Source of the DNA: Mycobacterium sp. 3519A
Lineage (GTDB): Bacteria > Actinomycetota > Actinomycetes > Mycobacteriales > Mycobacteriaceae
Length of the DNA: 64,000 nt
Direction of reading: 5' to 3'
Assembly (NCBI RefSeq): GCF_900240945.1
Contig: NZ_OESG01000013.1
Location: 2,255,622 to 2,319,621, forward strand
In this document: positions 1 to 64,000 of the stretch, piece by piece
Position numbering within the stretch: position 1 is the first letter of the stretch
Layout: each line of letters opens with the position of its first letter
Notes under the pieces: model-generated
What the model was told of the DNA's origin: nothing
The model's input: only the letters and a program-made list of their open reading frames with translations
The model's database searches: none
Made by a program: the position numbers and the translations under genes

Positions 1-372
1 CGGGGCAGCGTGTTGGGCATCCCGGGGGAGTACCACAAGACCGACGACGGCCGAGTCGCAGGCAGCGTCCGCTTCCGGCGTTTCCACCTCGGCCGCAACG
101 GAGCCGCCCACGGCGGATGCATCGCGCAACTGTTCGACTCGCTGCTCGGCTACACCGCGTTCCGGCTGACGCAGAGCCTGTATCAGCGCACCGCCTTCCT
201 GCACGTCGACTACCGCAAGATCGTGCCGATCGAGACGGAACTGCAGGTCGACGCCGGGGTGGACCGCGTCGACGGCCGCAAGATGTTCATCTCGGGCCGG
301 GTGCTCGACGGGGACACCGTGCTGGCCGAGGCCAACGCGCTGTTCGTCAAGCTGAACCCGGGGCAGCCGTGA
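1..372 (+). CDS. PaaI-type hotdog-fold acyl-CoA thioesterase, 5' end outside the window
   Basis: The frame is open to the first base, so the gene starts upstream and only its last roughly 120 codons are present. The visible part is a hotdog-fold domain: a HGGCIAQLFDS stretch, which is the HGG motif that opens the long central helix in PaaI/YbgC-like thioesterases, followed by strands containing HVDYRK and a C-terminal strand ending ALFVKL. Such enzymes hydrolyse acyl-CoA thioesters in the cytoplasm; the substrate cannot be read from this fragment. The stop TGA overlaps the GTG start of the next gene (GTGA), so the two are probably translationally coupled. The family assignment is good, the specificity unknown. 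Confidence 0.8.
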   Translation, partial: RGSVLGIPGEYHKTDDGRVAGSVRFRRFHLGRNGAAHGGCIAQLFDSLLGYTAFRLTQSLYQRTAFLHVDYRKIVPIETELQVDAGVDRVDGRKMFISGRVLDGDTVLAEANALFVKLNPGQP

Positions 373-788
373 AGCCGTCAGAGGTCAAACGGCGCTGGGC
401 GCGGTGGCGTGACCGACTGCGCGACCGCCCGCGCGTCGAGTTCGGCTACCGCATCGGCATCGCGGTGGTCGGGCTGGCGGTCCTCGGCGTCGGCATCCTC
501 GCGATCCCGTACCCCGGGCCGGGCTGGGCCATCGTGTTCGTCGGCCTCGCGATTCTGGCCACCGAATTCGACTGGGCGCGACGGCTGCTCGCCTACACGC
601 GGACCCGTTACGACACGGCGATGGGCTGGTTCAAGGCGCAGGGACTGTGGGTGCAGCTGCTCGGCGCGGCCTTCACGGCCGCCGTGGTGCTCGCCACCCT
701 GTGGTTGCTCGGCGCGCTCGGTTGGGCCGCCGGGCTGGTCGGTATCGAGGCCAGGTGGCTGCGCAGCCCCATTGGCCTGGGGGCATGA
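369..788 (+). CDS. TIGR02611-like small membrane protein
   Basis: A 139-residue protein with a basic N-terminus (KRRWARWRDRLRDRPR) followed by two hydrophobic stretches around residues 25-60, containing the motif IPYPGPGW, and a second pair around residues 90-120. The basic-helix plus PGPGW arrangement is what I associate with the TIGR02611/PGPGW family of actinobacterial membrane proteins of unknown function. The GTG start at 369 is chosen because it overlaps the preceding stop (GTGA) and begins the basic segment. The longer upstream reading of this frame runs through the thioesterase gene and is a shadow. Cell location is the plasma membrane by inference; no enzymatic residues are apparent. 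Confidence 0.7.
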   Translation: MKPSEVKRRWARWRDRLRDRPRVEFGYRIGIAVVGLAVLGVGILAIPYPGPGWAIVFVGLAILATEFDWARRLLAYTRTRYDTAMGWFKAQGLWVQLLGAAFTAAVVLATLWLLGALGWAAGLVGIEARWLRSPIGLGA

Positions 789-855
789 CCACCGGCCCCG
801 ATAGCATGGTCGCGTTCAGTGCAGACCTGCACACCGCCCGTTTCACCGAAAGTTT

Positions 856-861
856 GGAGAG
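856..861 (+). promoter_or_regulatory. Ribosome binding site of thrS
   Basis: GGAGAG lies 6 bases before the ATG at 868 and fixes the thrS start. The upstream 80-base spacer holds no T-box-like structure that I can see. Confidence 0.7.
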
Positions 862-867
862 TCACCG

Positions 868-2922
868 ATGAGCGCGCCCGCCAGCCCCGCCCTAGCAGCC
901 CCGATCCGGGTCGCTGCCGGGACCACCGCCGGGGCAGCGGTCCGGGAGGCGGGCCTGCCGAGCCGCGGCGCCGTAGACGCCATCGTGGTCGTGCGCGACG
1001 CCGACGGCCGACTGCACGACCTGTCGTGGACGCCGGATACCGACGTCGAGGTGACGCCGGTGCCCGCCAACACCGACGAGGGCCGCAGCGTGATCAGGCA
1101 CTCGACCGCGCACGTGCTCGCGCAGGCCGTGCAGGACATGTTCCCCGAGGCCAAGCTCGGCATCGGGCCGCCCATCACCGACGGCTTCTACTACGACTTC
1201 GACGTGCCCCGCGCATTCACGCCGGAGGATCTGCAGGCGCTGGAGAAGCGCATGCGCCAGATCGTCAAGGAAGGCCAACTGTTCTCGCGGCGGGTCTACG
1301 CCTCCAAAGAGGAAGCCTGCGAGGAACTCGCCAACGAGCCGTACAAACTCGAACTCGTCGACGACAAGTCCGGCGACCCCGACGTGATGGAGGTCGGCGG
1401 CGACGAGCTCACCGCCTACGACAACCTCAATCCCCGCACCCGCGAACGCGAGTGGGGTGATCTGTGCCGGGGCCCGCACATCCCGACGACACGCTACATT
1501 CCGGCGTTCAAGCTGACCCGCAGCTCCGCGGCATACTGGCGCGGCGACCAGAACAATGCCAGCCTGCAACGCATCTACGGCACCGCGTGGGAGTCGCAGG
1601 AGGCGCTGGAGGCACACCTCGAGTTCATCGAAGAAGCGCAGCGGCGCGACCATCGCAAGCTCGGCGCCGAACTGGACCTGTTCAGCTTCCCCGACGAAAT
1701 CGGTTCCGGCTTAGCGGTTTTCCACCCCAAGGGTGGCATCATCCGCCGCGAACTCGAGGACTACTCGCGGCGCAAGCACATCGAGGCCGGCTACCAGTTC
1801 GTCAACAGCCCGCACATCACCAAGGCGGAGCTGTTCAAGATCTCCGGCCACCTCGACTGGTACGCCGACGGCATGTTCCCGCCGATGCACCTCGACGCCG
1901 AACTCAACGAGGACGGCACGGTGCGCAAGCCCGGCCAGGACTACTACCTCAAGCCGATGAACTGCCCGATGCACTGCCTGATCTACCGGTCGCGCGGGCG
2001 GTCGTATCGCGAACTTCCGTTGCGGCTCTTCGAGTTCGGCACGGTCTACCGCTACGAGCTGTCCGGCGTCGTGCACGGGCTGACCCGGGTGCGCGGGTTG
2101 ACCATGGACGACTCCCACATCTACTGCACCCGCGACCAGATGCGCGACGAGCTGACCTCGCTGCTGCGGTTCATCCTCGAACTGCTCGGTGATTACGGGC
2201 TGAACGACTTCTACCTCGAGCTGTCCACCAAGGATCCGAAGAAGTCCGTCGGCTCGGACGAGTTGTGGGAGGAAGCCACCAACGTGCTGGCCGAGGTCGG
2301 CGCGGCGTCGGGCCTGGAGTTGGTGCCCGATCCGGGTGGCGCGGCGTTCTACGGCCCCAAGATCTCGGTGCAGGTCAAGGACGCGCTCGGCCGCAGTTGG
2401 CAGATGTCGACCATCCAGCTGGACTTCAACTTCCCCGAACGCTTCGAGCTGGAGTACACCGCCGCGGACGGCAGCAGGCAGCGGCCGGTGATGATCCACC
2501 GCGCGCTGTTCGGGTCGATCGAGCGGTTCTTCGGCATCCTCACCGAGCACTACGCCGGCGCGTTCCCGGCGTGGCTGGCGCCCGTGCAGGTGGTCGGCAT
2601 CCCGGTGGCCGACGACCACATCCCGTACCTCAACGGCCTTGTCACGCAACTGAAGTCGCACGGCATCCGGGCCGAGGTCGACGCCAGCGACGACCGGATG
2701 GCCAAGAAGATCGTCAACCACACCAACCAGAAGGTGCCGTTCATGCTCGTGGCGGGGGACCGCGACGTCGAAGCCAACGCGGTCAGCTTCCGTTTCGGCG
2801 ACCGCACCCAGGTCAACGGCGTGCCGCGGGAGGACGCGATCGCCGCGATCGTCAAGTGGATCTCCAGTCGCGAAAACGCCGCTCCCACAGCCGAACTGCT
2901 CGAAGTAGGCACGACCAAGTGA
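868..2922 (+). CDS. thrS: Threonyl-tRNA synthetase
   Basis: Class II aminoacyl-tRNA synthetase that charges tRNA-Thr in the cytoplasm. The 684-residue protein has an N-terminal TGS-like domain (about residues 10-75), the second additional domain with [10 protein letters not shown] and its HxxxH-type editing residues (about 80-230), the catalytic core (about 290-580) and the C-terminal anticodon-binding domain. The catalytic zinc ligands, aligned with E. coli C334/H385/H511, are C366 in [10 protein letters not shown]417 in MDDSH and H544 in [12 protein letters not shown]. The length is typical for mycobacteria. It heads a chain of overlapping genes, since its TGA overlaps the GTG of the HIT gene. 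An ATG with a good Shine-Dalgarno sequence supports the start. Confidence 0.97.
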
Positions 2923-3476
2923 GTGACCCCGACGACCGGACGATCGTTGACCACGGCGTCGGTGAACCCGACCACCTGCAGCGGTTGTGGACACCGCACC
3001 GGATGACCTACATCGCCGAGGCGCCGATGAAGGGGGGTTCGGCGGCGTCGGCCGAGCCGTTCACCGACATCCCCAGGATGCCCGACGAAGAAGGGCTGAT
3101 GGTGGCCCGCGGCGAACTGGTGTACGTCGTGCTCAACCTCTATCCCTACAACCCCGGCCACTCGATGGTGGTGCCCTACCGGCGGGTGTCCGAACTCGAA
3201 GACCTCACCCCCGCGGAGAGCGCCGAGCTGATGGCGTTCACGCAGAAGCTGATTCGGGTGATCAAGTCGGTGTCTCGTCCGCACGGATTCAACGTCGGCT
3301 TGAACCTCGGCAGCTCGGCGGGCGGGTCGCTGGCCGAGCACCTGCACATGCATGTGGTGCCGCGGTGGAGCGGCGACGCGAACTTCATCACGATCATCGG
3401 CGGCTCCAAGATCGTTCCGCAACTGTTGCGTGAGACCCGCGAGCTGCTGGCGACCGAGTGGGCAAAGCAGCCGTGA
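2919..3476 (+). CDS. HIT-family nucleotide hydrolase/transferase (AP4A-phosphorylase-like)
   Basis: A 185-residue histidine-triad protein. The signature HLHMHVVPR gives H141-x-H143-x-H145, where the middle His is the expected nucleotidylated residue. The preceding [17 protein letters not shown] is the usual loop that binds the nucleotide phosphates. The gene starts at GTG 2919, overlapping the thrS stop, and its own stop overlaps the pgsA start. In mycobacteria this position, between thrS and pgsA, is occupied by the protein called Rv2613c in M. tuberculosis, reported as a diadenosine tetraphosphate phosphorylase. That specific activity is carried over by synteny, while the HIT fold itself is plain. 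Confidence 0.9.
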
Positions 3477-4144
3477 GCAACTTCTACCTGATGACCCGCG
3501 CGGCGTACGCGAAGTTGTCGACGCCGGTCGCCAAGGCTGCGCTGCGGGCGGGCTTCACACCCGACAGCATCACGATTCTCGGCACCGCCGGGACGGTGTT
3601 GAGCGCGTTGACGTTGTTCCCGATCGGCGAATTGTGGTGGGGCGGCGTCGCCGTGTGGTTCTTCGTGCTCGCCGACATGCTCGACGGGGCGATGGCACGT
3701 GAACGCGGGGGCGGCACCCGGTTCGGGGCGGTGCTGGACGCCGCCTGCGACCGCATCGGCGACGGCGCGGTGTTCTGCGGCCTGCTGTGGTGGGCGGCGT
3801 TCGGGATGCAGAGCACCTCGCTGGTGGTGGCCACGCTGATCTGCCTGGTCACCTCGCAGGTCATCTCCTACATCAAGGCCCGCGCCGAGGCCAGCGGGCT
3901 GTCCGGTGACGGCGGGATCATCGAGCGGCCCGAACGGCTCATCATCGTGCTCGTCGGGGCGGGATTGTCCGGCCTGTTCGGCCTGCCGTGGCTGCTGCAT
4001 ATCGCGATGTGGCTGCTGGCGGTGGCCAGCCTGGTGACCGTCGGGCAGCGCATGCACAGCGTGCGCACGTCGCCGGGCGCGATGGACCGGCTGACGAAAT
4101 CCGAGGCGGCCAACGGCGACAAACCCGAGGCGACCCAGCCGTGA
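3473..4144 (+). CDS. pgsA: Phosphatidylinositol phosphate synthase (CDP-alcohol phosphatidyltransferase)
   Basis: Integral membrane enzyme (223 residues, about six helices) that joins CDP-diacylglycerol to inositol 1-phosphate, giving phosphatidylinositol phosphate, the first committed step to PI and its mannosides. The family signature D-x2-D-G-x2-A-R-x8-G-x3-D-x3-D is complete: DMLDGAMARERGGGTRFG followed by AVLDAACD. The IKARAE and IERPERL stretches also match mycobacterial PgsA as I remember it. I chose GTG 3473 (VSNFYLMTR) over the in-frame GTG at 3458 because it overlaps the HIT stop and aligns with the M. tuberculosis N-terminus (MSKLPFLSR). The next two genes, patA and pimA, act on its product. 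Confidence 0.95.
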   Translation: MSNFYLMTRAAYAKLSTPVAKAALRAGFTPDSITILGTAGTVLSALTLFPIGELWWGGVAVWFFVLADMLDGAMARERGGGTRFGAVLDAACDRIGDGAVFCGLLWWAAFGMQSTSLVVATLICLVTSQVISYIKARAEASGLSGDGGIIERPERLIIVLVGAGLSGLFGLPWLLHIAMWLLAVASLVTVGQRMHSVRTSPGAMDRLTKSEAANGDKPEATQP

Positions 4145-5049
4145 TCCCGTTCGGGGGGCAGATCAGCGATCTGGGTTACGCCACCGGGTGGCGGCTGGTG
4201 CGGGCCATGCCGGAGTTCGTGGCGCGCAACGCATTTGACGCGGGCGCGCAATACGCGGCCCGCGGCGGCGGACCCACACAGCTGCGCAAGAACCTGGCCC
4301 GTGTCATCGGCACCACGCCAGAACAGGTGCCCGACGAGCTGATCCGTGCTTCGCTGTCCTCCTACGCGCGGTACTGGCGGGAGGCGTTCAGGTTGCCCTC
4401 GATGGATCTGAAGAAGCAGGGCGAACTGCTTGACGCCTACTTCGAGGGGAAGGAGCACATCGCGGCCGCGCTGGATGCGGGCCGGGGTGCGATCATGGCC
4501 CTGCCGCACAGCGGCAACTGGGATATGGCCGGGGTCTGGCTGGTCTGGCGACACGGCACCTTCACGACCGTCAACGAGCGCCTCAAGCCCGAATCGCTGT
4601 ACCACCGGTTCATCGCCTACCGGGAGAGCCTCGGGTTCGAGATGCTGCCGTTGACCGGCGGTGAGCGGCCGCCGTTCGAGATCCTCACCGAACGACTGCG
4701 TGCCGGTCGTCCCGTCTGCCTGATGGCCGACCGCGACCTCAGCCGCAACGGCGTCGAGGTCGACTTCTTCGGGGAGCCCACCCGGATGCCCGCCGGCTCG
4801 GCCAAGCTGGCCATCGAGACGGGCGCGGACCTGATGGCGGTGCACTGCTGGTTCACCGAACGCGGGTGGGGGTTAACCATCAGCGAACCGCTGGACACCT
4901 CGTCCGGCGACGTCACCGTCATCACCCAGAAGTTGGCGGACCACTTCGCGGCCAACATCGCCGCCCACCCGGCCGACTGGCACATGATCCAGCCGCAGTG
5001 GATAGCCGACCTTTCCGACGAGCGTAGGGCGAAACTGGAGTCCCGGTGA
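4141..5049 (+). CDS. patA: Phosphatidylinositol mannoside acyltransferase
   Basis: A 302-residue lysophospholipid-acyltransferase-type enzyme (LpxL/HtrB-like family) that transfers palmitate to the 6-position of mannose in PIM1/PIM2 at the inner face of the membrane. The catalytic HX4D motif is HSGNWD with H123, and the segment MADRDLSRNGVEVDFFGE carries the conserved acidic partner and the FFG motif. The gene starts at GTG 4141, overlapping the pgsA stop (GTGA), and lies 28 bases before pimA, so its place in the PIM pathway is supported by both sequence and context. The ORF can be extended upstream, but that part reads through pgsA. Confidence 0.93.
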   Translation: MIPFGGQISDLGYATGWRLVRAMPEFVARNAFDAGAQYAARGGGPTQLRKNLARVIGTTPEQVPDELIRASLSSYARYWREAFRLPSMDLKKQGELLDAYFEGKEHIAAALDAGRGAIMALPHSGNWDMAGVWLVWRHGTFTTVNERLKPESLYHRFIAYRESLGFEMLPLTGGERPPFEILTERLRAGRPVCLMADRDLSRNGVEVDFFGEPTRMPAGSAKLAIETGADLMAVHCWFTERGWGLTISEPLDTSSGDVTVITQKLADHFAANIAAHPADWHMIQPQWIADLSDERRAKLESR

Positions 5050-5077
5050 TGAGCGCTCGCGCGAAGAATGGACCGTA

Positions 5078-6208
5078 ATGCGTATCGGCATGGTCTGCCC
5101 GTATTCGTTCGACGTCCCCGGCGGCGTGCAATCGCACGTCCTACAACTGGCCGACGTGATGCACCGCGGCGGTCACGACGTCAGCGTGCTGGCGCCCACT
5201 TCTTCTGACGCGCATGCCTCACTGCCCGACTACGTCGTCTCCGGCGGCAAGGCGGTGCCCATTCCGTACAACGGCTCGGTGGCCCGGCTGCGGTTCGGCC
5301 CCGCCACCCACCGCATGGTCAAGCGGTGGCTGGCCGACGGCGACTTCGACGTGCTGCATCTGCACGAGCCCAATGCGCCCAGTTTGTCGATGCTGGCGCT
5401 GAACATCGCCGAGGGCCCGATCGTCGCGACCTTCCACACCTCCACGACAAAGTCGTTGACGCTCAGCGTCTTCGAGCCGATTCTGAGGCCGATGCACGAG
5501 AAGATCGTCGGCCGGATCGCGGTGTCGGATCTGGCGCGGCGCTGGCAGATGGAGGCGCTCGGCAGCGACGCGGTGGAGATCCCCAACGGGGTGGACGTGG
5601 GGTCGTTCGCGCATGCGCCGCTTCTCGACGGCTACCCGCGACCGGGCAAGACGGTGCTGTTCCTGGGGCGCTTCGACGAGCCGCGCAAGGGCATGGCCGT
5701 GCTGCTCGGCGCGCTGCCCGCGCTGGTGGAGCGGTTCGCCGACGTCGAGATCCTGATCGTCGGCCGCGGCGACGAGGACGAACTTCGGGAGAACGCCGGC
5801 AAACTGGCCGGGCATCTGCGCTTCCTCGGCCAGGTAGACGATGCGCAGAAGGCGTCGGCGATGCGCAGCGCCGACGTGTACTGCGCCCCGCACCTCGGCG
5901 GCGAGAGCTTCGGCATCGTGCTCGTCGAGGCGATGGCGGCGGGCACCCCGGTGGTCGCCAGTGACCTCGACGCGTTCCGCCGGGTGCTGGTCGACGGCAA
6001 GGCGGGCCGACTGGTGCCGGTCGACGACCCGGCGGCGTTGGCCGGCGGAATCGTCGAGGTGCTGGAGAACGACGCGCTGCGGGCCGGCTATGTCGCCGCA
6101 GCCACCGAGGCGGTGCGGCGCTACGACTGGTCGGTCGTCGAACGGCAGATCATGCGGGTCTACGAAACCGTGGCGGGCGCGGGCACGAAGGTCAAGGTGG
6201 CGAGTTGA
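5078..6208 (+). CDS. pimA: Phosphatidylinositol alpha-mannosyltransferase
   Basis: GT-B, family GT4 glycosyltransferase of 376 residues that moves mannose from GDP-mannose to the 2-position of the inositol of PI, starting PIM synthesis at the cytoplasmic membrane face. The N-terminal Rossmann half opens with MVCPYSFDVPGGVQSHV, the GGVQ glycine loop of GT4 enzymes. The C-terminal half holds LGRFDEPRKGM, the sugar-nucleotide binding turn, and ESFGIVLVEAMAAGTPVVAS, the EX7E motif region with both glutamates present. It follows patA by 28 bases, and its TGA overlaps the TTG start of the next gene. Confidence 0.95.
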   Translation: MRIGMVCPYSFDVPGGVQSHVLQLADVMHRGGHDVSVLAPTSSDAHASLPDYVVSGGKAVPIPYNGSVARLRFGPATHRMVKRWLADGDFDVLHLHEPNAPSLSMLALNIAEGPIVATFHTSTTKSLTLSVFEPILRPMHEKIVGRIAVSDLARRWQMEALGSDAVEIPNGVDVGSFAHAPLLDGYPRPGKTVLFLGRFDEPRKGMAVLLGALPALVERFADVEILIVGRGDEDELRENAGKLAGHLRFLGQVDDAQKASAMRSADVYCAPHLGGESFGIVLVEAMAAGTPVVASDLDAFRRVLVDGKAGRLVPVDDPAALAGGIVEVLENDALRAGYVAAATEAVRRYDWSVVERQIMRVYETVAGAGTKVKVAS

Positions 6209-6735
6209 TCACGTGGGCAGTGGTCGTCGCGCTGGCGCTGCTGGTCGTCGTGTTCCTGTTGATCGCCGCGTGGGCCTACCAGACCGCGCACCGACTGGAC
6301 CGGCTGCACGTGCGCTACGACCTGTCGTGGCAGGCACTCGACGGTGCGCTGGCCCGCCGTGCGGTGGTGGCGCGCGCCGTCGCAGTCGAGGCGTACGCAG
6401 GCAGTCCGGACGGCAAGCGGTTGGCGGCCCTTGCCGACGCGGCGGAGCGGGCGCCGCGCACGGGGCGCGAGGCTGCCGAGAACGAGCTCTCGGCAGCGCT
6501 GGCGCTCGTCGATCCGGCGTCGCTTCCGGTGGCCATGGTCGCCGAGCTCGCCGACGCCGAGGCACGGGTGCTGCTCGCCCGCCGGTTCCACAACGACGCC
6601 GTCCGTGACACGCTGGCGCTGCGGGAGCGGCCTGCGGTGCGCATCCTTCGGCTCGGCGGAACCGCGGCGCTGCCAAGCTATTTCGAGATCGCCGAGCGCG
6701 CGGAGGTCGCGCCGCCGGAGGTCGGATGGCGGTGA
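6205..6735 (+). CDS. Single-pass membrane protein next to pimA (N-terminal half of the Rv2609c type)
   Basis: A 176-residue protein with one N-terminal transmembrane helix (about residues 4-26, very rich in V, L and A) and then a soluble alpha-helical part beginning HRLDRLHVRYDLSWQALD that recalls LemA-like helical bundles. The TTG start at 6205 overlaps the pimA TGA and directly precedes the membrane helix, so it is preferred although TTG is rare. Its 3' end overlaps the start of the Nudix gene by 10 bases in another frame. From memory, the M. tuberculosis counterpart Rv2609c carries this segment fused to a MutT/Nudix domain. The function is unknown. Confidence 0.75.
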   Translation: MITWAVVVALALLVVVFLLIAAWAYQTAHRLDRLHVRYDLSWQALDGALARRAVVARAVAVEAYAGSPDGKRLAALADAAERAPRTGREAAENELSAALALVDPASLPVAMVAELADAEARVLLARRFHNDAVRDTLALRERPAVRILRLGGTAALPSYFEIAERAEVAPPEVGWR

Positions 6736-7238
6736 CACTGCGCACGTCTGCCCGGGTGGTTCTGCTCGACGAGGACGGTGCGGTGCTGCTGTTCTGCGGA
6801 TCGGACCCCGCCACCTCCGACGCGCCGCGGTGGTGGTTCACCATCGGCGGGGCGGTGGAACCAGGGGAGGCGCTGGCTGATGCCGCGGCGCGGGAACTCG
6901 CCGAGGAGACCGGCCTGCAGGTGATGCCCACCGAACTCGTCGGTCCGGTCTGGCGGCGTGAAGCGGTGTTCGAGTTCGACGGCGCCGTGATCCATAGCGA
7001 GGAATTGTTCTTCGTCCACCGCACCAGCCGCTTCGAGCCGGCGACTAGTGGTCACACGGAGCTGGAGCGCCGCACGATTCACGGTCACCGCTGGTGCGAT
7101 GCGACAATGATCGACGAACTGGTCGCCAAGGGCGAAACTGTGTACCCGCTGCAGCTAGGCGAGCTTCTCGACGACGCGAACGTGCTTGCCGACATGCAGA
7201 GCGGTACACGCGAACGGCAGCTGCAAGCCATCCGCTGA
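6726..7238 (+). CDS. Nudix hydrolase (MutT-like)
   Basis: A 170-residue Nudix enzyme. The complete Nudix box G-x5-E-x7-RE-U-x-EE-x-G-U is read as GAVEPGEALADAAARELAEE followed by TGL, with the metal-binding RE and EE pairs present. It would hydrolyse a nucleoside diphosphate linked to a variable group in the cytoplasm, but nothing in the sequence fixes the substrate. The ATG at 6726 lies inside the end of the upstream membrane-protein gene in a different frame, so translation is likely coupled. The remaining 65 bases before pdxS hold that gene's leader. Confidence 0.88.
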   Translation: MAVTLRTSARVVLLDEDGAVLLFCGSDPATSDAPRWWFTIGGAVEPGEALADAAARELAEETGLQVMPTELVGPVWRREAVFEFDGAVIHSEELFFVHRTSRFEPATSGHTELERRTIHGHRWCDATMIDELVAKGETVYPLQLGELLDDANVLADMQSGTRERQLQAIR

Positions 7239-7290
7239 TGTGCGGATTCAATGCATTTGCCGCCCCCTCTAGACTGGATCAGTAGCAATT

Positions 7291-7297
7291 GGAGGAG
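7291..7297 (+). promoter_or_regulatory. Ribosome binding site that decides the pdxS start
   Basis: GGAGGAG ends 6 bases before GTG 7304. An in-frame TTG at 7289 overlaps this Shine-Dalgarno sequence itself and so cannot be the start. A TAGACT sequence at 7270-7275 could serve as a -10 box; that is weaker. Confidence 0.75.
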
Positions 7298-7303
7298 ATA
7301 ACA

Positions 7304-8221
7304 GTGGATACCGCAGCTGGATCGAACGGGTCGGCCAACAGCCAGACCGGGACGGCGCGGGTGAAGCGCGGCATGGCCGAGATGCTCAAGGGCGGCGTGA
7401 TCATGGACGTCGTCACCCCCGAACAGGCCCGCATCGCCGAGGGCGCAGGCGCTGTTGCTGTCATGGCACTGGAGCGGGTGCCCGCCGACATCCGCGCGCA
7501 GGGCGGGGTGTCGCGGATGAGCGATCCCGACATGATCGAGGGCATCATCTCCGCGGTCACCATCCCGGTGATGGCCAAGGCGCGCATCGGGCATTTCGTC
7601 GAGGCGCAGATTCTGCAGAGCCTAGGCGTGGATTACATCGACGAGTCCGAGGTGCTGACCCCGGCCGACTACACCCACCACATCGACAAGTGGAAGTTCA
7701 CCGTGCCGTTCGTGTGCGGTGCCACCAACCTCGGCGAGGCGTTGCGCCGTATCACCGAGGGGGCGGCGATGATCCGCTCGAAGGGTGAGGCGGGCACCGG
7801 GGACGTGTCCAACGCGACCACGCACATGCGGCAGATCGGCGGTGAGATCCGTCGGCTGACGTCGCTGTCCGAAGACGAGTTGTACGTGGCGGCAAAGGAA
7901 TTGCAGGCGCCCTACGAACTCGTCGTGGAAGTGGCCAGGGCGGGCAAGCTGCCGGTGACGCTGTTCACCGCAGGTGGCATCGCCACGCCTGCCGATGCGG
8001 CGATGATGATGCAGCTCGGTGCCGAGGGCGTGTTCGTCGGTTCGGGCATCTTCAAGTCCGGCGACCCCGCGGCCCGGGCGGCGGCGATCGTCAAGGCCAC
8101 CACTTTCTACGACGACCCCGACGTGCTGGCCAAGGTGTCACGCGGGCTGGGGGAGGCCATGGTCGGCATCAACGTGGAGGACATCGCGGCCCCGCACCGG
8201 CTCGCCGAACGCGGCTGGTAA
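7304..8221 (+). CDS. pdxS: Pyridoxal 5'-phosphate synthase, PdxS (lyase) subunit
   Basis: A 305-residue TIM-barrel subunit that condenses ribose 5-phosphate, glyceraldehyde 3-phosphate and ammonia into PLP. The sequence is highly conserved: [17 protein letters not shown], the [16 protein letters not shown] strand with an active-site lysine, [15 protein letters not shown], and [11 protein letters not shown] with the phosphate-binding loop. The start at GTG 7304 is set by GGAGGAG. The glutaminase partner PdxT is encoded two genes downstream, with tesB between them, the same order I recall in M. tuberculosis (Rv2606c-Rv2604c). Confidence 0.97.
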
Positions 8222-8265
8222 GGCCACCGCGATGAGCCGCTCGGGCGAAGAGCCAAAATAACCGC

Positions 8266-9108
8266 ATGGCGATCGAAGAGATCCTCAACCTCGAGCAACT
8301 CGAGGTGAACATCTACCGCGGAAGTGTCTTCAGCCCCGAATCCGGCTATTTCCAGCGCACTTTCGGCGGTCATGTGGCGGGCCAGTCGCTGGTGTCGGCG
8401 GTGCGCACGGTCGACGATCGCTTTGCGGTGCATTCGCTGCACGGCTATTTCCTGCGGCCGGGCGACGCCAAGGCGCCGACGGTCTTCATCGTCGAACGCC
8501 TTCGCGACGGGGGGTCGTTCGTCACGCGGCGCGTCAACGCCATCCAGCACGGCGAAACGATCTTCTCGATGTCGGCGTCGTTCCAGAGCGACCAGAGCGG
8601 CATCGAGCATCAGGACGCGATGCCGTACGCGCCGCCGCCGGACGACCTGCCCGGGTTCATCTCCAAGGGCGGAGCGTTCGACGACGCGGGCTTCGCCCAG
8701 TTCGCGGAATGGGATGTGCGCATCGTGCCGCGCGATCAGATGAAGCTGCTGCCGGGGAAGGCGTCGCAACAGCAGGTGTGGTTTCGGCATCGTGATCCGC
8801 TGCCCGACGACCCGGTCCTGCACATTTGCGCGCTGGCCTACATGAGCGACCTCACGCTGCTGGGCTCGGCCCAGGTCAACCACGTCGAAGAACGTCCGCA
8901 CCTGATGGTGGCGTCGCTGGATCACGCGATGTGGTTCATGCGGCCGTTCCGGGCCGACGAATGGCTGCTCTACGACCAGTCATCGCCGTCAGCGTCGGGT
9001 GGCCGCTCGCTGACGCAGGGCAAGATCTTCACCCAGACCGGGGAGATGGTGGCGGCGGTGATGCAGGAGGGGCTGACCCGCTACAAGCGCGACTACCAGA
9101 AGCCATGA
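8266..9108 (+). CDS. tesB: Acyl-CoA thioesterase II (TesB type)
   Basis: A 280-residue double-hotdog thioesterase that splits medium- and long-chain acyl-CoA to free fatty acid and CoA in the cytoplasm. The two halves are visible: [18 protein letters not shown] near residue 30, and [20 protein letters not shown] near residue 215 with the catalytic Asp. [20 protein letters not shown] supplies the Ser/Thr and Gln of the TesB triad. Its TGA overlaps the ATG of pdxT, so this lipid enzyme is wedged into the PLP synthase operon. The functional link to vitamin B6 is unclear and may be only positional. Confidence 0.93.
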
Positions 9109-9689
9109 GGACACCGCACGTCGGCGTGCTCGCCCTGCAGGGCGACACCCGCGAACACCTGGCGGCGCTGCGCGAAGCCGGCGCCGAGGCGACGACCGTC
9201 CGCCGGGTTTCCGAACTCGAGGCTGTCGATGCGCTGGTGATACCCGGTGGCGAGTCCACCACGATGAGCCATCTGCTGCGCGAGTTCGAACTGCTCGAGC
9301 CGCTGCGGGCGCGACTCGCCGAGGGCATGCCCGCCTACGGGTCGTGCGCCGGGATGATCCTGCTGGCCACCGAGATCCTGGATGCCGGCGCCGCAGGCCG
9401 TGCGGCCGTCCCGCTGAAAGCCATCGATATGACGGTGCGCCGCAACGCTTTTGGACGTCAGGTCGATTCGTTCGAAGGGGACTTCCCGTTCGAGGGTCTC
9501 GACGATCGCGTGCACGCGGTGTTCATTCGGGCGCCGTGGGTGGAACGGGTCGGCCCCGAGGTCGAGGTGCTGGGCCGGGCCGCCGGTCACATCGTCGCGG
9601 TTCGGCAGGGCCGCGTGCTGGCGACGGCGTTCCACCCCGAGATGACCGGCGACCGTCGCATCCACAAGCTCTTCGTCGAGATGCTGTGA
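9105..9689 (+). CDS. pdxT: Pyridoxal 5'-phosphate synthase, PdxT (glutaminase) subunit
   Basis: Class I glutamine amidotransferase of 194 residues that supplies ammonia to PdxS. Conserved elements are [12 protein letters not shown] at the N-terminus, PGGESTTM, the nucleophile elbow YGSCAGM with C81, and FHPEMT with H177 and E179 completing the triad. ATG 9105 overlaps the tesB stop. The following 59 bases (9690-9748) are AT-richer than the surroundings and precede an accessory block absent, as far as I recall, from this position in M. tuberculosis. Confidence 0.95.
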
Positions 9690-9748
9690 TCCGCGTCACA
9701 ATACTCTGTTTATGGAATGACCGGTACGAAATACCGCTTGCATGAGGC

Positions 9749-10447
9749 ATGACCACACCACAGATCACTGCATTCGTCACTGGAGCCAACCGCGGACTGG
9801 GTAAGCGGTTCGCCGAACAACTCGTCGCGCGCGGCGCCAAGGTGTACGGCGGCGCTCGGCGCCCCGAGACCGTCGACGTGCCCGGGGTCATCCCCGTCCA
9901 ACTCGACATCACCGATCCCGAATCCGTCGCCAGGGCAGCGGCATTGGCGACCGACGTCAACGTGCTGATCAACAACGCAGGCATCTCCACCGGTGCGACC
10001 CTGCTGACCGGGTCGCTCGACGACATGCGCCTGGAGATGGAGACCCACTTCTTCGGCACGCTGTCCGTCACGCGTGCGTTCGTTCCGGTCATCGAAGCCA
10101 ACGGCGGCGGATCGATCCTGAACGTGCTGTCGGTGTTGTCGTGGCTCCATGCGCCGGTGTTCGGCGCCTACTCCGCGGCCAAGGCGGCGGGCTGGGCAAT
10201 GACCGATGCGATCCGACAGGAGCTTGCTCCTCGCGGAATCCACGTCACGTCCCTGCATGTCGGATTCATGGAGACCGACATGGCCGCGCACGCCCCGGCG
10301 GATCAGAAGGGCGATCCGTCCGTAGTCGCGAAACTCGCGCTGGACGGCTTGTTCGAGGGTGAGCCGGAGATCCTCGCCGACGACCTGACGCGCAATGTGA
10401 AGGCTCAGCTGTCCGCCAGCCCCGAACGGCTCGTGGGCGCTGAGTAG
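9749..10447 (+). CDS. Short-chain dehydrogenase/reductase
   Basis: A classical SDR of 232 residues. The cofactor motif TGANRGLG is at residues 11-18, NNAG follows near residue 75, and the catalytic Y-x3-K is in YSAAK, preceded by a Ser-containing strand (NVLSVLSWL). The basic residues after the first strand (GGARRPE) suggest NADPH. Length and motifs are normal, but substrate cannot be inferred. The 3' end overlaps the 3' end of the convergent CocE-like gene by 43 bases, with both reading frames intact. It opens the three-gene accessory block between pdxT and yebC. Confidence 0.85.
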   Translation: MTTPQITAFVTGANRGLGKRFAEQLVARGAKVYGGARRPETVDVPGVIPVQLDITDPESVARAAALATDVNVLINNAGISTGATLLTGSLDDMRLEMETHFFGTLSVTRAFVPVIEANGGGSILNVLSVLSWLHAPVFGAYSAAKAAGWAMTDAIRQELAPRGIHVTSLHVGFMETDMAAHAPADQKGDPSVVAKLALDGLFEGEPEILADDLTRNVKAQLSASPERLVGAE

Positions 10448-12150
10448 GGCACAGGAAGCAGCACACGCGATGACGAATGGATCGTGTTCACGCTGCTGTT
10501 GCCCACATTGGCGTGCCGGAAGCTCATGATTGCCGGTACCGACGGGTCCTGATCGTCACTGTTGAGCACCAGCCGGACGCGATGACCCGCCTTGAAGCGA
10601 CGGGCGTTGGGCACCAACGGGATTCGGTAGACGACATCTTCTCCGATCGGTACGGCCTGCGCGGTACGGCAAGGCAACACCGGAGATCCGGACGCACTGG
10701 CCGCCTCGTCGACCTCACGCAGACTGGCCCGAAGCCAGCCGGCTGTCACGTCAGTGATGGTGTCGTCGGGGGAGACGTCCTGCAGCGTCACAATCCATGC
10801 CGTGTCCGACGCGGTCGCGGCCGCGACGAGTCGTAACTCGATCTCGCCCACCATATCCAGTGCATCATCGAGCGGCTCGCTCGTCCACGTCAGCGTCGAC
10901 GGCGGATCGATAGGGCTGGGGTTGGCCCGGTTCAGGCCCGCGCCCAGCACCATGTATTCGCGGCCGCCGGGTTCACCTTCGTCGTGGGACAGCACGCCGT
11001 CGGCGCGCAGGGCAAATTCGCGATGCGTCCCCCGCGGAGGCCACGACTCCGCGGTGTGCCATCCGTCGGAGCCCGGCAGTGCGTACCGCACCGGCTCGCC
11101 GTCGAGGATGCCGGTGTCCCGGCCCTTCAGCCAGTGGTCGAACCAGGCCAGCGCCTCTACGTGCAGGCTCTCCCACGGCCAGGTCAACCCATAGCGGTCG
11201 AGCATGCCCATGCGCACATTCGGGTTGTCCGCCAAGGCTTTCCACGCCACAAATGTTGACGGCAGGTGCAGCGGAACGTTCTCCCAGTCGCAGCCGAGGT
11301 AGACCGGAATGTCGATCCGACCGAGCAGCGGGGTGAGATCCCGTTCGTCCCACCACTCGTCACGCAGGGGATGCTTGACAGCGGCGTTCAGCCAAAGCTC
11401 GTCCCACGGATGCGGGTTGTGAGGCAGCTTCAGCAACTGACGCATCATCACGAGAGAAGCCTCGCCGTTCATCGTCGCGAACTTGCGGTGCAACGGCGGC
11501 GTCTGAAGCACCTTGCGCGCAAGCTCGAGGGGCAGGCTGCGCCAGAAGTCGTCGCTGCGGGCGGATGTGAGTCCGATCATCGACAGAAACGGTGTGACGA
11601 ACCCCGAGCTCAGCAGGCCGTGGTGCACCGCGCCCTCGTACAGATCGGCGGTGGCGGCGACTGGGAAGATCGCCTTCAAGTGCGGTGGGCGCTCTACCGC
11701 GGCTTCGAGCTGTGTCATCGCGAAATAGCTGATGCCGATCATGCCCACGTTGCCATCGCACCACGGTCGGGCGGCTACCCACTCTACGAGGTCAAACATG
11801 TCCGAGCGCTCCTGCGCGTCGAAGAACCCGAACTCGCCGCCGGAATCCCCGGTCCCGCGTAGGTTCGCGATGACGTGGGCATAACCGCGAGGCACCCAGA
11901 AGTCGGTGACACCGGCCTCGATGAACCCCATCGGTGCGCCGAGGTTTTGGATCTGGCGCGGGTAGGGCGACGCGGCGATCAGCGCCGGGAAACGTCCGTC
12001 GGCGTCGGGCCGGTGAACGTCGGACATGAGTGCGATCCCGTCGCGCATGGCGATCGCGACGTTGTTGTCGTGGTGGACGCCGTACCGCGGCTCACTGAGA
12101 TTGCGGTAATCGCGTCCTGTAGTCTGCGGGCCGTTGAGCCGCCTGGTCAT
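10405..12150 (-). CDS. CocE/NonD family hydrolase (X-Pro dipeptidyl-peptidase S15 type)
   Basis: A 581-residue serine hydrolase with the layout of cocaine esterase and S15 peptidases. An N-terminal alpha/beta-hydrolase domain contains RDGIALMSDVHRP, RGTGDSGGEF and the nucleophile elbow MIGISYFAMTQ (S141). A central cap region carries DIPVYLGCDWENV. The C-terminal beta-jelly-roll includes MVLGAGLNRANP, WTSEPL and RVRLVLNSDDQDP. No signal peptide is seen, so it is probably cytoplasmic. The likely reaction is hydrolysis of an ester or amide with a small acyl group. It is transcribed against the SDR gene, and the two coding ends overlap. Confidence 0.88.
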   Translation of the reverse strand: MTRRLNGPQTTGRDYRNLSEPRYGVHHDNNVAIAMRDGIALMSDVHRPDADGRFPALIAASPYPRQIQNLGAPMGFIEAGVTDFWVPRGYAHVIANLRGTGDSGGEFGFFDAQERSDMFDLVEWVAARPWCDGNVGMIGISYFAMTQLEAAVERPPHLKAIFPVAATADLYEGAVHHGLLSSGFVTPFLSMIGLTSARSDDFWRSLPLELARKVLQTPPLHRKFATMNGEASLVMMRQLLKLPHNPHPWDELWLNAAVKHPLRDEWWDERDLTPLLGRIDIPVYLGCDWENVPLHLPSTFVAWKALADNPNVRMGMLDRYGLTWPWESLHVEALAWFDHWLKGRDTGILDGEPVRYALPGSDGWHTAESWPPRGTHREFALRADGVLSHDEGEPGGREYMVLGAGLNRANPSPIDPPSTLTWTSEPLDDALDMVGEIELRLVAAATASDTAWIVTLQDVSPDDTITDVTAGWLRASLREVDEAASASGSPVLPCRTAQAVPIGEDVVYRIPLVPNARRFKAGHRVRLVLNSDDQDPSVPAIMSFRHANVGNSSVNTIHSSSRVLLPVPYSAPTSRSGLADS

Positions 12151-12239
12151 GGTGCAACGCTACGTTGAACGGTCGATCAATCCGGGGCGATGCGACGATG
12201 CGGTGTGCCGCCTTGCGGCCCAGGCTCCACAATTCGCAG

Positions 12240-12674
12240 ATGACGATGATCGAGGTCGAGCCTCAGCCGCGGATCGACACACTGGTCCGCCTGGCCGACG
12301 GCGGCGAGGCCCGACAAACCGAGTACACCGGCACCGCTTGGTTCGACGGCAAACCAGTGGTGTCCGGCCCAATGCTGAGGAGAGCGCCTAACGCGCCGCG
12401 GGGGATCAGGATGCCGAATGTCCAGGCCTCGTTCTTCCTCCCGGACTGCCTGGCCTACCAACGGGCGGTACTCGGCACCGCGACACTCACCGTTTCGATG
12501 GTGTTGCAGGCGTCGGGCGAGATCGGCGCCGTTGTCGACGCGGCCGCCACCTTCACCGACGACCCATCAGGCGCCCCAACCTGGATTCAGGTGCACGTCA
12601 ATGGCCACCTGGGGTGGCCTGCAGGCGTCGGCTACCGCGTTGTGGCGCTGACCCCGCCAGACGCGGTTCGATAG
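12240..12674 (+). CDS. Hypothetical protein of the pdxT-yebC accessory block
   Basis: A 144-residue protein I do not recognise. It starts TMIEVEPQPRIDTLV and consists mostly of predicted beta strands (ARQTEYTGTAWFDG, TATLTVSMVLQASGE, TWIQVHVNGHLG) with a LPDCLAYQRA helix in the middle. There is no signal peptide and no membrane segment. The start is uncertain: ATG 12240 and ATG 12246 are adjacent, and in-frame starts at 12198 and 12165 would add 14-25 residues over the divergent promoter region. It is divergent from the CocE-like gene and ends 64 bases before yebC. Confidence 0.55.
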   Translation: MTMIEVEPQPRIDTLVRLADGGEARQTEYTGTAWFDGKPVVSGPMLRRAPNAPRGIRMPNVQASFFLPDCLAYQRAVLGTATLTVSMVLQASGEIGAVVDAAATFTDDPSGAPTWIQVHVNGHLGWPAGVGYRVVALTPPDAVR

Positions 12675-12738
12675 CAGGTAAACGTCCACGTAGACTCGAT
12701 GATCGGACTCACCACGCAAGAAAGAGAGCAGTACCTGC

Positions 12739-13494
12739 ATGAGCGGCCATTCCAAGTGGGCCACCACCAAGCACAAGAAGGCTGTGATCGATGCCCGCCG
12801 CGGCAAGAACTTCGCGCGGCTGATCAAGAACATCGAGGTGGCCGCGCGCGTCGGTGGCGGTGACCCCGCCGGTAACCCCACGCTGTATGACGCCATTCAG
12901 AAGGCCAAGAAGAACTCGGTGCCCAACGACAACATCGAGCGGGCCCGGAAGCGTGGCGCCGGCGAGGAGGCCGGGGGCGCCGACTACCAGGCCATCACCT
13001 ACGAGGGCTACGGCCCCAACGGAGTGGCGGTGCTGATCGAGTGCCTGACCGACAACCGCAACCGGGCCGCTGGCGAGGTGCGCGTCGCGGTCACGCGCAA
13101 CGGCGGCAACATGGCCGACCCCGGATCGGTGTCGTACCTGTTCTCCCGCAAAGGCGTGGTGACACTGGCCAAGGACGGGCTCACCGAGGACGATGTGCTG
13201 ACCGCGGTGCTCGAAGCCGGTGCAGAAGAAGTCAACGATCTCGACGACAGCTTCGAAATCATCTGTGAGCCAGGCGATCTCGTCGCGGTACGGACCGCGC
13301 TGCAAGAAGCCGGCATCGACTACGAGTCGGCGGAGGCCAGCTTCCAGCCGTCGGTGAGCGTGCCCGTGGACCTCGAGGGTGCCCGCAAGGTGGTCAAGCT
13401 GATCGACGCACTGGAGGACCTCGACGACGTGCAGGACGTCTTCACCAACGTCGACATCCCCGACGACGTCGCCGCGCTCCTCGACGAGGAGTAG
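12739..13494 (+). CDS. yebC: YebC/PmpR-type protein (probable translation or transcription factor)
   Basis: A 251-residue cytoplasmic protein of the YebC/TACO1 family. The N-terminus [14 protein letters not shown], followed by [14 protein letters not shown] and [15 protein letters not shown], is the family hallmark. The acidic C-terminal domain ([14 protein letters not shown]) is also typical. YebC proteins have been described both as DNA-binding regulators and, more recently, as factors that help ribosomes through difficult sequences such as proline runs. An AGAGAG sequence precedes the ATG. In M. tuberculosis the homologue Rv2603c directly follows pdxT; here three genes intervene. Confidence 0.93.
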
Positions 13495-13910
13495 TGACCA
13501 CCAACAAAGCGGTGGTCGAGCGGTTCCACCATGCCGCGAACACCGGCGATATGGCCGTGTTGGCCAACATCATCGACGAGGTCGTCCACCCCGACGCGGT
13601 GATCCGCACCCCGTTGCCCATCGACACGGCGGGCCCCGAGGCGCTCAAGCAGATCTGGGCGGCGTTGTTCGCGATCTATCCCGATATCCACCTGACGCTC
13701 GAAGACGTGATCGGCGAGGAAGACAAGGTCGTGACCAGGACGACGGTCACCGGCACCCATCGCGGCCCGTTCATGGGCGTCGCGCCCACCGGCAGGGCTG
13801 TGACCTACAACGAGATGTTCCTCTTCCGCTTCGCCGACGGCCGCATCGTCGAAACCTGGGGTGTCGTCGACGTCTACGCGCAGATGAAGCAGATCGGCGT
13901 GATTTCTTAA
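13494..13910 (+). CDS. SnoaL-like/NTF2-fold protein
   Basis: A 138-residue NTF2-like protein: helix KAVVERFHHAANTGD, the DEVVHPDAVIRTP turn, then the curved sheet with KVVTRTTVTGTHRGPF, APTGRAVTYNEMFLFRFADGRIVE and TWGVVDVYAQMKQIG. This pattern is that of SnoaL-type ester cyclases and their many non-cyclase relatives. The GTG start overlaps the yebC stop (TAGTG). It ends convergently with the CopD-like gene, their stop codons sharing bases 13907-13910. The substrate is unknown, and it could equally be a binding protein. Confidence 0.75.
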   Translation: MTTNKAVVERFHHAANTGDMAVLANIIDEVVHPDAVIRTPLPIDTAGPEALKQIWAALFAIYPDIHLTLEDVIGEEDKVVTRTTVTGTHRGPFMGVAPTGRAVTYNEMFLFRFADGRIVETWGVVDVYAQMKQIGVIS

Positions 13911-15031
13911 GCTGATACGGCCGGTGCGCGGGTGCGTCCGGATGTCGTGCGGGTTCCGGCCCATAGGCCGATTGCCACCAATCCGACGAGGACCGCGCCC
14001 GTGCCGAACACGGTGAAATCGAACGATCGCGCGCTTGGCCAACCCGCTTGTGCCCGGGCCGAGCCTGCGAAGAAGGGCACGATGAGCAGGACGCCCACGC
14101 CGAGAAGCCCCTCGGCCAGCACGACTTTCGGGAAGTGTTTGGCTGCCACGGCCAACAGTGTCGCGCGATCGTCGGCTTCACGAGCCGACCGGATCTTGGG
14201 CAGTAACACTCGGGTGTTATACCCGCCGCCGGCCAACATCCCGAGAACCAGAACGAGTTTGACCGCGAGATAACGACCGTACGGTGTAGTCAACAGTTGC
14301 ACCGGCGAGCCGACATGTGTCCACGCCAGCCAGGAACCGCTCACCACGATCATGCCGACCGCCCATAGCGCCACCGTGCTGTATCGAACCCAGACCGAAC
14401 CCCAGTCCTCCGACAGTTGTACTGTTGCCGCGTTCTCAGTTCTGGTCAGCAGACCGACGACGGCCAGCACGATCAGTCCGCCAACCCACGCCAACACGCC
14501 TGCGAGATGCACTGATGTGAGAACCGCATTGGCGACACCGTTGGCGTTGACTCCGCCGAGTGGAATGTTCGGGACGAGGGCCGTGAGCACGGTCAGCACG
14601 ATCACCGCGGCCGCTGCCCTGCGGGATGATTGTCGTGACATCGAGATCAGCGCCAGCACCAGAAGCAAGTAGACGCCCGTCTGAATCAGCGCCACCTGGC
14701 CGACACCGATGGAACTGCCATGTGACGGCGCAGCCATGATGAAGCTGATGAGCTCGCGCGGGTCGAGCGCGCCGGCGATACTCGTCTTGACCGATTTGGC
14801 GGCCGCAGCAACGAAATTGATGACTGCCGTCACTGCGACGAAAGCCGCAACCGGGACTCCCAGCCGAAACGCCTTTCGCAATAGCACACCTGGAGCAGTG
14901 GGAGCTAGGTAGGCGGCGAGCAGACCAGCGCCGCCTGCCACCGACAACCCCAGGTAATACAGCGCGCCGGCCACTACCTGTGCGGCCGGGGGCGTCGGAG
15001 GGGCGGATGCGGCGAGGATAGTCGTCAACAC
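13907..15031 (-). CDS. CopD-family polytopic membrane protein
   Basis: A 374-residue integral membrane protein with about nine hydrophobic helices. The segment HLAGVLAWVGGLIVLAVVGLL, followed by FSTVALW-like and GSWLAWTHV stretches, then YGRYLAVKLVLVLGMLAGGGYNTRVLLP, matches the copper-resistance D (CopD) domain, in which conserved His and polar residues in the membrane are thought to handle copper. No CopC domain is fused. A metal transport role is inferred from the family only. The start is GTG 15031, weakly supported by an AGG a few bases upstream. Confidence 0.8.
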   Translation of the reverse strand: MLTTILAASAPPTPPAAQVVAGALYYLGLSVAGGAGLLAAYLAPTAPGVLLRKAFRLGVPVAAFVAVTAVINFVAAAAKSVKTSIAGALDPRELISFIMAAPSHGSSIGVGQVALIQTGVYLLLVLALISMSRQSSRRAAAAVIVLTVLTALVPNIPLGGVNANGVANAVLTSVHLAGVLAWVGGLIVLAVVGLLTRTENAATVQLSEDWGSVWVRYSTVALWAVGMIVVSGSWLAWTHVGSPVQLLTTPYGRYLAVKLVLVLGMLAGGGYNTRVLLPKIRSAREADDRATLLAVAAKHFPKVVLAEGLLGVGVLLIVPFFAGSARAQAGWPSARSFDFTVFGTGAVLVGLVAIGLWAGTRTTSGRTRAPAVSA

Positions 15032-15091
15032 CCTGTGAACCTATGGGCCGCACCTATGAGTTGACTGTGGCGGTGCTAGCTTGTCGCTGTG

Positions 15092-17059
15092 TCACGCCGG
15101 ATACACGCTGACGGGAATCGCCGAATAGCGCGTCATCCCGGTCACTGCATCGATGTCGTCCTTGCTCGTCAACACGTTGACGTTCGCCCCTGCGTGGCCG
15201 TGCGGGACCGACACGGCGCCGCGGCGCATCGACGCGTCCACCCTGGCGATGCCGGTCATCTCACCGTGGTCCGTTCGCACGACCAACGCCTGATCGTCGG
15301 CGACGCCCGCCGCCGCGGCGTCGTCCGGGTTCAGCATGATCTCGGGGGCTTCGCCGAGGAACTCCAGCTGCGCGTTGAGACGCCGCAGTTGTCGCCGCGG
15401 CACCAGCATCAACGGAGCCGGCTCACGCAACGTGTGCAACTGCTCGACGAGCACCTGGGGCGCCAGCCGCCAGCCGCCCACCCTTTCGATGTGCCGGTCC
15501 ACCCACTGTGCAGGTAGCTCGTGTTCGACGGCGGCCCAACCAGTTTCGACGAGGTCGTCGTAGGGCACGCGGCCGCCAGCGCCCAGCTGCGCAAGCATCG
15601 CATCGTCGCCGGCTGCGGTGTCGGCCAGATCGTGGCCGAGTCGGCGGCCGATCTCCGCCAACACCCACCACATCGAACGGCGTTGTCCCACAGGCTCAAC
15701 CACGGCGTCGGTGTGCTGCGCCGACACCCGCGGACACAGGAAATCCCACAGCGTCACGTCGGGCCGCTCCAGTTGACCCTTCGTGGGCAGCACGTGCGTC
15801 GACAACGCCGTGGTCTCGTTCGGCAGGATCTCGGTGGTGGCCAACACGTCGAGCTTCGCCAGTGCGGGCCGCAGCGATCCGGCGTCGGGGAACGCGGTGA
15901 GCAGGCTGCCGCCGAGGTTGAGGAACGCGCGGATGTTGCCCGCGTCGATCTCGTCGGGCACCGCGGCGCACGGCCACTCCCGCAGAAACGCCTGCGTCTC
16001 GGGGCGGCTGCGCGGGCCTGGGCCGAACCGGCCCTCCGGCGGCGTGATCGGCAGGTCGAAGCTCTCGAGTTGGTAGCCGAACCCCGGATGGAACCACATC
16101 CCGCCGGGGCGGTTCATCGAATCGGTCAGCACCAGCAGCGCCCACGAAAGCCATTGCGTGACATTGGCGCTCGGAGACATCGTGACACCCGTGCCGGTGT
16201 CGACGGCGATGCGGCCTGCCCTGCGCACCGCGTCCAGCAACTGTTGCAGGTCGTACTCGGCGACATCGGCGACCGCCGCCGCATGCTGGGCGGTGAACGG
16301 ATCGACCGCGGCCGCCAGCGCGTCGACATCCTGCGCGGCGGCCTTGACGCCCTCGCTCAGCACTTCCCGTACCAGATAGGCGAGCACCGCGTAGTCGGTG
16401 CCTGGCCGCGGCGCGAGGTGATGATCGGCCATGCGTGCGGTCTCGGTCCGGCGCGGGTCGACCACCCACACCTCGGCATGCCTGGCCAGATCGCGCATGA
16501 CGCCGCGCGGATTCGGCATCCCGACGCTATGGCCATGGGAGACAACGGGATTGCTGCCGATGAAGATCGCAAGCGTGGCGTTGTCGTAGTCCGGCCTTGC
16601 GGTCAGCGCCGCCGAACCGCCCATCAGTTCCGACATCAGCACCTTCGCGGTGCCGTCAATGGTCAGCGGGCTGAACTTGGCGGGCGTGCCGATTGCAGCG
16701 TGCAACTGTTGCGCCACCCGGTAGCCGACCGCGTCCATGCCGACGCCGGTGCCGAAGTTGATTCCGACGGACGCGGGCCCGTATTTGTCGATGATCTGGC
16801 GTAGCCTGGCGCCGAGGTCGTCGAGGCAGGCCTCCCAGGTGGTGTCCTGCAGCGCGCCGTCGACCCGCATCTGCGGGCGCTCCAGGCGGTCCGGGTGGTG
16901 GTGAATCTGCGGCAGCGCACGGCCCTTCGGGCAGGTGTAGCCACGCGAGAACGGATGATCCCCGTCGCCGTGCACCGCGACCACCCGGTCGTCGTCGATG
17001 TCGACGAGGATGCCGCACACCGATGTGCAGACCCGGCAGAAGCTGCGCACCGTTCTCAC
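15092..17059 (-). CDS. Molybdopterin-dependent oxidoreductase with N-terminal 4Fe-4S site
   Basis: A 655-residue member of the DMSO-reductase/formate-dehydrogenase superfamily. The N-terminal Mo4Fe4S motif is C8-x2-C11-x3-C15-x27-C43 (FCRVCTSVCG ... GYTCPKG). The molybdopterin domain includes SVGINFGTGVGMDAVGYRVA, FIGSNPVVSHGH and VVDPRRTETARMADHHLAPRPGTD. The C-terminal dinucleotide-binding domain spans about 540-655 with PEIMLNPDDAAAAGVADDQALV. No Tat signal is present, so it is cytoplasmic. It is short for the family, and no FdhD or electron-transfer partner is in the window, so its substrate is open. It is 18 bases downstream of the alpha/beta hydrolase gene, probably one transcript. Confidence 0.87.
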   Translation of the reverse strand: MRTVRSFCRVCTSVCGILVDIDDDRVVAVHGDGDHPFSRGYTCPKGRALPQIHHHPDRLERPQMRVDGALQDTTWEACLDDLGARLRQIIDKYGPASVGINFGTGVGMDAVGYRVAQQLHAAIGTPAKFSPLTIDGTAKVLMSELMGGSAALTARPDYDNATLAIFIGSNPVVSHGHSVGMPNPRGVMRDLARHAEVWVVDPRRTETARMADHHLAPRPGTDYAVLAYLVREVLSEGVKAAAQDVDALAAAVDPFTAQHAAAVADVAEYDLQQLLDAVRRAGRIAVDTGTGVTMSPSANVTQWLSWALLVLTDSMNRPGGMWFHPGFGYQLESFDLPITPPEGRFGPGPRSRPETQAFLREWPCAAVPDEIDAGNIRAFLNLGGSLLTAFPDAGSLRPALAKLDVLATTEILPNETTALSTHVLPTKGQLERPDVTLWDFLCPRVSAQHTDAVVEPVGQRRSMWWVLAEIGRRLGHDLADTAAGDDAMLAQLGAGGRVPYDDLVETGWAAVEHELPAQWVDRHIERVGGWRLAPQVLVEQLHTLREPAPLMLVPRRQLRRLNAQLEFLGEAPEIMLNPDDAAAAGVADDQALVVRTDHGEMTGIARVDASMRRGAVSVPHGHAGANVNVLTSKDDIDAVTGMTRYSAIPVSVYPA

Positions 17060-17077
17060 GGTCGGAGAACGTTACTC

Positions 17078-17908
17078 TCAGCGGGTCAGGAACGCCCCGA
17101 TTTCCCGCGCCGTCTGCTCGGGCTGATCCAGCATCACCAATACGTTGGCATCGTCGACGTAGCGCAGTGTGCCGCCGGTGAGGTCGGTCAGGCGTGCGGC
17201 GTGTGCGTCCGGCATCACCGGGTTGTGGCTCCACAACACCAGTGCGTCGCCGTGAAATTCGGACAGCCGCTCGGTGGCCCGGATCAGGTCTGCGTCGTCG
17301 AACTTGGTGCGGCAGTACTTGACGAGGTCGCGCCGGATACGGCTGTCGGCCAGGCCTGCCGCCAGCCACTGGTCAACGATGTCTTGGGGGACAGGCCTTT
17401 TCGCCATCTGGCCGAACATCAGCCACTGCCTGCGCAGCCAACCGATTCTGAGTTGACGCATCGCCAGCGACACCGTCATGGTGTTGCGACTGGCCAACCA
17501 TGCGACCTTGCCGGGCAGGCCGGGCGGAAAGTTGTCGAACGCCTCCGACGGGCAGATCACCAGTTGCCCAACGCGTTTGTCGCGCCCCGCATCGGTCAGG
17601 AAGAGCGGCCCACCCCAGTCGGAAACCACCAGGGTCACGTCGTCCAGACCCACCGCATGGAGGAAGTCACCGACGATGTCGACCATCCCGCGCAGGGTCA
17701 GGTCGGCGTCCTCGCGCATCGGGATGCGGTGCCCGCCCAGTGGCAGCACCGGCAGCAGATAGCGGAAGCCGGGCGGCATCAGCGGCAGAGCCAGGTTCCA
17801 CTGCGCGTCGTTCATCAGCAGGCCGTGCAACAGCACGACCGGGCGACCGTCAGGATCGCCCTCCTCGCGGTATTCGATCGTTCCGGCGGAAACCTCGACG
17901 GAGTTCAT
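17078..17908 (-). CDS. Alpha/beta-fold hydrolase with altered catalytic residues
   Basis: A 276-residue protein with the dehalogenase/epoxide-hydrolase type of fold. The oxyanion HG motif is at residues 28-29 (LLHGLLMN), and the nucleophile elbow reads VVSDWGG with D97 where serine hydrolases carry Ser. The other triad positions look lost. The strand that normally ends GEDDPVxP reads LWSHNPVMPD, and the loop that normally supplies His (DAGHxxxLEQPE) reads DDANVLVMLDQPE. The fold is clear, but catalysis is doubtful. It is divergent from a TetR gene across 66 bases containing strong palindromes, so it is the likely target of that regulator. Confidence 0.8.
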   Translation of the reverse strand: MNSVEVSAGTIEYREEGDPDGRPVVLLHGLLMNDAQWNLALPLMPPGFRYLLPVLPLGGHRIPMREDADLTLRGMVDIVGDFLHAVGLDDVTLVVSDWGGPLFLTDAGRDKRVGQLVICPSEAFDNFPPGLPGKVAWLASRNTMTVSLAMRQLRIGWLRRQWLMFGQMAKRPVPQDIVDQWLAAGLADSRIRRDLVKYCRTKFDDADLIRATERLSEFHGDALVLWSHNPVMPDAHAARLTDLTGGTLRYVDDANVLVMLDQPEQTAREIGAFLTR

Positions 17909-17923
17909 GTTGACCTTCCGGAT

Positions 17924-17954
17924 TAGAACGTTGATTCTAGAACGTATGCTCTAG
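17924..17954. promoter_or_regulatory. Probable TetR operator: overlapping palindromes between the divergent hydrolase and tetR genes
   Basis: Two overlapping inverted repeats share a perfect TTCTAGAA centre (17935-17942). The first pairs TAGAA at 17924-17928 with TTCTA at 17935-17939. The second pairs CTAGA at 17937-17941 with TCTAG at 17950-17954. The octamer TAGAACGT occurs twice, 14 bases apart (17924 and 17938). The sites lie in the 66 bases between the two starts, where a dimeric or paired TetR protein could repress both genes. Confidence 0.7.
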
Positions 17955-17974
17955 TCTGTGGCCGGGAGGCGAGA

Positions 17975-18571
17975 ATGGCAAGGTCCACCAAGGAATCGAT
18001 CCTGACCGCGGCGGCGGAGTTGATGCGGCACAAGGGCTACGGCGCGGTCGGCATGAAGGACATCGCCGAGGCCTCCGGCGCGCCGATCGGCTCGCTGTAC
18101 CACCACTTCCGCGGCGGCAAGGTGCAGATCGCCCGTGAGGCGCTGATCAACGCAGGCGCCGCCTACGCGCTGCTGATCCCGTCGATCGTCGACGAGCACA
18201 CCGACCTCGGTGAGGCCATCGACGCGGTGTTCACCCAGGCCGCCGACGACATGGCGGGCACGGGCTTCGCGAACATGTGCCCGGTGGCCAGCGTCGCCGC
18301 CGAGGTCGCCGACACCGTCGAGGAACTCCGCAAGGCCTCGGCGACCGTGTTCACCGCGTGGGTCGACGGCGGCAGCGCGTACTTCGCGTCGCGCGGTCTC
18401 GACGAGTCGCAGGCCCGCCAGGTCACCCTGTCGCTGATCGGTGCGCTGGAAGGCGCGTTCGTGCTGGGCCGCACGCTGCGCAGCACCGAACCGCTGCTGG
18501 CGGCCGGTCGCGCGCTGTCCCCGCAGTACCGCGGCGTCGCGCTGGCCGCCAAGATGTCGGCATGGCAGTAG
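17975..18571 (+). CDS. TetR/AcrR-family transcriptional regulator
   Basis: A 198-residue regulator. The N-terminal helix-turn-helix reads KESILTAAAELMRHKGYGAV followed by GMKDIAEASGAPIGSLYHHF, typical of the LmrA/YxaF subgroup of TetR proteins. The C-terminal ligand domain contains FANMCPVASVAAEVADTVEELR. GGGAGG lies just before the ATG. It is divergent from the degenerate hydrolase gene with an evident operator between, so it probably represses itself and the hydrolase-oxidoreductase pair. Its ligand is unknown. The 3' end overlaps the next small ORF by 10 bases. Confidence 0.92.
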   Translation: MARSTKESILTAAAELMRHKGYGAVGMKDIAEASGAPIGSLYHHFRGGKVQIAREALINAGAAYALLIPSIVDEHTDLGEAIDAVFTQAADDMAGTGFANMCPVASVAAEVADTVEELRKASATVFTAWVDGGSAYFASRGLDESQARQVTLSLIGALEGAFVLGRTLRSTEPLLAAGRALSPQYRGVALAAKMSAWQ

Positions 18572-18867
18572 TCGTAGACCCGCACGGTAAGGCCTGGTCG
18601 GTGCGCCGCGATTGGTGGCCGTTTCCCGGCGATCTACTGGACTTCACCGACCTGATCGAAATCGTCATCGGCCTGCTGTTCGTGGCGCTGTGGCCGTTCT
18701 GGCTGCTGACGAAGTTCCTCGGAGCCCGCTGGGTCGTCGTGATCGAGCGCGACGGCCACGAAGTGGGACGCGAACTGGTCCGCGGCGGACGCAAAGCGAA
18801 GGCGCGTATCAACGACATCGCCCTGCAGATCGCCAAGGGTGACCGTTCCGGCAGCTACACGATCTGA
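18562..18867 (+). CDS. Small single-pass membrane protein after tetR
   Basis: A 101-residue protein with one hydrophobic stretch at about residues 31-52 (IEIVIGLLFVALWPFWLLTKFL), flanked by charged soluble ends: an aromatic N-terminal part (WSVRRDWWPFPGDLLDF) and a basic C-terminal part ending AKGDRSGSYTI. ATG 18562 overlaps the tetR end by 10 bases, so it is probably cotranslated. I do not recognise a named family. It lies 71 bases before ruvC, and the SOS box of ruvC starts 43 bases after its stop, so it is not part of the ruv transcript. Confidence 0.65.
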   Translation: MAVVVDPHGKAWSVRRDWWPFPGDLLDFTDLIEIVIGLLFVALWPFWLLTKFLGARWVVVIERDGHEVGRELVRGGRKAKARINDIALQIAKGDRSGSYTI

Positions 18868-18909
18868 TGCGTGTCTTCCCCGATCTCGTCACCGCATCCC
18901 GTTAAGCTC

Positions 18910-18925
18910 TCGAACAGGTGTTCAC
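18910..18925 (+). promoter_or_regulatory. LexA (SOS) box upstream of ruvC
   Basis: TCGAAC-AGGT-GTTCAC, one base from the mycobacterial LexA consensus TCGAAC-N4-GTTCGA, 13 bases before the GTG of ruvC. It implies damage induction of ruvCAB, as known for the mycobacterial ruv operon. Confidence 0.8.
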
Positions 18926-18938
18926 AGAAGGGGCTGAC

Positions 18939-19505
18939 GTGCGTGTGATGGGAGTCGACCCCGGGCTGACCCGCTGCGGGCTGTCCGTGATCGAGGGCGG
19001 CCAGGGCCGCCAGGTCACCGCGCTCGATGTCGACGTGGTGCGCACCCCGTCTGACGACCCGCTGCACCGGAGGCTGCTCACCATCAGCGACGCCGTCGAA
19101 TACTGGATGGACACCCATCACCCCGACGTGATCGCGATCGAGCGGGTGTTCTCGCAGCAGAACGTCTCGACGGTGATGGGCACCGCGCAGGCTGGCGGCG
19201 TAATCGCGCTGGCCGCCGCGAAACGCAACATCGACGTGCATTTCCACACGCCCAGTGAGGTCAAGGCCGCGGTGACCGGCAACGGCAACGCGGGCAAGGC
19301 GCAGGTCACCGCGATGGTCACCAAAATCCTTGCGCTGCAAGCCAAACCGACGCCTGCCGACGCCGCCGACGCGCTGGCGCTGGCCATCTGCCACTGCTGG
19401 CGGGCCCCGATGATCGCCAGGATGGCGGCGGCGCAGGCGCTGGCCGCCGAGCAACAACGTAAGTACAAGGCCACGTTGAAGGCCAAGGCGAAGGCGGCAC
19501 GATGA
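18939..19505 (+). CDS. ruvC: Crossover junction endodeoxyribonuclease RuvC
   Basis: Holliday-junction resolvase of 188 residues that makes symmetric nicks in recombination junctions. The RNase H-like core is plain: [10 protein letters not shown] with catalytic D7, [10 protein letters not shown] with the Glu, and [15 protein letters not shown] with the C-terminal Asp pair. I chose GTG 18939 (VRVMGVDPG) over GTG 18918, which would place seven unrelated residues in front and start inside the SOS box. AGAAGGGG gives the Shine-Dalgarno sequence. Its stop overlaps ruvA by 4 bases. Confidence 0.96.
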
Positions 19506-20089
19506 TCGCATCCGTTCGCGGGGAAGTCCTCGACATCGCACTCGACCACGTGGTGATCGAAGCGTGCGGCGTCGGCTACAAGGTGATGGCCACCCCGACC
19601 ACGCTGGCGACGCTGCACCGCGGCAGCGAGGCCCGCCTGATCACCGCGATGATCGTGCGCGAGGACTCGCAGACGTTGTACGGCTTCGCCGATGCCGACG
19701 CGCGTGATCTGTTCCTGACGCTGCTCGGGGTGTCCGGGGTGGGCCCGAAGATCGCGCTGGCCACGCTGGCGGTCTACGACGCGCCCTCGCTGCGGCAGGC
19801 GTTGGCCGACGGTGACGTCACCGCGCTGACCCGGGTGCCGGGCATCGGCAAGCGCGGTGCCGAGCGCATGGTGCTCGAACTGCGTGACAAGATCGGCCCC
19901 GTGCATGCGTCGGGCGCCGTGGCGCTCAACGGTCATTCGGTGCGCGGGCCGGTGGTGGAAGCGCTTGTCGGCCTTGGCTTTGCCGTCAAGCAGGCCGAGG
20001 AGGCCACCGACAAGGTGCTGGCCAACGAGCCGGAGGCCACCACGTCCAATGCGCTGCGGTCGGCGCTGTCCATGTTGGGTAAGAAGTGA
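19502..20089 (+). CDS. ruvA: Holliday junction branch migration protein RuvA
   Basis: The 195-residue junction-binding subunit. Domain I is an OB-fold ([26 protein letters not shown]). Domain II has two helix-hairpin-helix motifs ([17 protein letters not shown] and [19 protein letters not shown]). Domain III is the short C-terminal UBA-like helix bundle that contacts RuvB ([19 protein letters not shown]). A tetramer clasps the four-way junction and recruits RuvB. It overlaps ruvC (ATGA) and ruvB (GTGA), showing tight coupling. Confidence 0.96.
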
Positions 20090-21156
20090 GCCGGTTCGAA
20101 GACCCCGAATTTTCGGAGGAACCCGAGGACCGTGAGGTCTCGCCGGCGCTGACCGTCGGCGAGGGCGACATCGACGCCAGCCTGCGGCCGCGGACACTGC
20201 GCGAGTTCATCGGACAACCGCGGGTGCGCGAGCAGTTGCAACTCGTCATCGAGGGCGCCAAGAATCGCGGCGGCACACCGGATCACATTCTGCTGTCGGG
20301 TCCGCCGGGTCTCGGCAAGACGTCGCTGGCGATGATCATCGCCGCCGAACTCGGTTCGTCGCTTCGGGTCACGTCGGGTCCGGCGCTGGAACGCGCGGGC
20401 GATCTGGCCGCCATGCTGTCCAACCTCGTCGAACACGACGTGTTGTTCATCGACGAGATCCACCGCATCGCCAGGCCCGCCGAGGAGATGCTGTATCTGG
20501 CCATGGAGGATTTCCGGGTCGACGTGGTGGTCGGCAAAGGCCCCGGCGCCACGTCGATTCCGCTCGAGGTGGCGCCGTTCACCTTGGTCGGGGCCACCAC
20601 CCGCTCCGGCGCGCTGACCGGGCCGCTGCGCGACCGGTTCGGCTTCACCGCACACATGGATTTCTACGAGCCGGCCGAGTTGGAGCGGGTGCTGTCGCGG
20701 TCGGCGGGCATCCTCGGCATCGAGTTGGGCGCCGACGCGGGCGCCGAGATCGCCCGCCGCTCGCGCGGCACCCCGCGTATCGCGAACCGGCTGCTGCGCC
20801 GCGTCCGTGACTACGCGGAGGTGCGTGCCGACGGCGTGATCACCCGCGACATCGCCAAGGCGGCGCTCGAGGTGTACGACGTCGACGAGCTCGGCCTCGA
20901 TCGGCTCGACCGTGCCGTATTGTCCGCGCTGACACGTAGTTTCGGTGGCGGCCCCGTCGGGGTGTCGACGCTGGCCGTCGCGGTCGGCGAGGAAGCCACC
21001 ACCGTCGAAGAGGTGTGCGAGCCGTTCCTGGTACGCGCGGGCATGGTCGCCAGGACACCGCGCGGGCGGGTCGCAACCGCCCAGGCGTGGACGCATCTCG
21101 GCATGACACCGCCCAGCGGGGTCAACGGCCTGGGTCAGGCCGGACTGTTCGACTAG
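20086..21156 (+). CDS. ruvB: Holliday junction branch migration ATPase RuvB
   Basis: AAA+ hexameric motor, 356 residues, that pulls DNA through RuvA-bound junctions. Walker A is [11 protein letters not shown], Walker B is FIDEIHRI, sensor 1 lies in [20 protein letters not shown] with the arginine finger, and the C-terminal winged helix is seen near [18 protein letters not shown]. The GTG start overlaps the ruvA stop. An AGGAGG that begins within the last two bases of the ruvB stop codon serves the next gene. Confidence 0.97.
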
Positions 21157-21165
21157 GAGGCGGAA

Positions 21166-21552
21166 TTGTTCTATGCCGGTTTGGTTTTCGCGGGTCTCGC
21201 GGCCCTGCTACACGTGTACATCTGGGTGATGGAGTCGCTGACCTGGACGTCGCCGCGCACCCGCGCAACGTTCGGCATCTCTGCAGAAGAAGCGGCGGCC
21301 ACCAAGGAACTGGCGTTCAACCAAGGGTTCTACAACCTGTTCCTGGCGATCGTGACGGGCACCGGCCTGGTGCTCGCGGTCGCCGACCATCACGACGCCG
21401 GGTTGGCGCTGATCTTCGCAGGCGCAGGGTCGATGCTGGCGGCGGCCGTTGTGCTGCTGGTGTCGTCACCGGACAAGGCGCGTGCGGCGATCACGCAGGG
21501 GATCCTGCCGTTGATCGCGGTCGTGTTGGTCGGGCTGTCCCTGGCGCTCTAG
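21166..21552 (+). CDS. DUF1304 family four-helix membrane protein
   Basis: A 128-residue integral membrane protein with four predicted helices, which I assign to DUF1304 from FAGLAALLHVYIWVMESLTW, FNQGFYNLFLAIVTGTGL and the C-terminal pair of helices. The TTG start at 21166 is supported by AGGAGG 5 bases upstream, overlapping the ruvB stop, so it belongs to the ruv transcript. The family has no established function. Its stop overlaps the 3' end of the convergent MOSC gene by 4 bases. Confidence 0.82.
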   Translation: MFYAGLVFAGLAALLHVYIWVMESLTWTSPRTRATFGISAEEAAATKELAFNQGFYNLFLAIVTGTGLVLAVADHHDAGLALIFAGAGSMLAAAVVLLVSSPDKARAAITQGILPLIAVVLVGLSLAL

Positions 21553-22349
21553 TCCAGGCGCACGGGGTCGCCGGTCCGGATCTGTCCGTCGTCGAGGACT
21601 TCCAGGTATGCCCCGGCGCATGGCAGCACTCCGAGCCCCGAGGTGTCGACGCGGTTCTCGGCCGCGGGCGTGCGAAGCGCGTGCGGGGCGCGCGGTAGCG
21701 GGCCGTGTTCGAGCGTGGGTATCGCACAGCGAGGCGTCGCGCCCATCACCCGCATCCGCACCCCGCCCACCGTCAAAATGCGGTCGGTCCAATCGTTTTC
21801 GGCGTACGCGGGAAACCCGGCGGGGGTCTCGATCACGATGTTCGGGCGGTAGCGCAGCGATTCGGTCCCGATCCGCTCGACGGTGGCGGTGGTGATCGCG
21901 TGCAACGGGGCCAGATCGGTGAACGAATCACCCGGCGTCGCCTGACCGATCTCCAGCAGCGGCGCGTCCACTTCGGCATCCTCGCCGAGGTCGAGCACTT
22001 GGTCTGGATCCGCGCGTTCCAGCGCGGCTCCTTCCGGCCGGTGGTCCACCAGTCGTACCCGCCGGTGCAGCAGCGCGGACAGCGCGTCGTCGGCGCCGTC
22101 CTGATCGGTCGCGGTGGTGACACCGTCGGGCAGCGCGATGCGCACCCGGCCGTCGACAGTGCTGGCGTGGCATTGCAGCAGCGCCCGCCACAACCGGGCC
22201 TGCTTGGCGCTGGCGACTCTGCCGGTGGTTTCGTCCAGCAAGGCGAACCGTCGGTCGCCCTCGGCGCCTCGTGGGTCGACCGACAAGGTGGTGACGGTCT
22301 CGCCGAGCATCGATTTGACCGGGTAGCGGTGCAGGCTTCCGACGTGCAT
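21549..22349 (-). CDS. MOSC-domain protein with N-terminal MOSC_N barrel
   Basis: A 266-residue protein that begins with the MOSC_N signature MHVGSLHRYPVKSM and ends in the MOSC beta barrel with RYRPNIVIETPA, GVRMRVMGATPRCAIPT (the likely Mo/sulfur-binding Cys) and GQIRTGDPVRLD. Family members (YcbX, mARC) bind molybdenum cofactor and reduce N-hydroxylated compounds. No ferredoxin domain is fused here, so an external electron donor is needed. I placed the start at ATG 22349; the reading frame continues upstream through a long hairpin into the carboxylic acid reductase gene, which is not credible as protein. Confidence 0.85.
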   Translation of the reverse strand: MHVGSLHRYPVKSMLGETVTTLSVDPRGAEGDRRFALLDETTGRVASAKQARLWRALLQCHASTVDGRVRIALPDGVTTATDQDGADDALSALLHRRVRLVDHRPEGAALERADPDQVLDLGEDAEVDAPLLEIGQATPGDSFTDLAPLHAITTATVERIGTESLRYRPNIVIETPAGFPAYAENDWTDRILTVGGVRMRVMGATPRCAIPTLEHGPLPRAPHALRTPAAENRVDTSGLGVLPCAGAYLEVLDDGQIRTGDPVRLD

Positions 22350-22368
22350 GACTACGACATATACCCGA

Positions 22369-22418
22369 CAGTGCGGTTTCTCGCGCGAAGAGGGCGGAGC
22401 GCGCGAGAATCCGCACTG
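22369..22418. terminator. Long near-perfect hairpin between car and the MOSC gene
   Basis: Bases 22369-22387 pair with 22400-22418 with one mismatch (18 of 19 pairs), around a 12-base loop. The arms contain GTGCGG and TTCTCGCGCG. It begins 11 bases beyond the car stop (minus strand) and lies upstream of the MOSC start, so it probably ends car transcription or insulates the next gene. There is no U-tract. It may be a member of a dispersed palindrome family, as CGCG-rich arms recur in the other hairpins of this window. Confidence 0.65.
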
Positions 22419-22428
22419 CCGAGCGGGA

Positions 22429-25400
22429 TCAGAGCAGTCCGAGCAGCTGCAGATCGGTGATGTATTTGACGATGACGTCCCGCGACACGTGCGGAATGTC
22501 TTTGTCGGGACCGATTTTCGCGTCCTGCACGGCGGTGCGGAACCGGTCGGTCGGGGCGATGGACCCGCGGATCGGCGGCTGCGGATGCTGATAGTTGTGC
22601 AGCAGCGGAAGCAGCGAGGCCTGGCGCTGCCGCTCGGGCAGGGCCCGCATCGCGGTGTCGAAACGCTGCAGCCAGCCGGCGTAGTCGCCGACCCGCCGCA
22701 CACCGAACCCGGCGTCGATGAGCCAGTCGACGTACTCGTCGAGCCCGATGCCGTCGTCGTACGGGTTCATCACGTGATACGTCTCGAACCCTTCGGTGAC
22801 GTGCACCCCCAGCGTGGAGATCGCCTCGGCGATGAACTCCACCGGCAGGCCGTCGTAGTGCGCCCGTTGCCGGTTGCCCTCGGCGTCCAGTTCGTAGAAC
22901 GAGTCGGGCGCGATCCCGGTGGCGACCAGGCTCAGCATCAGCCGGGTGAACATGTCGGGCACGTTGAGTTGGCCGGCGTAGGTGGTGTCGGCGAGGATCA
23001 TGTCGCAGCGGAACACCGAAACGGGAAGGCCGCACAGGTCGTTCGCCTCGCGCAGCAACACCTCACCCGCCCACTTGCTGTTGCCGTAGCCGTTGGCGTA
23101 GGTGTCGTCGACCTTGCGGGTGGCGCTGTAGACGCGCACGTCGCCGTCCTCAGTGAACTGGCCGGGCTCGATGCCCGCACCCACACCGATCGTCGACACG
23201 TAGATGTACGGCTTCTGCTTCGTGGTGAGCGCGATGCGGAGCAGTTCGGCGGTGCCGACCGCGTTCGGCCCGAACAGCTGGCTGTACGGCAGCACGTGGT
23301 TGACCAGCGCGGCGGGGTCGACGATCAGGTCGACGGTGTCGGCCAGCCGCTGCCAGGTTTCCTGATCCAGGCCGAGGTTGGCTTCACCCTTGTCGCCTGC
23401 GATCACCTCGAGGTGGTCGGCCGCCAAATCCTGGTAGTGGCGCAGCAATTCGGCGTCACCGCTGTCGAACGTCTGGTCCAGCCGGTCACGCGCGGCGGCG
23501 TCGTCCTTGGCGCGTACCAGGGCGATCACCTTGCCGTCGACCAGGTCCATCCGTTCCAGCCATTCCAGCGCCAGATAGCGGCCCAGGAATCCCGTTGCGC
23601 CGGTGAGCAGTACGGTGCGCACCTCGCTGCTGGGGCCTGGCAGTGACGGCGCTGCCGACAGGGTCTTCGCGTCGATGAACTTGTCCAGCGTCAGATCACT
23701 GGCGTGCACCTCCGCGGCGTCTCGGCCGTGCACCGATGCGAACGTCGGCCGCTTGCTGCCCGGTTGCCGTTCGGCCTCGATGTAGGCCGCCAGCGCAGCC
23801 AGGTCGTTGGCGGGGCTGACGATCACGCCGACGGGCACCTCGATGTCGAAGATCTCGTGCAGCAGGTTGGCGAATGTCAACGCCGACAGCGAATCTCCAC
23901 CCAGATCGGTGAAGTGCGCGTCGGGCGCCAGGTCGCTTGACGCGGCGCCGAGCAGCGCGCCTGCCGCGCGGCTGATCGTCTCAAGCACCGGACGATCGGC
24001 GCCATTGCGGCGCAGCTCCCGCAGTTCGTTGGCCTGGCTGTCCGCCAAGTCCGTGTAGAGCTGTTCAAGTCGGTCGCGGTAGTGCTCCTTGACCTTCGGC
24101 CGCGCGAGCTTGCGGATACCGGTCAACAGCCCGTTCTCGAGCGTGAAAGGTGTTGTCTCGATGATGAAGTCGCGCGGAATCTCATACGACTGCAGGTTCG
24201 CGGCCCTGGCCACGTCCTGCAGGGATTCGCTGATCAGCGGCTTGAGCTCGTCTTCGGACCAGCGTGCCAGCGCCTCCGGGGTGGGCACGATCACGGCGAG
24301 CAGATACGACCGCGCACTGTTGCCGTAGACGAAGATCTGCCGCACCAGCGGGCTATCGCCGAACACCGCCTCCAGCTTCGCCACCGTGACGAACTCGCCC
24401 TGGGACAGCTTGAGCACGTTGTTGCGCCGGTCCACATACTCCAACTGGTCGGGACCCAACTCGGCGACGATGTCGCCGGTCCGGTAGTAGCCGTCGGCGT
24501 CGAACACCTCCGCGGTGACCTCGGGCCGCTTGTAGTAGCCGGGGAACATGGTCTCGGACTTGACCAGCAGCTCGCCGCGGGGATACGGGCGGTCGGTGCT
24601 GAAGTAGCCGAGATCGGGCACGTCGACCAGCTTGTAGTCGGTCACCGGCGGGCGTTGCACCTGACCGTCGACGAAGACGGCGCCGGCTTCCGTGGAGCCG
24701 TAGCCGTCCGTCAGATGGAGGTCCAGCAGCGATTCGACGAACGTCTTCATCTCGTCTGAAATCGGCGCCGATCCGGTCATCGCCGAAACGAACCGTCCGC
24801 CAAGGAGATTCTGGCGGAGGTCGGCGAGGACGTCGGCTTCGACCGCCCAGCGGTCTGCGCCGTCGGAAGCGCGCTTGTCGACCTCGCTCTGGTAGTGCTG
24901 ATACACCATGTCCCAGATGCGCGGGACGAAGCTCAGCTGGGTCGGGCGGACCAACGCCAGATCCTCGAAGAAGGTCGAAAGATCGCTTCTGGCAACGAAA
25001 TACCCGGTGCCGCCCGCGCCGAGGGTGGCGTAGAGGATGCCGCGGCCCATCATGTGGCTCATCGGCATGAAGTTCAGGGTGATCGACGGCGTGGCGCCCT
25101 TGTTGCCCCACATCGCCGTGGTGGACCGGCGCCACGAATTCTTGACCGCGCTGGTGAGGTACATCGCCCCCTTGGGGGTGCCGGTGCTGCCGGAGGTGTA
25201 GATGAGCAACGCCAGGGCGTCGTCGTCGCCGGAGTCGAAGGACGGAGGTGACGACAGCGCACGGCCGCGGGTCATCACATCGGCCAAAGTCTCGATGACA
25301 ACCGGAGTTTCGGCGAGTCGAGCGGTCGCGGCTGCGAGCGCCTCACGATGGTCGTCGGATTCGGCGTGGTAGTCGAACACCACCAGTCGCTCCGGCAGAT

Positions 25401-25941
25401 GGCCGGTGAGCATGAGTTCGACGGCGTCGTCGAGGAAATCGACACTCGACGCGATTGCCACCGGTTCGGTCTCGGCCGCGATGGGCCGCAGTTGGGTCAC
25501 CGGGGCACTGGTCTGGAGCGGCACCGAGACGGCGCCGAGATGCAGCAACGCCATGTCGATGGTGGTGTAGTCGATGCTGGTGAACCCGAGGATCGCGACG
25601 CGGTCGCCCGGTTGCACCGGGCTGTGCGTCAACGCGGCGGCGACGGCGTTCACGCGGTCGGACAACTCGCGGTAGGTGATGGTGTCGAAGCGGGGGAGCA
25701 GCGACACCGAGGTGCGACCCGTCGCCGGGTCGGCGACGAACTCGACGGCGCGCTGGCCGAGCGCCGGGCGGTCGGCATAGCCGTCGAGCACGGTCCGCAC
25801 TATCTGGGGCAACCGCAGATCGGACGCTTCGATCGCGTGGGCGACGGACTCGCTCGGTCGAGCGTCGGCGAACTGCTGGTCAGTGGCATATAGATCGGAG
25901 ATGCGGCTCTCGAGCCGCTCCTCCTGGGTAACAGTCGACAT
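22429..25941 (-). CDS. car: Carboxylic acid reductase (A-PCP-R, FadD9 type)
   Basis: A 1170-residue modular enzyme that reduces carboxylic acids to aldehydes with ATP and NADPH. The adenylation domain (about 1-645) contains [26 protein letters not shown] and YRTGDIV. The peptidyl carrier domain has LGGDSLSAL with the phosphopantetheine serine S684. The reductase domain (about 770-1170) has the Rossmann motif TGATGFLG from T780 and the catalytic YGNSK. This matches the mycobacterial CAR family (FadD9, Rv2590), which holds the same place near gabT. A phosphopantetheinyl transferase is required in trans. GAGGATTACTG precedes the ATG, and a palindrome upstream suggests a repressor. Confidence 0.96.
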
Positions 25942-26001
25942 CAGTAATCCTCAGCAAATCGCAGGAAGTGTTGGCGCAACACCGCGCCTTATTGAAAATA
26001 C

Positions 26002-26016
26002 GTTAGCGGAGCTAAC
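26002..26016. promoter_or_regulatory. Palindromic operator candidate upstream of car
   Basis: GTTAGC-GGA-GCTAAC, perfect 6-base arms, 61 bases before the car start in a locally AT-rich stretch. On the car strand it runs directly into TAACGTATTTT, which could hold the -10 box, so a bound dimer would block the promoter. The cognate regulator is not in the window next to it. Confidence 0.55.
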
Positions 26017-26053
26017 ATTATTCCGCTGTGAGCTGTCAGTTCCCTGTGAACGC

Positions 26054-26069
26054 TGTGAACGGCGTCACC
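26054..26069. promoter_or_regulatory. CRP-like site upstream of car
   Basis: TGTGA-ACGGCG-TCACC is one base from the palindromic CRP consensus TGTGA-N6-TCACA. It overlaps the stop codon of the gene at 26065 and sits 113 bases before the car start. A second TGTGA lies at 26045-26049. A chance match is possible. Confidence 0.35.
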
Positions 26070-26691
26070 GGATGGCGGGAACGGCGGCGGCAGGCGCTGA
26101 GCGTCCTGCGAGCACCTCGACGGCGTCGACAGGATCCGGGACCGCGATGAGCAGATCGCGTGTCGCGGTCAGCGCTTGCGGTGACGGCGTGATGCCGCCG
26201 ACAGCGTCGGCGAGGTCGAGCATGTGCACGGTCGCTTCCATCAGCGCGACCTCGGCCACTACGGCCAGCGTCGTGCTGCCCGCGACGGGATAGGTGATCG
26301 TGGTGTGTGCGGACATCGGTGTGGCGCACAGGATTTCGGCTGACTCGAGGAACCGGGTCACGGCAGCGTTCGGCGTCAGCTCTGCCGCCTCGGTCGCCGC
26401 GCGTTCGGCGATCGCGCCCGCCGAGGTGTGGGCGATGCCGCCGGGAGCGTTGAAGCGGCGCAGCAGCTCGGCGGCGTCGGTGACGGCAGCCGGTCCGTCC
26501 GTGCGAGCCGCCACGAGCGCGTCGAACATCGCGCGGTCAGGGCAGACATGCGCCACCGGACCCTGCACGTCCCACGGCTGACATCGCGTTACGGTCGCCC
26601 ATTGGTCCGTGGTGAGTTCGGCGCACCGGCGGGCCCATCGCTGCCAGGCATCGGCCAGAGTGTCGCGAACGGCATCCTCGTCGAGGCGCAT
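26065..26691 (-). CDS. Maleylpyruvate isomerase-like (DinB-fold, mycothiol-dependent type) protein
   Basis: A 208-residue protein with the helical-bundle pattern of the MDMPI/DinB superfamily. There is an N-terminal helix with RWARRCAELTTDQWATV, then the motif WDVQGPVAHVCPDRAMFD, whose His sits where these proteins bind a metal, and later MEATVHMLDLADAVGG with the second His and an Asp. Actinobacterial members use mycothiol in isomerisation or detoxification, but many remain uncharacterised. It is upstream of car on the same strand with a 123-base spacer that contains an operator, so the two may be separately controlled. Confidence 0.7.
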   Translation of the reverse strand: MRLDEDAVRDTLADAWQRWARRCAELTTDQWATVTRCQPWDVQGPVAHVCPDRAMFDALVAARTDGPAAVTDAAELLRRFNAPGGIAHTSAGAIAERAATEAAELTPNAAVTRFLESAEILCATPMSAHTTITYPVAGSTTLAVVAEVALMEATVHMLDLADAVGGITPSPQALTATRDLLIAVPDPVDAVEVLAGRSAPAAAVPAIR

Positions 26692-26773
26692 CTGCCCAGC
26701 CTATCGGCGGAGATATTGACGGTTATGCAGGCGTCGACGGGGGTATCCGCCCGAAAGACTGAGGAGGAAAGCC

Positions 26774-27454
26774 ATGACTGACACGCGTGTTCGGCCCCGC
26801 GGTGGGCGGATGACGATGCCGCGGAGCCGCGGCGCGATGAGCGGGTTCCTGCTGATGTTGTTGGGCGTGTGGGGGGCGCTCATCCCGTTCGTGGGGCCGT
26901 ACTTCGATTTCGCGTTCACGCCGGACCAGGAGTGGTTCTGGACGACGCAGCGAGGGTGGCTGGAGGTGCTGCCCGGCGCCGCGACGGCGCTTGGCGGTCT
27001 GCTGCTGCTCGTATCAGGTAATCGCGCGACGGCGATGTTGGGCGGTTGGCTGACGGTGCTCGCGGGCGCCTGGTTTGTCGTCGGACGCGCGCTGGCCGGG
27101 CCGTTGGGCATCGGTGACGTCGGCGCCCCCGCGGCGAGCACCGAGACCAAACGGGTGTGGTTGGAGCTGGCCTACTTCTACGGCCTCGGCGCGCTGATCA
27201 TCTTCCTCGGCGCTCTGGCGCTGGGCAGGTTGTCGGTGCGCAGTGCGCGCGACATTGCCTACGCGCAACGTGACGTCGCCGCATACGACGAACGGCCGGT
27301 GGCCAACTACAGCGACGCCGGTGCGGTTGCGGCCCCTCCGCCCAATGACGAGGTGACGCAGATCCAGCCGACGGGCACCACAACCGCCGAACCGCCGCGC
27401 CGCGGTTGGCGAAGTATGTTCTCCAGCGGCGGACATAGGCCAGCACACCGCTAG
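26774..27454 (+). CDS. Four-helix membrane protein with long polar C-terminal tail
   Basis: A 226-residue protein. The N-terminus is basic (TRVRPRGGRMTMPRSRG), followed by four hydrophobic helices at about 22-42, 62-80, 84-108 and 133-155 (GFLLMLLGVWGALIPFVGPY, TALGGLLLLVSG, MLGGWLTVLAGAWFVVG, YFYGLGALIIFLGALALG). The last 65 residues are hydrophilic and low-complexity, with APPPNDEVTQIQPTGTTT. AGGAGGAAA precedes the ATG. I do not recognise a characterised family. Its stop is followed after 19 bases by a strong hairpin repeat. Confidence 0.75.
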   Translation: MTDTRVRPRGGRMTMPRSRGAMSGFLLMLLGVWGALIPFVGPYFDFAFTPDQEWFWTTQRGWLEVLPGAATALGGLLLLVSGNRATAMLGGWLTVLAGAWFVVGRALAGPLGIGDVGAPAASTETKRVWLELAYFYGLGALIIFLGALALGRLSVRSARDIAYAQRDVAAYDERPVANYSDAGAVAAPPPNDEVTQIQPTGTTTAEPPRRGWRSMFSSGGHRPAHR

Positions 27455-27473
27455 TTGCGCGCCCCAAATCCCA

Positions 27474-27548
27474 GCGAACAGACGCAAAGTGACCCGACAC
27501 GCCGAGAAAAAGGGGCACTTTGCGTCTGTTCGCGCAGGGGAGAAGTCA
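27474..27548. repeat. Palindromic repeat element, copy 1 (also a likely bidirectional terminator)
   Basis: An 18-base perfect stem (27474-27491 with 27516-27533; arm GCGAACAGACGCAAAGTG) encloses a 24-base loop, followed by a GCAGGGGAGAAGTCA tail that ends exactly on the stop codon of the minus-strand gene. Copy 2 at 31321-31397 agrees at 71 of 75 positions, including the loop. It lies between convergent genes, so termination in both directions is plausible. Confidence 0.85.
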
Positions 27549-30500
27549 GCCCCGGTAAGCGACCGGGGGTTCGGTTCGGCGCACAGCTTCCTGGGCCAGT
27601 TGCACACGCGAGGTGAGCCCGACCTTGTTATAGACGTGACGCAGATGCGACTGCACTGTGCGCGGTGAGACGAAGAGCCTCGCGGCGATGTCTTTGTTCG
27701 GCAGTCCTTCGCCGACCAGGCGCACGACGTCGAGTTCGGTCGGCGTGAGTGAGTCCCATCCGCTCGACGGCCGCTTGCGTTCGCCCCGGCCCCGGAGCGC
27801 GTAGGCGATCGCCTCGTCGGTGGACATGGCGGCACCTTCGGCCCAGGCCGCGTCGAAGTCGTTGTTGCCTAGCGCGTTTCGTAAGGACGCGACGGTGGCA
27901 TCGTGATCGGCGTCGAAGATCGGTAGGCGAACGGATCCCATGCTGGTCCGCAGGGCGTCGGCCGCACCCAGTAACCGACACGCTTCATGATTCCTGTCTG
28001 CTCCGGATGCCAGTTGTGCCAACCATTCGAGAGCGTCGGGGATGTGCAACTTCGCATCTGTGTCGGCGGCGGAGGCGAGTCCCGCGTGCAAATCGGCTTC
28101 AGCGAGCCGTGAATCGCCGAACGCCATCTTGATCCGTCCTCGTATCACAAGTGCGACAGATATCCAGCATCCTTTCGCCGTCGTGAGGACGGTGTCGACG
28201 AGGCCAAGCGCCGTCGTGCTTTCACCGGCGCCCAGCGCCGCAAATGCCAGCCAGAAGGCGTTCACCGAGTTGTAGAGATTGGTGATGGTCGGCAGCGCCT
28301 CCTGGCAGGCGTCCCAAGCGGCCGCCACGTCGCCGGCGGCGAGGTGGGCGAGGGCGATATTGGGTAGGCAGGCGCTCTCGAAGTATTCGCCGATCTCCGG
28401 TGCGCCCTGACACGACGCGGCGATCGCGCTGCCGGCGCCGACGGCGTCTCCCAGGAACGACAGAATTATCGACTCGGACATCAGCCCCGTCATCTCGGAA
28501 AGAAGATCGCGGGTGTCCCTGGCCTCCCTTTTCACCGCGCGTGCTTCCGCGAGGGCCCCCGCAGGGTCGCCGACGAACAAGCGTGCGCCCGCGATGTAGA
28601 TGCCCCATGCATTCGTCGTCAGTCGGTCGCCGATGCGTCGCGCGAGTTCACGTCCTTCGCTGGCGGTGAGCACGCCCTGTAGATCGCCGGTGACGAAAAG
28701 CGCCCGATAGGACTGCCTTTCGAGCACCTGGCTCAGCCGCCACAGATCTCCGCAATCTCCCGCCAACTCGGCCGCCTCGACGAAGTACGGCGCAGCCGCT
28801 TCGGCGTCGTAGAGGACGACGCATCCGCGAGCCACCAGAGCGCGGATCAACAGTGCATGGTCTCCAATGTCGCGGGCAGTGGTCAACGCCTCGTCGACCC
28901 GTTCGATGTTCGGCGAATGCAGCGATCCGTACCAGGAGTCGAGTAGCGCTTTGTCGGCGAAACCTCTCACGCGCGCTGTCGGCGACGCAGAGTTGGCCGC
29001 GGCTTCGTCTTCGAGTACCGCATCGATCCACGCCAGACCTTCGCGAATGCGGCCCTGCTGCAACCACAACGGCTGCAGGAACGATGCGAGCTCCAAAGCT
29101 TCAGTCATCTCGCTGTTTTCGTAGCTCCACGTGTAAGCGGCGCGGAGATTGTCCATTTCGACCAGCGCGTGAGCTATTCGCTGTTGGTGGCCGCTGGTTG
29201 CGGGAGCGTCCAGCGCCTTCGCCACAGCCTGGTAGTGATCGCGGTGTCGACTGCGAACCGCGTCGGCCTCGCCTGACTCGCCGAGCTTCTCCAACGCGTA
29301 CTGACGGACCGTCTCCAACAATCGATACCGGGTTCTGCCACTGGCGCTTTCGGCGACTACCAGTGACTTGTCGACCAGCAGGCTGAGCTGGTCTAGCACC
29401 TGAAATCGTTCTACCTCCGTAGCGCCCGCGACGGCTTGCGCCGCGTCCAGGGTGAAACCGCCCATGAAAACCGACAATCGCCGGAACATAACGCGTTCAG
29501 GCTCTGTCAGAAGCGCGTGCGACCAGTCGACGGATGCGCGCAAAGTCTGCTGCCGCCGCACGGCAGTGCGTGCGCCGCCCGTCAGAAGCCGGAACCTGTC
29601 GTGCAAACTGTCGACTATCTCCTCGAGCGAAAGCGCGCGCACTCGTGCCGCGGCGAGTTCGATGGCCAGCGGCATGCCGTCGAGGCGGCGACAGATTTCC
29701 GTCACGACGGCTCGGTTGGTCTCCGTGACGCTGAAGTCCGGTCGGGCGCGACGCGCCCGATCGGCGAACAACTCGATAGCCTCACTATCTAGAGATAGCG
29801 ACGGCACTTGCCAATTCACCTCGCCGGCCACCATCAGGGGTTCACGACTCGTCGCGAAAACAGCGAGATTCGGGCAGCCGGCGAGCAGATCATTGGCCAG
29901 TCCCGCGCATGCCGCCAGGAGATGCTCACAGTTGTCCAACATGATTAACATTCGTCGATCACGGATGGAGCGAAGCACGGTCTCGGTGATCGAACGGCCG
30001 GGCTGGTCCGGTAATCCCAACGTCCGGGCGACAGTCAGCGGGACGACCTCGGCGTGGGTCAGTGGGGCGAGATCCGCGTAGCAAACGCCGTCGGGGAACG
30101 CTTCCGTCAGCTGCGCTGCAACCTCGATCGCCAAGCGGGTCTTGCCAGCGCCGCCCGCGCCGGTCAAGGTCACCAATCGGTTTTCAACCACGATGGACCG
30201 AATTTCGGCGACCTGGGGTGCGCGACCGACGAAGGTGGTCAGCTGTCTCGGGAGATGTTGCCTCACAGTAGCTTTCGCACTGCGCAGTGGCGGAAAATCG
30301 TTGCAAACATCGGGATGGCACAGCTGCGCGACGTGCATTGGGCGGGGCAGATCGCGCAGCGGATGACTGCCGACATCAGTCAGCCACGCGTCTGCGGGCA
30401 GCCTGTCTTCCACCAATTCCTGTGTGGCAGATGACAGTACGGTTTGGCCACCGTGCGCTAAATCGCGCAGTCGTGCCGTCTTGTTGATCGTCGAACCCGC

Positions 30501-30887
30501 GTAGTTGCCCTCGTCGCGCAACTGCACTTCACCGGTGTGCAAGCCGATGCGCAACTTGATCGGTGCCAAAGGTGACCGCTGCAGTTCCAGCGCGCAGGCC
30601 ACCGCGTCACTGGCCCGCGCGAAGGCCGCCACGAAGCTGTCCCCCTCACCCTGCTCGACAGGTCGCACGCCGCCGTGTTCGGCGATCAGTTGCGATGCGG
30701 TCCGGTTCAGTTGCTCGACCGCGGCCGTCATCGCCGACGGCTGTGACTCCCACAACTGCGTGGAACCTTCCACGTCGGCGAGCATCAGCGTCACCGTTCC
30801 GGTCGGCAACAACTCCGTCACATCGAGGTCGCTCCAGTCCGTTTCGCTCACACTTGCCACGATGCGGTCCCGGACCCCCGGGAACAT
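27546..30887 (-). CDS. Cyclase-ATPase-LuxR regulator (class III cyclase, NB-ARC-type ATPase, HTH)
   Basis: A 1113-residue cytoplasmic signal protein. Residues about 30-195 form a class III nucleotide cyclase with metal ligands D38 and D83 and transition-state N135 and R139. The usual Lys and Asp that select adenine are replaced by Q79 and N128, the Gln-Asn pair I recall from M. tuberculosis Rv0386. A STAND ATPase follows with Walker [10 protein letters not shown] (K249), then TPR-like helices. A LuxR helix-turn-helix lies at about 1045-1105 ([26 protein letters not shown] split over the motif). ATG 30887 is used; GTG 30851 (VSETDW) is an equally good start. Confidence 0.9.
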
Positions 30888-31045
30888 CCGCCGTATGGCG
30901 CATTTTTCCCGGTAAGACCTGGCTGCGCCCGCGGAATCTGCGATTGAGTCGCTCGAATTGCGCCCCCGAGCGCCCAGATCTACGCCTCAGGGCCGATGGT
31001 CCGATGACGCACAGCGCCGATAGTGAGTCACAGAGGGAGGGTCAA

Positions 31046-31414
31046 ATGGCTACCACCGACGACATCTGCGCACAACTGGGCGTGCCGCCCAAGGACTGGC
31101 ACCTGTTCGCCCGCTGGACCGCCGAGTCGTTGAGCTCGAAAGCGCTCGACGAACTTCGCGCGTACGTCGACGTGATGATCGCCAGTCGGTGCCGCACGCC
31201 GGGCTCCGACCTGCTGTCCAAGCTGATCGAAGACGGCATCGACGGTGAGGACCTCACGGTCGACGAGGTGCACGCCGCCGTCGCTGCGATGCTGACCGCT
31301 ACACCTCGGCGTGAGCCTCCGCGCGAACAGACGCAAAGTGACCCGACACGCCGAGACAAAGGGACACTTTGCGTCTGTTCGCGCAGGGGAGGAGTTACCC
31401 GGTGTAGGCCATGA
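31046..31414 (+). CDS. Small unknown protein whose C-terminus is encoded by the repeat element
   Basis: A 122-residue ORF with GGGAGG 5 bases before the ATG. Residues 1-92 look like a real soluble protein: [37 protein letters not shown] and [14 protein letters not shown]. From about residue 93 the frame runs through repeat copy 2 and then into the end of the aldehyde dehydrogenase gene, giving a Cys/Arg-rich tail ([13 protein letters not shown]) unlike the rest. The original stop was probably displaced when the repeat arrived. The gene is divergent from the cyclase regulator. Function unknown. Confidence 0.6.
31321..31397. repeat. Palindromic repeat element, copy 2
   Basis: A 20-base perfect stem (31321-31340 with 31365-31384) around a 24-base loop, then GCAGGGGAGGAGTTA ending on the TAA of the minus-strand aldehyde dehydrogenase gene. 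It is in the same orientation as copy 1 (27474-27548). Bases 31323-31397 differ from copy 1 at only four positions, two in the loop and two in the tail, none in the stem. Confidence 0.85.
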
Positions 31415-32828
31415 CGTGCTTGATGCGGGTGTAGTCCTCGAAGCCGTAAGCCGACAGGTCCTTACCGTGCCCGGACGACTTGAAACCACCGTGCGGCATC
31501 TCGGCGACCAACGGGATATGCGTATTGATCCACACGCAGCCGAAGTCGAGCGCGGCCGAAACCCGCAGTGCCCGTGACACATCGCGCGTCCACACCGACG
31601 ACGCCAGCCCGTACTCCGTGCCGTTGGCCCACTGGATGGCCTCCTCCTCGTCGGAGAACGACTGCACCGTGATGACCGGGCCGAAGATCTCGTTCTGGAT
31701 CAGCCGGTCGTCCTGACGCAGCCCGCCGATGACCGTCGGCTCGACGTAGAAACCCTTGTCGCCCTGGCGCTGTCCACCGACTGCGACCTTGGCATGCGAC
31801 GGCACTTCGCCCAGGAAGCTCAGCACGCGCTCCAGCTGATTGGCGTTGTTCACCGGCGGGACCCAGGCGTCCTCGTCGTCTGCCGGCTTGCCGTACGTCG
31901 TCGTCGCGTTGCGCGCCTGCTCGGCGAGCGCATCGGTCAGGTCGGACGCCACCGACGCCCGCGCCAGCACGCGGGTGGCCGCCGTGCAGTCCTGGCCCGC
32001 GTTGAAGTAGCCGGCGGTCGCGATTCCCTCAGCGGCACTGGCGATGTCGCTGTCGTCGAACACGATGACCGGCGCCTTGCCGCCCAACTCCAAATGGGTG
32101 CGCTTCAGATTTCCGCCAGCGCTGACCGCCACCGCGCGCCCCGCAGCCACCGAACCGGTGATCGACACCATCTCCGGTGTCGGATGCGCGACCACCGCCG
32201 CACCCGTATCCCGGTCGCCGCAAACGACATTCAGCACGCCGGGCGGGAAGTGCCGCGCCGCGATCTCGGCGAGCATCACCGTGGTGACCGGCGTGGTGTC
32301 GCTGGGTTTGATGACGACGGTGTTGCCCGCCGCCACAGCGGGAACGAACTTCCAGATCGCCATCATCATCGGGTAGTTCCACGGCGCCACCTGGCCGACC
32401 ACGCCGACCGGTTCCCGGCGGATCCACGACGTGTGGTTCTCCATGTACTCGCCGGCCGACTTGCCCTCCAACATCCGCGCCGCGCCCGCGAAGAACCGGA
32501 TCTGGTCGACCATCGGCGGGATCTCTTCGGCCATGGTGACGTGGTTGGGCTTGCCGGTGTTGCGGCCTTCGGCCTCAACGAGGGCCTGCGCGTTCTTCTC
32601 GACGTCGTCGGCGAAGTCCAGCAGCGCCTTCTGCCGGTGCGACGGCGTGGTGCGCTTCCAGTCGGCGAACGCCTTCGACGCCGCGGCGTAGGCGTTGTCG
32701 ATGTCGGCCTGGTTGGAGATCGGCGCGGTGGCGTATTCCTCACCGGTCGTCGGGTCGACCAGTGGCATGGTCGCGCCGCTCACGGAGTCGACGAGTTCGC
32801 CGCCGATGAAATTCTGAACCTTGGTCAT
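31395..32828 (-). CDS. Gamma-aminobutyraldehyde-type NAD-dependent aldehyde dehydrogenase
   Basis: A 477-residue aldehyde dehydrogenase. The catalytic Cys is C281 in [12 protein letters not shown], the general base is E247 in LELGGKAP, and the coenzyme region has [13 protein letters not shown] and [20 protein letters not shown] and [17 protein letters not shown] are close to the aminobutyraldehyde/betaine aldehyde group, so oxidation of 4-aminobutanal to GABA is the likely reaction. The gene starts 15 bases after gabT ends, giving a two-gene putrescine/GABA pathway: aldehyde to GABA here, GABA to succinic semialdehyde by GabT. Its stop is part of the repeat element copy 2 tail. Confidence 0.85.
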
Positions 32829-32843
32829 TGCAACTCCTGTCTT

Positions 32844-34184
32844 TCAGAGGTCGGCCAGAACGAGAGCGAGGACGTCGAGGCCTTCGATGAGCAATTCGTC
32901 GCTGATGGTCAGCGGCGGCAGGAAACGCAGCACGTTGCCGAATGTGCCGCAGGACAACACGATTACGCCGGCGGTGTGGCAGCCGACGCACAGCTTCATG
33001 GTCAGCTCCGGGTCGGGATCCAGCGTGCCCGGCTTGACCAACTCCATGGCGATCATCGCGCCGCGGCCGCGCACGTCGCCGATGCGGTCGTTCTCCGCCT
33101 GCAGCCGACCCAACCGGTCCTTCATCAGGACCTCGATCTCGCGGGCGCGCTCGACCAAGCCGTCGGACTCAATGGTCTCGATGGTGGCCAGCGCCGCTGC
33201 GCACGCGACCGGATTGCCGCCGTAGGTGCCGCCCAACCCGCTGACGTGGGGCGCGTCCATGATCTCGGCGCGCCCGGTGACCGCCGACAGCGGCATGCCG
33301 TCGGCGATGCCCTTGGCGGTGCAGATCAGGTCGGGTTCGATGCCTTCGTGTTCGCAGGCGAACATCGCGCCCGTGCGGGCGAACCCGGTCTGCACCTCGT
33401 CGGCGATGAACACCACGTTGTTCTTGCGGCACCAGTCCAGCAGCGCGGGCAGGAAACCGTCTGCGGGGACGATGAATCCGCCCTCACCCTGGATCGGTTC
33501 GATGATCACCGCGGCCAGATTGTCGGCGCCGACCTGTTTTTCGATGACCGAGATCGCCCGCTTGGCCGCCAGCTCGCCGTCGGTGGCGAGCTCCTTGCCG
33601 TATTCCGCGTCGCGGAACGGGTAGGACAACGGCGCCCGGTAGATCTCCGGCGCGAACGGGCCGAAGCCGTGCTTGTACGGCATGGACTTGGCGGTCAGCG
33701 CCATCGTCAGGTTGGTGCGGCCGTGGTAGGCGTGGTCGAAGGAGACCACCGCCTGCTTGCGCGTGTAGGTCCTGGCGATCTTGATCGCGTTCTCGACGGC
33801 CTCCGAACCGGAGTTGAACAACGCCGACCGCTTCTCGCCGCTGCCCGGGGTCAACCGGTTGAGGTGTTCGGCCACCGCGACGTAGCCCTCGTACGGCGTG
33901 ATCATGAAGCAGGTGTGGGTGAAGTTGGCGACCTGCTCCTGGACGGCCTGAACCACCCGCGGCGACGAGTTGCCGATCGTGGTGACGGCGATGCCGGAGC
34001 CCAGGTCGATCAACCGATTGCCGTCGACGTCCTCGACGATGCCGCCGAACGCTCTGGCCGCATAGACCGGCATCGTGTTGCCTATGCCGCGCGACACCGC
34101 GGCGGCCTTTCGTTCGATCAGCTGCTGCGATCGGGGCCCCGGAATCGAGGTGGCGAGGTAGCGGCTTTGCTCGAGACTGCTCAA
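32844..34184 (-). CDS. gabT: 4-aminobutyrate aminotransferase
   Basis: PLP-dependent class III aminotransferase, 446 residues, converting GABA and 2-oxoglutarate to succinic semialdehyde and glutamate. The PLP lysine is K291 in ICTAKGIADG. Other landmarks are FNSGSEAVENAIKIAR, FDHAYHGRTNLTMALT, IEPIQGEGGFIVP and FIADEVQTGFARTG. I start it at TTG 34184 (LSSLEQSRY) because AGGAGC lies 5 bases upstream and the N-terminus then aligns with M. tuberculosis GabT. The longer frame to 34247 contains that Shine-Dalgarno sequence. It heads an operon with the aldehyde dehydrogenase. Confidence 0.93.
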   Translation of the reverse strand: MSSLEQSRYLATSIPGPRSQQLIERKAAAVSRGIGNTMPVYAARAFGGIVEDVDGNRLIDLGSGIAVTTIGNSSPRVVQAVQEQVANFTHTCFMITPYEGYVAVAEHLNRLTPGSGEKRSALFNSGSEAVENAIKIARTYTRKQAVVSFDHAYHGRTNLTMALTAKSMPYKHGFGPFAPEIYRAPLSYPFRDAEYGKELATDGELAAKRAISVIEKQVGADNLAAVIIEPIQGEGGFIVPADGFLPALLDWCRKNNVVFIADEVQTGFARTGAMFACEHEGIEPDLICTAKGIADGMPLSAVTGRAEIMDAPHVSGLGGTYGGNPVACAAALATIETIESDGLVERAREIEVLMKDRLGRLQAENDRIGDVRGRGAMIAMELVKPGTLDPDPELTMKLCVGCHTAGVIVLSCGTFGNVLRFLPPLTISDELLIEGLDVLALVLADL

Positions 34185-34189
34185 TGGAA

Positions 34190-34195
34190 GCTCCT
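34190..34195 (-). promoter_or_regulatory. Ribosome binding site that decides the gabT start
   Basis: On the minus strand AGGAGC is followed by five bases and TTG. It lies inside the longer reading frame, so it argues for the short TTG-started protein. Confidence 0.65.
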
Positions 34196-34311
34196 GATTA
34201 CGGTTGGGTTCGACGAATGCCGCGTCGCCGTCTGAGCCTAGTCGCATGACGCACTGATCCGTCGAAAACTAAGCCATCTGAAACCGGAACCATCGGTCTT
34301 ACATGCCAAAC

Positions 34312-34328
34312 GCAACGGATTCCGTTGC
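34312..34328. promoter_or_regulatory. Palindrome between divergent gabT and yajC
   Basis: GCAACGG-ATT-CCGTTGC, perfect 7-base arms around three bases, in the 282-base spacer between gabT (minus) and yajC (plus). It is a candidate binding site for a dimeric regulator of the GABA operon, lying 128 bases before gabT. No regulator gene is adjacent. Confidence 0.5.
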
Positions 34329-34466
34329 CTTGACGTTAACTGGGCGCGGCGAATGGTGGGGGGTTCGGTCTGCGGCGTCGGCAATGGCACACTGGTCAAA
34401 GACGAGGCCCCTGACCTGCGGTCTGGGCGCCGTGATGCAAAACCGACACGAAAGACAATTGCCGCC

Positions 34467-34829
34467 ATGGGCGAACTGACCCTCTTCCTGCCCCTATTCA
34501 TCATCTTGGGCGCGTTCATGTTCTTCGCGTCGCGGCGCCAGAAGAAGGCGATGCAGGCCACCATCGACCTGCACAATTCGCTGAAGATCGGCGATCGCGT
34601 GCACACCACCTCCGGCCTGCAGGGCACGATCACCGGGATCACCGACGACAACGTCGAACTGGAAATCGCGCCGGGCGTCGTCACCACCTGGATGAAGCTG
34701 GCGGTGCGCGACCGCATCGCCGACGACATCGACGACAGCGACGACGACAGCACCGATCTCGACTACGAGGCCCGCGAATCGAGCGCCACCGAGATCACCG
34801 AGAGCCCGAACACGAAGACTGACGGCTGA
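34467..34829 (+). CDS. yajC: Preprotein translocase subunit YajC
   Basis: A 120-residue inner-membrane protein with one N-terminal helix (ELTLFLPLFIILGAFMFFASRRQKKAM) and the conserved cytoplasmic domain LKIGDRVHTTSGLQGTITGI followed by VVTTWMKLAVRDRI. The C-terminus is a very acidic tail (DDIDDSDDDSTDLDYE). It works with SecD and SecF in the Sec holotranslocon. ATG 34467 starts right at the membrane helix; the 38 extra in-frame codons upstream are not part of the family. It lies 66 bases before secD. Confidence 0.92.
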   Translation: MGELTLFLPLFIILGAFMFFASRRQKKAMQATIDLHNSLKIGDRVHTTSGLQGTITGITDDNVELEIAPGVVTTWMKLAVRDRIADDIDDSDDDSTDLDYEARESSATEITESPNTKTDG

Positions 34830-34895
34830 AGACTCAGCGCAAGCACGTACCCTTTGCGGTGCTGACGAACTGATCTCGAAGGAGACCCTGACAAC

Positions 34896-36695
34896 GTGGC
34901 ATCGTCTTCGGCGCCGGTGCACCCTGCCCGCTACCTAGGGCTTTTCTTGGTGTTGCTCATCGGTGCCTACCTATTGGTCTTCCTCACCGGCGACAAGCAG
35001 GCGAAACCCAAGCTCGGTATCGATCTGCAGGGCGGCACCCGCGTCACGCTGACCGCGCGCACCCCGGACGGCTCGCCGCCCACCCGCGACGCGCTCAACC
35101 AGGCGCAGCAGATCATCAGCGCGCGCGTCAACGGCCTCGGCGTGTCCGGGTCCGAGGTCATCATCGACGGGTCCAACCTGGTGATCACGGTGCCGGGCAA
35201 CGACAGCAGCGAAGCTCGCAACCTCGGCCAGACGGCGCGGCTGTACATCCGGCCCGTCATCCACGTGATCCCGGCTCAGGGCAAGGCTCCGCAGCCTCCG
35301 ACCGAGGCGCCGCCGGGCGCGCCGCCGCCAGGGGCGCCTGCCCCGGGTGCACCCGGATTGCCGGGTGGCATCCCGCCGATCGCGCCCGCCGAACCGGGCG
35401 CGCCGGTCTCACCGCCCTCGCCGGCTGAGCAGGCACCGGCGCCCGCCGAGCAGGCGCCGCCACCGCCCGCCGAGCCGGCACCGCAGCCCCGTCCGTACCC
35501 CCAGGAGCCGCCGCCCACTCCGGCGCCTCCACCGCCGCCCGCGCCTGGTGCGCCGCCGGCACCTGCCCCGCCGAAGGAGCAGACGCTCGCGCAGCGGATC
35601 GCCGACGAGAAGCAGTTGCGGCAGAGCACCGATCAGCAGATCCAGATTCTGGCTCTGCAGTTCCAGGCGACCCGCTGTGACCAGGAGGACGTGCTCGCCG
35701 GTAACGACGACCCGAACCTGCCGTTGGTGACCTGCTCGCAGGACGGCAAAGAGGTCTATCTGCTCGACAAGGCGATCATCAAGGGTGAGCAGATCAAGAA
35801 CGCCGACTCGGGACTCGACCAGCAGCGCGGCGAGTACGTCGTGACGGTCGAGTTCAACGACGAGGCGTCGAAGATCTGGGCCGACTTCACCGCAGCCAAC
35901 GTCGGCACCCAGACCGCGTTCGTGTTGGACTCCAAGGTGGTCAGCGCACCGCAGATCCAGGAAGCCATACCCGGCGGACGCACCCAGATCACCGGTCAAT
36001 TCACCGCCGATTCAGCGCGTCAACTGGCCAACGTTCTGAAATACGGCTCACTGCCGCTGTCATTCGAGTCGTCGGAAGCCGAAACCGTCTCGGCGACACT
36101 GGGTTTGACGTCGCTTCGGGCTGGTCTGATCGCGGGTACGATCGGGCTGGCGCTGGTGCTGGTGTATGCGCTGCTGTACTACCGCGTGCTCGGGCTGCTG
36201 ACCGCGTTGTCGTTGGTCGCTTCCGGCGCAATGGTTTTCGCGATCCTGGTGCTGCTCGGCAGATACATCAACTACACGCTCGACCTGGCTGGTATCGCGG
36301 GTTTGATCATCGGTATCGGCACCACGGCCGACTCGTTCGTGGTGTTCTTCGAACGCATCAAAGACGAGATTCGCGAGGGGCGTTCGTTCCGCTCGGCGGT
36401 GCCACGCGGTTGGGCCAGGGCTCGTAAGACGATTCTGTCCGGCAACGCGGTGACGCTGTTGGCGGCGGTGGTGCTATACGTCCTCGCGGTCGGTCAGGTG
36501 AAGGGCTTCGCGTTCACCTTGGGCCTGACGACGATTCTCGACGTCGTCGTGGTGTTCCTGGTGACCTGGCCGCTGGTGTACCTGGCGTCGAAGTCGCCGA
36601 CGCTGGCCAAGCCGTCGCTCAACGGGCTTGGCGCCGTGCAACAGATCGCACGCGAACGCCGGGCGGCCGCACACGCGACGGGACGGGATAAGTGA
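34896..36695 (+). CDS. secD: Protein translocase subunit SecD with a proline-rich insert
   Basis: A 599-residue RND-type subunit that uses proton flow to pull secreted proteins out of the SecYEG channel. It has an N-terminal helix ([19 protein letters not shown]), the conserved [13 protein letters not shown], the large extracytoplasmic P1 domain, and five C-terminal helices with [19 protein letters not shown] and [19 protein letters not shown]. Within P1, about residues 127-226 are almost pure Pro, Ala, Gly, Glu and Gln repeats, far longer than in E. coli. AAGGAGA precedes GTG 34896. The stop overlaps the secF start. Confidence 0.95.
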
Positions 36696-37939
36696 TGGCG
36701 TCCAAACATTCATCCGAGGTGACCGACTCCGCTGCGGTCGAGGCACTCGATCTCGAAGCCGCCGCGGCCGATGCGCCCAAACACGGGTTCTTCGTCCGCC
36801 TCTACACCGGCACCGGAGCGTTCGAGGTAATCGGGCGCCGCAAGCTGTGGTACACGATCAGCGGCCTGATCCTCGCGGTCTGCATCGCGAGCATGGTGCT
36901 GCGCGGCTTCACGTTCGGCATCGACTTCGAGGGCGGCACCAAGGTGTCGATGCCCACGGCGGGCGCCAACGGCACGATCACCGTGCAGCAGGTCGAAGAC
37001 GTGTTCAGCAAGACCCTGGGCAAGAGCCCGGAGTCGGTCGTCGTCGTCGGCAACGGGCCGTCGGCCACCTTGCAGGTCCGCTCGGAGAAGCTGAGCAACG
37101 ACGAGACCGAAAAGCTCGGCACGGCGCTGTTCGATGCGTTGCAGCCCAAGGGATCCGACGGCAAGCCCAGTAAGCAGGCCATCAGCCAGTCCGACGTTTC
37201 CGAGACCTGGGGCGGTCAGATCACCAAGAAGGCCCTGATCGCGTTGGTGGTCTTCCTGGTGCTGGCGGCCGCCTACATCACCGTGCGCTACGAGCGCTAC
37301 ATGGCGGTGTCGGCACTGGCGACGCTGGTGTTCGACCTGGTGGTCACCGCAGGTGTGTACTCGATCGTCGGATTCGAAGTCACCCCGGCCACGGTCATCG
37401 GTCTGCTGACGATCCTCGGCTTCTCGCTCTACGACACGGTCATCGTGTTCGACAAGGTCGAGGAGAACACGCACGGGTTCGAGCACACCGCCCGTCGCAC
37501 CTTCGCCGAACAGGCCAACCTGGCGGTCAACCAGACGTTCATGCGGTCGATCAACACCAGCCTGATCTCGGTGCTGCCGATCGTGGCGCTGATGGTCGTC
37601 GCGGTGTGGCTGCTGGGCGTCGGCACGCTCAAGGACCTGGCGCTGGTGCAGTTGGTGGGCGTGATCGTCGGTACGTACTCGTCGATCTTCTTCGCCACCC
37701 CGCTGTTGGTGTCGCTGCGCGAGCGCACCGATCTCGTGCGCACCCACACCAGGCGGGTGCTCAACAGGCGCAAGCCGACCAGGGCCACCGAAGAGGTGAC
37801 CGACAGCGCACCTGAGCAGGTGGCGGCGGTGGCCGCCAAGCCGGCGCCGGAGAAGCCTGCACCTGGATCGAAGCCTGTCCGGCCAACCGCGAGCCGCACC
37901 GGGCGCCCGTCGGGTAAGCGAAGCACCCGCGGGCGGTAG
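36695..37939 (+). CDS. secF: Protein translocase subunit SecF
   Basis: A 414-residue partner of SecD. The first helix follows a variable acidic N-terminus (about residues 48-68, WYTISGLILAVCIASMVL). FTFGIDFEGGTKV is the family signature. The five C-terminal helices include ITKKALIALVVFLVLAAAYI, VIGLLTILGFSLYDTVIVFDKVEEN and NQTFMRSINTSLISVLPI. The C-terminal tail is basic and rich in Pro and Ala (about residues 345-414). ATG 36695 overlaps the secD stop (TGATG). A lipoprotein gene follows after 3 bases. Confidence 0.95.
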   Translation: MASKHSSEVTDSAAVEALDLEAAAADAPKHGFFVRLYTGTGAFEVIGRRKLWYTISGLILAVCIASMVLRGFTFGIDFEGGTKVSMPTAGANGTITVQQVEDVFSKTLGKSPESVVVVGNGPSATLQVRSEKLSNDETEKLGTALFDALQPKGSDGKPSKQAISQSDVSETWGGQITKKALIALVVFLVLAAAYITVRYERYMAVSALATLVFDLVVTAGVYSIVGFEVTPATVIGLLTILGFSLYDTVIVFDKVEENTHGFEHTARRTFAEQANLAVNQTFMRSINTSLISVLPIVALMVVAVWLLGVGTLKDLALVQLVGVIVGTYSSIFFATPLLVSLRERTDLVRTHTRRVLNRRKPTRATEEVTDSAPEQVAAVAAKPAPEKPAPGSKPVRPTASRTGRPSGKRSTRGR

Positions 37940-37942
37940 CCG

Positions 37943-39598
37943 ATGACGGTCCGGAGCCGAAGCGTCATCGCGGCGGCCGTGCTGTCGTTGGTTGGCGGGT
38001 TGGGCCTGTCGGGCTGCGGCAGCAGCACCGCCGACAGCATCGACTACGCCGTCGACGGCCTGCTGGTCACCTACAACACCAACACCGTCGCGGGCGCCGC
38101 GTCCGGTGGGCCGCAGGCCTTCGCGCGGGTGCTGACCGGCTTCAACTACCACGGCCCCGACGCCCAGATCATCGGCGACCACGATTTCGGCACCATCTCG
38201 GTGGTGGGCCGCGCCCCGCTCGTGCTCGACTACGAGATCAACGCCAACGCGGTGTATTCCGACGGCAAACCGATCACCTGCGACGACATGGTGTTGGCAT
38301 GGGCGTCGCAATCCGGGCGGCTGCCGGGATTCGATGCCGCCAACCGTGCCGGCTACAGCGACATCGCGAAGGTCGACTGTGCGCCAGGCCAGAAGAAGGC
38401 GCGCGTCACGTTCGCCCAGGACCGCGGTTTCGTCGACTACGGCCAGTTGTTCGACGCGACGTCGATGATGCCGTCGCACGTGATCGCCGACGAACTGGGT
38501 CTTGGCGACGGGGGAGTCACCACCGCCGTCCTGAACAACGACGGCCCGACGGTCGAGCGGATCGCCCAGGTGTGGAACAACACCTGGAATCTGACCCCCG
38601 ACACGTTCGACGCCAAGCGTTTCCCATCGTCGGGCCCGTACAAGATCGACTCGGTCAACAAGGACGGCTCCGTCGTCCTGGTCGCCAACGACAAGTGGTG
38701 GGGCGCCAAAGCTGTCACCAACAAGATCACCGTGTGGCCGCGCGGTGCGGACATCCAGGACAAGGTCAATCAGGGCGCCTACGACGTCGTCGACGTGGCG
38801 GCGGGCTCGTCGGGGACGCTGAACCTGCCCGACGACTATGTGCGCACGGACACGCCGTCAGCAGGCATCGAGCAACTCATCTTCGCGCCTCAGGGCCCGC
38901 TGGCCGCGGTGCCTGCGCGTCGAGCGCTCGCGCTGTGCACGCCGCGTGACGTGATCGCCAAGAACGCCTCGGTGCCGATCGCCAATTCGCGACTCAACCC
39001 CGCATCCGAGGACGCGTTCAGTTCCGCCGAGGGCGCGGTGGAGTCCGGACAGTTCGCGGTCGCCAACCCCGACGCCGCCCGCGCCGCACTCAACAACCAG
39101 CCGCTGACCGTGCGCATCGGATACCAGAGCCCCAACGCCCGCCTGGCCGCTACGGTGGGTGCGATCGCGAAGGCGTGCGCGCCGGCGGGAATCACCGTGC
39201 AGGACGCGGCGGCCGCCGATATCGGCCCAACCAGCTTGCGGGACAACAAAATCGACGTGCTGATCGCCAGCACCGGCGGCGCCGCGGGCAGCGGCTCGTC
39301 GGGTTCCTCGGCGATGGACGCCTACGATCTGCACACCGGAAACGGCAACAACCTGTCCGGGTACAGCAACGAGCGCATCGACGGCATCATCGCGTCGATC
39401 GCTGTCACATCCGACCCGAAGGAAGTCGCCCGACTGCTGGGTGAGGGCGGATCGATTCTGTGGGGTGACATGCCGACACTGCCGCTGTACCGCCAGCAGC
39501 GCACGCTGCTGACGTCGAAGAAGATGTACGCGGTGAGTAGCAATCCGACTCGGTGGGGTGCGGGGTGGAACATGGACCGTTGGGCGCTGGGATCATGA
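37943..39598 (+). CDS. Peptide-type ABC transporter substrate-binding lipoprotein
   Basis: A 551-residue exported lipoprotein. The signal peptide ends in a lipobox GLSGC with lipidated C25. The mature part is an SBP_bac_5 (DppA/OppA-like) domain: [24 protein letters not shown], the [23 protein letters not shown] strand region, and the C-terminal lobe with [18 protein letters not shown]. No permease or ATPase genes adjoin it; instead it sits between secF and apt with overlaps or tiny gaps, the position held by Rv2585c in M. tuberculosis. The ligand is unknown, and it may be a lone or shared binding protein. Confidence 0.9.
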
Positions 39599-40119
39599 CG
39601 GAGATCGCTGATCTGGTCGCGTCGCTGACCCGCGAGGTGCCCGACTTTCCCGAGCCGGGCATCCAGTTCAAGGACCTCACGCCGGTGCTGGCGGACGCGC
39701 GGGGGCTGGACGCGGTGTCGGAGGCGCTGGCGGCCGTCGCGCACGGGGCCGACCTGGTGGCCGGGGTGGACGCCCGCGGGTTCCTGATCGGCGGCGCCGT
39801 TGCCGTCAAGCTCGGCATCGGGGTGCTGGCGGTCCGCAAGGGCGGCAAGTTGCCGCCGCCGGTGATCCGCGAGACCTACAACCTCGAGTACGGCACCGCC
39901 ACGCTGGAGGTGCCCGCAGAGGGCATCGAACTGGCAGGCCGGAACATCGCCATCATCGACGACGTTTTGGCTACAGGAGGCACGGTGGCCGCCACTGCGA
40001 AGCTGCTGCGCACCGCGGGCGCGAACGTGACGTGTGCCGCGGTGGTTCTGGAGCTGGCTGCGCTGCGGGGCCGCGACCTGCTCAAACCGCTGCCGGTCAG
40101 CAGCTTGCACACGGTCTGA
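39595..40119 (+). CDS. apt: Adenine phosphoribosyltransferase
   Basis: Purine-salvage enzyme of 174 residues making AMP from adenine and PRPP. The PRPP loop is [15 protein letters not shown]. The N-terminal [16 protein letters not shown] and the hood residues [10 protein letters not shown] and [10 protein letters not shown] are also typical. ATG 39595 overlaps the TGA of the lipoprotein gene. Rel follows 39 bases later; apt-rel adjacency is common in actinobacteria. Confidence 0.95.
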
Positions 40120-40158
40120 GGGCTATCCTCGAAGTCTGACTCGATATGGGAGGTGACC

Positions 40159-42507
40159 ATGGCTGACGATCCCGGTACGGGTCAGGCCGTGCAATCGCCA
40201 CCTGCAGCGTCGTTGCCCGAGACGCAGCCGATCGAGATTCCGAAAACCTCGACCAGCGCGTCGCGGCGGGTGCGGGCCAGGCTTGCCCGCCGGATGACCG
40301 CACAGCGCAGCGCCGTCAACCCGGTGCTGGAGCCGCTGGTCGCCGTGCACAAGAGTTTCGTCCCGAAAGCCAATCTGGCGTTGTTGCAGAAGGCCTACGA
40401 GGTGGCCGAGCAGCGGCACGCCGACCAGATGCGGCGCTCCGGCGACCCGTACATCACGCATCCGCTGGCTGTCGCGAACATTCTGGCCGAGTTGGGCATG
40501 GACACCACGACCCTGGTCGCCGCGCTGCTGCACGACACGGTCGAGGACACCGGCTACACGATGGAACAGCTGACCGCCGACTTCGGCGAGGAGGTCGCGC
40601 ACCTCGTCGACGGCGTCACCAAGCTGGACAAGGTGGCGCTGGGCACTGCGGCCGACGCCGAAACGATCCGCAAGATGATCATCGCGATGGCCCGCGACGG
40701 CCGGGTCCTGGTGATCAAGGTCGCCGACCGGTTGCACAACATGCGCACCATGCGTTTCCTGCCGCCGGAGAAGCAGGCGCGCAAAGCCCGCGAAACGCTG
40801 GAAGTGATTGCGCCGCTGGCACATCGGCTGGGCATGGCGACGGTCAAGTGGGAGCTCGAGGACCTGTCGTTCGCGATCCTGCACCCCAAGAAGTACGAGG
40901 AGATCGTTCGGTTGGTCGCAGACCGGGCGCCCTCGCGTGACACCTACCTGGCCAAGGTGCGCGACGAGATCGTCAACACGCTGACCGCGTCGAAGATCAA
41001 CGCGACCGTGGAGGGCAGGCCCAAGCACTACTGGTCGATCTACCAGAAGATGATCGTCAAGGGCCGCGACTTCGACGACATCCACGATCTGGTCGGCGTG
41101 CGCATTCTGTGCGACGAGATCCGCGACTGTTATGCCGCTGTGGGCGTGGTGCATTCGCTGTGGCAGCCGATGCCCGGACGGTTCAAGGACTACATCGCGC
41201 AACCCCGGTTCGGGGTTTACCAGTCGCTGCACACCACTGTGGTGGGTCCGGAAGGGAAGCCGCTGGAGGTGCAGATCCGCACCAAGGACATGCACAACAC
41301 CGCGGAGTACGGCATCGCCGCGCACTGGCGCTACAAGGAGACCAAGGGCCGCAACGCGCCTCATCCGCATGCCGCCGCCGAGATCGACGACATGGCGTGG
41401 ATGCGTCAGCTGCTCGACTGGCAGCGGGAAGCCGCCGACCCCGGCGAGTTCCTCGAGGCGCTGCGCTACGACCTTGCGGTGCAGGAGATCTTCGTGTTCA
41501 CCCCGAAGGGCGATCTGATCACGCTGCCCGCCGGGTCGACTCCGGTCGACTTCGCGTACGCGGTGCACACCGAGGTCGGTCACCGGTGCATCGGCGCCAG
41601 GGTCAACGGCAGGTTGGTCGCGCTGGAGCGCAAGCTCGAAAACGGGGAAGTAGTCGAGGTTTTCACGTCGAAGGCGCCGAATGCGGGACCATCGCGGGAC
41701 TGGCAGACGTTCGTGGTGTCGCCTCGCGCGAAGGCCAAGATCCGGCAGTGGTTCGCCAAGGAACGCCGCGAGGAGGCGCTGGAGTCCGGTAAGGACGCGA
41801 TCGCCCGTGAGGTACGTCGCAGCGGACTTCCGTTGCAGCGCTTGATGAATGCCGAGTCGATGGCCGCGCTGGCCCGCGAACTGCGCTACACCGACGTGTC
41901 GGCGCTCTACACCGCGGTGGGCGAGGGACACGTCTCGGCGCGGCACGTCGTGCAGCGGCTGGTGGCCCAACTCGGCGGCGACGACGAGGCCGCCGACGAG
42001 CTCGCCGAACGCTCCACCCCCGCGACCATGCCAGTTCGGCAGCGCACCAATGACGACGTCGGTGTGGCCGTGCCGGGAGCGCCGGGGGTGCTGACGAAGC
42101 TGGCCAAGTGCTGCACACCGGTGCCCGGCGACAACATCATGGGCTTCGTCACCCGCGGCGGTGGCGTCAGCGTGCACCGCACCGACTGCACGAATGCCGC
42201 GTCGCTGCAACAACAGTCGGAGCGGATCATCGACGTGCAGTGGGCCCCGTCGCCGTCGTCGGTGTTCCTGGTGGCCATCCAGGTCGAGGCGCTCGACCGG
42301 CACCGCCTGCTGTCCGATGTGACGCGGGTCCTGGCCGACGAGAAGGTCAACATCCTGTCCGCCTCGGTGACGACGTCCAACGACCGCGTCGCGATCAGCC
42401 GGTTCACCTTCGAGATGGGCGACCCGAAGCACCTCGGCCACGTGCTCAACGTGGTGCGCAATGTGGAGGGGGTGTACGACGTCTACCGGGTCACTTCTGC
42501 GGCGTGA
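40159..42507 (+). CDS. rel: Bifunctional (p)ppGpp synthetase/hydrolase
   Basis: A 782-residue long RSH enzyme controlling the stringent response. The HD hydrolase domain (about 80-230) has [20 protein letters not shown] and [12 protein letters not shown] with the metal-binding HD. The synthetase domain (about 270-390) has [20 protein letters not shown] and [19 protein letters not shown] domain follows with [28 protein letters not shown], then a CC/zinc-finger-like region with [10 protein letters not shown], and a C-terminal ACT domain. ATG 40159 fits GGAGG 5 bases away; the in-frame GTG at 40153 overlaps the Shine-Dalgarno sequence. Confidence 0.96.
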
Positions 42508-42534
42508 GTTTGCTTTGTCTGCGATACTGCGGCG

Positions 42535-42822
42535 ATGCGCGCTGCTTTGCTGATTTCGATTGCTTCGTTGGCGTTGGCGCTGGCCGGGTGTGGTTCGACG
42601 ATCAAGCCCGATAGGGCCGCGGAGACGGTCAACGACTTCGTCTCGAAGCACACCGGCTTCAAGCCGACCGACACGACGTGCCCATCGGACGTTGCCGCCG
42701 AGGTGGGCGAGAAGTTCGACTGCCACTTCACCGGGCCCGACGGGAACTACACGGCCCATGTCGAGGTGACGAAAGTCGACGGCGACGATGTGCTGTTCAA
42801 CATCCAGTCGAAGCGGGACTGA
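42535..42822 (+). CDS. DUF4333-type small lipoprotein
   Basis: A 95-residue exported lipoprotein. The signal peptide has lipobox LALAGC with lipidated C19. The mature domain has two cysteines (TTCPSDVAAEVGEKFDCHF) spaced as in DUF4333 proteins, where they probably form a disulfide, followed by PDGNYTAHVEVTKVDGDDV. Such small domains occur widely in actinobacterial secreted proteins and have no known activity. It follows rel by 27 bases and ends 3 bases before the 3' end of the convergent cyclophilin gene. Confidence 0.82.
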   Translation: MRAALLISIASLALALAGCGSTIKPDRAAETVNDFVSKHTGFKPTDTTCPSDVAAEVGEKFDCHFTGPDGNYTAHVEVTKVDGDDVLFNIQSKRD

Positions 42823-42825
42823 GCG

Positions 42826-43794
42826 TCAGCCGATGCGGGCTGATTTGATCGTCACGTCGGCAACCGGCTTGCCATCCTGGCTGCCGTCCGCGACGCCCGC
42901 GGCGGCCACCTTCTCAAGCGTCGCCAATCCGGCGTTGTCGATGGTGCCGAACACCGTGTAGGTCGGCGGCAGCTGAGAATCCTTGTACACCAAGAAGAAT
43001 TGGCTGCCGTTGGTGCCCGGCCCGGAGTTGGCCATCGCCAGCGTGCCGCGCGGATAGAGCAGCGGCACCTTCAGCGCAGGATCGGCCAGTCGGTACTGGT
43101 TCGTCGGATACTCGTTGGGAAACCGGTACCCGGGCCCACCCGTACCGCTGCCGGTCGGATCGCCGCACTGCAGCACACCCAGCGCAGCCGACGTGGTCAA
43201 CCGGTGGCATGCGGTGTTGTCGAAGAACCCCTGCCTCGCCAGGCTGGCGAAGTTGTTCACCGTGCACGGCGTCTTGCTGTTGTCCAGCGTCAGGCCGATG
43301 GCGCCCTGGGTGGTGACGACGGTGGCCGGTATGGTCGCGGGATCCCTTGGGATGCGGCCGTTTTGGGGCGGCTGCACCGGTTTGCTCGCCGGTTCCGTTG
43401 TCGCCGGGTACTGGCAGTTGGAGCCGAGCGTCTTCGGCGGGTCGAACGGCGGCAGGTTGTTCACCGCAGGCGACGGGGCCGCCGTGATGCCGGGATAGTC
43501 CGCGGTGAGCCCGTCCAACGACTCGAGTTCCCGCGAGACGCGGACGATGAAGATCGCGCTCAGCACCACCACCAGCACGGTGAGCACCGTGATCAGGTAC
43601 CCGATCACTAACCCCGCGACGGCCAGCCCGCGGCCCTCTTCACCTGTCCTGCGGATCTGCGACAGCGAGATGTGGCCGAAGACCACGCCAAGCGGTGCGA
43701 ACAGGAACGCGCAGACCAGTGACGCGATGGCCAGCCCGTTGGTCGGCCGCGGCGGGGGATAGCCGTAATACCCGTACGGTGGCGGACTGGTCAT
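42826..43794 (-). CDS. Membrane-anchored cyclophilin-type peptidyl-prolyl isomerase with DUF4190 N-terminus
   Basis: A 322-residue protein. The Pro/Tyr-rich start (TSPPPYGYYGYPPPRPTNG) leads into a DUF4190-like pair of membrane helices (LAIASLVCAFLFAPLGVVFGHI, LAVAGLVIGYLITVLTVLVVV). The extracytoplasmic half is a cyclophilin: IGLTLDNSKTPCTVNNF, CHRLTT, LQCGDPTGSGTGGPGYRFPNEYP and the core GTLAMANSGPGTNGSQFFLVY. It is a close paralogue of the next gene, sharing most of the isomerase domain, and both run on the minus strand 9 bases apart. It probably folds secreted proteins at the outer membrane face. Confidence 0.88.
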   Translation of the reverse strand: MTSPPPYGYYGYPPPRPTNGLAIASLVCAFLFAPLGVVFGHISLSQIRRTGEEGRGLAVAGLVIGYLITVLTVLVVVLSAIFIVRVSRELESLDGLTADYPGITAAPSPAVNNLPPFDPPKTLGSNCQYPATTEPASKPVQPPQNGRIPRDPATIPATVVTTQGAIGLTLDNSKTPCTVNNFASLARQGFFDNTACHRLTTSAALGVLQCGDPTGSGTGGPGYRFPNEYPTNQYRLADPALKVPLLYPRGTLAMANSGPGTNGSQFFLVYKDSQLPPTYTVFGTIDNAGLATLEKVAAAGVADGSQDGKPVADVTIKSARIG

Positions 43795-43803
43795 ACCGCG
43801 GTG

Positions 43804-44685
43804 TCAGTCCAGTTGGATCGATTTGATCGTCACGTCGTCCTTCGGTTTGCCGTCCTGGCCGCCGTCGGCGGTGCCTGCCGCGGCGATCTTGTCCAGTGTC
43901 GCCAGCCCGGTCTGGTCGATGGTGCCGAACACCGTGTAATTGGGCGGTAGCTGCGAGTCCTTGTAGACCAGGAAGAACTGGCTGCCGTTGGTACCGGGAC
44001 CGGCGTTGGCCATCGCCAGCGTGCCGCGCGGATACTTCACCGGCTGTTGCAGCTTGGGATCGTCGGGCTGGAACTGGTTGGTCGGGTACTCGTTCGCGAA
44101 CTGGTAGCCGGGGCCGCCCGTGCCCTGCCCCGTCGGGTCGCCGCACTGCAGCACCGCCAGCCCCGGGGAGGTGGTCAGCCGGTGGCACGGCGTGTCGTTG
44201 AAGTAGCCCTGCTGCGCGAGGCTTGCGAAGCTGTTGACGGTGCACGGCGACTTCGCGTTGTCCAACTGCAGCCCGATGTTGCCCTGGTTGGTCGCCATGC
44301 TGGCGCTCACCTGCGCCGGGTCGGTCGGGACCTTGCCGGTGCGCGGCGGCTTGTTCGGCTTGCTCGCCTTGTCCTGGGTCGCCGGGTACTCGCAGTTGGC
44401 GCCAAGGTCCGCGGGCGCGACGAACGCGGGCAGATCGCCAGGCGCCGACGGTGCCGCGCTGGCGGGCGCGGCCGAGGTGGTCGTCGCCGCCGACGCGGTC
44501 TGGCTGTCGGAGTCCTTCTTGGTGATGACGACGGTTGCCACGACGGCGCCGATCACGACGATCGCAGCGACCACCGACCCGACGATCGTGTAGAGGCGAC
44601 GTCTGCGTTCCCTCGCGGCTCGGCGCTCGAGCTGACGTTCGAGCTTGCGCTTCGCTGTTGCCCGCCGTTGTTCGTTGGTCGGCAC
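43804..44685 (-). CDS. ppiB: Membrane-anchored cyclophilin-type peptidyl-prolyl isomerase (PpiB)
   Basis: A 293-residue isomerase with a very basic N-terminus (RRATAKRKLERQLERRAARE), one transmembrane helix at about residues 36-58 (IVGSVVAAIVVIGAVVATVVI), a Ser/Ala linker, and an extracytoplasmic cyclophilin domain with CHRLTTSPGLAVLQCGDP and GTLAMANAGPGTNGSQFFLVY. GTG 44685 (VPTNEQRRATAKRK) is chosen because AGGAGG lies 9 bases upstream and the M. tuberculosis protein (Rv2582) aligns from this point. The frame can be read 49 codons further upstream, but that part runs antisense into the metallo-hydrolase gene. Confidence 0.9.
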   Translation of the reverse strand: MPTNEQRRATAKRKLERQLERRAARERRRRLYTIVGSVVAAIVVIGAVVATVVITKKDSDSQTASAATTTSAAPASAAPSAPGDLPAFVAPADLGANCEYPATQDKASKPNKPPRTGKVPTDPAQVSASMATNQGNIGLQLDNAKSPCTVNSFASLAQQGYFNDTPCHRLTTSPGLAVLQCGDPTGQGTGGPGYQFANEYPTNQFQPDDPKLQQPVKYPRGTLAMANAGPGTNGSQFFLVYKDSQLPPNYTVFGTIDQTGLATLDKIAAAGTADGGQDGKPKDDVTIKSIQLD

Positions 44686-44791
44686 CGCCGGTGTCCTCCT
44701 CGTGGTCTGCTCGGTCGGCAACGAGTGTGCCAGCAATTGCTGAATGCGGGGGTCGCGACCCACGTGAACAGGAAATGGGACACTGGACGCC

Positions 44792-45454
44792 GTGTTGATC
44801 ACCGGCTTCCCGGCAGGCATGTTGGCGTGCAATTGCTACGTGCTGGCCAAACGCGCCGGCGCCGACGCGATCATCGTCGACCCCGGGCAGCGGGCCATGG
44901 GGCGACTGCAACAGATCCTCGACGAGCACCACCTCACACCTGCGGCGGTGATGCTGACCCACGGCCACATCGACCACATCTGGTCGGCGCAGAAGGTGGC
45001 CGACATGTACGGCTGCCCGGCCTACATCCACCCCGACGACCGGTTCATGCTGACCGACCCGATCAAGGACTTCGGCCCCCGACTGGCCCAGCTCGCGTTC
45101 GGTGCGCTGTTCCGGGAACCCAAACAGGTCGTTGAGCTGGACCGCGACGGCGACAAGGTAGATGTGGGTGATGTGACGGTGACCGTCGACCACACCCCGG
45201 GGCACACCCGTGGTTCCGTGGTGTTCCGCGTCTCGGACGGCCCGGAAGAAGTGGTGTTCAGCGGCGACACCCTGTTCCGTCAGTCGGTGGGCCGCACGGA
45301 TCTACCTGGCGGCAGTGGCCGCGACCTGCTCGGCTCGATCATGACAAAACTGTTGGTGCTCGACGACGACACCGTGGTACTACCGGGACACGGCGACAAG
45401 ACCACGATCGGCTTCGAACGCCGCACCAACCCGTTCCTCGAAGGCCTTACCTAG
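44792..45454 (+). CDS. MBL-fold metallo-hydrolase (glyoxalase II-like)
   Basis: A 220-residue metallo-beta-lactamase-fold enzyme. The binuclear zinc motif is [10 protein letters not shown], with further ligands in [18 protein letters not shown] and VLPGHGDKT. That set is typical of the hydroxyacylglutathione hydrolase-like group. Mycobacteria lack glutathione, so a mycothiol or other thioester substrate is more likely. GTG 44792 is followed by the conserved [18 protein letters not shown]. It corresponds to Rv2581c and runs directly into hisS with a one-base overlap (TAGTG). Confidence 0.88.
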
Positions 45455-46719
45455 TGACCGACTTTCAGGCGCCCAAGGGCGTCCCGGATTATCTCCCGCC
45501 CGATTCGGCCCAGTTCGTGGGTGTGCGCGACGGCCTGCTCGACGCCGCGCGGCGCGCAGGCTACGGCGACATCGAACTGCCGATCTTCGAAGACACCGCG
45601 CTGTTCGCCCGCGGCGTGGGCGAGTCCACCGACGTGGTGTCCAAGGAGATGTACACGTTCGCCGACCGCGGCGATCGGTCGGTGACGCTGCGACCGGAGG
45701 GCACCGCAGGCGTGATGCGCGCGGTGATCGAGCACGGCCTCGACCGCGGCCCGTTGCCGGTGAAGCTGTGCTACGCCGGGCCGTTCTTCCGCTACGAGCG
45801 CCCGCAGGCCGGGCGCTACCGGCAACTGCAGCAGGTCGGTGTCGAGGCGATCGGCGTCGACGATCCCGCGCTGGACGCCGAGGTGATCGCCATCGCCGAC
45901 GCGGGCTTCCGCTCACTGGGGCTCGACGGCTTCCGGCTGGAGATCACCTCCCTGGGCGACGACACCTGCCGGCCGCAGTATCGGGAACTGTTGCAGGACT
46001 TCCTGTTCAAACTCGACCTCGACGACGAAACGCGCCGGCGCGCCGAGATCAACCCGTTGCGGGTGCTCGATGACAAGCGACCCGCGATGCGCGAGATGAC
46101 CGCCGATGCGCCCGTCATGCTCGATCACCTGTCCGATGTCGCCAAACAGCACTTCGACACGGTGCTCGCGCACCTCGACGCGTTGGGCGTGCCGTATGTG
46201 ATCAACCCGCGGATGGTGCGCGGGCTGGACTACTACACCAAGACGACGTTCGAGTTCGTGCACGACGGCCTCGGCGCGCAGTCCGGGATTGGCGGCGGCG
46301 GCCGCTACGACGGGCTGATGCGTCAGCTCGGCGGAAAAGACTTGTCCGGCATCGGGTTTGGTCTCGGCGTCGACCGGACGTTGTTGGCGCTGCGGGCGGA
46401 GGGCAAGACGGTCGGCGGGACGTCGCGCGTCGACGTGTTCGGGGTGCCGCTGGGGGACGCGGCCAAGCTCACGCTCGGTGTGCTGGCGGCGCGACTGCGG
46501 GCGGCCGGGGTTCGCGTCGACCTGGCCTACGGCGACCGTGGCGTCAAGGGCGCGATGCGCGCCGCCGACCGCTCCGGTGCGTCCATCGCGTTGGTCGCCG
46601 GTGACCGCGATATCGAGGCAGGCACCATCGGGGTGAAGAACCTCGCGACGGGTGAGCAGGTCGACGTCCCCGTCGACGCCGTGTTGCCAGAGGTGCTGTC
46701 CCGCCTCAGCCGCGGCTAG
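45454..46719 (+). CDS. hisS: Histidyl-tRNA synthetase
   Basis: Class II synthetase of 421 residues. Motif 1 is in the [13 protein letters not shown] region, motif 2 in [19 protein letters not shown], the histidine loops are [12 protein letters not shown] and [12 protein letters not shown], and motif 3 is in [15 protein letters not shown]. The C-terminal anticodon-binding domain covers about residues 330-421. Its GTG start overlaps the preceding stop by one base. A hairpin follows 15 bases after its stop. In M. tuberculosis dhaA is the next gene; here about 14 kb of other genes intervene. Confidence 0.96.
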
Positions 46720-46734
46720 CCCGCTGAGGGCCCG

Positions 46735-46795
46735 CCGAGCGACCGTGTTCGCACGGCGACGCGCCGCGAATTTGTGTACAAAGGCGGTCGCTCGG
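46735..46795. terminator. Hairpin downstream of hisS
   Basis: An 11-base perfect outer stem (CCGAGCGACCG at 46735-46745 with CGGTCGCTCGG at 46785-46795) encloses an inner CGGCG-ACG-CGCCG hairpin flanked by TTCG and CGAA. It starts 15 bases past the hisS stop and ends 15 bases before the next start, so it probably ends or attenuates transcription there. Confidence 0.6.
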
Positions 46796-46810
46796 GGAAG
46801 GCTGACGGCC

Positions 46811-47800
46811 ATGTCGCTGATCGCGCTCGAGGAGCATTACGCGTGGGACCCCGCCAGTGCAGGCAACGTCGTGGCGACCTGGCTGGAATCGAACAATCCC
46901 GTCGGTCATGCGCGGTTGTATGACCGCGGCCCGCTGCGGCTGGAGCAGATGGACGCCGCAGGCATCGACTTCCAGATCCTGTCGTTGTTCGACCCAGGGG
47001 TGCAGGACGAGACAGATGTCGCCACGGCCGTCGACCTGGCGCGCCGTGCGAACGACGACCTCGCCGAGACCGTGCGTGGAAATCCAAGCCGGTTCGGCGG
47101 TTTCGCCACGATGGCGACGCAGGATCCGCAGGCTGCGGCCGCCGAGTTCGAGCGCGCGGTCACCGAACTCGGTCTCGTCGGCGGATTGATCAACGGGCAC
47201 TGCCAGGGCCGCTACCTCGACGACCCGGCATACGAAGCGCTGTTCGAGCGCGCCGAACAGTTGGGTGCGCCGATCTACCTGCATCCCACGACGCCGCACT
47301 CCGCTGTGATGGACGCGTGGTTCGCCCCGTACGTCGACGACGGTCTGCACCTGGCGTCGTGGGGTTTCGGGGTGGAGACGGGAACACATGTGCTGCGGCT
47401 GATCTACTCGGGCTTGTTCGACAAGTTTCCTCGGCTGCAGATGATCATCGGCCACCTCGGCGAGATGCTGCCGTTCGCCGCCTACCGAATCGACCGCTAC
47501 TACGGGCTCGGCGGCTCGAATTCGGGGCAGCGGTTGCGCCGCCTACCTTCGGACTACCTTCGCAGCAATGTCCACATCACGACCAGTGGCAACTTCTGCC
47601 CGCGGGCCTTCGCCTGCACGCTCGACGTGATGGGTGCCGACCGGGTGATGTTCTCGGTGGACTATCCGATGGACGACAACCAGGCAGGCGCCGAATTCCT
47701 GCAGACGTATCCGATGGCCGACTCCGAGCGCCGGAAGGTCAGCTCCGAGAACGCGATCGCGCTGTTCGGTGAGCGCCTGCCCGCGCATCTGGGCGCCTAG
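46811..47800 (+). CDS. Amidohydrolase 2 family protein (ACMSD/resorcylate decarboxylase-like)
   Basis: A 329-residue TIM-barrel protein. The metal site of the amidohydrolase-2 group can be read in order: E7-x-H9 in IALEEHYAW, His in PIYLHPTTPH, His in MIIGHLGEMLPF, and Asp in MFSVDYPMDD. This set is that of the zinc/manganese non-oxidative decarboxylases such as gamma-resorcylate and 2,3-dihydroxybenzoate decarboxylase, though hydrolases share it. YGLGGSNSGQRLRRLPSDYL and NVHITTSGNF are also typical. ATG 46811 directly starts the conserved part. Its 3' end overlaps the convergent Tat-exported metallo-hydrolase gene by 4 bases. Confidence 0.85.
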   Translation: MSLIALEEHYAWDPASAGNVVATWLESNNPVGHARLYDRGPLRLEQMDAAGIDFQILSLFDPGVQDETDVATAVDLARRANDDLAETVRGNPSRFGGFATMATQDPQAAAAEFERAVTELGLVGGLINGHCQGRYLDDPAYEALFERAEQLGAPIYLHPTTPHSAVMDAWFAPYVDDGLHLASWGFGVETGTHVLRLIYSGLFDKFPRLQMIIGHLGEMLPFAAYRIDRYYGLGGSNSGQRLRRLPSDYLRSNVHITTSGNFCPRAFACTLDVMGADRVMFSVDYPMDDNQAGAEFLQTYPMADSERRKVSSENAIALFGERLPAHLGA

Positions 47801-48909
47801 AGTTCGAACACCTGCCCGTCGCGCGCCACCGTGACCTTCCCGGAGTAATTCTTGGCAACGGCGTCGGTCCAGTCCGAGTCGGGCAGGTCGGTAGGCGAAT
47901 AGTGGCTGAGTATCACATGTTTGGCGTTGGCCGCGGCGCCCACCTCACCGACCTGCTCTGCCGAGGTGTGCGAGTTCTGCAGGTAGTTCGGCGGAAACCT
48001 GTTGTGGTAGTAGGCGTCGTCCAGACTGAACTGTGCCTCGTGCACCAGGATGTCGGTATCGCGGGCCAACGCAACGAGGTTGTCGGACTTCGTGGTGTCG
48101 CCCGAGAACGTGACCGAGAACCCGGATTTCTTCAGATCGAAGCGGAACGCGAACGCGGGATACACGTCGTAGTGCGAAACCAAAGTCGCGGTGACGCTGA
48201 CGTTGTCGTCGGACATGACGGGAAACGGCGCCGTTGCGGGCGAGCGGTTCAGGTAGTCCGAGCCGGGTGGCACCGCGATCTCCGTGACCTTCGCGAGGTC
48301 GGCTATGTCGTCGATCCCCATGTCGCGGATGAAGATGTTGTTGGTGTAGGCGAACGCCTGCTGCAGCGCGCGCGTCGTGGCGGCCAGTCCCGGCGTCGGA
48401 TCCTGCGGTGCGATGGTGGCCGGTGCCGGATTGCCGACGCGGCTTGGCGGCAGGCCGCCCGCGGGCCCGGGGCCGTACACCGCCACCGGCGCTTTGCCTT
48501 TCGACGCCGTGTACCCACCGGAGAGGAAGAAGCTGAAGTAGTCGACGATGTGGTCGGTGTGCAGATGCGTGATGAACAACGCCTTCAGCTCGTCGAACCG
48601 CAGTCCCGCGTTGGTGAATGCGTTCAATGAACCCAGGCCGCAGTCGATCTGGTACACGGCGGTGCCCACCTTCAGCGCCGACGAGATACCCGTCTTGTTC
48701 GGCACCGGGGGTGGACCGGCCTGGACGCCGAGAGTGATCAGCGCATCGTCGGGCAGCCCGGCAGCGGGTTTCTCAGGAGCCGCCGAACTGCACGCCGAGG
48801 TGCTGAGCACCGCGCCGCCGATGACCGCCGACATCGAGGCCGCCAGCATGGAGCGGCGGGACAGCGCGTTCGATGCGGTTGTGCATCCACAACCGTCGGG
48901 TTCCGACAC
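47797..48909 (-). CDS. Exported MBL-fold metallo-hydrolase with Tat signal
   Basis: A 370-residue protein. The N-terminus has a twin-arginine signal (ALSRRSMLAASMSAVIGGAV) ending in STSAC, which looks like a lipobox, so the mature enzyme may be a lipoprotein. The MBL zinc motif is ITHLHTDHIVDY, followed by FSGDTTKSDNL, DILVHEAQF, NSHTSAEQVGEVG and ILSHYSPTD, the pattern of the arylsulfatase/RNase Z-like group. The signal also carries a CGC near residues 7-9, unusual ahead of the RR pair. It is the last gene of a four-gene minus-strand run with a membrane protein, cytochrome b561 and a peroxidase. Confidence 0.85.
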   Translation of the reverse strand: MSEPDGCGCTTASNALSRRSMLAASMSAVIGGAVLSTSACSSAAPEKPAAGLPDDALITLGVQAGPPPVPNKTGISSALKVGTAVYQIDCGLGSLNAFTNAGLRFDELKALFITHLHTDHIVDYFSFFLSGGYTASKGKAPVAVYGPGPAGGLPPSRVGNPAPATIAPQDPTPGLAATTRALQQAFAYTNNIFIRDMGIDDIADLAKVTEIAVPPGSDYLNRSPATAPFPVMSDDNVSVTATLVSHYDVYPAFAFRFDLKKSGFSVTFSGDTTKSDNLVALARDTDILVHEAQFSLDDAYYHNRFPPNYLQNSHTSAEQVGEVGAAANAKHVILSHYSPTDLPDSDWTDAVAKNYSGKVTVARDGQVFEL

Positions 48910-48912
48910 GGT

Positions 48913-49440
48913 TCAGCCTTGCCGCACGGCCGCGGCCAGCACGTCGTCGATGTTGCCGATGCCGCCGTCGAACGGGTTGCCGCGCTTGAGCACGTGTGTG
49001 CCGCCCGGCGTCATCGCAACGAGTTTCGGTGAACTCGAACCGATTTGCATCTTGCGTGCGAAGTGCACCTGATCCAACGGCACCACCGCGCCACCGCCGT
49101 AGCTGAAGATGCCAAGCTTGCGGTCGATGACCGCGACCGGGCGGCACTCGTGCAGTGGCTGCTTGCGGCGGCGGCGGATTCTGCTGATCACCGCGTACGT
49201 CGCCGCCGCGAAGACGACGCCGCCGGCTAGAAACGCCGCGCCCAGCGCGCTCGACGGCTCCCCGGAGACGAGCGCGACGATGCCGAAGCCGCCGACCACG
49301 AGCGCCAGCACGCCCAGCACGAACGCCAGTGTGGTCAGCGCGCCCGTGCAGCGATCGAAGACGAGTACTCGGCGGCCGTCATCCGTTACGACGAGACCGC
49401 CCGTGTCGGCCAGCGTTTGCGGTGGCTGTGGTGTGCTCAC
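48913..49440 (-). CDS. Two-helix membrane protein in the peroxidase/b561 operon
   Basis: A 175-residue protein with a beta-rich N-terminus (GGLVVTDDGRRVLVFDRCTG), two membrane helices at about residues 31-54 and 63-84 (TLAFVLGVLALVVGGFGIVAL, AAFLAGGVVFAAATYAVI), a basic turn (RIRRRRK) and a cytoplasmic beta domain (PVAVIDRKLGIFSYGGGAVVPLDQVHF). No named family recognised. GTG 49440 (VSTPQPPQTL) overlaps the end of the cytochrome gene by 62 bases; a start further upstream would increase the overlap. It ends 3 bases before the metallo-hydrolase gene. Confidence 0.65.
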   Translation of the reverse strand: MSTPQPPQTLADTGGLVVTDDGRRVLVFDRCTGALTTLAFVLGVLALVVGGFGIVALVSGEPSSALGAAFLAGGVVFAAATYAVISRIRRRRKQPLHECRPVAVIDRKLGIFSYGGGAVVPLDQVHFARKMQIGSSSPKLVAMTPGGTHVLKRGNPFDGGIGNIDDVLAAAVRQG

Positions 49441-50041
49441 GTATTGCAGCGTGCATGCCGTCGTCGGCGGGCGTGGGCAAATTCGCAGAGTTGGGTCGAG
49501 TGTCCTCGCGGCGAAGTGTGAACGCCATCCGTGACAGCATGCCGTCACGCAACGTCAGGGTGTGCAGCAGCACCGCGCTGACGTGTGCGGCGATCACCAC
49601 CACCAACAGGTATGCCAGCAGCGAATGTGTCTGCCGGAGAATGAAATAGAGGTTGGCGTCGAACGGGGCGATCCGGGGCAGGTGCAGCGACCCGAACACC
49701 TCGATCGGCTTGCCGGTGGCCGACACCATCGCCCATCCGACGAGCGGCTGCGCCAGCAGCAGCGCGTACAGCGCCAACTCGGAGCCGACCACCAGCTTGT
49801 GCTCGAACCAGCCGACGGTGTCCGGCAGTTTCGGTGGGCGGTGAGTGAACCTGTTCGCGATCCGGGCGACGACGATGACGAGGACGATGATGCCGAGGGT
49901 CATGTGAATGGCGCGCAGCGCCGCGTAGGCGCCGATAGCGTTGACCATGACGAACCCGATCAGCAGCATGGCGAAGACCAGGAGTGCGGTCAGCCAGTGC
50001 AGGATCCGCGTCCGCAGCGGGTAACGCGCCGGGGCGGTCAC
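49379..50041 (-). CDS. Cytochrome b561-type diheme membrane protein
   Basis: A 220-residue protein with four membrane helices and the histidines expected to bind two hemes: H15 in RILHWLTALLVF, H46 in RAIHMTLGI, and the pair in RQTHSLLAYLLVVVIAAHVSAVLLH. This is the bacterial cytochrome b561 pattern. Members carry electrons from the quinone pool or from cytoplasmic donors to periplasmic acceptors. The C-terminal 50 residues are polar and end in basic repeats. Its start overlaps the peroxidase gene stop by 4 bases, making that exported heme protein the obvious electron acceptor. Confidence 0.85.
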   Translation of the reverse strand: MTAPARYPLRTRILHWLTALLVFAMLLIGFVMVNAIGAYAALRAIHMTLGIIVLVIVVARIANRFTHRPPKLPDTVGWFEHKLVVGSELALYALLLAQPLVGWAMVSATGKPIEVFGSLHLPRIAPFDANLYFILRQTHSLLAYLLVVVIAAHVSAVLLHTLTLRDGMLSRMAFTLRREDTRPNSANLPTPADDGMHAAIREHTTATANAGRHGRSRRNG

Positions 50042-51096
50042 GGTGCGACCTCGTCGACCTGAACGGCGGACTTCGACTTCGGCTCACCGGCGCGTGCCCG
50101 GTACGACGCCGCGTACACCGCGGACCGTGCGCTCAGCAGCGGGTCGCCCGACGGCTCGATCCCGTCCGGCAGCACCAGGGGGTCGAAGTTGACGTCGCGG
50201 GCGTTGCCCGGTGCCTCCGTCTCGATCTTGGTCAAGGTCAGCACTCCCGCATCGATGGTGCGACGATCACTCGGCCACGGCAGCGTGGCGTCGTTGACTG
50301 GATCATTCGGCTGGCCGACCGTCAGGATCAGCCGCCATTGCAGCGGACCGCTTTTCAGCTGCCGGACGAGTGCGTCGAACAGCGAGTTGGTGGTGCCCGG
50401 GTGCGGCGCCAGCGCCGCCTGCATCGGAACGAACGCCCACCGCACCGGTGTCCGCTTACCGCTGTCGTCGACGAAGTAGAACGTGACCAGGCTGCTGAAG
50501 GTGCTGTCGGCGAAACCGGTGGTCGGTGGATGTTGTTTGACGATCGCCATGGCGGCAACCGTCTCCGGATGTGCCTTGTTGAAGGCGGCCATCACCGCGG
50601 GATCGGGCTTGCCGGTCGTCGGGTCGTTCTTCGATGCCAACAACCGGTCGTAGAAGCCCTGCGGTGAATTGTCAAGGAAAACCGGAAGATTCAGCAAGGC
50701 CATCCGCCACTGGGTGGCGTCCGGGAAGGTGAACGCCAACCCCAGACCGCGGGCCGCCCCCGGCGCGTCCGCCATCATCGGATTGCCGCCGCTGAGCGAA
50801 AACCGTCCGATCACCGGCGTCTGGCCGCGCGTGAAAACGGCCGCCTTCGACAGTTCGCGCCCGCTGCCGTTGCTGTCGAAATGGCCACTGACGACGACGC
50901 CCTTGGCATGATTTCGCCGGAAGCCCGGATGTAGGCCGAATACCTTGCGGAAACCTTCCATGAAGGTCTCGCGAGTCAACGAACTCTGTGGGCCGATCCA
51001 CTTGTTGGCATATGCGACGGCGCCCAGATCAACAGCTAAGAACGCGCCGACCGCGCCGATGCCGAGAAGAATCGAACGCCGGCTGAGTTGGGTCAC
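50038..51096 (-). CDS. Tat-exported catalase-family peroxidase (SrpA-like)
   Basis: A 352-residue heme protein with a twin-arginine signal at the start (LSRRSILLGIGAVGAFLAV). The catalase-related core has FRRNHAKGVVVSGHF with the distal His, then TPVIGRFSLSGGNP, ARGLGLAFTFPD and DNSPQGFYDRL. The proximal tyrosine is probably in SARSAVYAASYRARAG. At this size it lacks the dimerisation arms of true catalases and should act as a peroxidase. GTG 51096 is preferred to GTG 51150 because a CRP site and promoter would otherwise fall on the start. The Shine-Dalgarno spacing is short, so the start is not certain. Confidence 0.85.
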   Translation of the reverse strand: MTQLSRRSILLGIGAVGAFLAVDLGAVAYANKWIGPQSSLTRETFMEGFRKVFGLHPGFRRNHAKGVVVSGHFDSNGSGRELSKAAVFTRGQTPVIGRFSLSGGNPMMADAPGAARGLGLAFTFPDATQWRMALLNLPVFLDNSPQGFYDRLLASKNDPTTGKPDPAVMAAFNKAHPETVAAMAIVKQHPPTTGFADSTFSSLVTFYFVDDSGKRTPVRWAFVPMQAALAPHPGTTNSLFDALVRQLKSGPLQWRLILTVGQPNDPVNDATLPWPSDRRTIDAGVLTLTKIETEAPGNARDVNFDPLVLPDGIEPSGDPLLSARSAVYAASYRARAGEPKSKSAVQVDEVAP

Positions 51097-51135
51097 TACC
51101 CCCTTAACGCATCGACCTCGTGATCCGTTCAGTGC

Positions 51136-51151
51136 TGTGAGGCAAGTCACA
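51136..51151. promoter_or_regulatory. Perfect CRP (cAMP receptor protein) binding site
   Basis: TGTGA-GGCAAG-TCACA is an exact match to the palindromic CRP consensus TGTGA-N6-TCACA used by mycobacterial CRP proteins. It lies between the divergent peroxidase and cyclase genes, 40 bases before the proposed peroxidase start. Confidence 0.75.
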
Positions 51152-51157
51152 AAAAGC

Positions 51158-51163
51158 TAGTAT
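51158..51163 (+). promoter_or_regulatory. -10 box candidate for the cyclase gene
   Basis: TAGTAT fits the actinobacterial TANNNT -10 pattern and lies 7 bases past the CRP site. With this -10 the CRP site would cover the -35 region, which would favour repression of the cyclase gene. Confidence 0.45.
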
Positions 51164-51262
51164 CGCCGCAGGTCGGGGATGCGAATACCGCCCCCGTCGG
51201 CGTCGGCAGCGCCCTATTCTGTGGTGCATCGGGGTTGGGGGCCCCGGATCGGCGGTACTGGC

Positions 51263-54200
51263 GTGAAGACATCTTCGGTGGCCTGCCCTGCATGCCGCAG
51301 GGACTTGCGGGCGGATGCGAAATTCTGCGATGCGTGCGGCACCCCGACTTCGACTGCCGTCGAACCCGCCGAGTACAAGCAAGTCACCGTGCTGTCCGCC
51401 GACGTGGTGCGCTCGATGGACATCGCGGCCACGGTCGGTCCCGAGCGGCTCCGCGAGATCATGGCCGCCCTCGTCGACCGCTGCTCACGCGTCGTGGATC
51501 GCTACGGCGGAACCACCGACAAGTTCACCGGCGACGGGATCATGGCGCTGTTCGGGGCGCCAGTGGCGTTGGAAGACCACGCGTTTCGGGCATGCCTGAC
51601 CGCGCTGGCCATTCAGGACGAGGTGAAGGACCTCGCTGACGAGGTGAAGCGGCGCGACGGAGTCGACCTGAGTTTGCGCATCGGATTGAACTCCGGAGCG
51701 GTGATTGCAGGACAACTCGGCACGACTCCTTTTGGCTACACCGCGGTCGGCGAACAGGTGGGGATCGCGCAGCGGATGGAGTCGGTGGCCCCGCCCGGCG
51801 GCGTGATGCTCAGCCAGTCCACCGCACGCCTGGTGCAACACGGAGCGACGTTGGACGCGCAGCAACTGGTGCACGTCAAGGGCCGAGAGGAACCACTACC
51901 CGCGCACCGGCTGCGCGAAGTCACGCTGCACCACGGCCGGGCGGCCGCTGCGGAAGTGCCGCTGGTGGGTCGCAGGCGCGAGATCGCCGAAACGACCGCA
52001 GTTCTGGACAAGGCCATCACCGGCGCCGGTGGAGTTCTGCGGATCGTCGGGCCTGCCGGTATCGGCAAGAGCAGGCTGGCTCGCGAGACGGTCGCGGCGG
52101 CCACCGCGCGCGGGGTGCCCGTGTTCTCGACGTTCTGCCAATCGCACGCCCGCGGTATCGCGTTTCACGCCGCGACCGGTCTGCTGCGCGCGCTCTTCGG
52201 TACCGGCGGCGTTGCGCCGGACCAGACGCGGGCCCGCATCAGAGCGTTGTTGTCCGATGCCGAGGACGAGGATCTGCTGCTGCTCGAAGACCTGCTGGGC
52301 ATCGGGGAGCCTGATGCGAGGGCTGCCGAACTCGACGCAGATGCTCGCCGTCGGCGACTGCGGCAGGTGGTCAGGTCCGCCGCGCTGGCCCGCGCGACGC
52401 CGACCATCTACCTGATCGAGGATGCCCATTGGATCGACGACGTGAGCGAGTCGTTGATCGAGGCACTCTTCTCGGTCCTCCCGCAGACTCGTTCACTTGC
52501 GTTGCTCACTCACCGACCCGAATACCGCGGCGTCCTGGCCCGGACGCCCGGCGAGTGCACGATCCGCCTGCTTCCGCTCGAAGGTGAGGACGTCCCGCTG
52601 CTGACGGCCGAACTGTTGGGCGACGACCCGTCGGTGACTTCGCTGGCTGCCCAGGTGGGGGACCGGTCGGCAGGAAATCCGTTCTTCGCCGAGGAGATCG
52701 TGCGCGATCTGGTCGAACGCGGTGTTCTGCGCGGTAACCGCGGCGCGTACGTCTGCCGTGTGGACGCCGCCGACATCACTGTGCCTGCCACCGTGCAGGC
52801 CACCATCGCCGCGCGCATCGACCGCGTCAGCCCGGCAGCCAAACGAACGTTGCACGCGGCGGCCGTGATCGGTTCGCGCTTCGACGCCGGCCTGCTCGCA
52901 TTCGTCGACCCCGACGCCGCACTCACGGATTTGGTCGAAGCCGAACTCGTCGAGCCGGTGACCGCTTTTCGGCCAGACGAGTACGCTTTCCGCCATCCGC
53001 TGATCCGTGCCGTCGCCTACGAATCGCAATTGATCGCGGACCGGTCGGAACTGCATCGGCAGGTCGCCGAGGCCATCCAACAGCATCAGCCGTCGGCCGA
53101 CGAGAATGCCGCGCTGATCGCATCCCACCTGGAAGCCGCGGGCGAATTACCCGCGGCGTTCGGTTGGCACATGCGGGCCGGGGCGTGGCTGACGAACCGT
53201 GACATCGGCGCGGCGCGGGCCAGTTGGCAACGCGCCCGCGAAATCGCGGACAGATTGCCGGACGACGCAGCGGACACCGTGCCGATGAGAATCGCCCCGC
53301 GCACGCTGCTCTGCGGCTACGCATGGCGCGCAGGCGGTAACGGTGTCGACGCCAGCGGCTTCGACGAATTACGCGAACTAGCCGGCGGCGAAGGCCATGT
53401 GATATCCAGCGTGATGGGCACGTCTGGCATCCTCGTCGCGATGACGCTCAACCACCGGCTTCGCGAACTGGTCTCGCTCGCACCGGATTACATTCACGTG
53501 CTCGAGTCAACGGCGGACCCCGCATTGATCCTGCTGATCAACACCGCGAGCCATGGAATGTTCCTCGCGGGTCGAATCACGCAGGCGCTGGCCTTGTTTC
53601 AGCGCGCGATCGACGTCGCGGACGGCAACGCCACGCTCGGCAACTTCTTCTTCGAATCACCATTGGCGTGGGCGCTCACCCTGCGCGGAGTCACACGTTG
53701 CAGCCTCGGGGAGGCCGGATGGCACGAGGATCTGCACGCCGGGGTCGCCATGGCGCGCGAAGTACAGGGCATAACGCGGGCCGCTGTCGTCGCCGGTGGC
53801 TACGTGCCCGCCGTCCTGAATGGTGTGCTGGCGGTGGATGCGACGTTACTGGCGGACACCGACGAAACCCTGCGGGCCGCCGAACGCTCCGGCGACGATG
53901 TGAGTCTGGCGTGGGCGCGAATCACCCACGGCATCATGCTCGTGCGGGTGAATGCCGCTGACTCCGCCGGTATGAGTCTCCTCATGAAGGGGCGCCAACA
54001 GGCGTGGCGGCACGGCGACCTGCTGACGGCGACCATGGCCGATGTTCAACTCGCCGAATACAAAGCGCGCGCAGCGGAATTGGACGCGGCGATCGAGATC
54101 GCCAGGGCAACGACTGCGCACCTCGTCGAGTGCGGCGAAGTGCTCTTCCGCGGCCCGGCGACGGTGGTGCTGGTGGAGGCCCTGCTGCAACGAGGCGCCG

Positions 54201-54397
54201 GGCGCGATCTGCAGGAGGCGCACGCGGTCGTCGACGAGCTGGCGGCATGCACAGTCCATCCCGGGTTCGTGCTGTACGAGTTGGCGCTGCTGCGATCCCG
54301 TGCGGCGTTGGCGCGCTTCCGCGGTGACCGACAGGGGAACGCGGAACTCATGCAGCGGTATCGCGAGATGACGGTCCGGCTTTCCGCGCAGCTATAA
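51263..54397 (+). CDS. Zinc ribbon-cyclase-STAND ATPase signalling protein
   Basis: A 1044-residue cytoplasmic protein. It begins with a zinc ribbon C8-x2-C11-x10-C22-x2-C25. The class III cyclase domain (about 36-205) has metal ligands D47 and D91, K87 and T160 as in class IIIb adenylate cyclases, and R171, but the transition-state Asn is replaced by G167 in GEQVGIAQR. An AAA/STAND ATPase follows with GPAGIGKSR (K269) and IYLIEDAHWIDD, then a long helical-repeat C-terminus. GTG 51263 puts the zinc ribbon at the N-terminus; ATG 51179, 28 codons earlier, is the alternative. A CRP site lies just upstream. Confidence 0.85.
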   Translation: MKTSSVACPACRRDLRADAKFCDACGTPTSTAVEPAEYKQVTVLSADVVRSMDIAATVGPERLREIMAALVDRCSRVVDRYGGTTDKFTGDGIMALFGAPVALEDHAFRACLTALAIQDEVKDLADEVKRRDGVDLSLRIGLNSGAVIAGQLGTTPFGYTAVGEQVGIAQRMESVAPPGGVMLSQSTARLVQHGATLDAQQLVHVKGREEPLPAHRLREVTLHHGRAAAAEVPLVGRRREIAETTAVLDKAITGAGGVLRIVGPAGIGKSRLARETVAAATARGVPVFSTFCQSHARGIAFHAATGLLRALFGTGGVAPDQTRARIRALLSDAEDEDLLLLEDLLGIGEPDARAAELDADARRRRLRQVVRSAALARATPTIYLIEDAHWIDDVSESLIEALFSVLPQTRSLALLTHRPEYRGVLARTPGECTIRLLPLEGEDVPLLTAELLGDDPSVTSLAAQVGDRSAGNPFFAEEIVRDLVERGVLRGNRGAYVCRVDAADITVPATVQATIAARIDRVSPAAKRTLHAAAVIGSRFDAGLLAFVDPDAALTDLVEAELVEPVTAFRPDEYAFRHPLIRAVAYESQLIADRSELHRQVAEAIQQHQPSADENAALIASHLEAAGELPAAFGWHMRAGAWLTNRDIGAARASWQRAREIADRLPDDAADTVPMRIAPRTLLCGYAWRAGGNGVDASGFDELRELAGGEGHVISSVMGTSGILVAMTLNHRLRELVSLAPDYIHVLESTADPALILLINTASHGMFLAGRITQALALFQRAIDVADGNATLGNFFFESPLAWALTLRGVTRCSLGEAGWHEDLHAGVAMAREVQGITRAAVVAGGYVPAVLNGVLAVDATLLADTDETLRAAERSGDDVSLAWARITHGIMLVRVNAADSAGMSLLMKGRQQAWRHGDLLTATMADVQLAEYKARAAELDAAIEIARATTAHLVECGEVLFRGPATVVLVEALLQRGAGRDLQEAHAVVDELAACTVHPGFVLYELALLRSRAALARFRGDRQGNAELMQRYREMTVRLSAQL

Positions 54398-54408
54398 GCA
54401 CATCGGCG

Positions 54409-55101
54409 TCAGATCGCCATCGCGGCGCGGACGTCAGCCTCCGACGACGAACCTCCTACGCCCGAGGACGTGACGCGGCCCGATTCCAGGATGTAGTAGC
54501 GCTGCGCGGACTCGAGGGCGAAGCCGATGTGCTGCTCGACCAACAGCACTCCCAGGTCGCCGCGCTTCGTCAACTCCGTGATCGCCGCTTCGATTTCGGC
54601 CACCACCGACGGTTGGATGCCTTCGGTCGGCTCGTCGAGGATCAGGCACCTGGGGCTGGTGATCAACGCCCGCGCGATCGCCAACTGCTGCCGCTGGCCG
54701 CCGGACAGCAGACCGGCCCGTCGCGTCAGCAACTCCTTGAGCGCGGGGAACAGGTCGAGTTGCTCGTCGATCAACTGCTTGCCGTTCTTGCGTCCGTCAG
54801 CGACGACTTGGAGGTTCTCGGCGGTCGTCAACTGACCGAACGACTGCTGGCCCTGCGGCACATACGCCAACCCGCGGGCCACCCGCGCGCTCGGCCGCAG
54901 CTTCGTGATGTCGTCGCCGTCGAAAAGTACTTTGCCCGCCGTGCATTTCAACAGACCTACAGCCGCGCGTAACAGTGTGGTCTTGCCCGCACCGTTATGG
55001 CCCATCACCGCGGCAACGCCTTCGGCGGGCACCTCGAGGCTGACCCCATGGATGACCTCCGAGCGGCCGTAACCGCTGCGCACGTCCACAAGCTGAAGCA
55101 T
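54409..55101 (-). CDS. urtE: Urea ABC transporter ATP-binding subunit UrtE
   Basis: A 230-residue LivF-type ATPase. Walker A is GHNGAGKTTL, the Q-loop region is YVPQGQQSFGQLT, the signature is LSGGQRQQLA, Walker B is CLILDEPTEGIQPSV, and the switch His is in LLVEQHIGFAL. The LDEPTEGIQPS variant is characteristic of UrtE. ATG 55101 overlaps the urtD stop (TAATG). It is the last of five genes in order urtA-B-C-D-E and ends 11 bases from the convergent cyclase gene. Confidence 0.93.
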   Translation of the reverse strand: MLQLVDVRSGYGRSEVIHGVSLEVPAEGVAAVMGHNGAGKTTLLRAAVGLLKCTAGKVLFDGDDITKLRPSARVARGLAYVPQGQQSFGQLTTAENLQVVADGRKNGKQLIDEQLDLFPALKELLTRRAGLLSGGQRQQLAIARALITSPRCLILDEPTEGIQPSVVAEIEAAITELTKRGDLGVLLVEQHIGFALESAQRYYILESGRVTSSGVGGSSSEADVRAAMAI

Positions 55102-55901
55102 TACGAAATCCCTTCTGCGCCTGCGGCCGCCGTGCCCAAGTAGACCTCCTGCACCTTCGGGTTGGCCTGTACCTCGGCCACCGACCCTTCGGCGATCACC
55201 TGTCCACGGGCCAGCACGGTCACCGACGTCGCGAACGCTCGCATGAAATCCATATCGTGTTCGACGACGACCACCGTTCGTTCGCCGCCGATGCGGCGCA
55301 ACAGGTTTCCGGTTTCTTCGCGCTCTTCGTGGCTCATGCCTGCGACCGGCTCGTCGAGCAACAACACGTCGGCGTTCTGCACCAGCAGCATGCCGATCTC
55401 CAGCCACTGCTTCTGACCGTGCGCCAACACCCCCGCAGGCTTTTCCGCCAGATCCGTCAACCCGGTGATGTCGAGAGCTTCCTCGATCGCGGGCAGTATC
55501 CCCTTACGCCGCCGCAGCAGCGTCCACGCGGACCGGCCGGCACCGGCGGCGATGTCGAGGTTCTGCAGCACGGTCAGCTGCTCGAAAACGCTTGCCGTCT
55601 GGAAAGTCCGGCCGACACCGGCCCGAGCGATCTGGTGCACCTTCTTGCCGAGCAACTCGACGCCGGACTTGTTCACCGACCCGGTTGCGGCGACCAGTCC
55701 GGTGATCGCGTCGATGACGGTGGTCTTGCCCGCGCCGTTGGGGCCGATCAGGAATCGCAGGTCACCCTGGAAGAGCGTCAGGTCGACATCGCTGACCGCC
55801 TTGAACCCGTCGAAATCGACTGTCAAACCCCTGACTTCGAGGTACTGGCTGCCCATGCCGACGTTGCCGCCCTCGACCGGTTCCACCGTCGAACCGGTCA
55901 T
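55101..55901 (-). CDS. urtD: Urea ABC transporter ATP-binding subunit UrtD
   Basis: A 266-residue LivG-type ATPase: Walker A GPNGAGKTTV, Q-loop GVGRTFQTASVFEQLTV, a variant signature LAHGQKQWLEIG in place of LSGGQ, which is usual for UrtD, Walker B VLLLDEPVAGMSHEE, and the switch His in VVEHDMDFMR. It pairs with UrtE to drive the UrtB/UrtC channel. The frame overlaps urtC by 4 bases. The first 18 residues are not conserved, so the start may be the later ATG of MGSQYLEV. Confidence 0.93.
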   Translation of the reverse strand: MTGSTVEPVEGGNVGMGSQYLEVRGLTVDFDGFKAVSDVDLTLFQGDLRFLIGPNGAGKTTVIDAITGLVAATGSVNKSGVELLGKKVHQIARAGVGRTFQTASVFEQLTVLQNLDIAAGAGRSAWTLLRRRKGILPAIEEALDITGLTDLAEKPAGVLAHGQKQWLEIGMLLVQNADVLLLDEPVAGMSHEEREETGNLLRRIGGERTVVVVEHDMDFMRAFATSVTVLARGQVIAEGSVAEVQANPKVQEVYLGTAAAGAEGIS

Positions 55902-57019
55902 GCGCGCGCCTCGACTTTCTCGGCGTCCGATTCGACGTCAGAACCGGGAACCGACTTGGGTTCGTGCGATGGTGTCGGCTTGCGCTCGCGCCACCGTTTG
56001 AACAACGCACCGACTCCCGCCAGTCCGGCGGGGAAGAAGCCGACGACGACGATGAACAGCAAGCCCTGGGCGTAGGTCCACTCCGACGGAAATCGTTCGG
56101 AGAACAGGGTTTGCGCCCACGCCACACCGACGGCGCCCAGCACGGGCCCGAGCAGCGTGGTGCGCCCGCCGATCGCGACGCCGATCAGGAACACGATGGA
56201 CGGCAGGATTCCGACCTGCGAAGGCGCCATGAAGCCCACGATCGGGGCGAACAGCGCGCCCGCGATGCTCGCGAAGAAGGCGGCGACGGTGTACGCGACC
56301 ACCTTGATGTTGGCAGGGTCGTACCCGAGGAACCGCACCCGCTCCTCGCCGTCGCGCACCGCAACCAACAGTTCCCCGTAGCGGCTGTACATCAGCTGAC
56401 GCACGATCGCGACGACGATCAGCAGCACACCCGCCGCGATGAAGTACAGCATCCGCTTGTTCGCCGGATCCTTGAGCGCGAATCCGAAGAAGGTACGGAA
56501 GTTGGTCAAGCCGTTGCTGCCACCCAGGCTCGTCTGGCCGACGAGCAGGATCGCCAGCGCCGCGGCCAGCGCCTGCGACAGGATCGCGAAGTAGGCGCCC
56601 TTGACCCGACGCTTGAACACACCCAGCCCCAGCGCCGCTGCGATCGCAGTCGGCACCACCGCGATGGCGAGCAGTGTGAACGCGGGGGAGGCGAATGGCT
56701 CCCAATACGCGGGCAGCGCACGGACGCCGGCGATCTGCATGAAGTCCGGCACACTGGTGCCGCGCAACTGCGCGTCGGCGATCTTCAGGTGCATCCCCAT
56801 CATGTAGCCGCCGAGCCCGAAGAACACGCCCTGGCCCAGCACCAGCATTCCGCCGCGGCCCCAGGCCAACCCGATGCCGACCGCGACGATGGCAAAGCAC
56901 AAGAACTTGCCGAGCAGGCTGAGCCGGAACTCGGATAGCACCGCAGGCGCCACCGCGAACAGCAGCACCGCCGCGATACCGAATCCGGCCCAGGTCTGCC
57001 AACGGCCGAGAATTCTCAC
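55898..57019 (-). CDS. urtC: Urea ABC transporter permease UrtC
   Basis: A 373-residue LivM-type permease with about nine or ten membrane helices. Conserved segments are GLAWGRGGMLVLGQGVFFGLGGYMMG, RVKGAYFAILSQALAAAL, GGSNGLTNF and SQVGILPSIVFLIGVAIGGR. The C-terminal 35 residues are polar and acidic. It forms a heterodimeric channel with UrtB; their genes overlap by 4 bases. Confidence 0.93.
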   Translation of the reverse strand: MRILGRWQTWAGFGIAAVLLFAVAPAVLSEFRLSLLGKFLCFAIVAVGIGLAWGRGGMLVLGQGVFFGLGGYMMGMHLKIADAQLRGTSVPDFMQIAGVRALPAYWEPFASPAFTLLAIAVVPTAIAAALGLGVFKRRVKGAYFAILSQALAAALAILLVGQTSLGGSNGLTNFRTFFGFALKDPANKRMLYFIAAGVLLIVVAIVRQLMYSRYGELLVAVRDGEERVRFLGYDPANIKVVAYTVAAFFASIAGALFAPIVGFMAPSQVGILPSIVFLIGVAIGGRTTLLGPVLGAVGVAWAQTLFSERFPSEWTYAQGLLFIVVVGFFPAGLAGVGALFKRWRERKPTPSHEPKSVPGSDVESDAEKVEARA

Positions 57020-57900
57020 GCGAGACTCCTTGTCCTAACGGTGAACAGGCCCTGGGGGCGCACCTGCAGAAAGACCACGATGATCACGAAGACGATCACC
57101 TTGGCCAGCGATGCCGTTGTGCTGTATTCGATGAACGAGTTCAGGAAGCCGAGCGCGAACGCCGCGATGACCGTGCCCTTGATCTGGCCGAGACCGCCGA
57201 CCACGACCACCAGGAACGCGTCGATCAGATAACTCTGACCGATGGTCGGACTGGTCGAACCGATCAGCGTCAACGCCACACCGGCAACCGCCGCCAGCCC
57301 GGAACCGATGAAAAACGTGGTGATATCGGTGGTCCGGGACGAGATGCCGCTAGTCTCGGCCAGATCGCGGTTCTGCACGACTGCCCTGATTCGCCGCCCC
57401 ATCGGGCTGAGCTTGAGCACAGCGGCCAACGCCGCCACACAGATCACCGCCAGCACCAGGATGAAGATCCGGCTCTTCGGTACGACTGCGCCGAGGATCT
57501 CGACACCGCCCGACAACCAGCCTGGCGCAACGACATTGACCGCGGGTGCGCCGAAGATGTCACGGGCCACCTGCTGCAGGACCAGCCCGACGCCGAACGT
57601 GACCAGCAGCGTGTCCAGCGGCCTGGTGTACATCCGGCGGATCAGGGTGACTTCGAGCAGCGCGCCCATCGCACCGCCGACCACGAATCCGATCACGAGT
57701 GAAATCAGCAGTGACAGACCGGCGCTCGATACGACTTGTTGCACCACGTAGGCCGTGTAGCAGCCGGCCATGATGAACTCGCCGTGCGCCATGTTGATGA
57801 CGCCCATCTGCCCGAACGTCAGAGACAACCCCAACGCAGCCAACAACAGGATCGAGCCGAGGCTCAATCCCGTTGCCAGCTGTCCGATCAGGACCTCCAT
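57016..57900 (-). CDS. urtB: Urea ABC transporter permease UrtB
   Basis: A 294-residue LivH-type permease with about eight membrane helices. GLSLTFGQMGVINMAHGEFIM is the conserved first-helix motif. MYTRPLDTLLVTFGVGLVLQQ and VVVVGGLGQIKGTVIAAFALG also mark the family. The Urt-specific N-terminal soluble domain found in some proteobacterial UrtB is absent, as in other actinobacteria. urtA lies one base upstream. Confidence 0.93.
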   Translation of the reverse strand: MEVLIGQLATGLSLGSILLLAALGLSLTFGQMGVINMAHGEFIMAGCYTAYVVQQVVSSAGLSLLISLVIGFVVGGAMGALLEVTLIRRMYTRPLDTLLVTFGVGLVLQQVARDIFGAPAVNVVAPGWLSGGVEILGAVVPKSRIFILVLAVICVAALAAVLKLSPMGRRIRAVVQNRDLAETSGISSRTTDITTFFIGSGLAAVAGVALTLIGSTSPTIGQSYLIDAFLVVVVGGLGQIKGTVIAAFALGFLNSFIEYSTTASLAKVIVFVIIVVFLQVRPQGLFTVRTRSLA

Positions 57901-57901
57901 C

Positions 57902-59167
57902 TCAGCTCGACAGGCCCGCAGCCCACGGGTACGTCTTGAGGTAAGGGTCCGGCTTGATCGGGCCCGGCGACTGCCAGACCGTGTAGATCAGGCCGTCGGG
58001 GTGGATCTCGCCGATGCGAGCGGTCTTGGTGATGTGGTGGTTTTCGCCGTCGATCGTCACCAGGCCCTCGGGGGCGTCGAACGTGACGCCGCCGCAGGCA
58101 TCTTGAATCGCCTTGACATCGAACGACTTCGCCTTCTCGACGGTGTTCTTCCACAGATAGACCGAGACGTACGCGGCTTCCATCGGGTCCGAGGTGGGCT
58201 TGTCCTGGCCGTACTTGTCCTTGTAGGCCTTGACGAACGCCTTGTTCACCGGATTGTCGACCGTCTGGTAGTAGTTCCACGCGGTCAGCTGGCCTTCGAT
58301 GTTCTTGGCGCCGATGCCGGTCACTTCCTCCTCGGCGATCGACACCGAGACCACCGGCATCTTCTGCGGCGTCAGGCCCGCGTTGGTGTACTCCTTGAAG
58401 AAGGCGACGTTGGAATCGCCGTTGAGAGTGTTGAACACCGCCCCGGCGTTGGATCCGCGGACCTTGTTGACGATCGTCGAGAAGTCTGTTGAGCCAAGCG
58501 GTGTGTAGTCCTCGCCCTTGATCTCGATGCCGTTGGCGGCGGCGTACGCCTTGATGATCCGGTTGGCGGTCTGCGGGAAGACGTAGTCGCTGCCGACCAG
58601 ATACAGCGACTTGATGCCCTTTTCCTTCAGGTAATCGAGGGCGGGCACGATCTGCTGGTTGGTGGTGGCCCCGGTATAGAAGATGTTCTTCGACGACTCG
58701 AGACCCTCGTATTGCACCGGGTAGTACAGCAGCGAGTTGGAGCTTTCGAACACCGGCAACATCGCCTTGCGGCTCGACGACGTCCAGCCGCCGAACACCG
58801 CCGCGACACAGTCGCTGGAGATCAGCTTCTGGGCCTTCTCAGCGAACACGGTCGGCTCCGACGCGCCGTCCTCGCCGACGAGCTGGATCTGCTTGCCCAA
58901 AACGCCGCCCGCGGCGTTGATCTGCTCGACGGCCAGATCGATCGCATGCCGCACGGTGACTTCTGAGATCGCCATGGTGCCCGACAGCGAGTTGAGTGCG
59001 CCGATTTTGATGGTCGGTCCCGAGGTGTCCACACACGACGCGGCGTTTGCCGAGTCCGACTCGGTCGCCTTGCTTCCGCAGCCGGACAGCAACAAGCTCG
59101 TCGCGGCGAGGACGCTTCCCGCAGCTAAAGCCGACCGTCTCAACGAAGTGCGTCGCGGTAGTCGCAT
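57902..59167 (-). CDS. urtA: Urea/short-chain amide ABC transporter substrate-binding lipoprotein UrtA
   Basis: A 421-residue lipoprotein. The signal peptide has two basic pairs (RRTSLRRSALAAGS) and the lipobox LLLSGC with lipidated C30. The mature part is a periplasmic-binding type I fold: IKIGALNSLSGTMAISE, FGGWTSSSRKAMLPVFE, LLYYPVQYEGLESSKNIFYTG and LYLVGSDYVFPQTANRI, all characteristic of urea/amide binders (UrtA/AmiC). It heads urtABCDE, and the 245-base upstream spacer holds a repeated motif that resembles a nitrogen-control site. No urease gene lies in the window. Confidence 0.95.
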   Translation of the reverse strand: MRLPRRTSLRRSALAAGSVLAATSLLLSGCGSKATESDSANAASCVDTSGPTIKIGALNSLSGTMAISEVTVRHAIDLAVEQINAAGGVLGKQIQLVGEDGASEPTVFAEKAQKLISSDCVAAVFGGWTSSSRKAMLPVFESSNSLLYYPVQYEGLESSKNIFYTGATTNQQIVPALDYLKEKGIKSLYLVGSDYVFPQTANRIIKAYAAANGIEIKGEDYTPLGSTDFSTIVNKVRGSNAGAVFNTLNGDSNVAFFKEYTNAGLTPQKMPVVSVSIAEEEVTGIGAKNIEGQLTAWNYYQTVDNPVNKAFVKAYKDKYGQDKPTSDPMEAAYVSVYLWKNTVEKAKSFDVKAIQDACGGVTFDAPEGLVTIDGENHHITKTARIGEIHPDGLIYTVWQSPGPIKPDPYLKTYPWAAGLSS

Positions 59168-59276
59168 GGGCAGCCTTTCTAGGTGTCAGCAGCGCTCATC
59201 CGCTGATGAGCGTCGGGTTGAAGCGCAGAAGTGCAGACGCCCCAGGGGTGTCAAATCGGGACGTTAGATCGCCTCT

Positions 59277-59302
59277 GTTTCTGCGAAATTTCTGCGTGTG
59301 AC
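59277..59302 (-). promoter_or_regulatory. Possible GlnR-type nitrogen-control site upstream of urtA
   Basis: Read towards urtA: GTCAC, five bases, GAAAT, six bases, GAAAC, close to alternating GTNAC and GAAAC GlnR half-sites. On the plus strand it appears as a direct repeat of TTTCTGCG with an 11-base period. It lies 110 bases before urtA. Spacing is one base off the ideal, so this remains a suggestion. Confidence 0.4.
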
Positions 59303-59412
59303 GAACGGATTAACCTGTCGACGCGGCCGAGGTCGTTTGCCGTTTACCGAGTCGGACGTTGCTGCGTGGTTGCCCGTGTAACGATCCGGTACCGTGCCGC
59401 GATGTGACGGAC

Positions 59413-59829
59413 ATGCGAACAGCGACAAGGGTTGGGGCGGCGCTTCTCGTGGCGGCCGCCGGGATTGCGGTAAGTGGTGGCATCGCGAGCGCTGAGCCGG
59501 CCGGACACCAGGTGCGGTACACGCTGACGACCGGCGGGCCCGCGGACTTCGACCTCTTCTATCTGACGGCTCAGCCGCCGAGCAAGGACGCCTACAACGC
59601 CGACGCGTACTCCTACGTGAAGAAGGAAACGGTGAACGTCGGCCCCGGCGCGCCGTGGGTCTTCGAAACCACGCTCGCCGACCCGCAGTGGGCGATCTTC
59701 ACCGTCAGCAGCACCACGCACGGCGGACAGGCCGCGCCGAATCCGCACTGCGAGATCGCCGTCGACGGCCAGGTGGTCGTGCAGCAGGACGGCCCGTACA
59801 ACCTGCAGTGCAAACTCGGACAGTGGTGA
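59413..59829 (+). CDS. Small secreted protein, MmpS-like beta domain
   Basis: A 138-residue exported protein. A Sec signal peptide covers about residues 1-30 (ATRVGAALLVAAAGIAVSGG, cleavage near IASAEPAG). The mature 108 residues are predicted beta strands (HQVRYTLTTGGPADFDLFY, WVFETTLADPQWAIFTVSS) ending with HCEIAVDGQVVVQQDGPYNLQCKLGQW in two parts, whose two cysteines and VDGQVV turn recall the soluble domain of mycobacterial MmpS proteins. There is no MmpL gene nearby. GTG 59404 is an alternative start. It is divergent from urtA. Confidence 0.7.
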   Translation: MRTATRVGAALLVAAAGIAVSGGIASAEPAGHQVRYTLTTGGPADFDLFYLTAQPPSKDAYNADAYSYVKKETVNVGPGAPWVFETTLADPQWAIFTVSSTTHGGQAAPNPHCEIAVDGQVVVQQDGPYNLQCKLGQW

Positions 59830-59838
59830 GGTAGCCGC

Positions 59839-60753
59839 CTACGGCGCCACCCGGCGGTTGTGCACGTCGACCACCACCATGGCTGCGTCCAACAACGGCG
59901 TGTCGAGGTGATGCGCGCGGGCGACCTCGGCGAGATCCGCGAACACGCCCATCTCTATCGGGCGACCGGCCCGCAGGTCGCGGAACATGGACGGCCCGAA
60001 CTTCGACGACGGGTCCGTGACCACGGCGTCCAGATTGTTGCGGACCTCGTCCGCGAGCGGGTGGCCCTCGGCCGCCGCGATCGAGGACACTTCGGCCAGC
60101 ACCCGACGGGCCAACGCGACGCCGCCGTCGGCGCGGGCGATCGGTCCTATCTCGGCGCCCACGAGGCAGGTGAGCACCGCCGCGGACATGATGAACGCGA
60201 ACTTCTCCCACATGGCACCGCGGATGTCGTCACGGACCGCGACCGCGACGTCGGGAGCCTCCAGTTCGGCCCGGGTGCGTTTCAGCCCGTCCGCGTCGTC
60301 GCCGTCGAGCGCACCGATCTGAATGTCGATACCGGGCACGACCACGTCGATGACGCCGTCCGCGGACAACGATGCGTGCAGTCGGGCCGCCGCGCCGAGC
60401 GCGCGACGGCCGAACGCCGCAGTCAGCAGCGAGAGATGGCCGATGCCGTTGACGATCGGCACGATCCTGGTGTCGGGGCCGACGGCAGGCAGGACGTCGT
60501 CGATCGCCGATGCGACGGCGCTGGCGCGCACCGCGACGACGATGACGTCGTATGTGGTGTTCAGGTCGGCGGCGGTGACGGCGTTGACGTCGACGGTGCG
60601 GACGTCGGTGCCGTGGCGCGACCGTAATCCGCTCTCGCGCAGTCGCGCCAGCGTGTGGGCGTGAACCAGAAAGGTGACGTCGCGGCCCGCGGCGAGCAAC
60701 CGGTCGCCGATGTACCCGCCGCCCGCTCCGGCGCCGACCACCAAGACGGTCAT
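59839..60753 (-). CDS. 2-dehydropantoate 2-reductase-like (PanE/ApbA) dehydrogenase
   Basis: A 304-residue NADPH-dependent ketopantoate reductase fold. The nucleotide motif is [15 protein letters not shown]; the substrate domain has NGIGHLSLL, the catalytic lysine in [10 protein letters not shown], and [23 protein letters not shown] with the conserved Ser, Asp and Glu. Actinobacterial genomes hold several paralogues, so pantothenate synthesis is not certain. ATG 60753 overlaps the stop of the dehalogenase gene (ATGA), so the two are cotranslated. The long upstream reading of the frame is antisense noise. Confidence 0.83.
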
Positions 60754-61634
60754 GCTCTGACCGCCCGCACGAACGAGGCGACCGCAGCGCCGATTTCGTC
60801 GGGGCTGTCCTCTTGCAGGAAGTGGATGCCGGGCACGGACACCTCGGTCTGGTTGGGCCAGGTACGCACGAAGTCCAAAGCGCGGCCGCGGATCAACGCG
60901 CCTGGTTCGCCCTTGACGAACAGTTTGGGAACATCGCACTGCGACAGCCACTGGCCGTAGTCGGTGACAGTGGCGACCACATCGGCGGGCTCGCCCTCGA
61001 TGGGGATGTTGCGCGGCCAGGTCAGTGTCGGTCTGCGGTCCTCGCCCGCGCTGCGGAACGGTTCGCGGTAGTGCGCCTTCTCCTCGTTGGTGAGCTGACG
61101 CTTGATGGACGCTGGCAGCACCGCCTCGACGAACATGTTCTGCTCCAACACCATCGACTCGCCGTCGGGGGAGCGGAAGCCCTGGAACACGCTGCGCATC
61201 GGACCTGGGAAGTCCGACCACTCGATCGGCATCGCGACGGCTTCCATGTAGGCGATGCCCGCCACCCGGTCCCGGTGCCGGTTGGCCCAGTCGAAGCCGA
61301 GCGCCGAACCCCAGTCGTGCAGCACGAGAATCACCTTGTCGCCGAGATCCAGTTCGTCCCACAACGCGAACAGATAGTCGCGCTGTTCGGCGTAGTGGTA
61401 GCGGTCGGGGCCGGAGTCGTCGAGCTTGTCCGAGCCACCCATCCCGATCAGATCGCAGGCGATCAGTCGGCCCAGCCCTTCCACGTGCGGCATCACGTTG
61501 CGCCACAGGTACGACGACGTCGGGTTGCCGTGCTGGAACACGATCGCGTCACCCTGGCCCTCGTCGATGTAGGCCATCCGCTTTCCGTTGATCTGCTTGT
61601 ACCGCAACTGCCCGTACGGTTTCGCTCCCGGCAC
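60750..61634 (-). CDS. dhaA: Haloalkane dehalogenase (DhaA/LinB group)
   Basis: A 294-residue alpha/beta-hydrolase that replaces a halogen by hydroxyl on short haloalkanes. The subfamily II pentad can be read: nucleophile D107 and halide-binding W108 in [10 protein letters not shown]37 in HGNPTSS, acid E131 in AYMEAV, and base H271 in [10 protein letters not shown]. Overall it closely matches mycobacterial DmbA (Rv2579) as I recall it. GAGGAGG lies 6 bases before GTG 61634. The natural substrate is unknown. It sits 46 bases after the HelR-like gene and overlaps the panE-like gene. Confidence 0.94.
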
Positions 61635-61680
61635 TGAAATCCTCCTCGATTCGATTTCCTGTCAACGGTTTTCGCGGCGA

Positions 61681-63846
61681 TCAAGCCACATGCGGTATCC
61701 GCAGGCCGCTCAGAACGTGCGGCAGCGGGCCGCAGTGCAGCACGCCGAGGCGCTGTGTGGCGCGGGTGAGGGCGACGTAGAGGTCGGCCGCCCCGCGCGG
61801 TCCCTCGGCGAGGATGCGCTCAGGCTCGACGACCAGGACCGCGTCGAACTCCAGTCCCTTCGTCTCCGATGCGGGAACTGTGCCGGGCACACCGGGCGGA
61901 CCGATCACGATGCTGGTGCCCGGCATTTCCTTCTCGGCCTGCACGAATTCGTCGATGGCAGAGGACAGTTCACTTTCACCGACATGCTTGGCCCAAGGCT
62001 GGGCGCCGGATGCGCGGACGGACTCCGGCGGTTGCACGCCGGGCGCGAACTCTTCGAGCAGTGCGGCGGCGATCGCCATGATCTCGGCCGGGGTGCGGTA
62101 ATTCACCGACAGCGGCCGGTACAGCCAGCGGCCCGGCACGTACGGTTCGAGCACGCTGTCCCACGACGTCGCGCCTGCCGCCGCCCTGCGTTGGGCAAGG
62201 TCGCCGACGATCGTGAAGGACCGGTTCGGGCACCGCCGCATCAGCACCCGCCACTGCATCTGCGACAGTTCCTGGGCCTCGTCGACCACGATGTGCCGGT
62301 AGGTCCAATCCCGGTCCGCGGCAGCACGTTCGGCGAGTCCCCGGTAGTCGCGTTCGGCGAAGCGGTCGGCCAGATCCTCGGCGTAGAGGAGGTCGGTGGC
62401 CAGCAGTTGGTCCTCGTCGTCCATCAGATCTTCGCGGCCGACCATCAGATCCAGCACGCCCTCGGCGAACGCGGCATCGGCCTTGCGGTCACGTTCGGCT
62501 TCGTCGTCGGGCAGCTTGGCCCGCCCCAAGAGGTCGAACAGCTCGTCGAGCAGGGCGACGTCCGGCACCGTCCACGCGTCGCCCTTGGCGCGGTGCAACG
62601 CCGGATCGGCGCCTGCGGCCTGCAACCGGTCCGGTGATTCGTACAACTCCGCCAGCAGCGACTCAGGCGTCAGCAATGGCCACAGGTCGTCGAGCGCGGC
62701 GATGAACTCCGCGGTGTCGGTGAGTTCGGCGAGCAGATCCGCGCGCATGTTCTCCCACGCCTGGCCGTCCTCTCGAGTGAGCCAGCCGCGGCCGATCAAC
62801 GCGATGGCCCGTTCGGTGAGCACCCACGTCACGATGTCGCTGAACACCGCGCGGGCCTCGTTGTGCGGCAGGCCGCTTGCGCGCGCCTCCTCGATTGCCC
62901 ACTCGGCGATCTCGGCGTCCATGCGCATCGTGACGTCTTTCAGCGGGATCCGGATCGGCTCGTCCGGCAGTCGCTGCCGGTCGGCCACCGCGGCGGCGAG
63001 CACGTCGAGCATCACCGTGGAGCCCTTCACCTGCGCGACGTACGGTTCGTCCTCGGCCGTGACGTGCAGCCCCGGGACCAGGTCGCCGGGCGTCATGAAC
63101 ACGACGTTCGTCTCGCCCAGCGAGGGCAGCACGCGGCCGATGTGGTTGAGGAAGGCCGCGTTCGGGCCGACCACCAGCACCCCGTGCCGCTCCATCTGCT
63201 CACGCTGCGTGTACAGCAGGTAGGCGACGCGGTGCAGCGCCACCACGGTCTTGCCGGTGCCGGGCCCGCCCTCGATCACCAGCACGCCGGGATGGTCGAG
63301 TCGGATGATCTCGTCCTGTTCGGCCTGAATGGTCGCGACGATGTCGCGCATGCCCTCGCCGCGCGGGGCGTTGACCGCCGCCAGCAGCGCTGCGTCGCCG
63401 CGCGCGCCGCGACCGGGCCTGCCGAACACCTCGTCGGTGAAGTCGACCAACCGGCGCCCGAGACTGTGGAATTGCCGGCGCCTGCGCATGTTCTCGGGGT
63501 TGGCGGCGGTGGCAACGTAAAACGCCCGCGCCGCCGGTGCGCGCCAGTCCAACAACAACGGCTGGTAGTCGTCGTCGGCATCGAAAAGGCCGATGCGGCC
63601 GATGTACGACGGGTCGCCGTCAAGGCTGTCCAACCGCCCGAAGCACAGTGCGTGGTCGACGACGTTCAGCCGGTTCATCTCCCGCGCCAGCGCACGGACC
63701 CCGGCGTCGCGCTCCACAAGCGGCAGGCCGTCTTCCCGCAGCGCAGCGCGGTAGGCGTCCTTGACGCGCGTTCGCTCGGCGTCGAGTCGCGCGTAGAGCC
63801 CGTCGAGGTAGCTCTGCTCGGACTGCAGTTCGTCTTCGTAGGACAC
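61681..63846 (-). CDS. helR: HelD/HelR-type RNA polymerase-associated ATPase
   Basis: A 721-residue UvrD/Rep-like ATPase of the HelD family, which binds RNA polymerase and frees it from stalled or drug-bound complexes. An N-terminal coiled-coil (YEDELQSEQSYLDGLYARLD onward, about 1-60) would enter the secondary channel. Walker A is EGGPGTGKTVVALHR (K199), Walker B IVVDEAQELSQMQW, and helicase-like motifs include VNYRTPAEI, ETKGLEFDAVLVVEP and YVALTRATQRLGVL. GTG 63846 is chosen because the upstream part of the frame contains a promoter and a RAE-like element. That element suggests the rifamycin-protective HelR type. Confidence 0.9.
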   Translation of the reverse strand: MSYEDELQSEQSYLDGLYARLDAERTRVKDAYRAALREDGLPLVERDAGVRALAREMNRLNVVDHALCFGRLDSLDGDPSYIGRIGLFDADDDYQPLLLDWRAPAARAFYVATAANPENMRRRRQFHSLGRRLVDFTDEVFGRPGRGARGDAALLAAVNAPRGEGMRDIVATIQAEQDEIIRLDHPGVLVIEGGPGTGKTVVALHRVAYLLYTQREQMERHGVLVVGPNAAFLNHIGRVLPSLGETNVVFMTPGDLVPGLHVTAEDEPYVAQVKGSTVMLDVLAAAVADRQRLPDEPIRIPLKDVTMRMDAEIAEWAIEEARASGLPHNEARAVFSDIVTWVLTERAIALIGRGWLTREDGQAWENMRADLLAELTDTAEFIAALDDLWPLLTPESLLAELYESPDRLQAAGADPALHRAKGDAWTVPDVALLDELFDLLGRAKLPDDEAERDRKADAAFAEGVLDLMVGREDLMDDEDQLLATDLLYAEDLADRFAERDYRGLAERAAADRDWTYRHIVVDEAQELSQMQWRVLMRRCPNRSFTIVGDLAQRRAAAGATSWDSVLEPYVPGRWLYRPLSVNYRTPAEIMAIAAALLEEFAPGVQPPESVRASGAQPWAKHVGESELSSAIDEFVQAEKEMPGTSIVIGPPGVPGTVPASETKGLEFDAVLVVEPERILAEGPRGAADLYVALTRATQRLGVLHCGPLPHVLSGLRIPHVA

Positions 63847-63919
63847 GTGCCTCTTTTCCTGATCTCTGGCCTCCATCCGGCCCATATCGAAGGTAGGGGA
63901 GGATTTTGAGGCATGCCCC

Positions 63920-63938
63920 CGACCTTGCCGCAAGCCCC
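63920..63938 (-). promoter_or_regulatory. Rifamycin-associated element (RAE)-like inverted repeat upstream of helR
   Basis: On the minus strand it reads GGGGCTTGCGGCAAGGTCG, with the inverted repeat CTTGC-G-GCAAG at its core. This matches the 19-base RAE as I remember it from actinobacterial rifamycin-inactivation and helR genes. It lies 73 bases before the GTG and just downstream of a -10 box. Confidence 0.8.
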
Positions 63939-63945
63939 CACCCGC

Positions 63946-63951
63946 GTTATA
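63946..63951 (-). promoter_or_regulatory. -10 box of the helR promoter
   Basis: TATAAC on the minus strand (within CGTATAACGCG), 7 bases upstream of the RAE-like element. It places the transcription start inside or next to that element. No clear -35 box was identified in the remaining 49 bases of the window, which hold no other feature. Confidence 0.55.
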
Positions 63952-64000
63952 CGGTTGAAAGGGCATCAGGCCGACACACTCGAGTAATTACCTTGACATC

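What the first reader, a model, noticed from the sequence alone, without database searches (positions are those of the whole stretch)
63846..63951. RAE-like element and promoter in front of a HelD-family gene: probable inducible rifamycin protection
The sequence shows a 19-base element with the core CTTGCGGCAAG between a TATAAC -10 box and the GTG start of a HelD-type ATPase. From established knowledge, the rifamycin-associated element precedes rifamycin-inactivating enzymes and helR in actinobacteria, and HelR displaces rifamycins from RNA polymerase. The combination predicts that this gene is rifamycin-inducible and gives intrinsic tolerance. The element would be at the very start of the transcript.
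Basis: partly seen in the sequence, partly recalled or inferred. Interest (0 to 1): 0.8.

Follow-up and report, generated by a model that had tools for sequence, protein, structure and literature searches.

The report
Two-way rifamycin switch before helR
The gene looks like a standard bacterial protector against rifamycin antibiotics with its known drug-linked DNA element, but comparison with related bacteria suggests that the element sits between two back-to-back promoters, one pointing away from the gene, which gives a testable lead on how such bacteria sense the drug.

Summary
A HelD/HelR gene (minus strand, 61681-63846) follows a rifamycin-associated element (RAE, core 63924-63934), as reported. 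By sequence it is a HelR of the M. smegmatis type with the acidic loop intact; RAE-helR pairs are published. The promoter reading is partly wrong. The conserved sense promoter has its -10 (CAAAAT, 63903-63908) 19 bp after TTGCGG inside the RAE, matching promoter 2 described for M. smegmatis, so the RAE is at its -35 position, not at the transcript start. The "TATAAC" box is a poor sense -10. What is conserved there is TANNNT on the opposite strand (here TACGGT, 63950-63955), 19 bp from TTGCCG on the other face of the palindrome: 83 of 83 gene-oriented loci (0.11% at control offsets), 49 of 52 helR-anchored loci (0.35%). The RAE thus looks like the centre of a symmetric divergent promoter pair in a block of about 73 bp. 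A pattern of the whole module hit 26 of 296 genomes sampled from the phylum (reversed control 0); the 30 loci fetched of 34 matches all precede relatives of known rifamycin-resistance genes. Caveats: nothing was expressed or measured; the RAE here has T at +7, where 52 of 52 independently chosen sites have C; the primary RAE papers could not be read.

The parts
61681..63846 (-). helR (HelD class II), 721 aa, GTG start; tip of the primary-channel loop REDLMDDED at residues 471-479 (E478/D479 correspond to M. smegmatis E484/D485)
63920..63938 (-). RAE, 19 bp (GGGGCTTGCGGCAAGGTCG), centre at 63929; T at +7 where 52 of 52 helR-anchored sites have C
63928..63933 (-). -35-like TTGCGG of the sense promoter P2, inside the RAE
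   Evidence: overlap of the RAE with the -35 of promoter 2 described for M. smegmatis in PMC10719064
63903..63908 (-). -10 of the sense promoter P2: CAAAAT, 19 bp after TTGCGG; nANNNT here in 83/83 and 52/52 related loci
63925..63930 (+). -35-like TTGCCG of the predicted antisense promoter PA, on the other face of the same palindrome
63950..63955 (+). -10 of the predicted antisense promoter PA: TACGGT (TANNNT), 19 bp after TTGCCG; TANNNT in 83/83 and 49/52 related loci
63962..63963 (+). GG about where the antisense transcript would start (92% and 88% of 77 sites; orientation in that call was partly chosen by module score)
63946..63951 (-).
63853..63860 (-). AGGAAAAG, possible ribosome-binding site before the GTG
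   Evidence: read from the sequence

Best explanation
This is a helR gene under an RAE switch. The RAE palindrome lies at the -35 position of two overlapping, back-to-back promoters: P2, which points to helR, and an antisense promoter PA, which points away. Both have an unusually long 19-bp spacing to their -10. Because they overlap, RNA polymerase should be able to use only one at a time. Without rifamycin PA (better -10, TANNNT) is favoured and P2 (C as first base of its -10) is weak. When rifamycin is present, a factor that binds the palindrome, or the changed state of RNA polymerase itself, shifts initiation to P2. HelR is then made, binds RNA polymerase and drives the drug out with its acidic primary-channel loop. 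Shown here: gene identity, the loop residues, the module with its fixed spacing, its link to rifamycin-resistance gene families. From the literature, seen as passages of reviews: P2, drug induction and loop function in relatives. Inferred: that PA is transcribed, that PA and P2 exclude each other, the direction of the switch, and induction in this strain.
For: Antisense TANNNT at exactly 19 bp in 83/83 gene-oriented loci against 10/9130 at control offsets, and 0/83 sense TANNNT at the same box; 49/52 in loci found only by the HelR protein, against 20/5720 at control offsets (the two sets overlap in species; non-redundant 58 and 31 loci). In the hexamer T1, A2 and T6 are nearly fixed, the third base is free and the fourth and fifth vary (fifth is T in 62%), the signature of a bacterial -10. 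P2 -10 in 83/83 and 52/52. The 28 named helR loci without a proximal RAE show no trace of the module within about 400 bp (best scores -45 to -76; random sequence median -62, maximum -35), so it is present or absent as a block. Seven of these 28 have an RAE core 1.2-1.4 kb upstream, before a glycosyltransferase gene, 6 of the 7 with both -10 elements. PA does not depend on a divergent gene: upstream neighbour co-directional in 34, divergent in 26, unclear in 23 of 83 by a rough codon-composition test. A whole-module pattern hit 26/296 genomes of the phylum, reversed control 0/296; 30 of 30 fetched loci (of 34 matches) precede relatives of HelR, Rox, Rgt, Rph or Arr.
Against: No transcript was measured; PA is a prediction. 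The palindrome is conserved over about 17 bp in helR-anchored loci, more than a -35 element needs, which points to a dedicated binding protein that is not identified. Occlusion alone does not obviously give induction: a polymerase arrested by the drug at PA should also block P2, and in B. subtilis bringing the two promoters too close abolished induction (PMC12802891). Three of 52 helR-anchored sites lack PA at the exact place (L052 shifted by one base, L059 and L067 with off-consensus elements), and so does one of the seven operon-type sites, L039. In L178, the M. smegmatis-like locus, TANNNT can also be read in the sense direction at this place. The window's own RAE is off consensus at +7.
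Confidence: 0.6

Rival explanations
1. The RAE is simply the operator of an unknown rifamycin-responsive DNA-binding dimer acting on P2; the conserved antisense hexamer is a second contact site, or a promoter without regulatory role.
For: In 31 non-redundant helR-anchored sites the bases at -8, -7, -5 to -1, +2, +4, +5 and +7 are the same in 31 of 31 and those at +1, +3 and +8 in 30 of 31. PMC10719064 and PMC12802891 suppose an unknown factor (passages). [quoted passage not shown]
Against: It does not explain why T1, A2 and T6 are kept at one exact distance on the opposite strand in 83/83 loci of six gene families. Among the ORF clusters next to the elements that occur at two or more loci, I saw by eye no regulator family; these clusters were not run against a family library apart from the target genes.
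Confidence: 0.25
2. An RNA-polymerase-only alarm, the divergent counterpart of the B. subtilis convergent-promoter system: no regulator protein, only promoter competition that low drug levels tip towards helR.
For: Two opposed promoters with 19-bp spacing, as in the B. subtilis antisense helD and pps promoters (PMC12802891); same gene family and the same drug.
Against: The geometry differs (back-to-back with a shared -35, not convergent with starts 39 bp apart); the sign of the effect is not obvious; the palindrome is conserved beyond a -35.
Confidence: 0.12
3. One reading: TATAAC is the gene's -10 and the RAE is the first part of the transcript.
For: TATAAC is present at 63946-63951; a sense TANNNT is possible at that place in L178.
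Against: 0 of 83 and 0 of 52 loci have a sense TANNNT there; the sixth base is C in 94% of 77 sites. The upstream M. smegmatis start is reported about 20 bp upstream of the RAE, which fits TACCCT at -41 in L178, not this box.
Confidence: 0.05
4. In this genome the element is decaying and helR is no longer, or only weakly, inducible.
For: T at +7 against C in 52 of 52 helR-anchored sites (and in 83 of 83 sites that had been selected for C there); only 7 of 83 sites score lower on the module profile.
Against: Both -10 elements, the spacing and the core palindrome are intact, and the gene is an open frame of normal length.
Confidence: 0.2

Closest known systems
HelR / class II HelD of actinobacteria (M. 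smegmatis MSMEG_2174, M. abscessus MAB_3189c, S. venezuelae SVEN_6029)
   Same: Same family by curated models; acidic tip of the primary-channel loop identical to M. smegmatis; RAE upstream. PMC8655204 (passages) already groups RAE-linked helD genes and notes that some members of the group lack an RAE, as 28 of 80 named loci do here near the gene.
   Different: RAE with T at +7; the upstream M. smegmatis promoter P1 has no conserved counterpart at a fixed place in the loci compared.
Rifamycin-associated element (RAE; Spanogiannopoulos 2014, known here only through reviews)
   Same: 19-bp palindrome before rifamycin-resistance genes.
   Different: Seen here as the centre of a block of about 73 bp with a conserved antisense -10. 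My paper searches showed no such description; the primary papers were not held.
B. subtilis dual-promoter rifampicin alarm at helD and pps (PMC12802891)
   Same: Sense promoter opposed by an antisense promoter with 19-bp spacing, before helD.
   Different: There the promoters are convergent with starts 39 bp apart, and the paper sets RAE-controlled genes apart; here they diverge and share the RAE as -35.
Two-promoter description of class II helD in the review PMC10719064
   Same: P2 with the RAE at its -35.
   Different: The passages I saw list two sense promoters and no antisense one.

Membership tests
HelR / HelD class II | Curated family models above cut-off | tested here: met
   HelD_MYCSM 1348.7 bits (cut-off 1051), motor_HelR_2 1337.3 bits (cut-off 1100); a second HelR model, motor_HelR, gives 465.8 bits, below its cut-off of 750
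HelR / HelD class II | Acidic tip of the primary-channel loop (M. smegmatis E484/D485) | tested here: met
   REDLMDDED identical; E478/D479 in the window
HelR / HelD class II | Removes rifamycin from RNA polymerase and lowers susceptibility | not testable with these tools
   needs an experiment
RAE | Palindrome CTTGC-S-GCAAG with GG/CC flanks | tested here: met
   exact core; right flank one base off, T at +7
RAE | Upstream of a rifamycin-resistance gene | tested here: met
   core 77 bp before the GTG of helR; a second RAE in the same genome precedes an Rgt-like glycosyltransferase
RAE | Required for induction by rifamycins | not testable with these tools
   reported for relatives in PMC10719064
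B. subtilis dual-promoter alarm | Sense and antisense promoters present | tested here: inconclusive
   both -10 elements conserved; antisense transcription not measured
B. subtilis dual-promoter alarm | Convergent geometry with about 39 bp between starts | tested here: not met
   P2 and PA diverge from a shared -35; in L178 the reported P1 start lies about 20 bp upstream of the RAE, inside PA

The most novel reading that the evidence does not exclude
RAEs in general are two-way promoters: the palindrome is the shared -35 region of a promoter for the resistance gene and of an antisense promoter, and the choice between them, not only a classical regulator, is how actinobacteria register rifamycins. 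The RAE and the B. subtilis convergent-promoter alarm would then be two solutions of one principle, an opposing promoter next to the rifamycin-resistance gene.
Probability: 0.3. Interest if true: 0.85.

Novelty: new variant of a known kind. Interest (0 to 1): 0.62.

Why it matters
A 2026 paper (PMC12802891, passages) says that the regulatory mechanism of the RAE remains to be elucidated. A conserved antisense -10 in the element gives a concrete, testable part of the answer. The module also picks out rifamycin-resistance genes from DNA alone (30 of 30 fetched loci, of 34 matches), which could help to find unannotated ones in environmental actinobacteria. The gene in this window is itself an ordinary member of a known family.

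Tried and rejected
A known RNA family at 61000-64000: none at gathering thresholds. The module on viral contigs: 0 matches. An arr gene in this genome: none at E 0.001. A transcribed hairpin as the working form: the positions at -6/+6 are G/G or G/A, which do not pair, in 68 of 89 entries, and the RAE lies upstream of the expected P2 start. A conserved upstream sense promoter P1: among sense TANNNT starts from -50 to -12 only -27 (13 of 83) and -20 (3 of 83) reach three loci, none in the 52. Orientation by module score was partly circular, so orient by gene. The class-wide 16-base pattern is noisy: 105 of 246 genomes match, and the reversed control matches in 60 of 246 by my reading, so I rest nothing on that count alone. 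First script on the loci printed nothing because of a wrong file pattern; repeated. Dropped rows: L142 and L144 had no assignable gene (85 of 87 loci assigned); L124 and L127 were too short (83 used).

Full report
What is there. The minus strand of 61681-63846 encodes a 721-residue HelD-family protein starting at GTG 63846. It passes the curated cut-offs of HelD_MYCSM and motor_HelR_2, not that of the second model motor_HelR, and its best solved relative is M. smegmatis HelD (6yxu). The tip of the primary-channel loop, REDLMDDED, is identical; E478/D479 correspond to M. smegmatis E484/D485, residues that the review PMC10719064 (passages) reports as needed for rifampicin resistance. A search of 297 genomes of the genus with 306 N-terminal residues of M. 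smegmatis HelD matched 174 at E 0.001, some weakly; this genome has one match.

Surroundings. helR lies next to a haloalkane dehalogenase gene (60750-61634) and, beyond the window, an Rv2578c-family radical SAM gene in divergent orientation, which starts 28 bases after the window end. From memory, not from a call, the two neighbours are adjacent in M. tuberculosis without helR. The same genome has a second RAE before an Rgt-like glycosyltransferase (Rgt model 516.5 bits, below its cut-off of 800) and no arr at E 0.001. The other one-mismatch matches have no better standing than its reversed control (6 against 15 matches in all).

The element. An 11-base core is not rare in 64 kb. The exact 17-base pattern is far above its reversed control in the genus (202 against 17 of 297 genomes, the latter by my reading). 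A shorter 16-base pattern occurs in 105 of 246 genomes of the class, but its reversed control in 60 of 246 (my reading). Of 87 pattern-found loci (one own; 30 of the matches in the genus; 30 of those in the class; 26 from genomes that I picked in two families), 85 have a gene of a recurrent cluster on one side: 35 HelR, 22 Rox-like, 11 glycosyltransferase, 8 Rph, 7 Arr, 2 ABC transporter. Names rest on one example each (Rox-like and Rgt-like below the equivalog cut-offs, Rph a cut-off fragment, Arr above its cut-off, the ABC example above the drrA subfamily cut-off); HelR on loci shared.

The module. With loci oriented by their gene, 83 of the 85 were long enough to compare. On the sense strand nANNNT lies 19 bp after the TTGCSG of the RAE in 83/83 (CANNNT in 78). 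On the antisense strand TANNNT lies 19 bp after TTGCSG of the same palindrome in 83/83, against 10/9130 at control offsets. In a set selected only by the HelR protein (the best 80 of 155 named loci), 52 have a proximal RAE core with at most one mismatch; 49 of these have the antisense -10 (control 20/5720) and 52 the sense one. The sets overlap in species; made non-redundant they hold 58 and 31 loci. Exceptions: L059 and L067 have off-consensus elements, L052 is shifted by one base. The other 28 helR loci show no module near the gene (best scores within the range of random sequence; L095 has only 164 bp upstream). Seven of them have an RAE core before a glycosyltransferase gene 1.2-1.4 kb upstream, 6 of 7 with both -10 elements. 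By a rough codon-composition test the gene upstream of the RAE is co-directional in 34, divergent in 26 and unclear in 23 of 83 loci, and 17, 22 and 11 among the named helR loci (2 too short), so the antisense -10 is not kept merely to serve a divergent gene. In the own genome it could still drive the Rv2578c-like gene.

Reach. A pattern of both -10 elements and the RAE hits 26 of 296 genomes sampled from the phylum, 11 of them outside the class; the reversed pattern hits none. The 30 loci fetched, of 34 matches, all precede relatives of HelR, Rox, Rgt, Rph or Arr by tblastn, for HelR and Rox often at only 34-40% identity; many of the loci inside the class repeat those of the earlier sets. The window's own element is missed by this pattern because of its +7 base.

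Mechanism. The review PMC10719064 (passages) places the RAE over the -35 of the mapped M. smegmatis promoter 2; the module reproduces that. Promoter 1 is reported to start about 20 bp upstream of the RAE, which fits TACCCT at -41 in the M. smegmatis-like locus L178 (97% over 306 residues) but has no fixed counterpart elsewhere. The new point is the antisense -10. Sense and antisense promoters would use the two faces of one palindrome and exclude each other. The palindrome is kept over about 17 bp in helR-anchored loci, so a binding protein is likely. In B. subtilis a sense and an antisense promoter, convergent and with 19-bp spacing in the antisense one, give rifampicin induction of helD, in part also in a purified system (PMC12802891; abstract, passages and sections 37, 45, 48, 49 read). 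That paper says that the mechanism of the RAE remains to be elucidated. I hold a shared-promoter switch as most likely, with the trans-acting part open.

Limits. No expression data. The window's RAE has T at +7 where 52/52 helR-anchored sites have C. The M. smegmatis start-site paper PMC6448022 does not name helD in its main text, and its tables could not be read. The primary RAE and HelR papers were not held, so an earlier description of the antisense promoter cannot be excluded; searches showed none in the open library.

Noticed in passing
   Followed up: partly
L039, L051, L075, L082, L091, L092, L114: helR downstream of an Rgt-like glycosyltransferase, with an RAE core before the glycosyltransferase: apparent rgt-helR operons.
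   Followed up: partly
L220, L228, L229, L230, first about 200 bases after the RAE: Short stretches (28-43 residues) like the start of a different resistance gene than the one that follows; perhaps remnants of exchanged genes behind one RAE.
   Followed up: no
L017, L019, L020: ORFs that look by eye like an MFS transporter, divergent from helR on the other side of the RAE, where the antisense promoter would drive them.
   Followed up: no
window 60750-61634 (-): Haloalkane dehalogenase (PRK03592 model, 435.4 bits against a cut-off of 241) next to helR.
   Followed up: no
window 57902-59167 (-): Urea ABC transporter substrate-binding protein UrtA (585.4 bits against a cut-off of 492.75).
   Followed up: no
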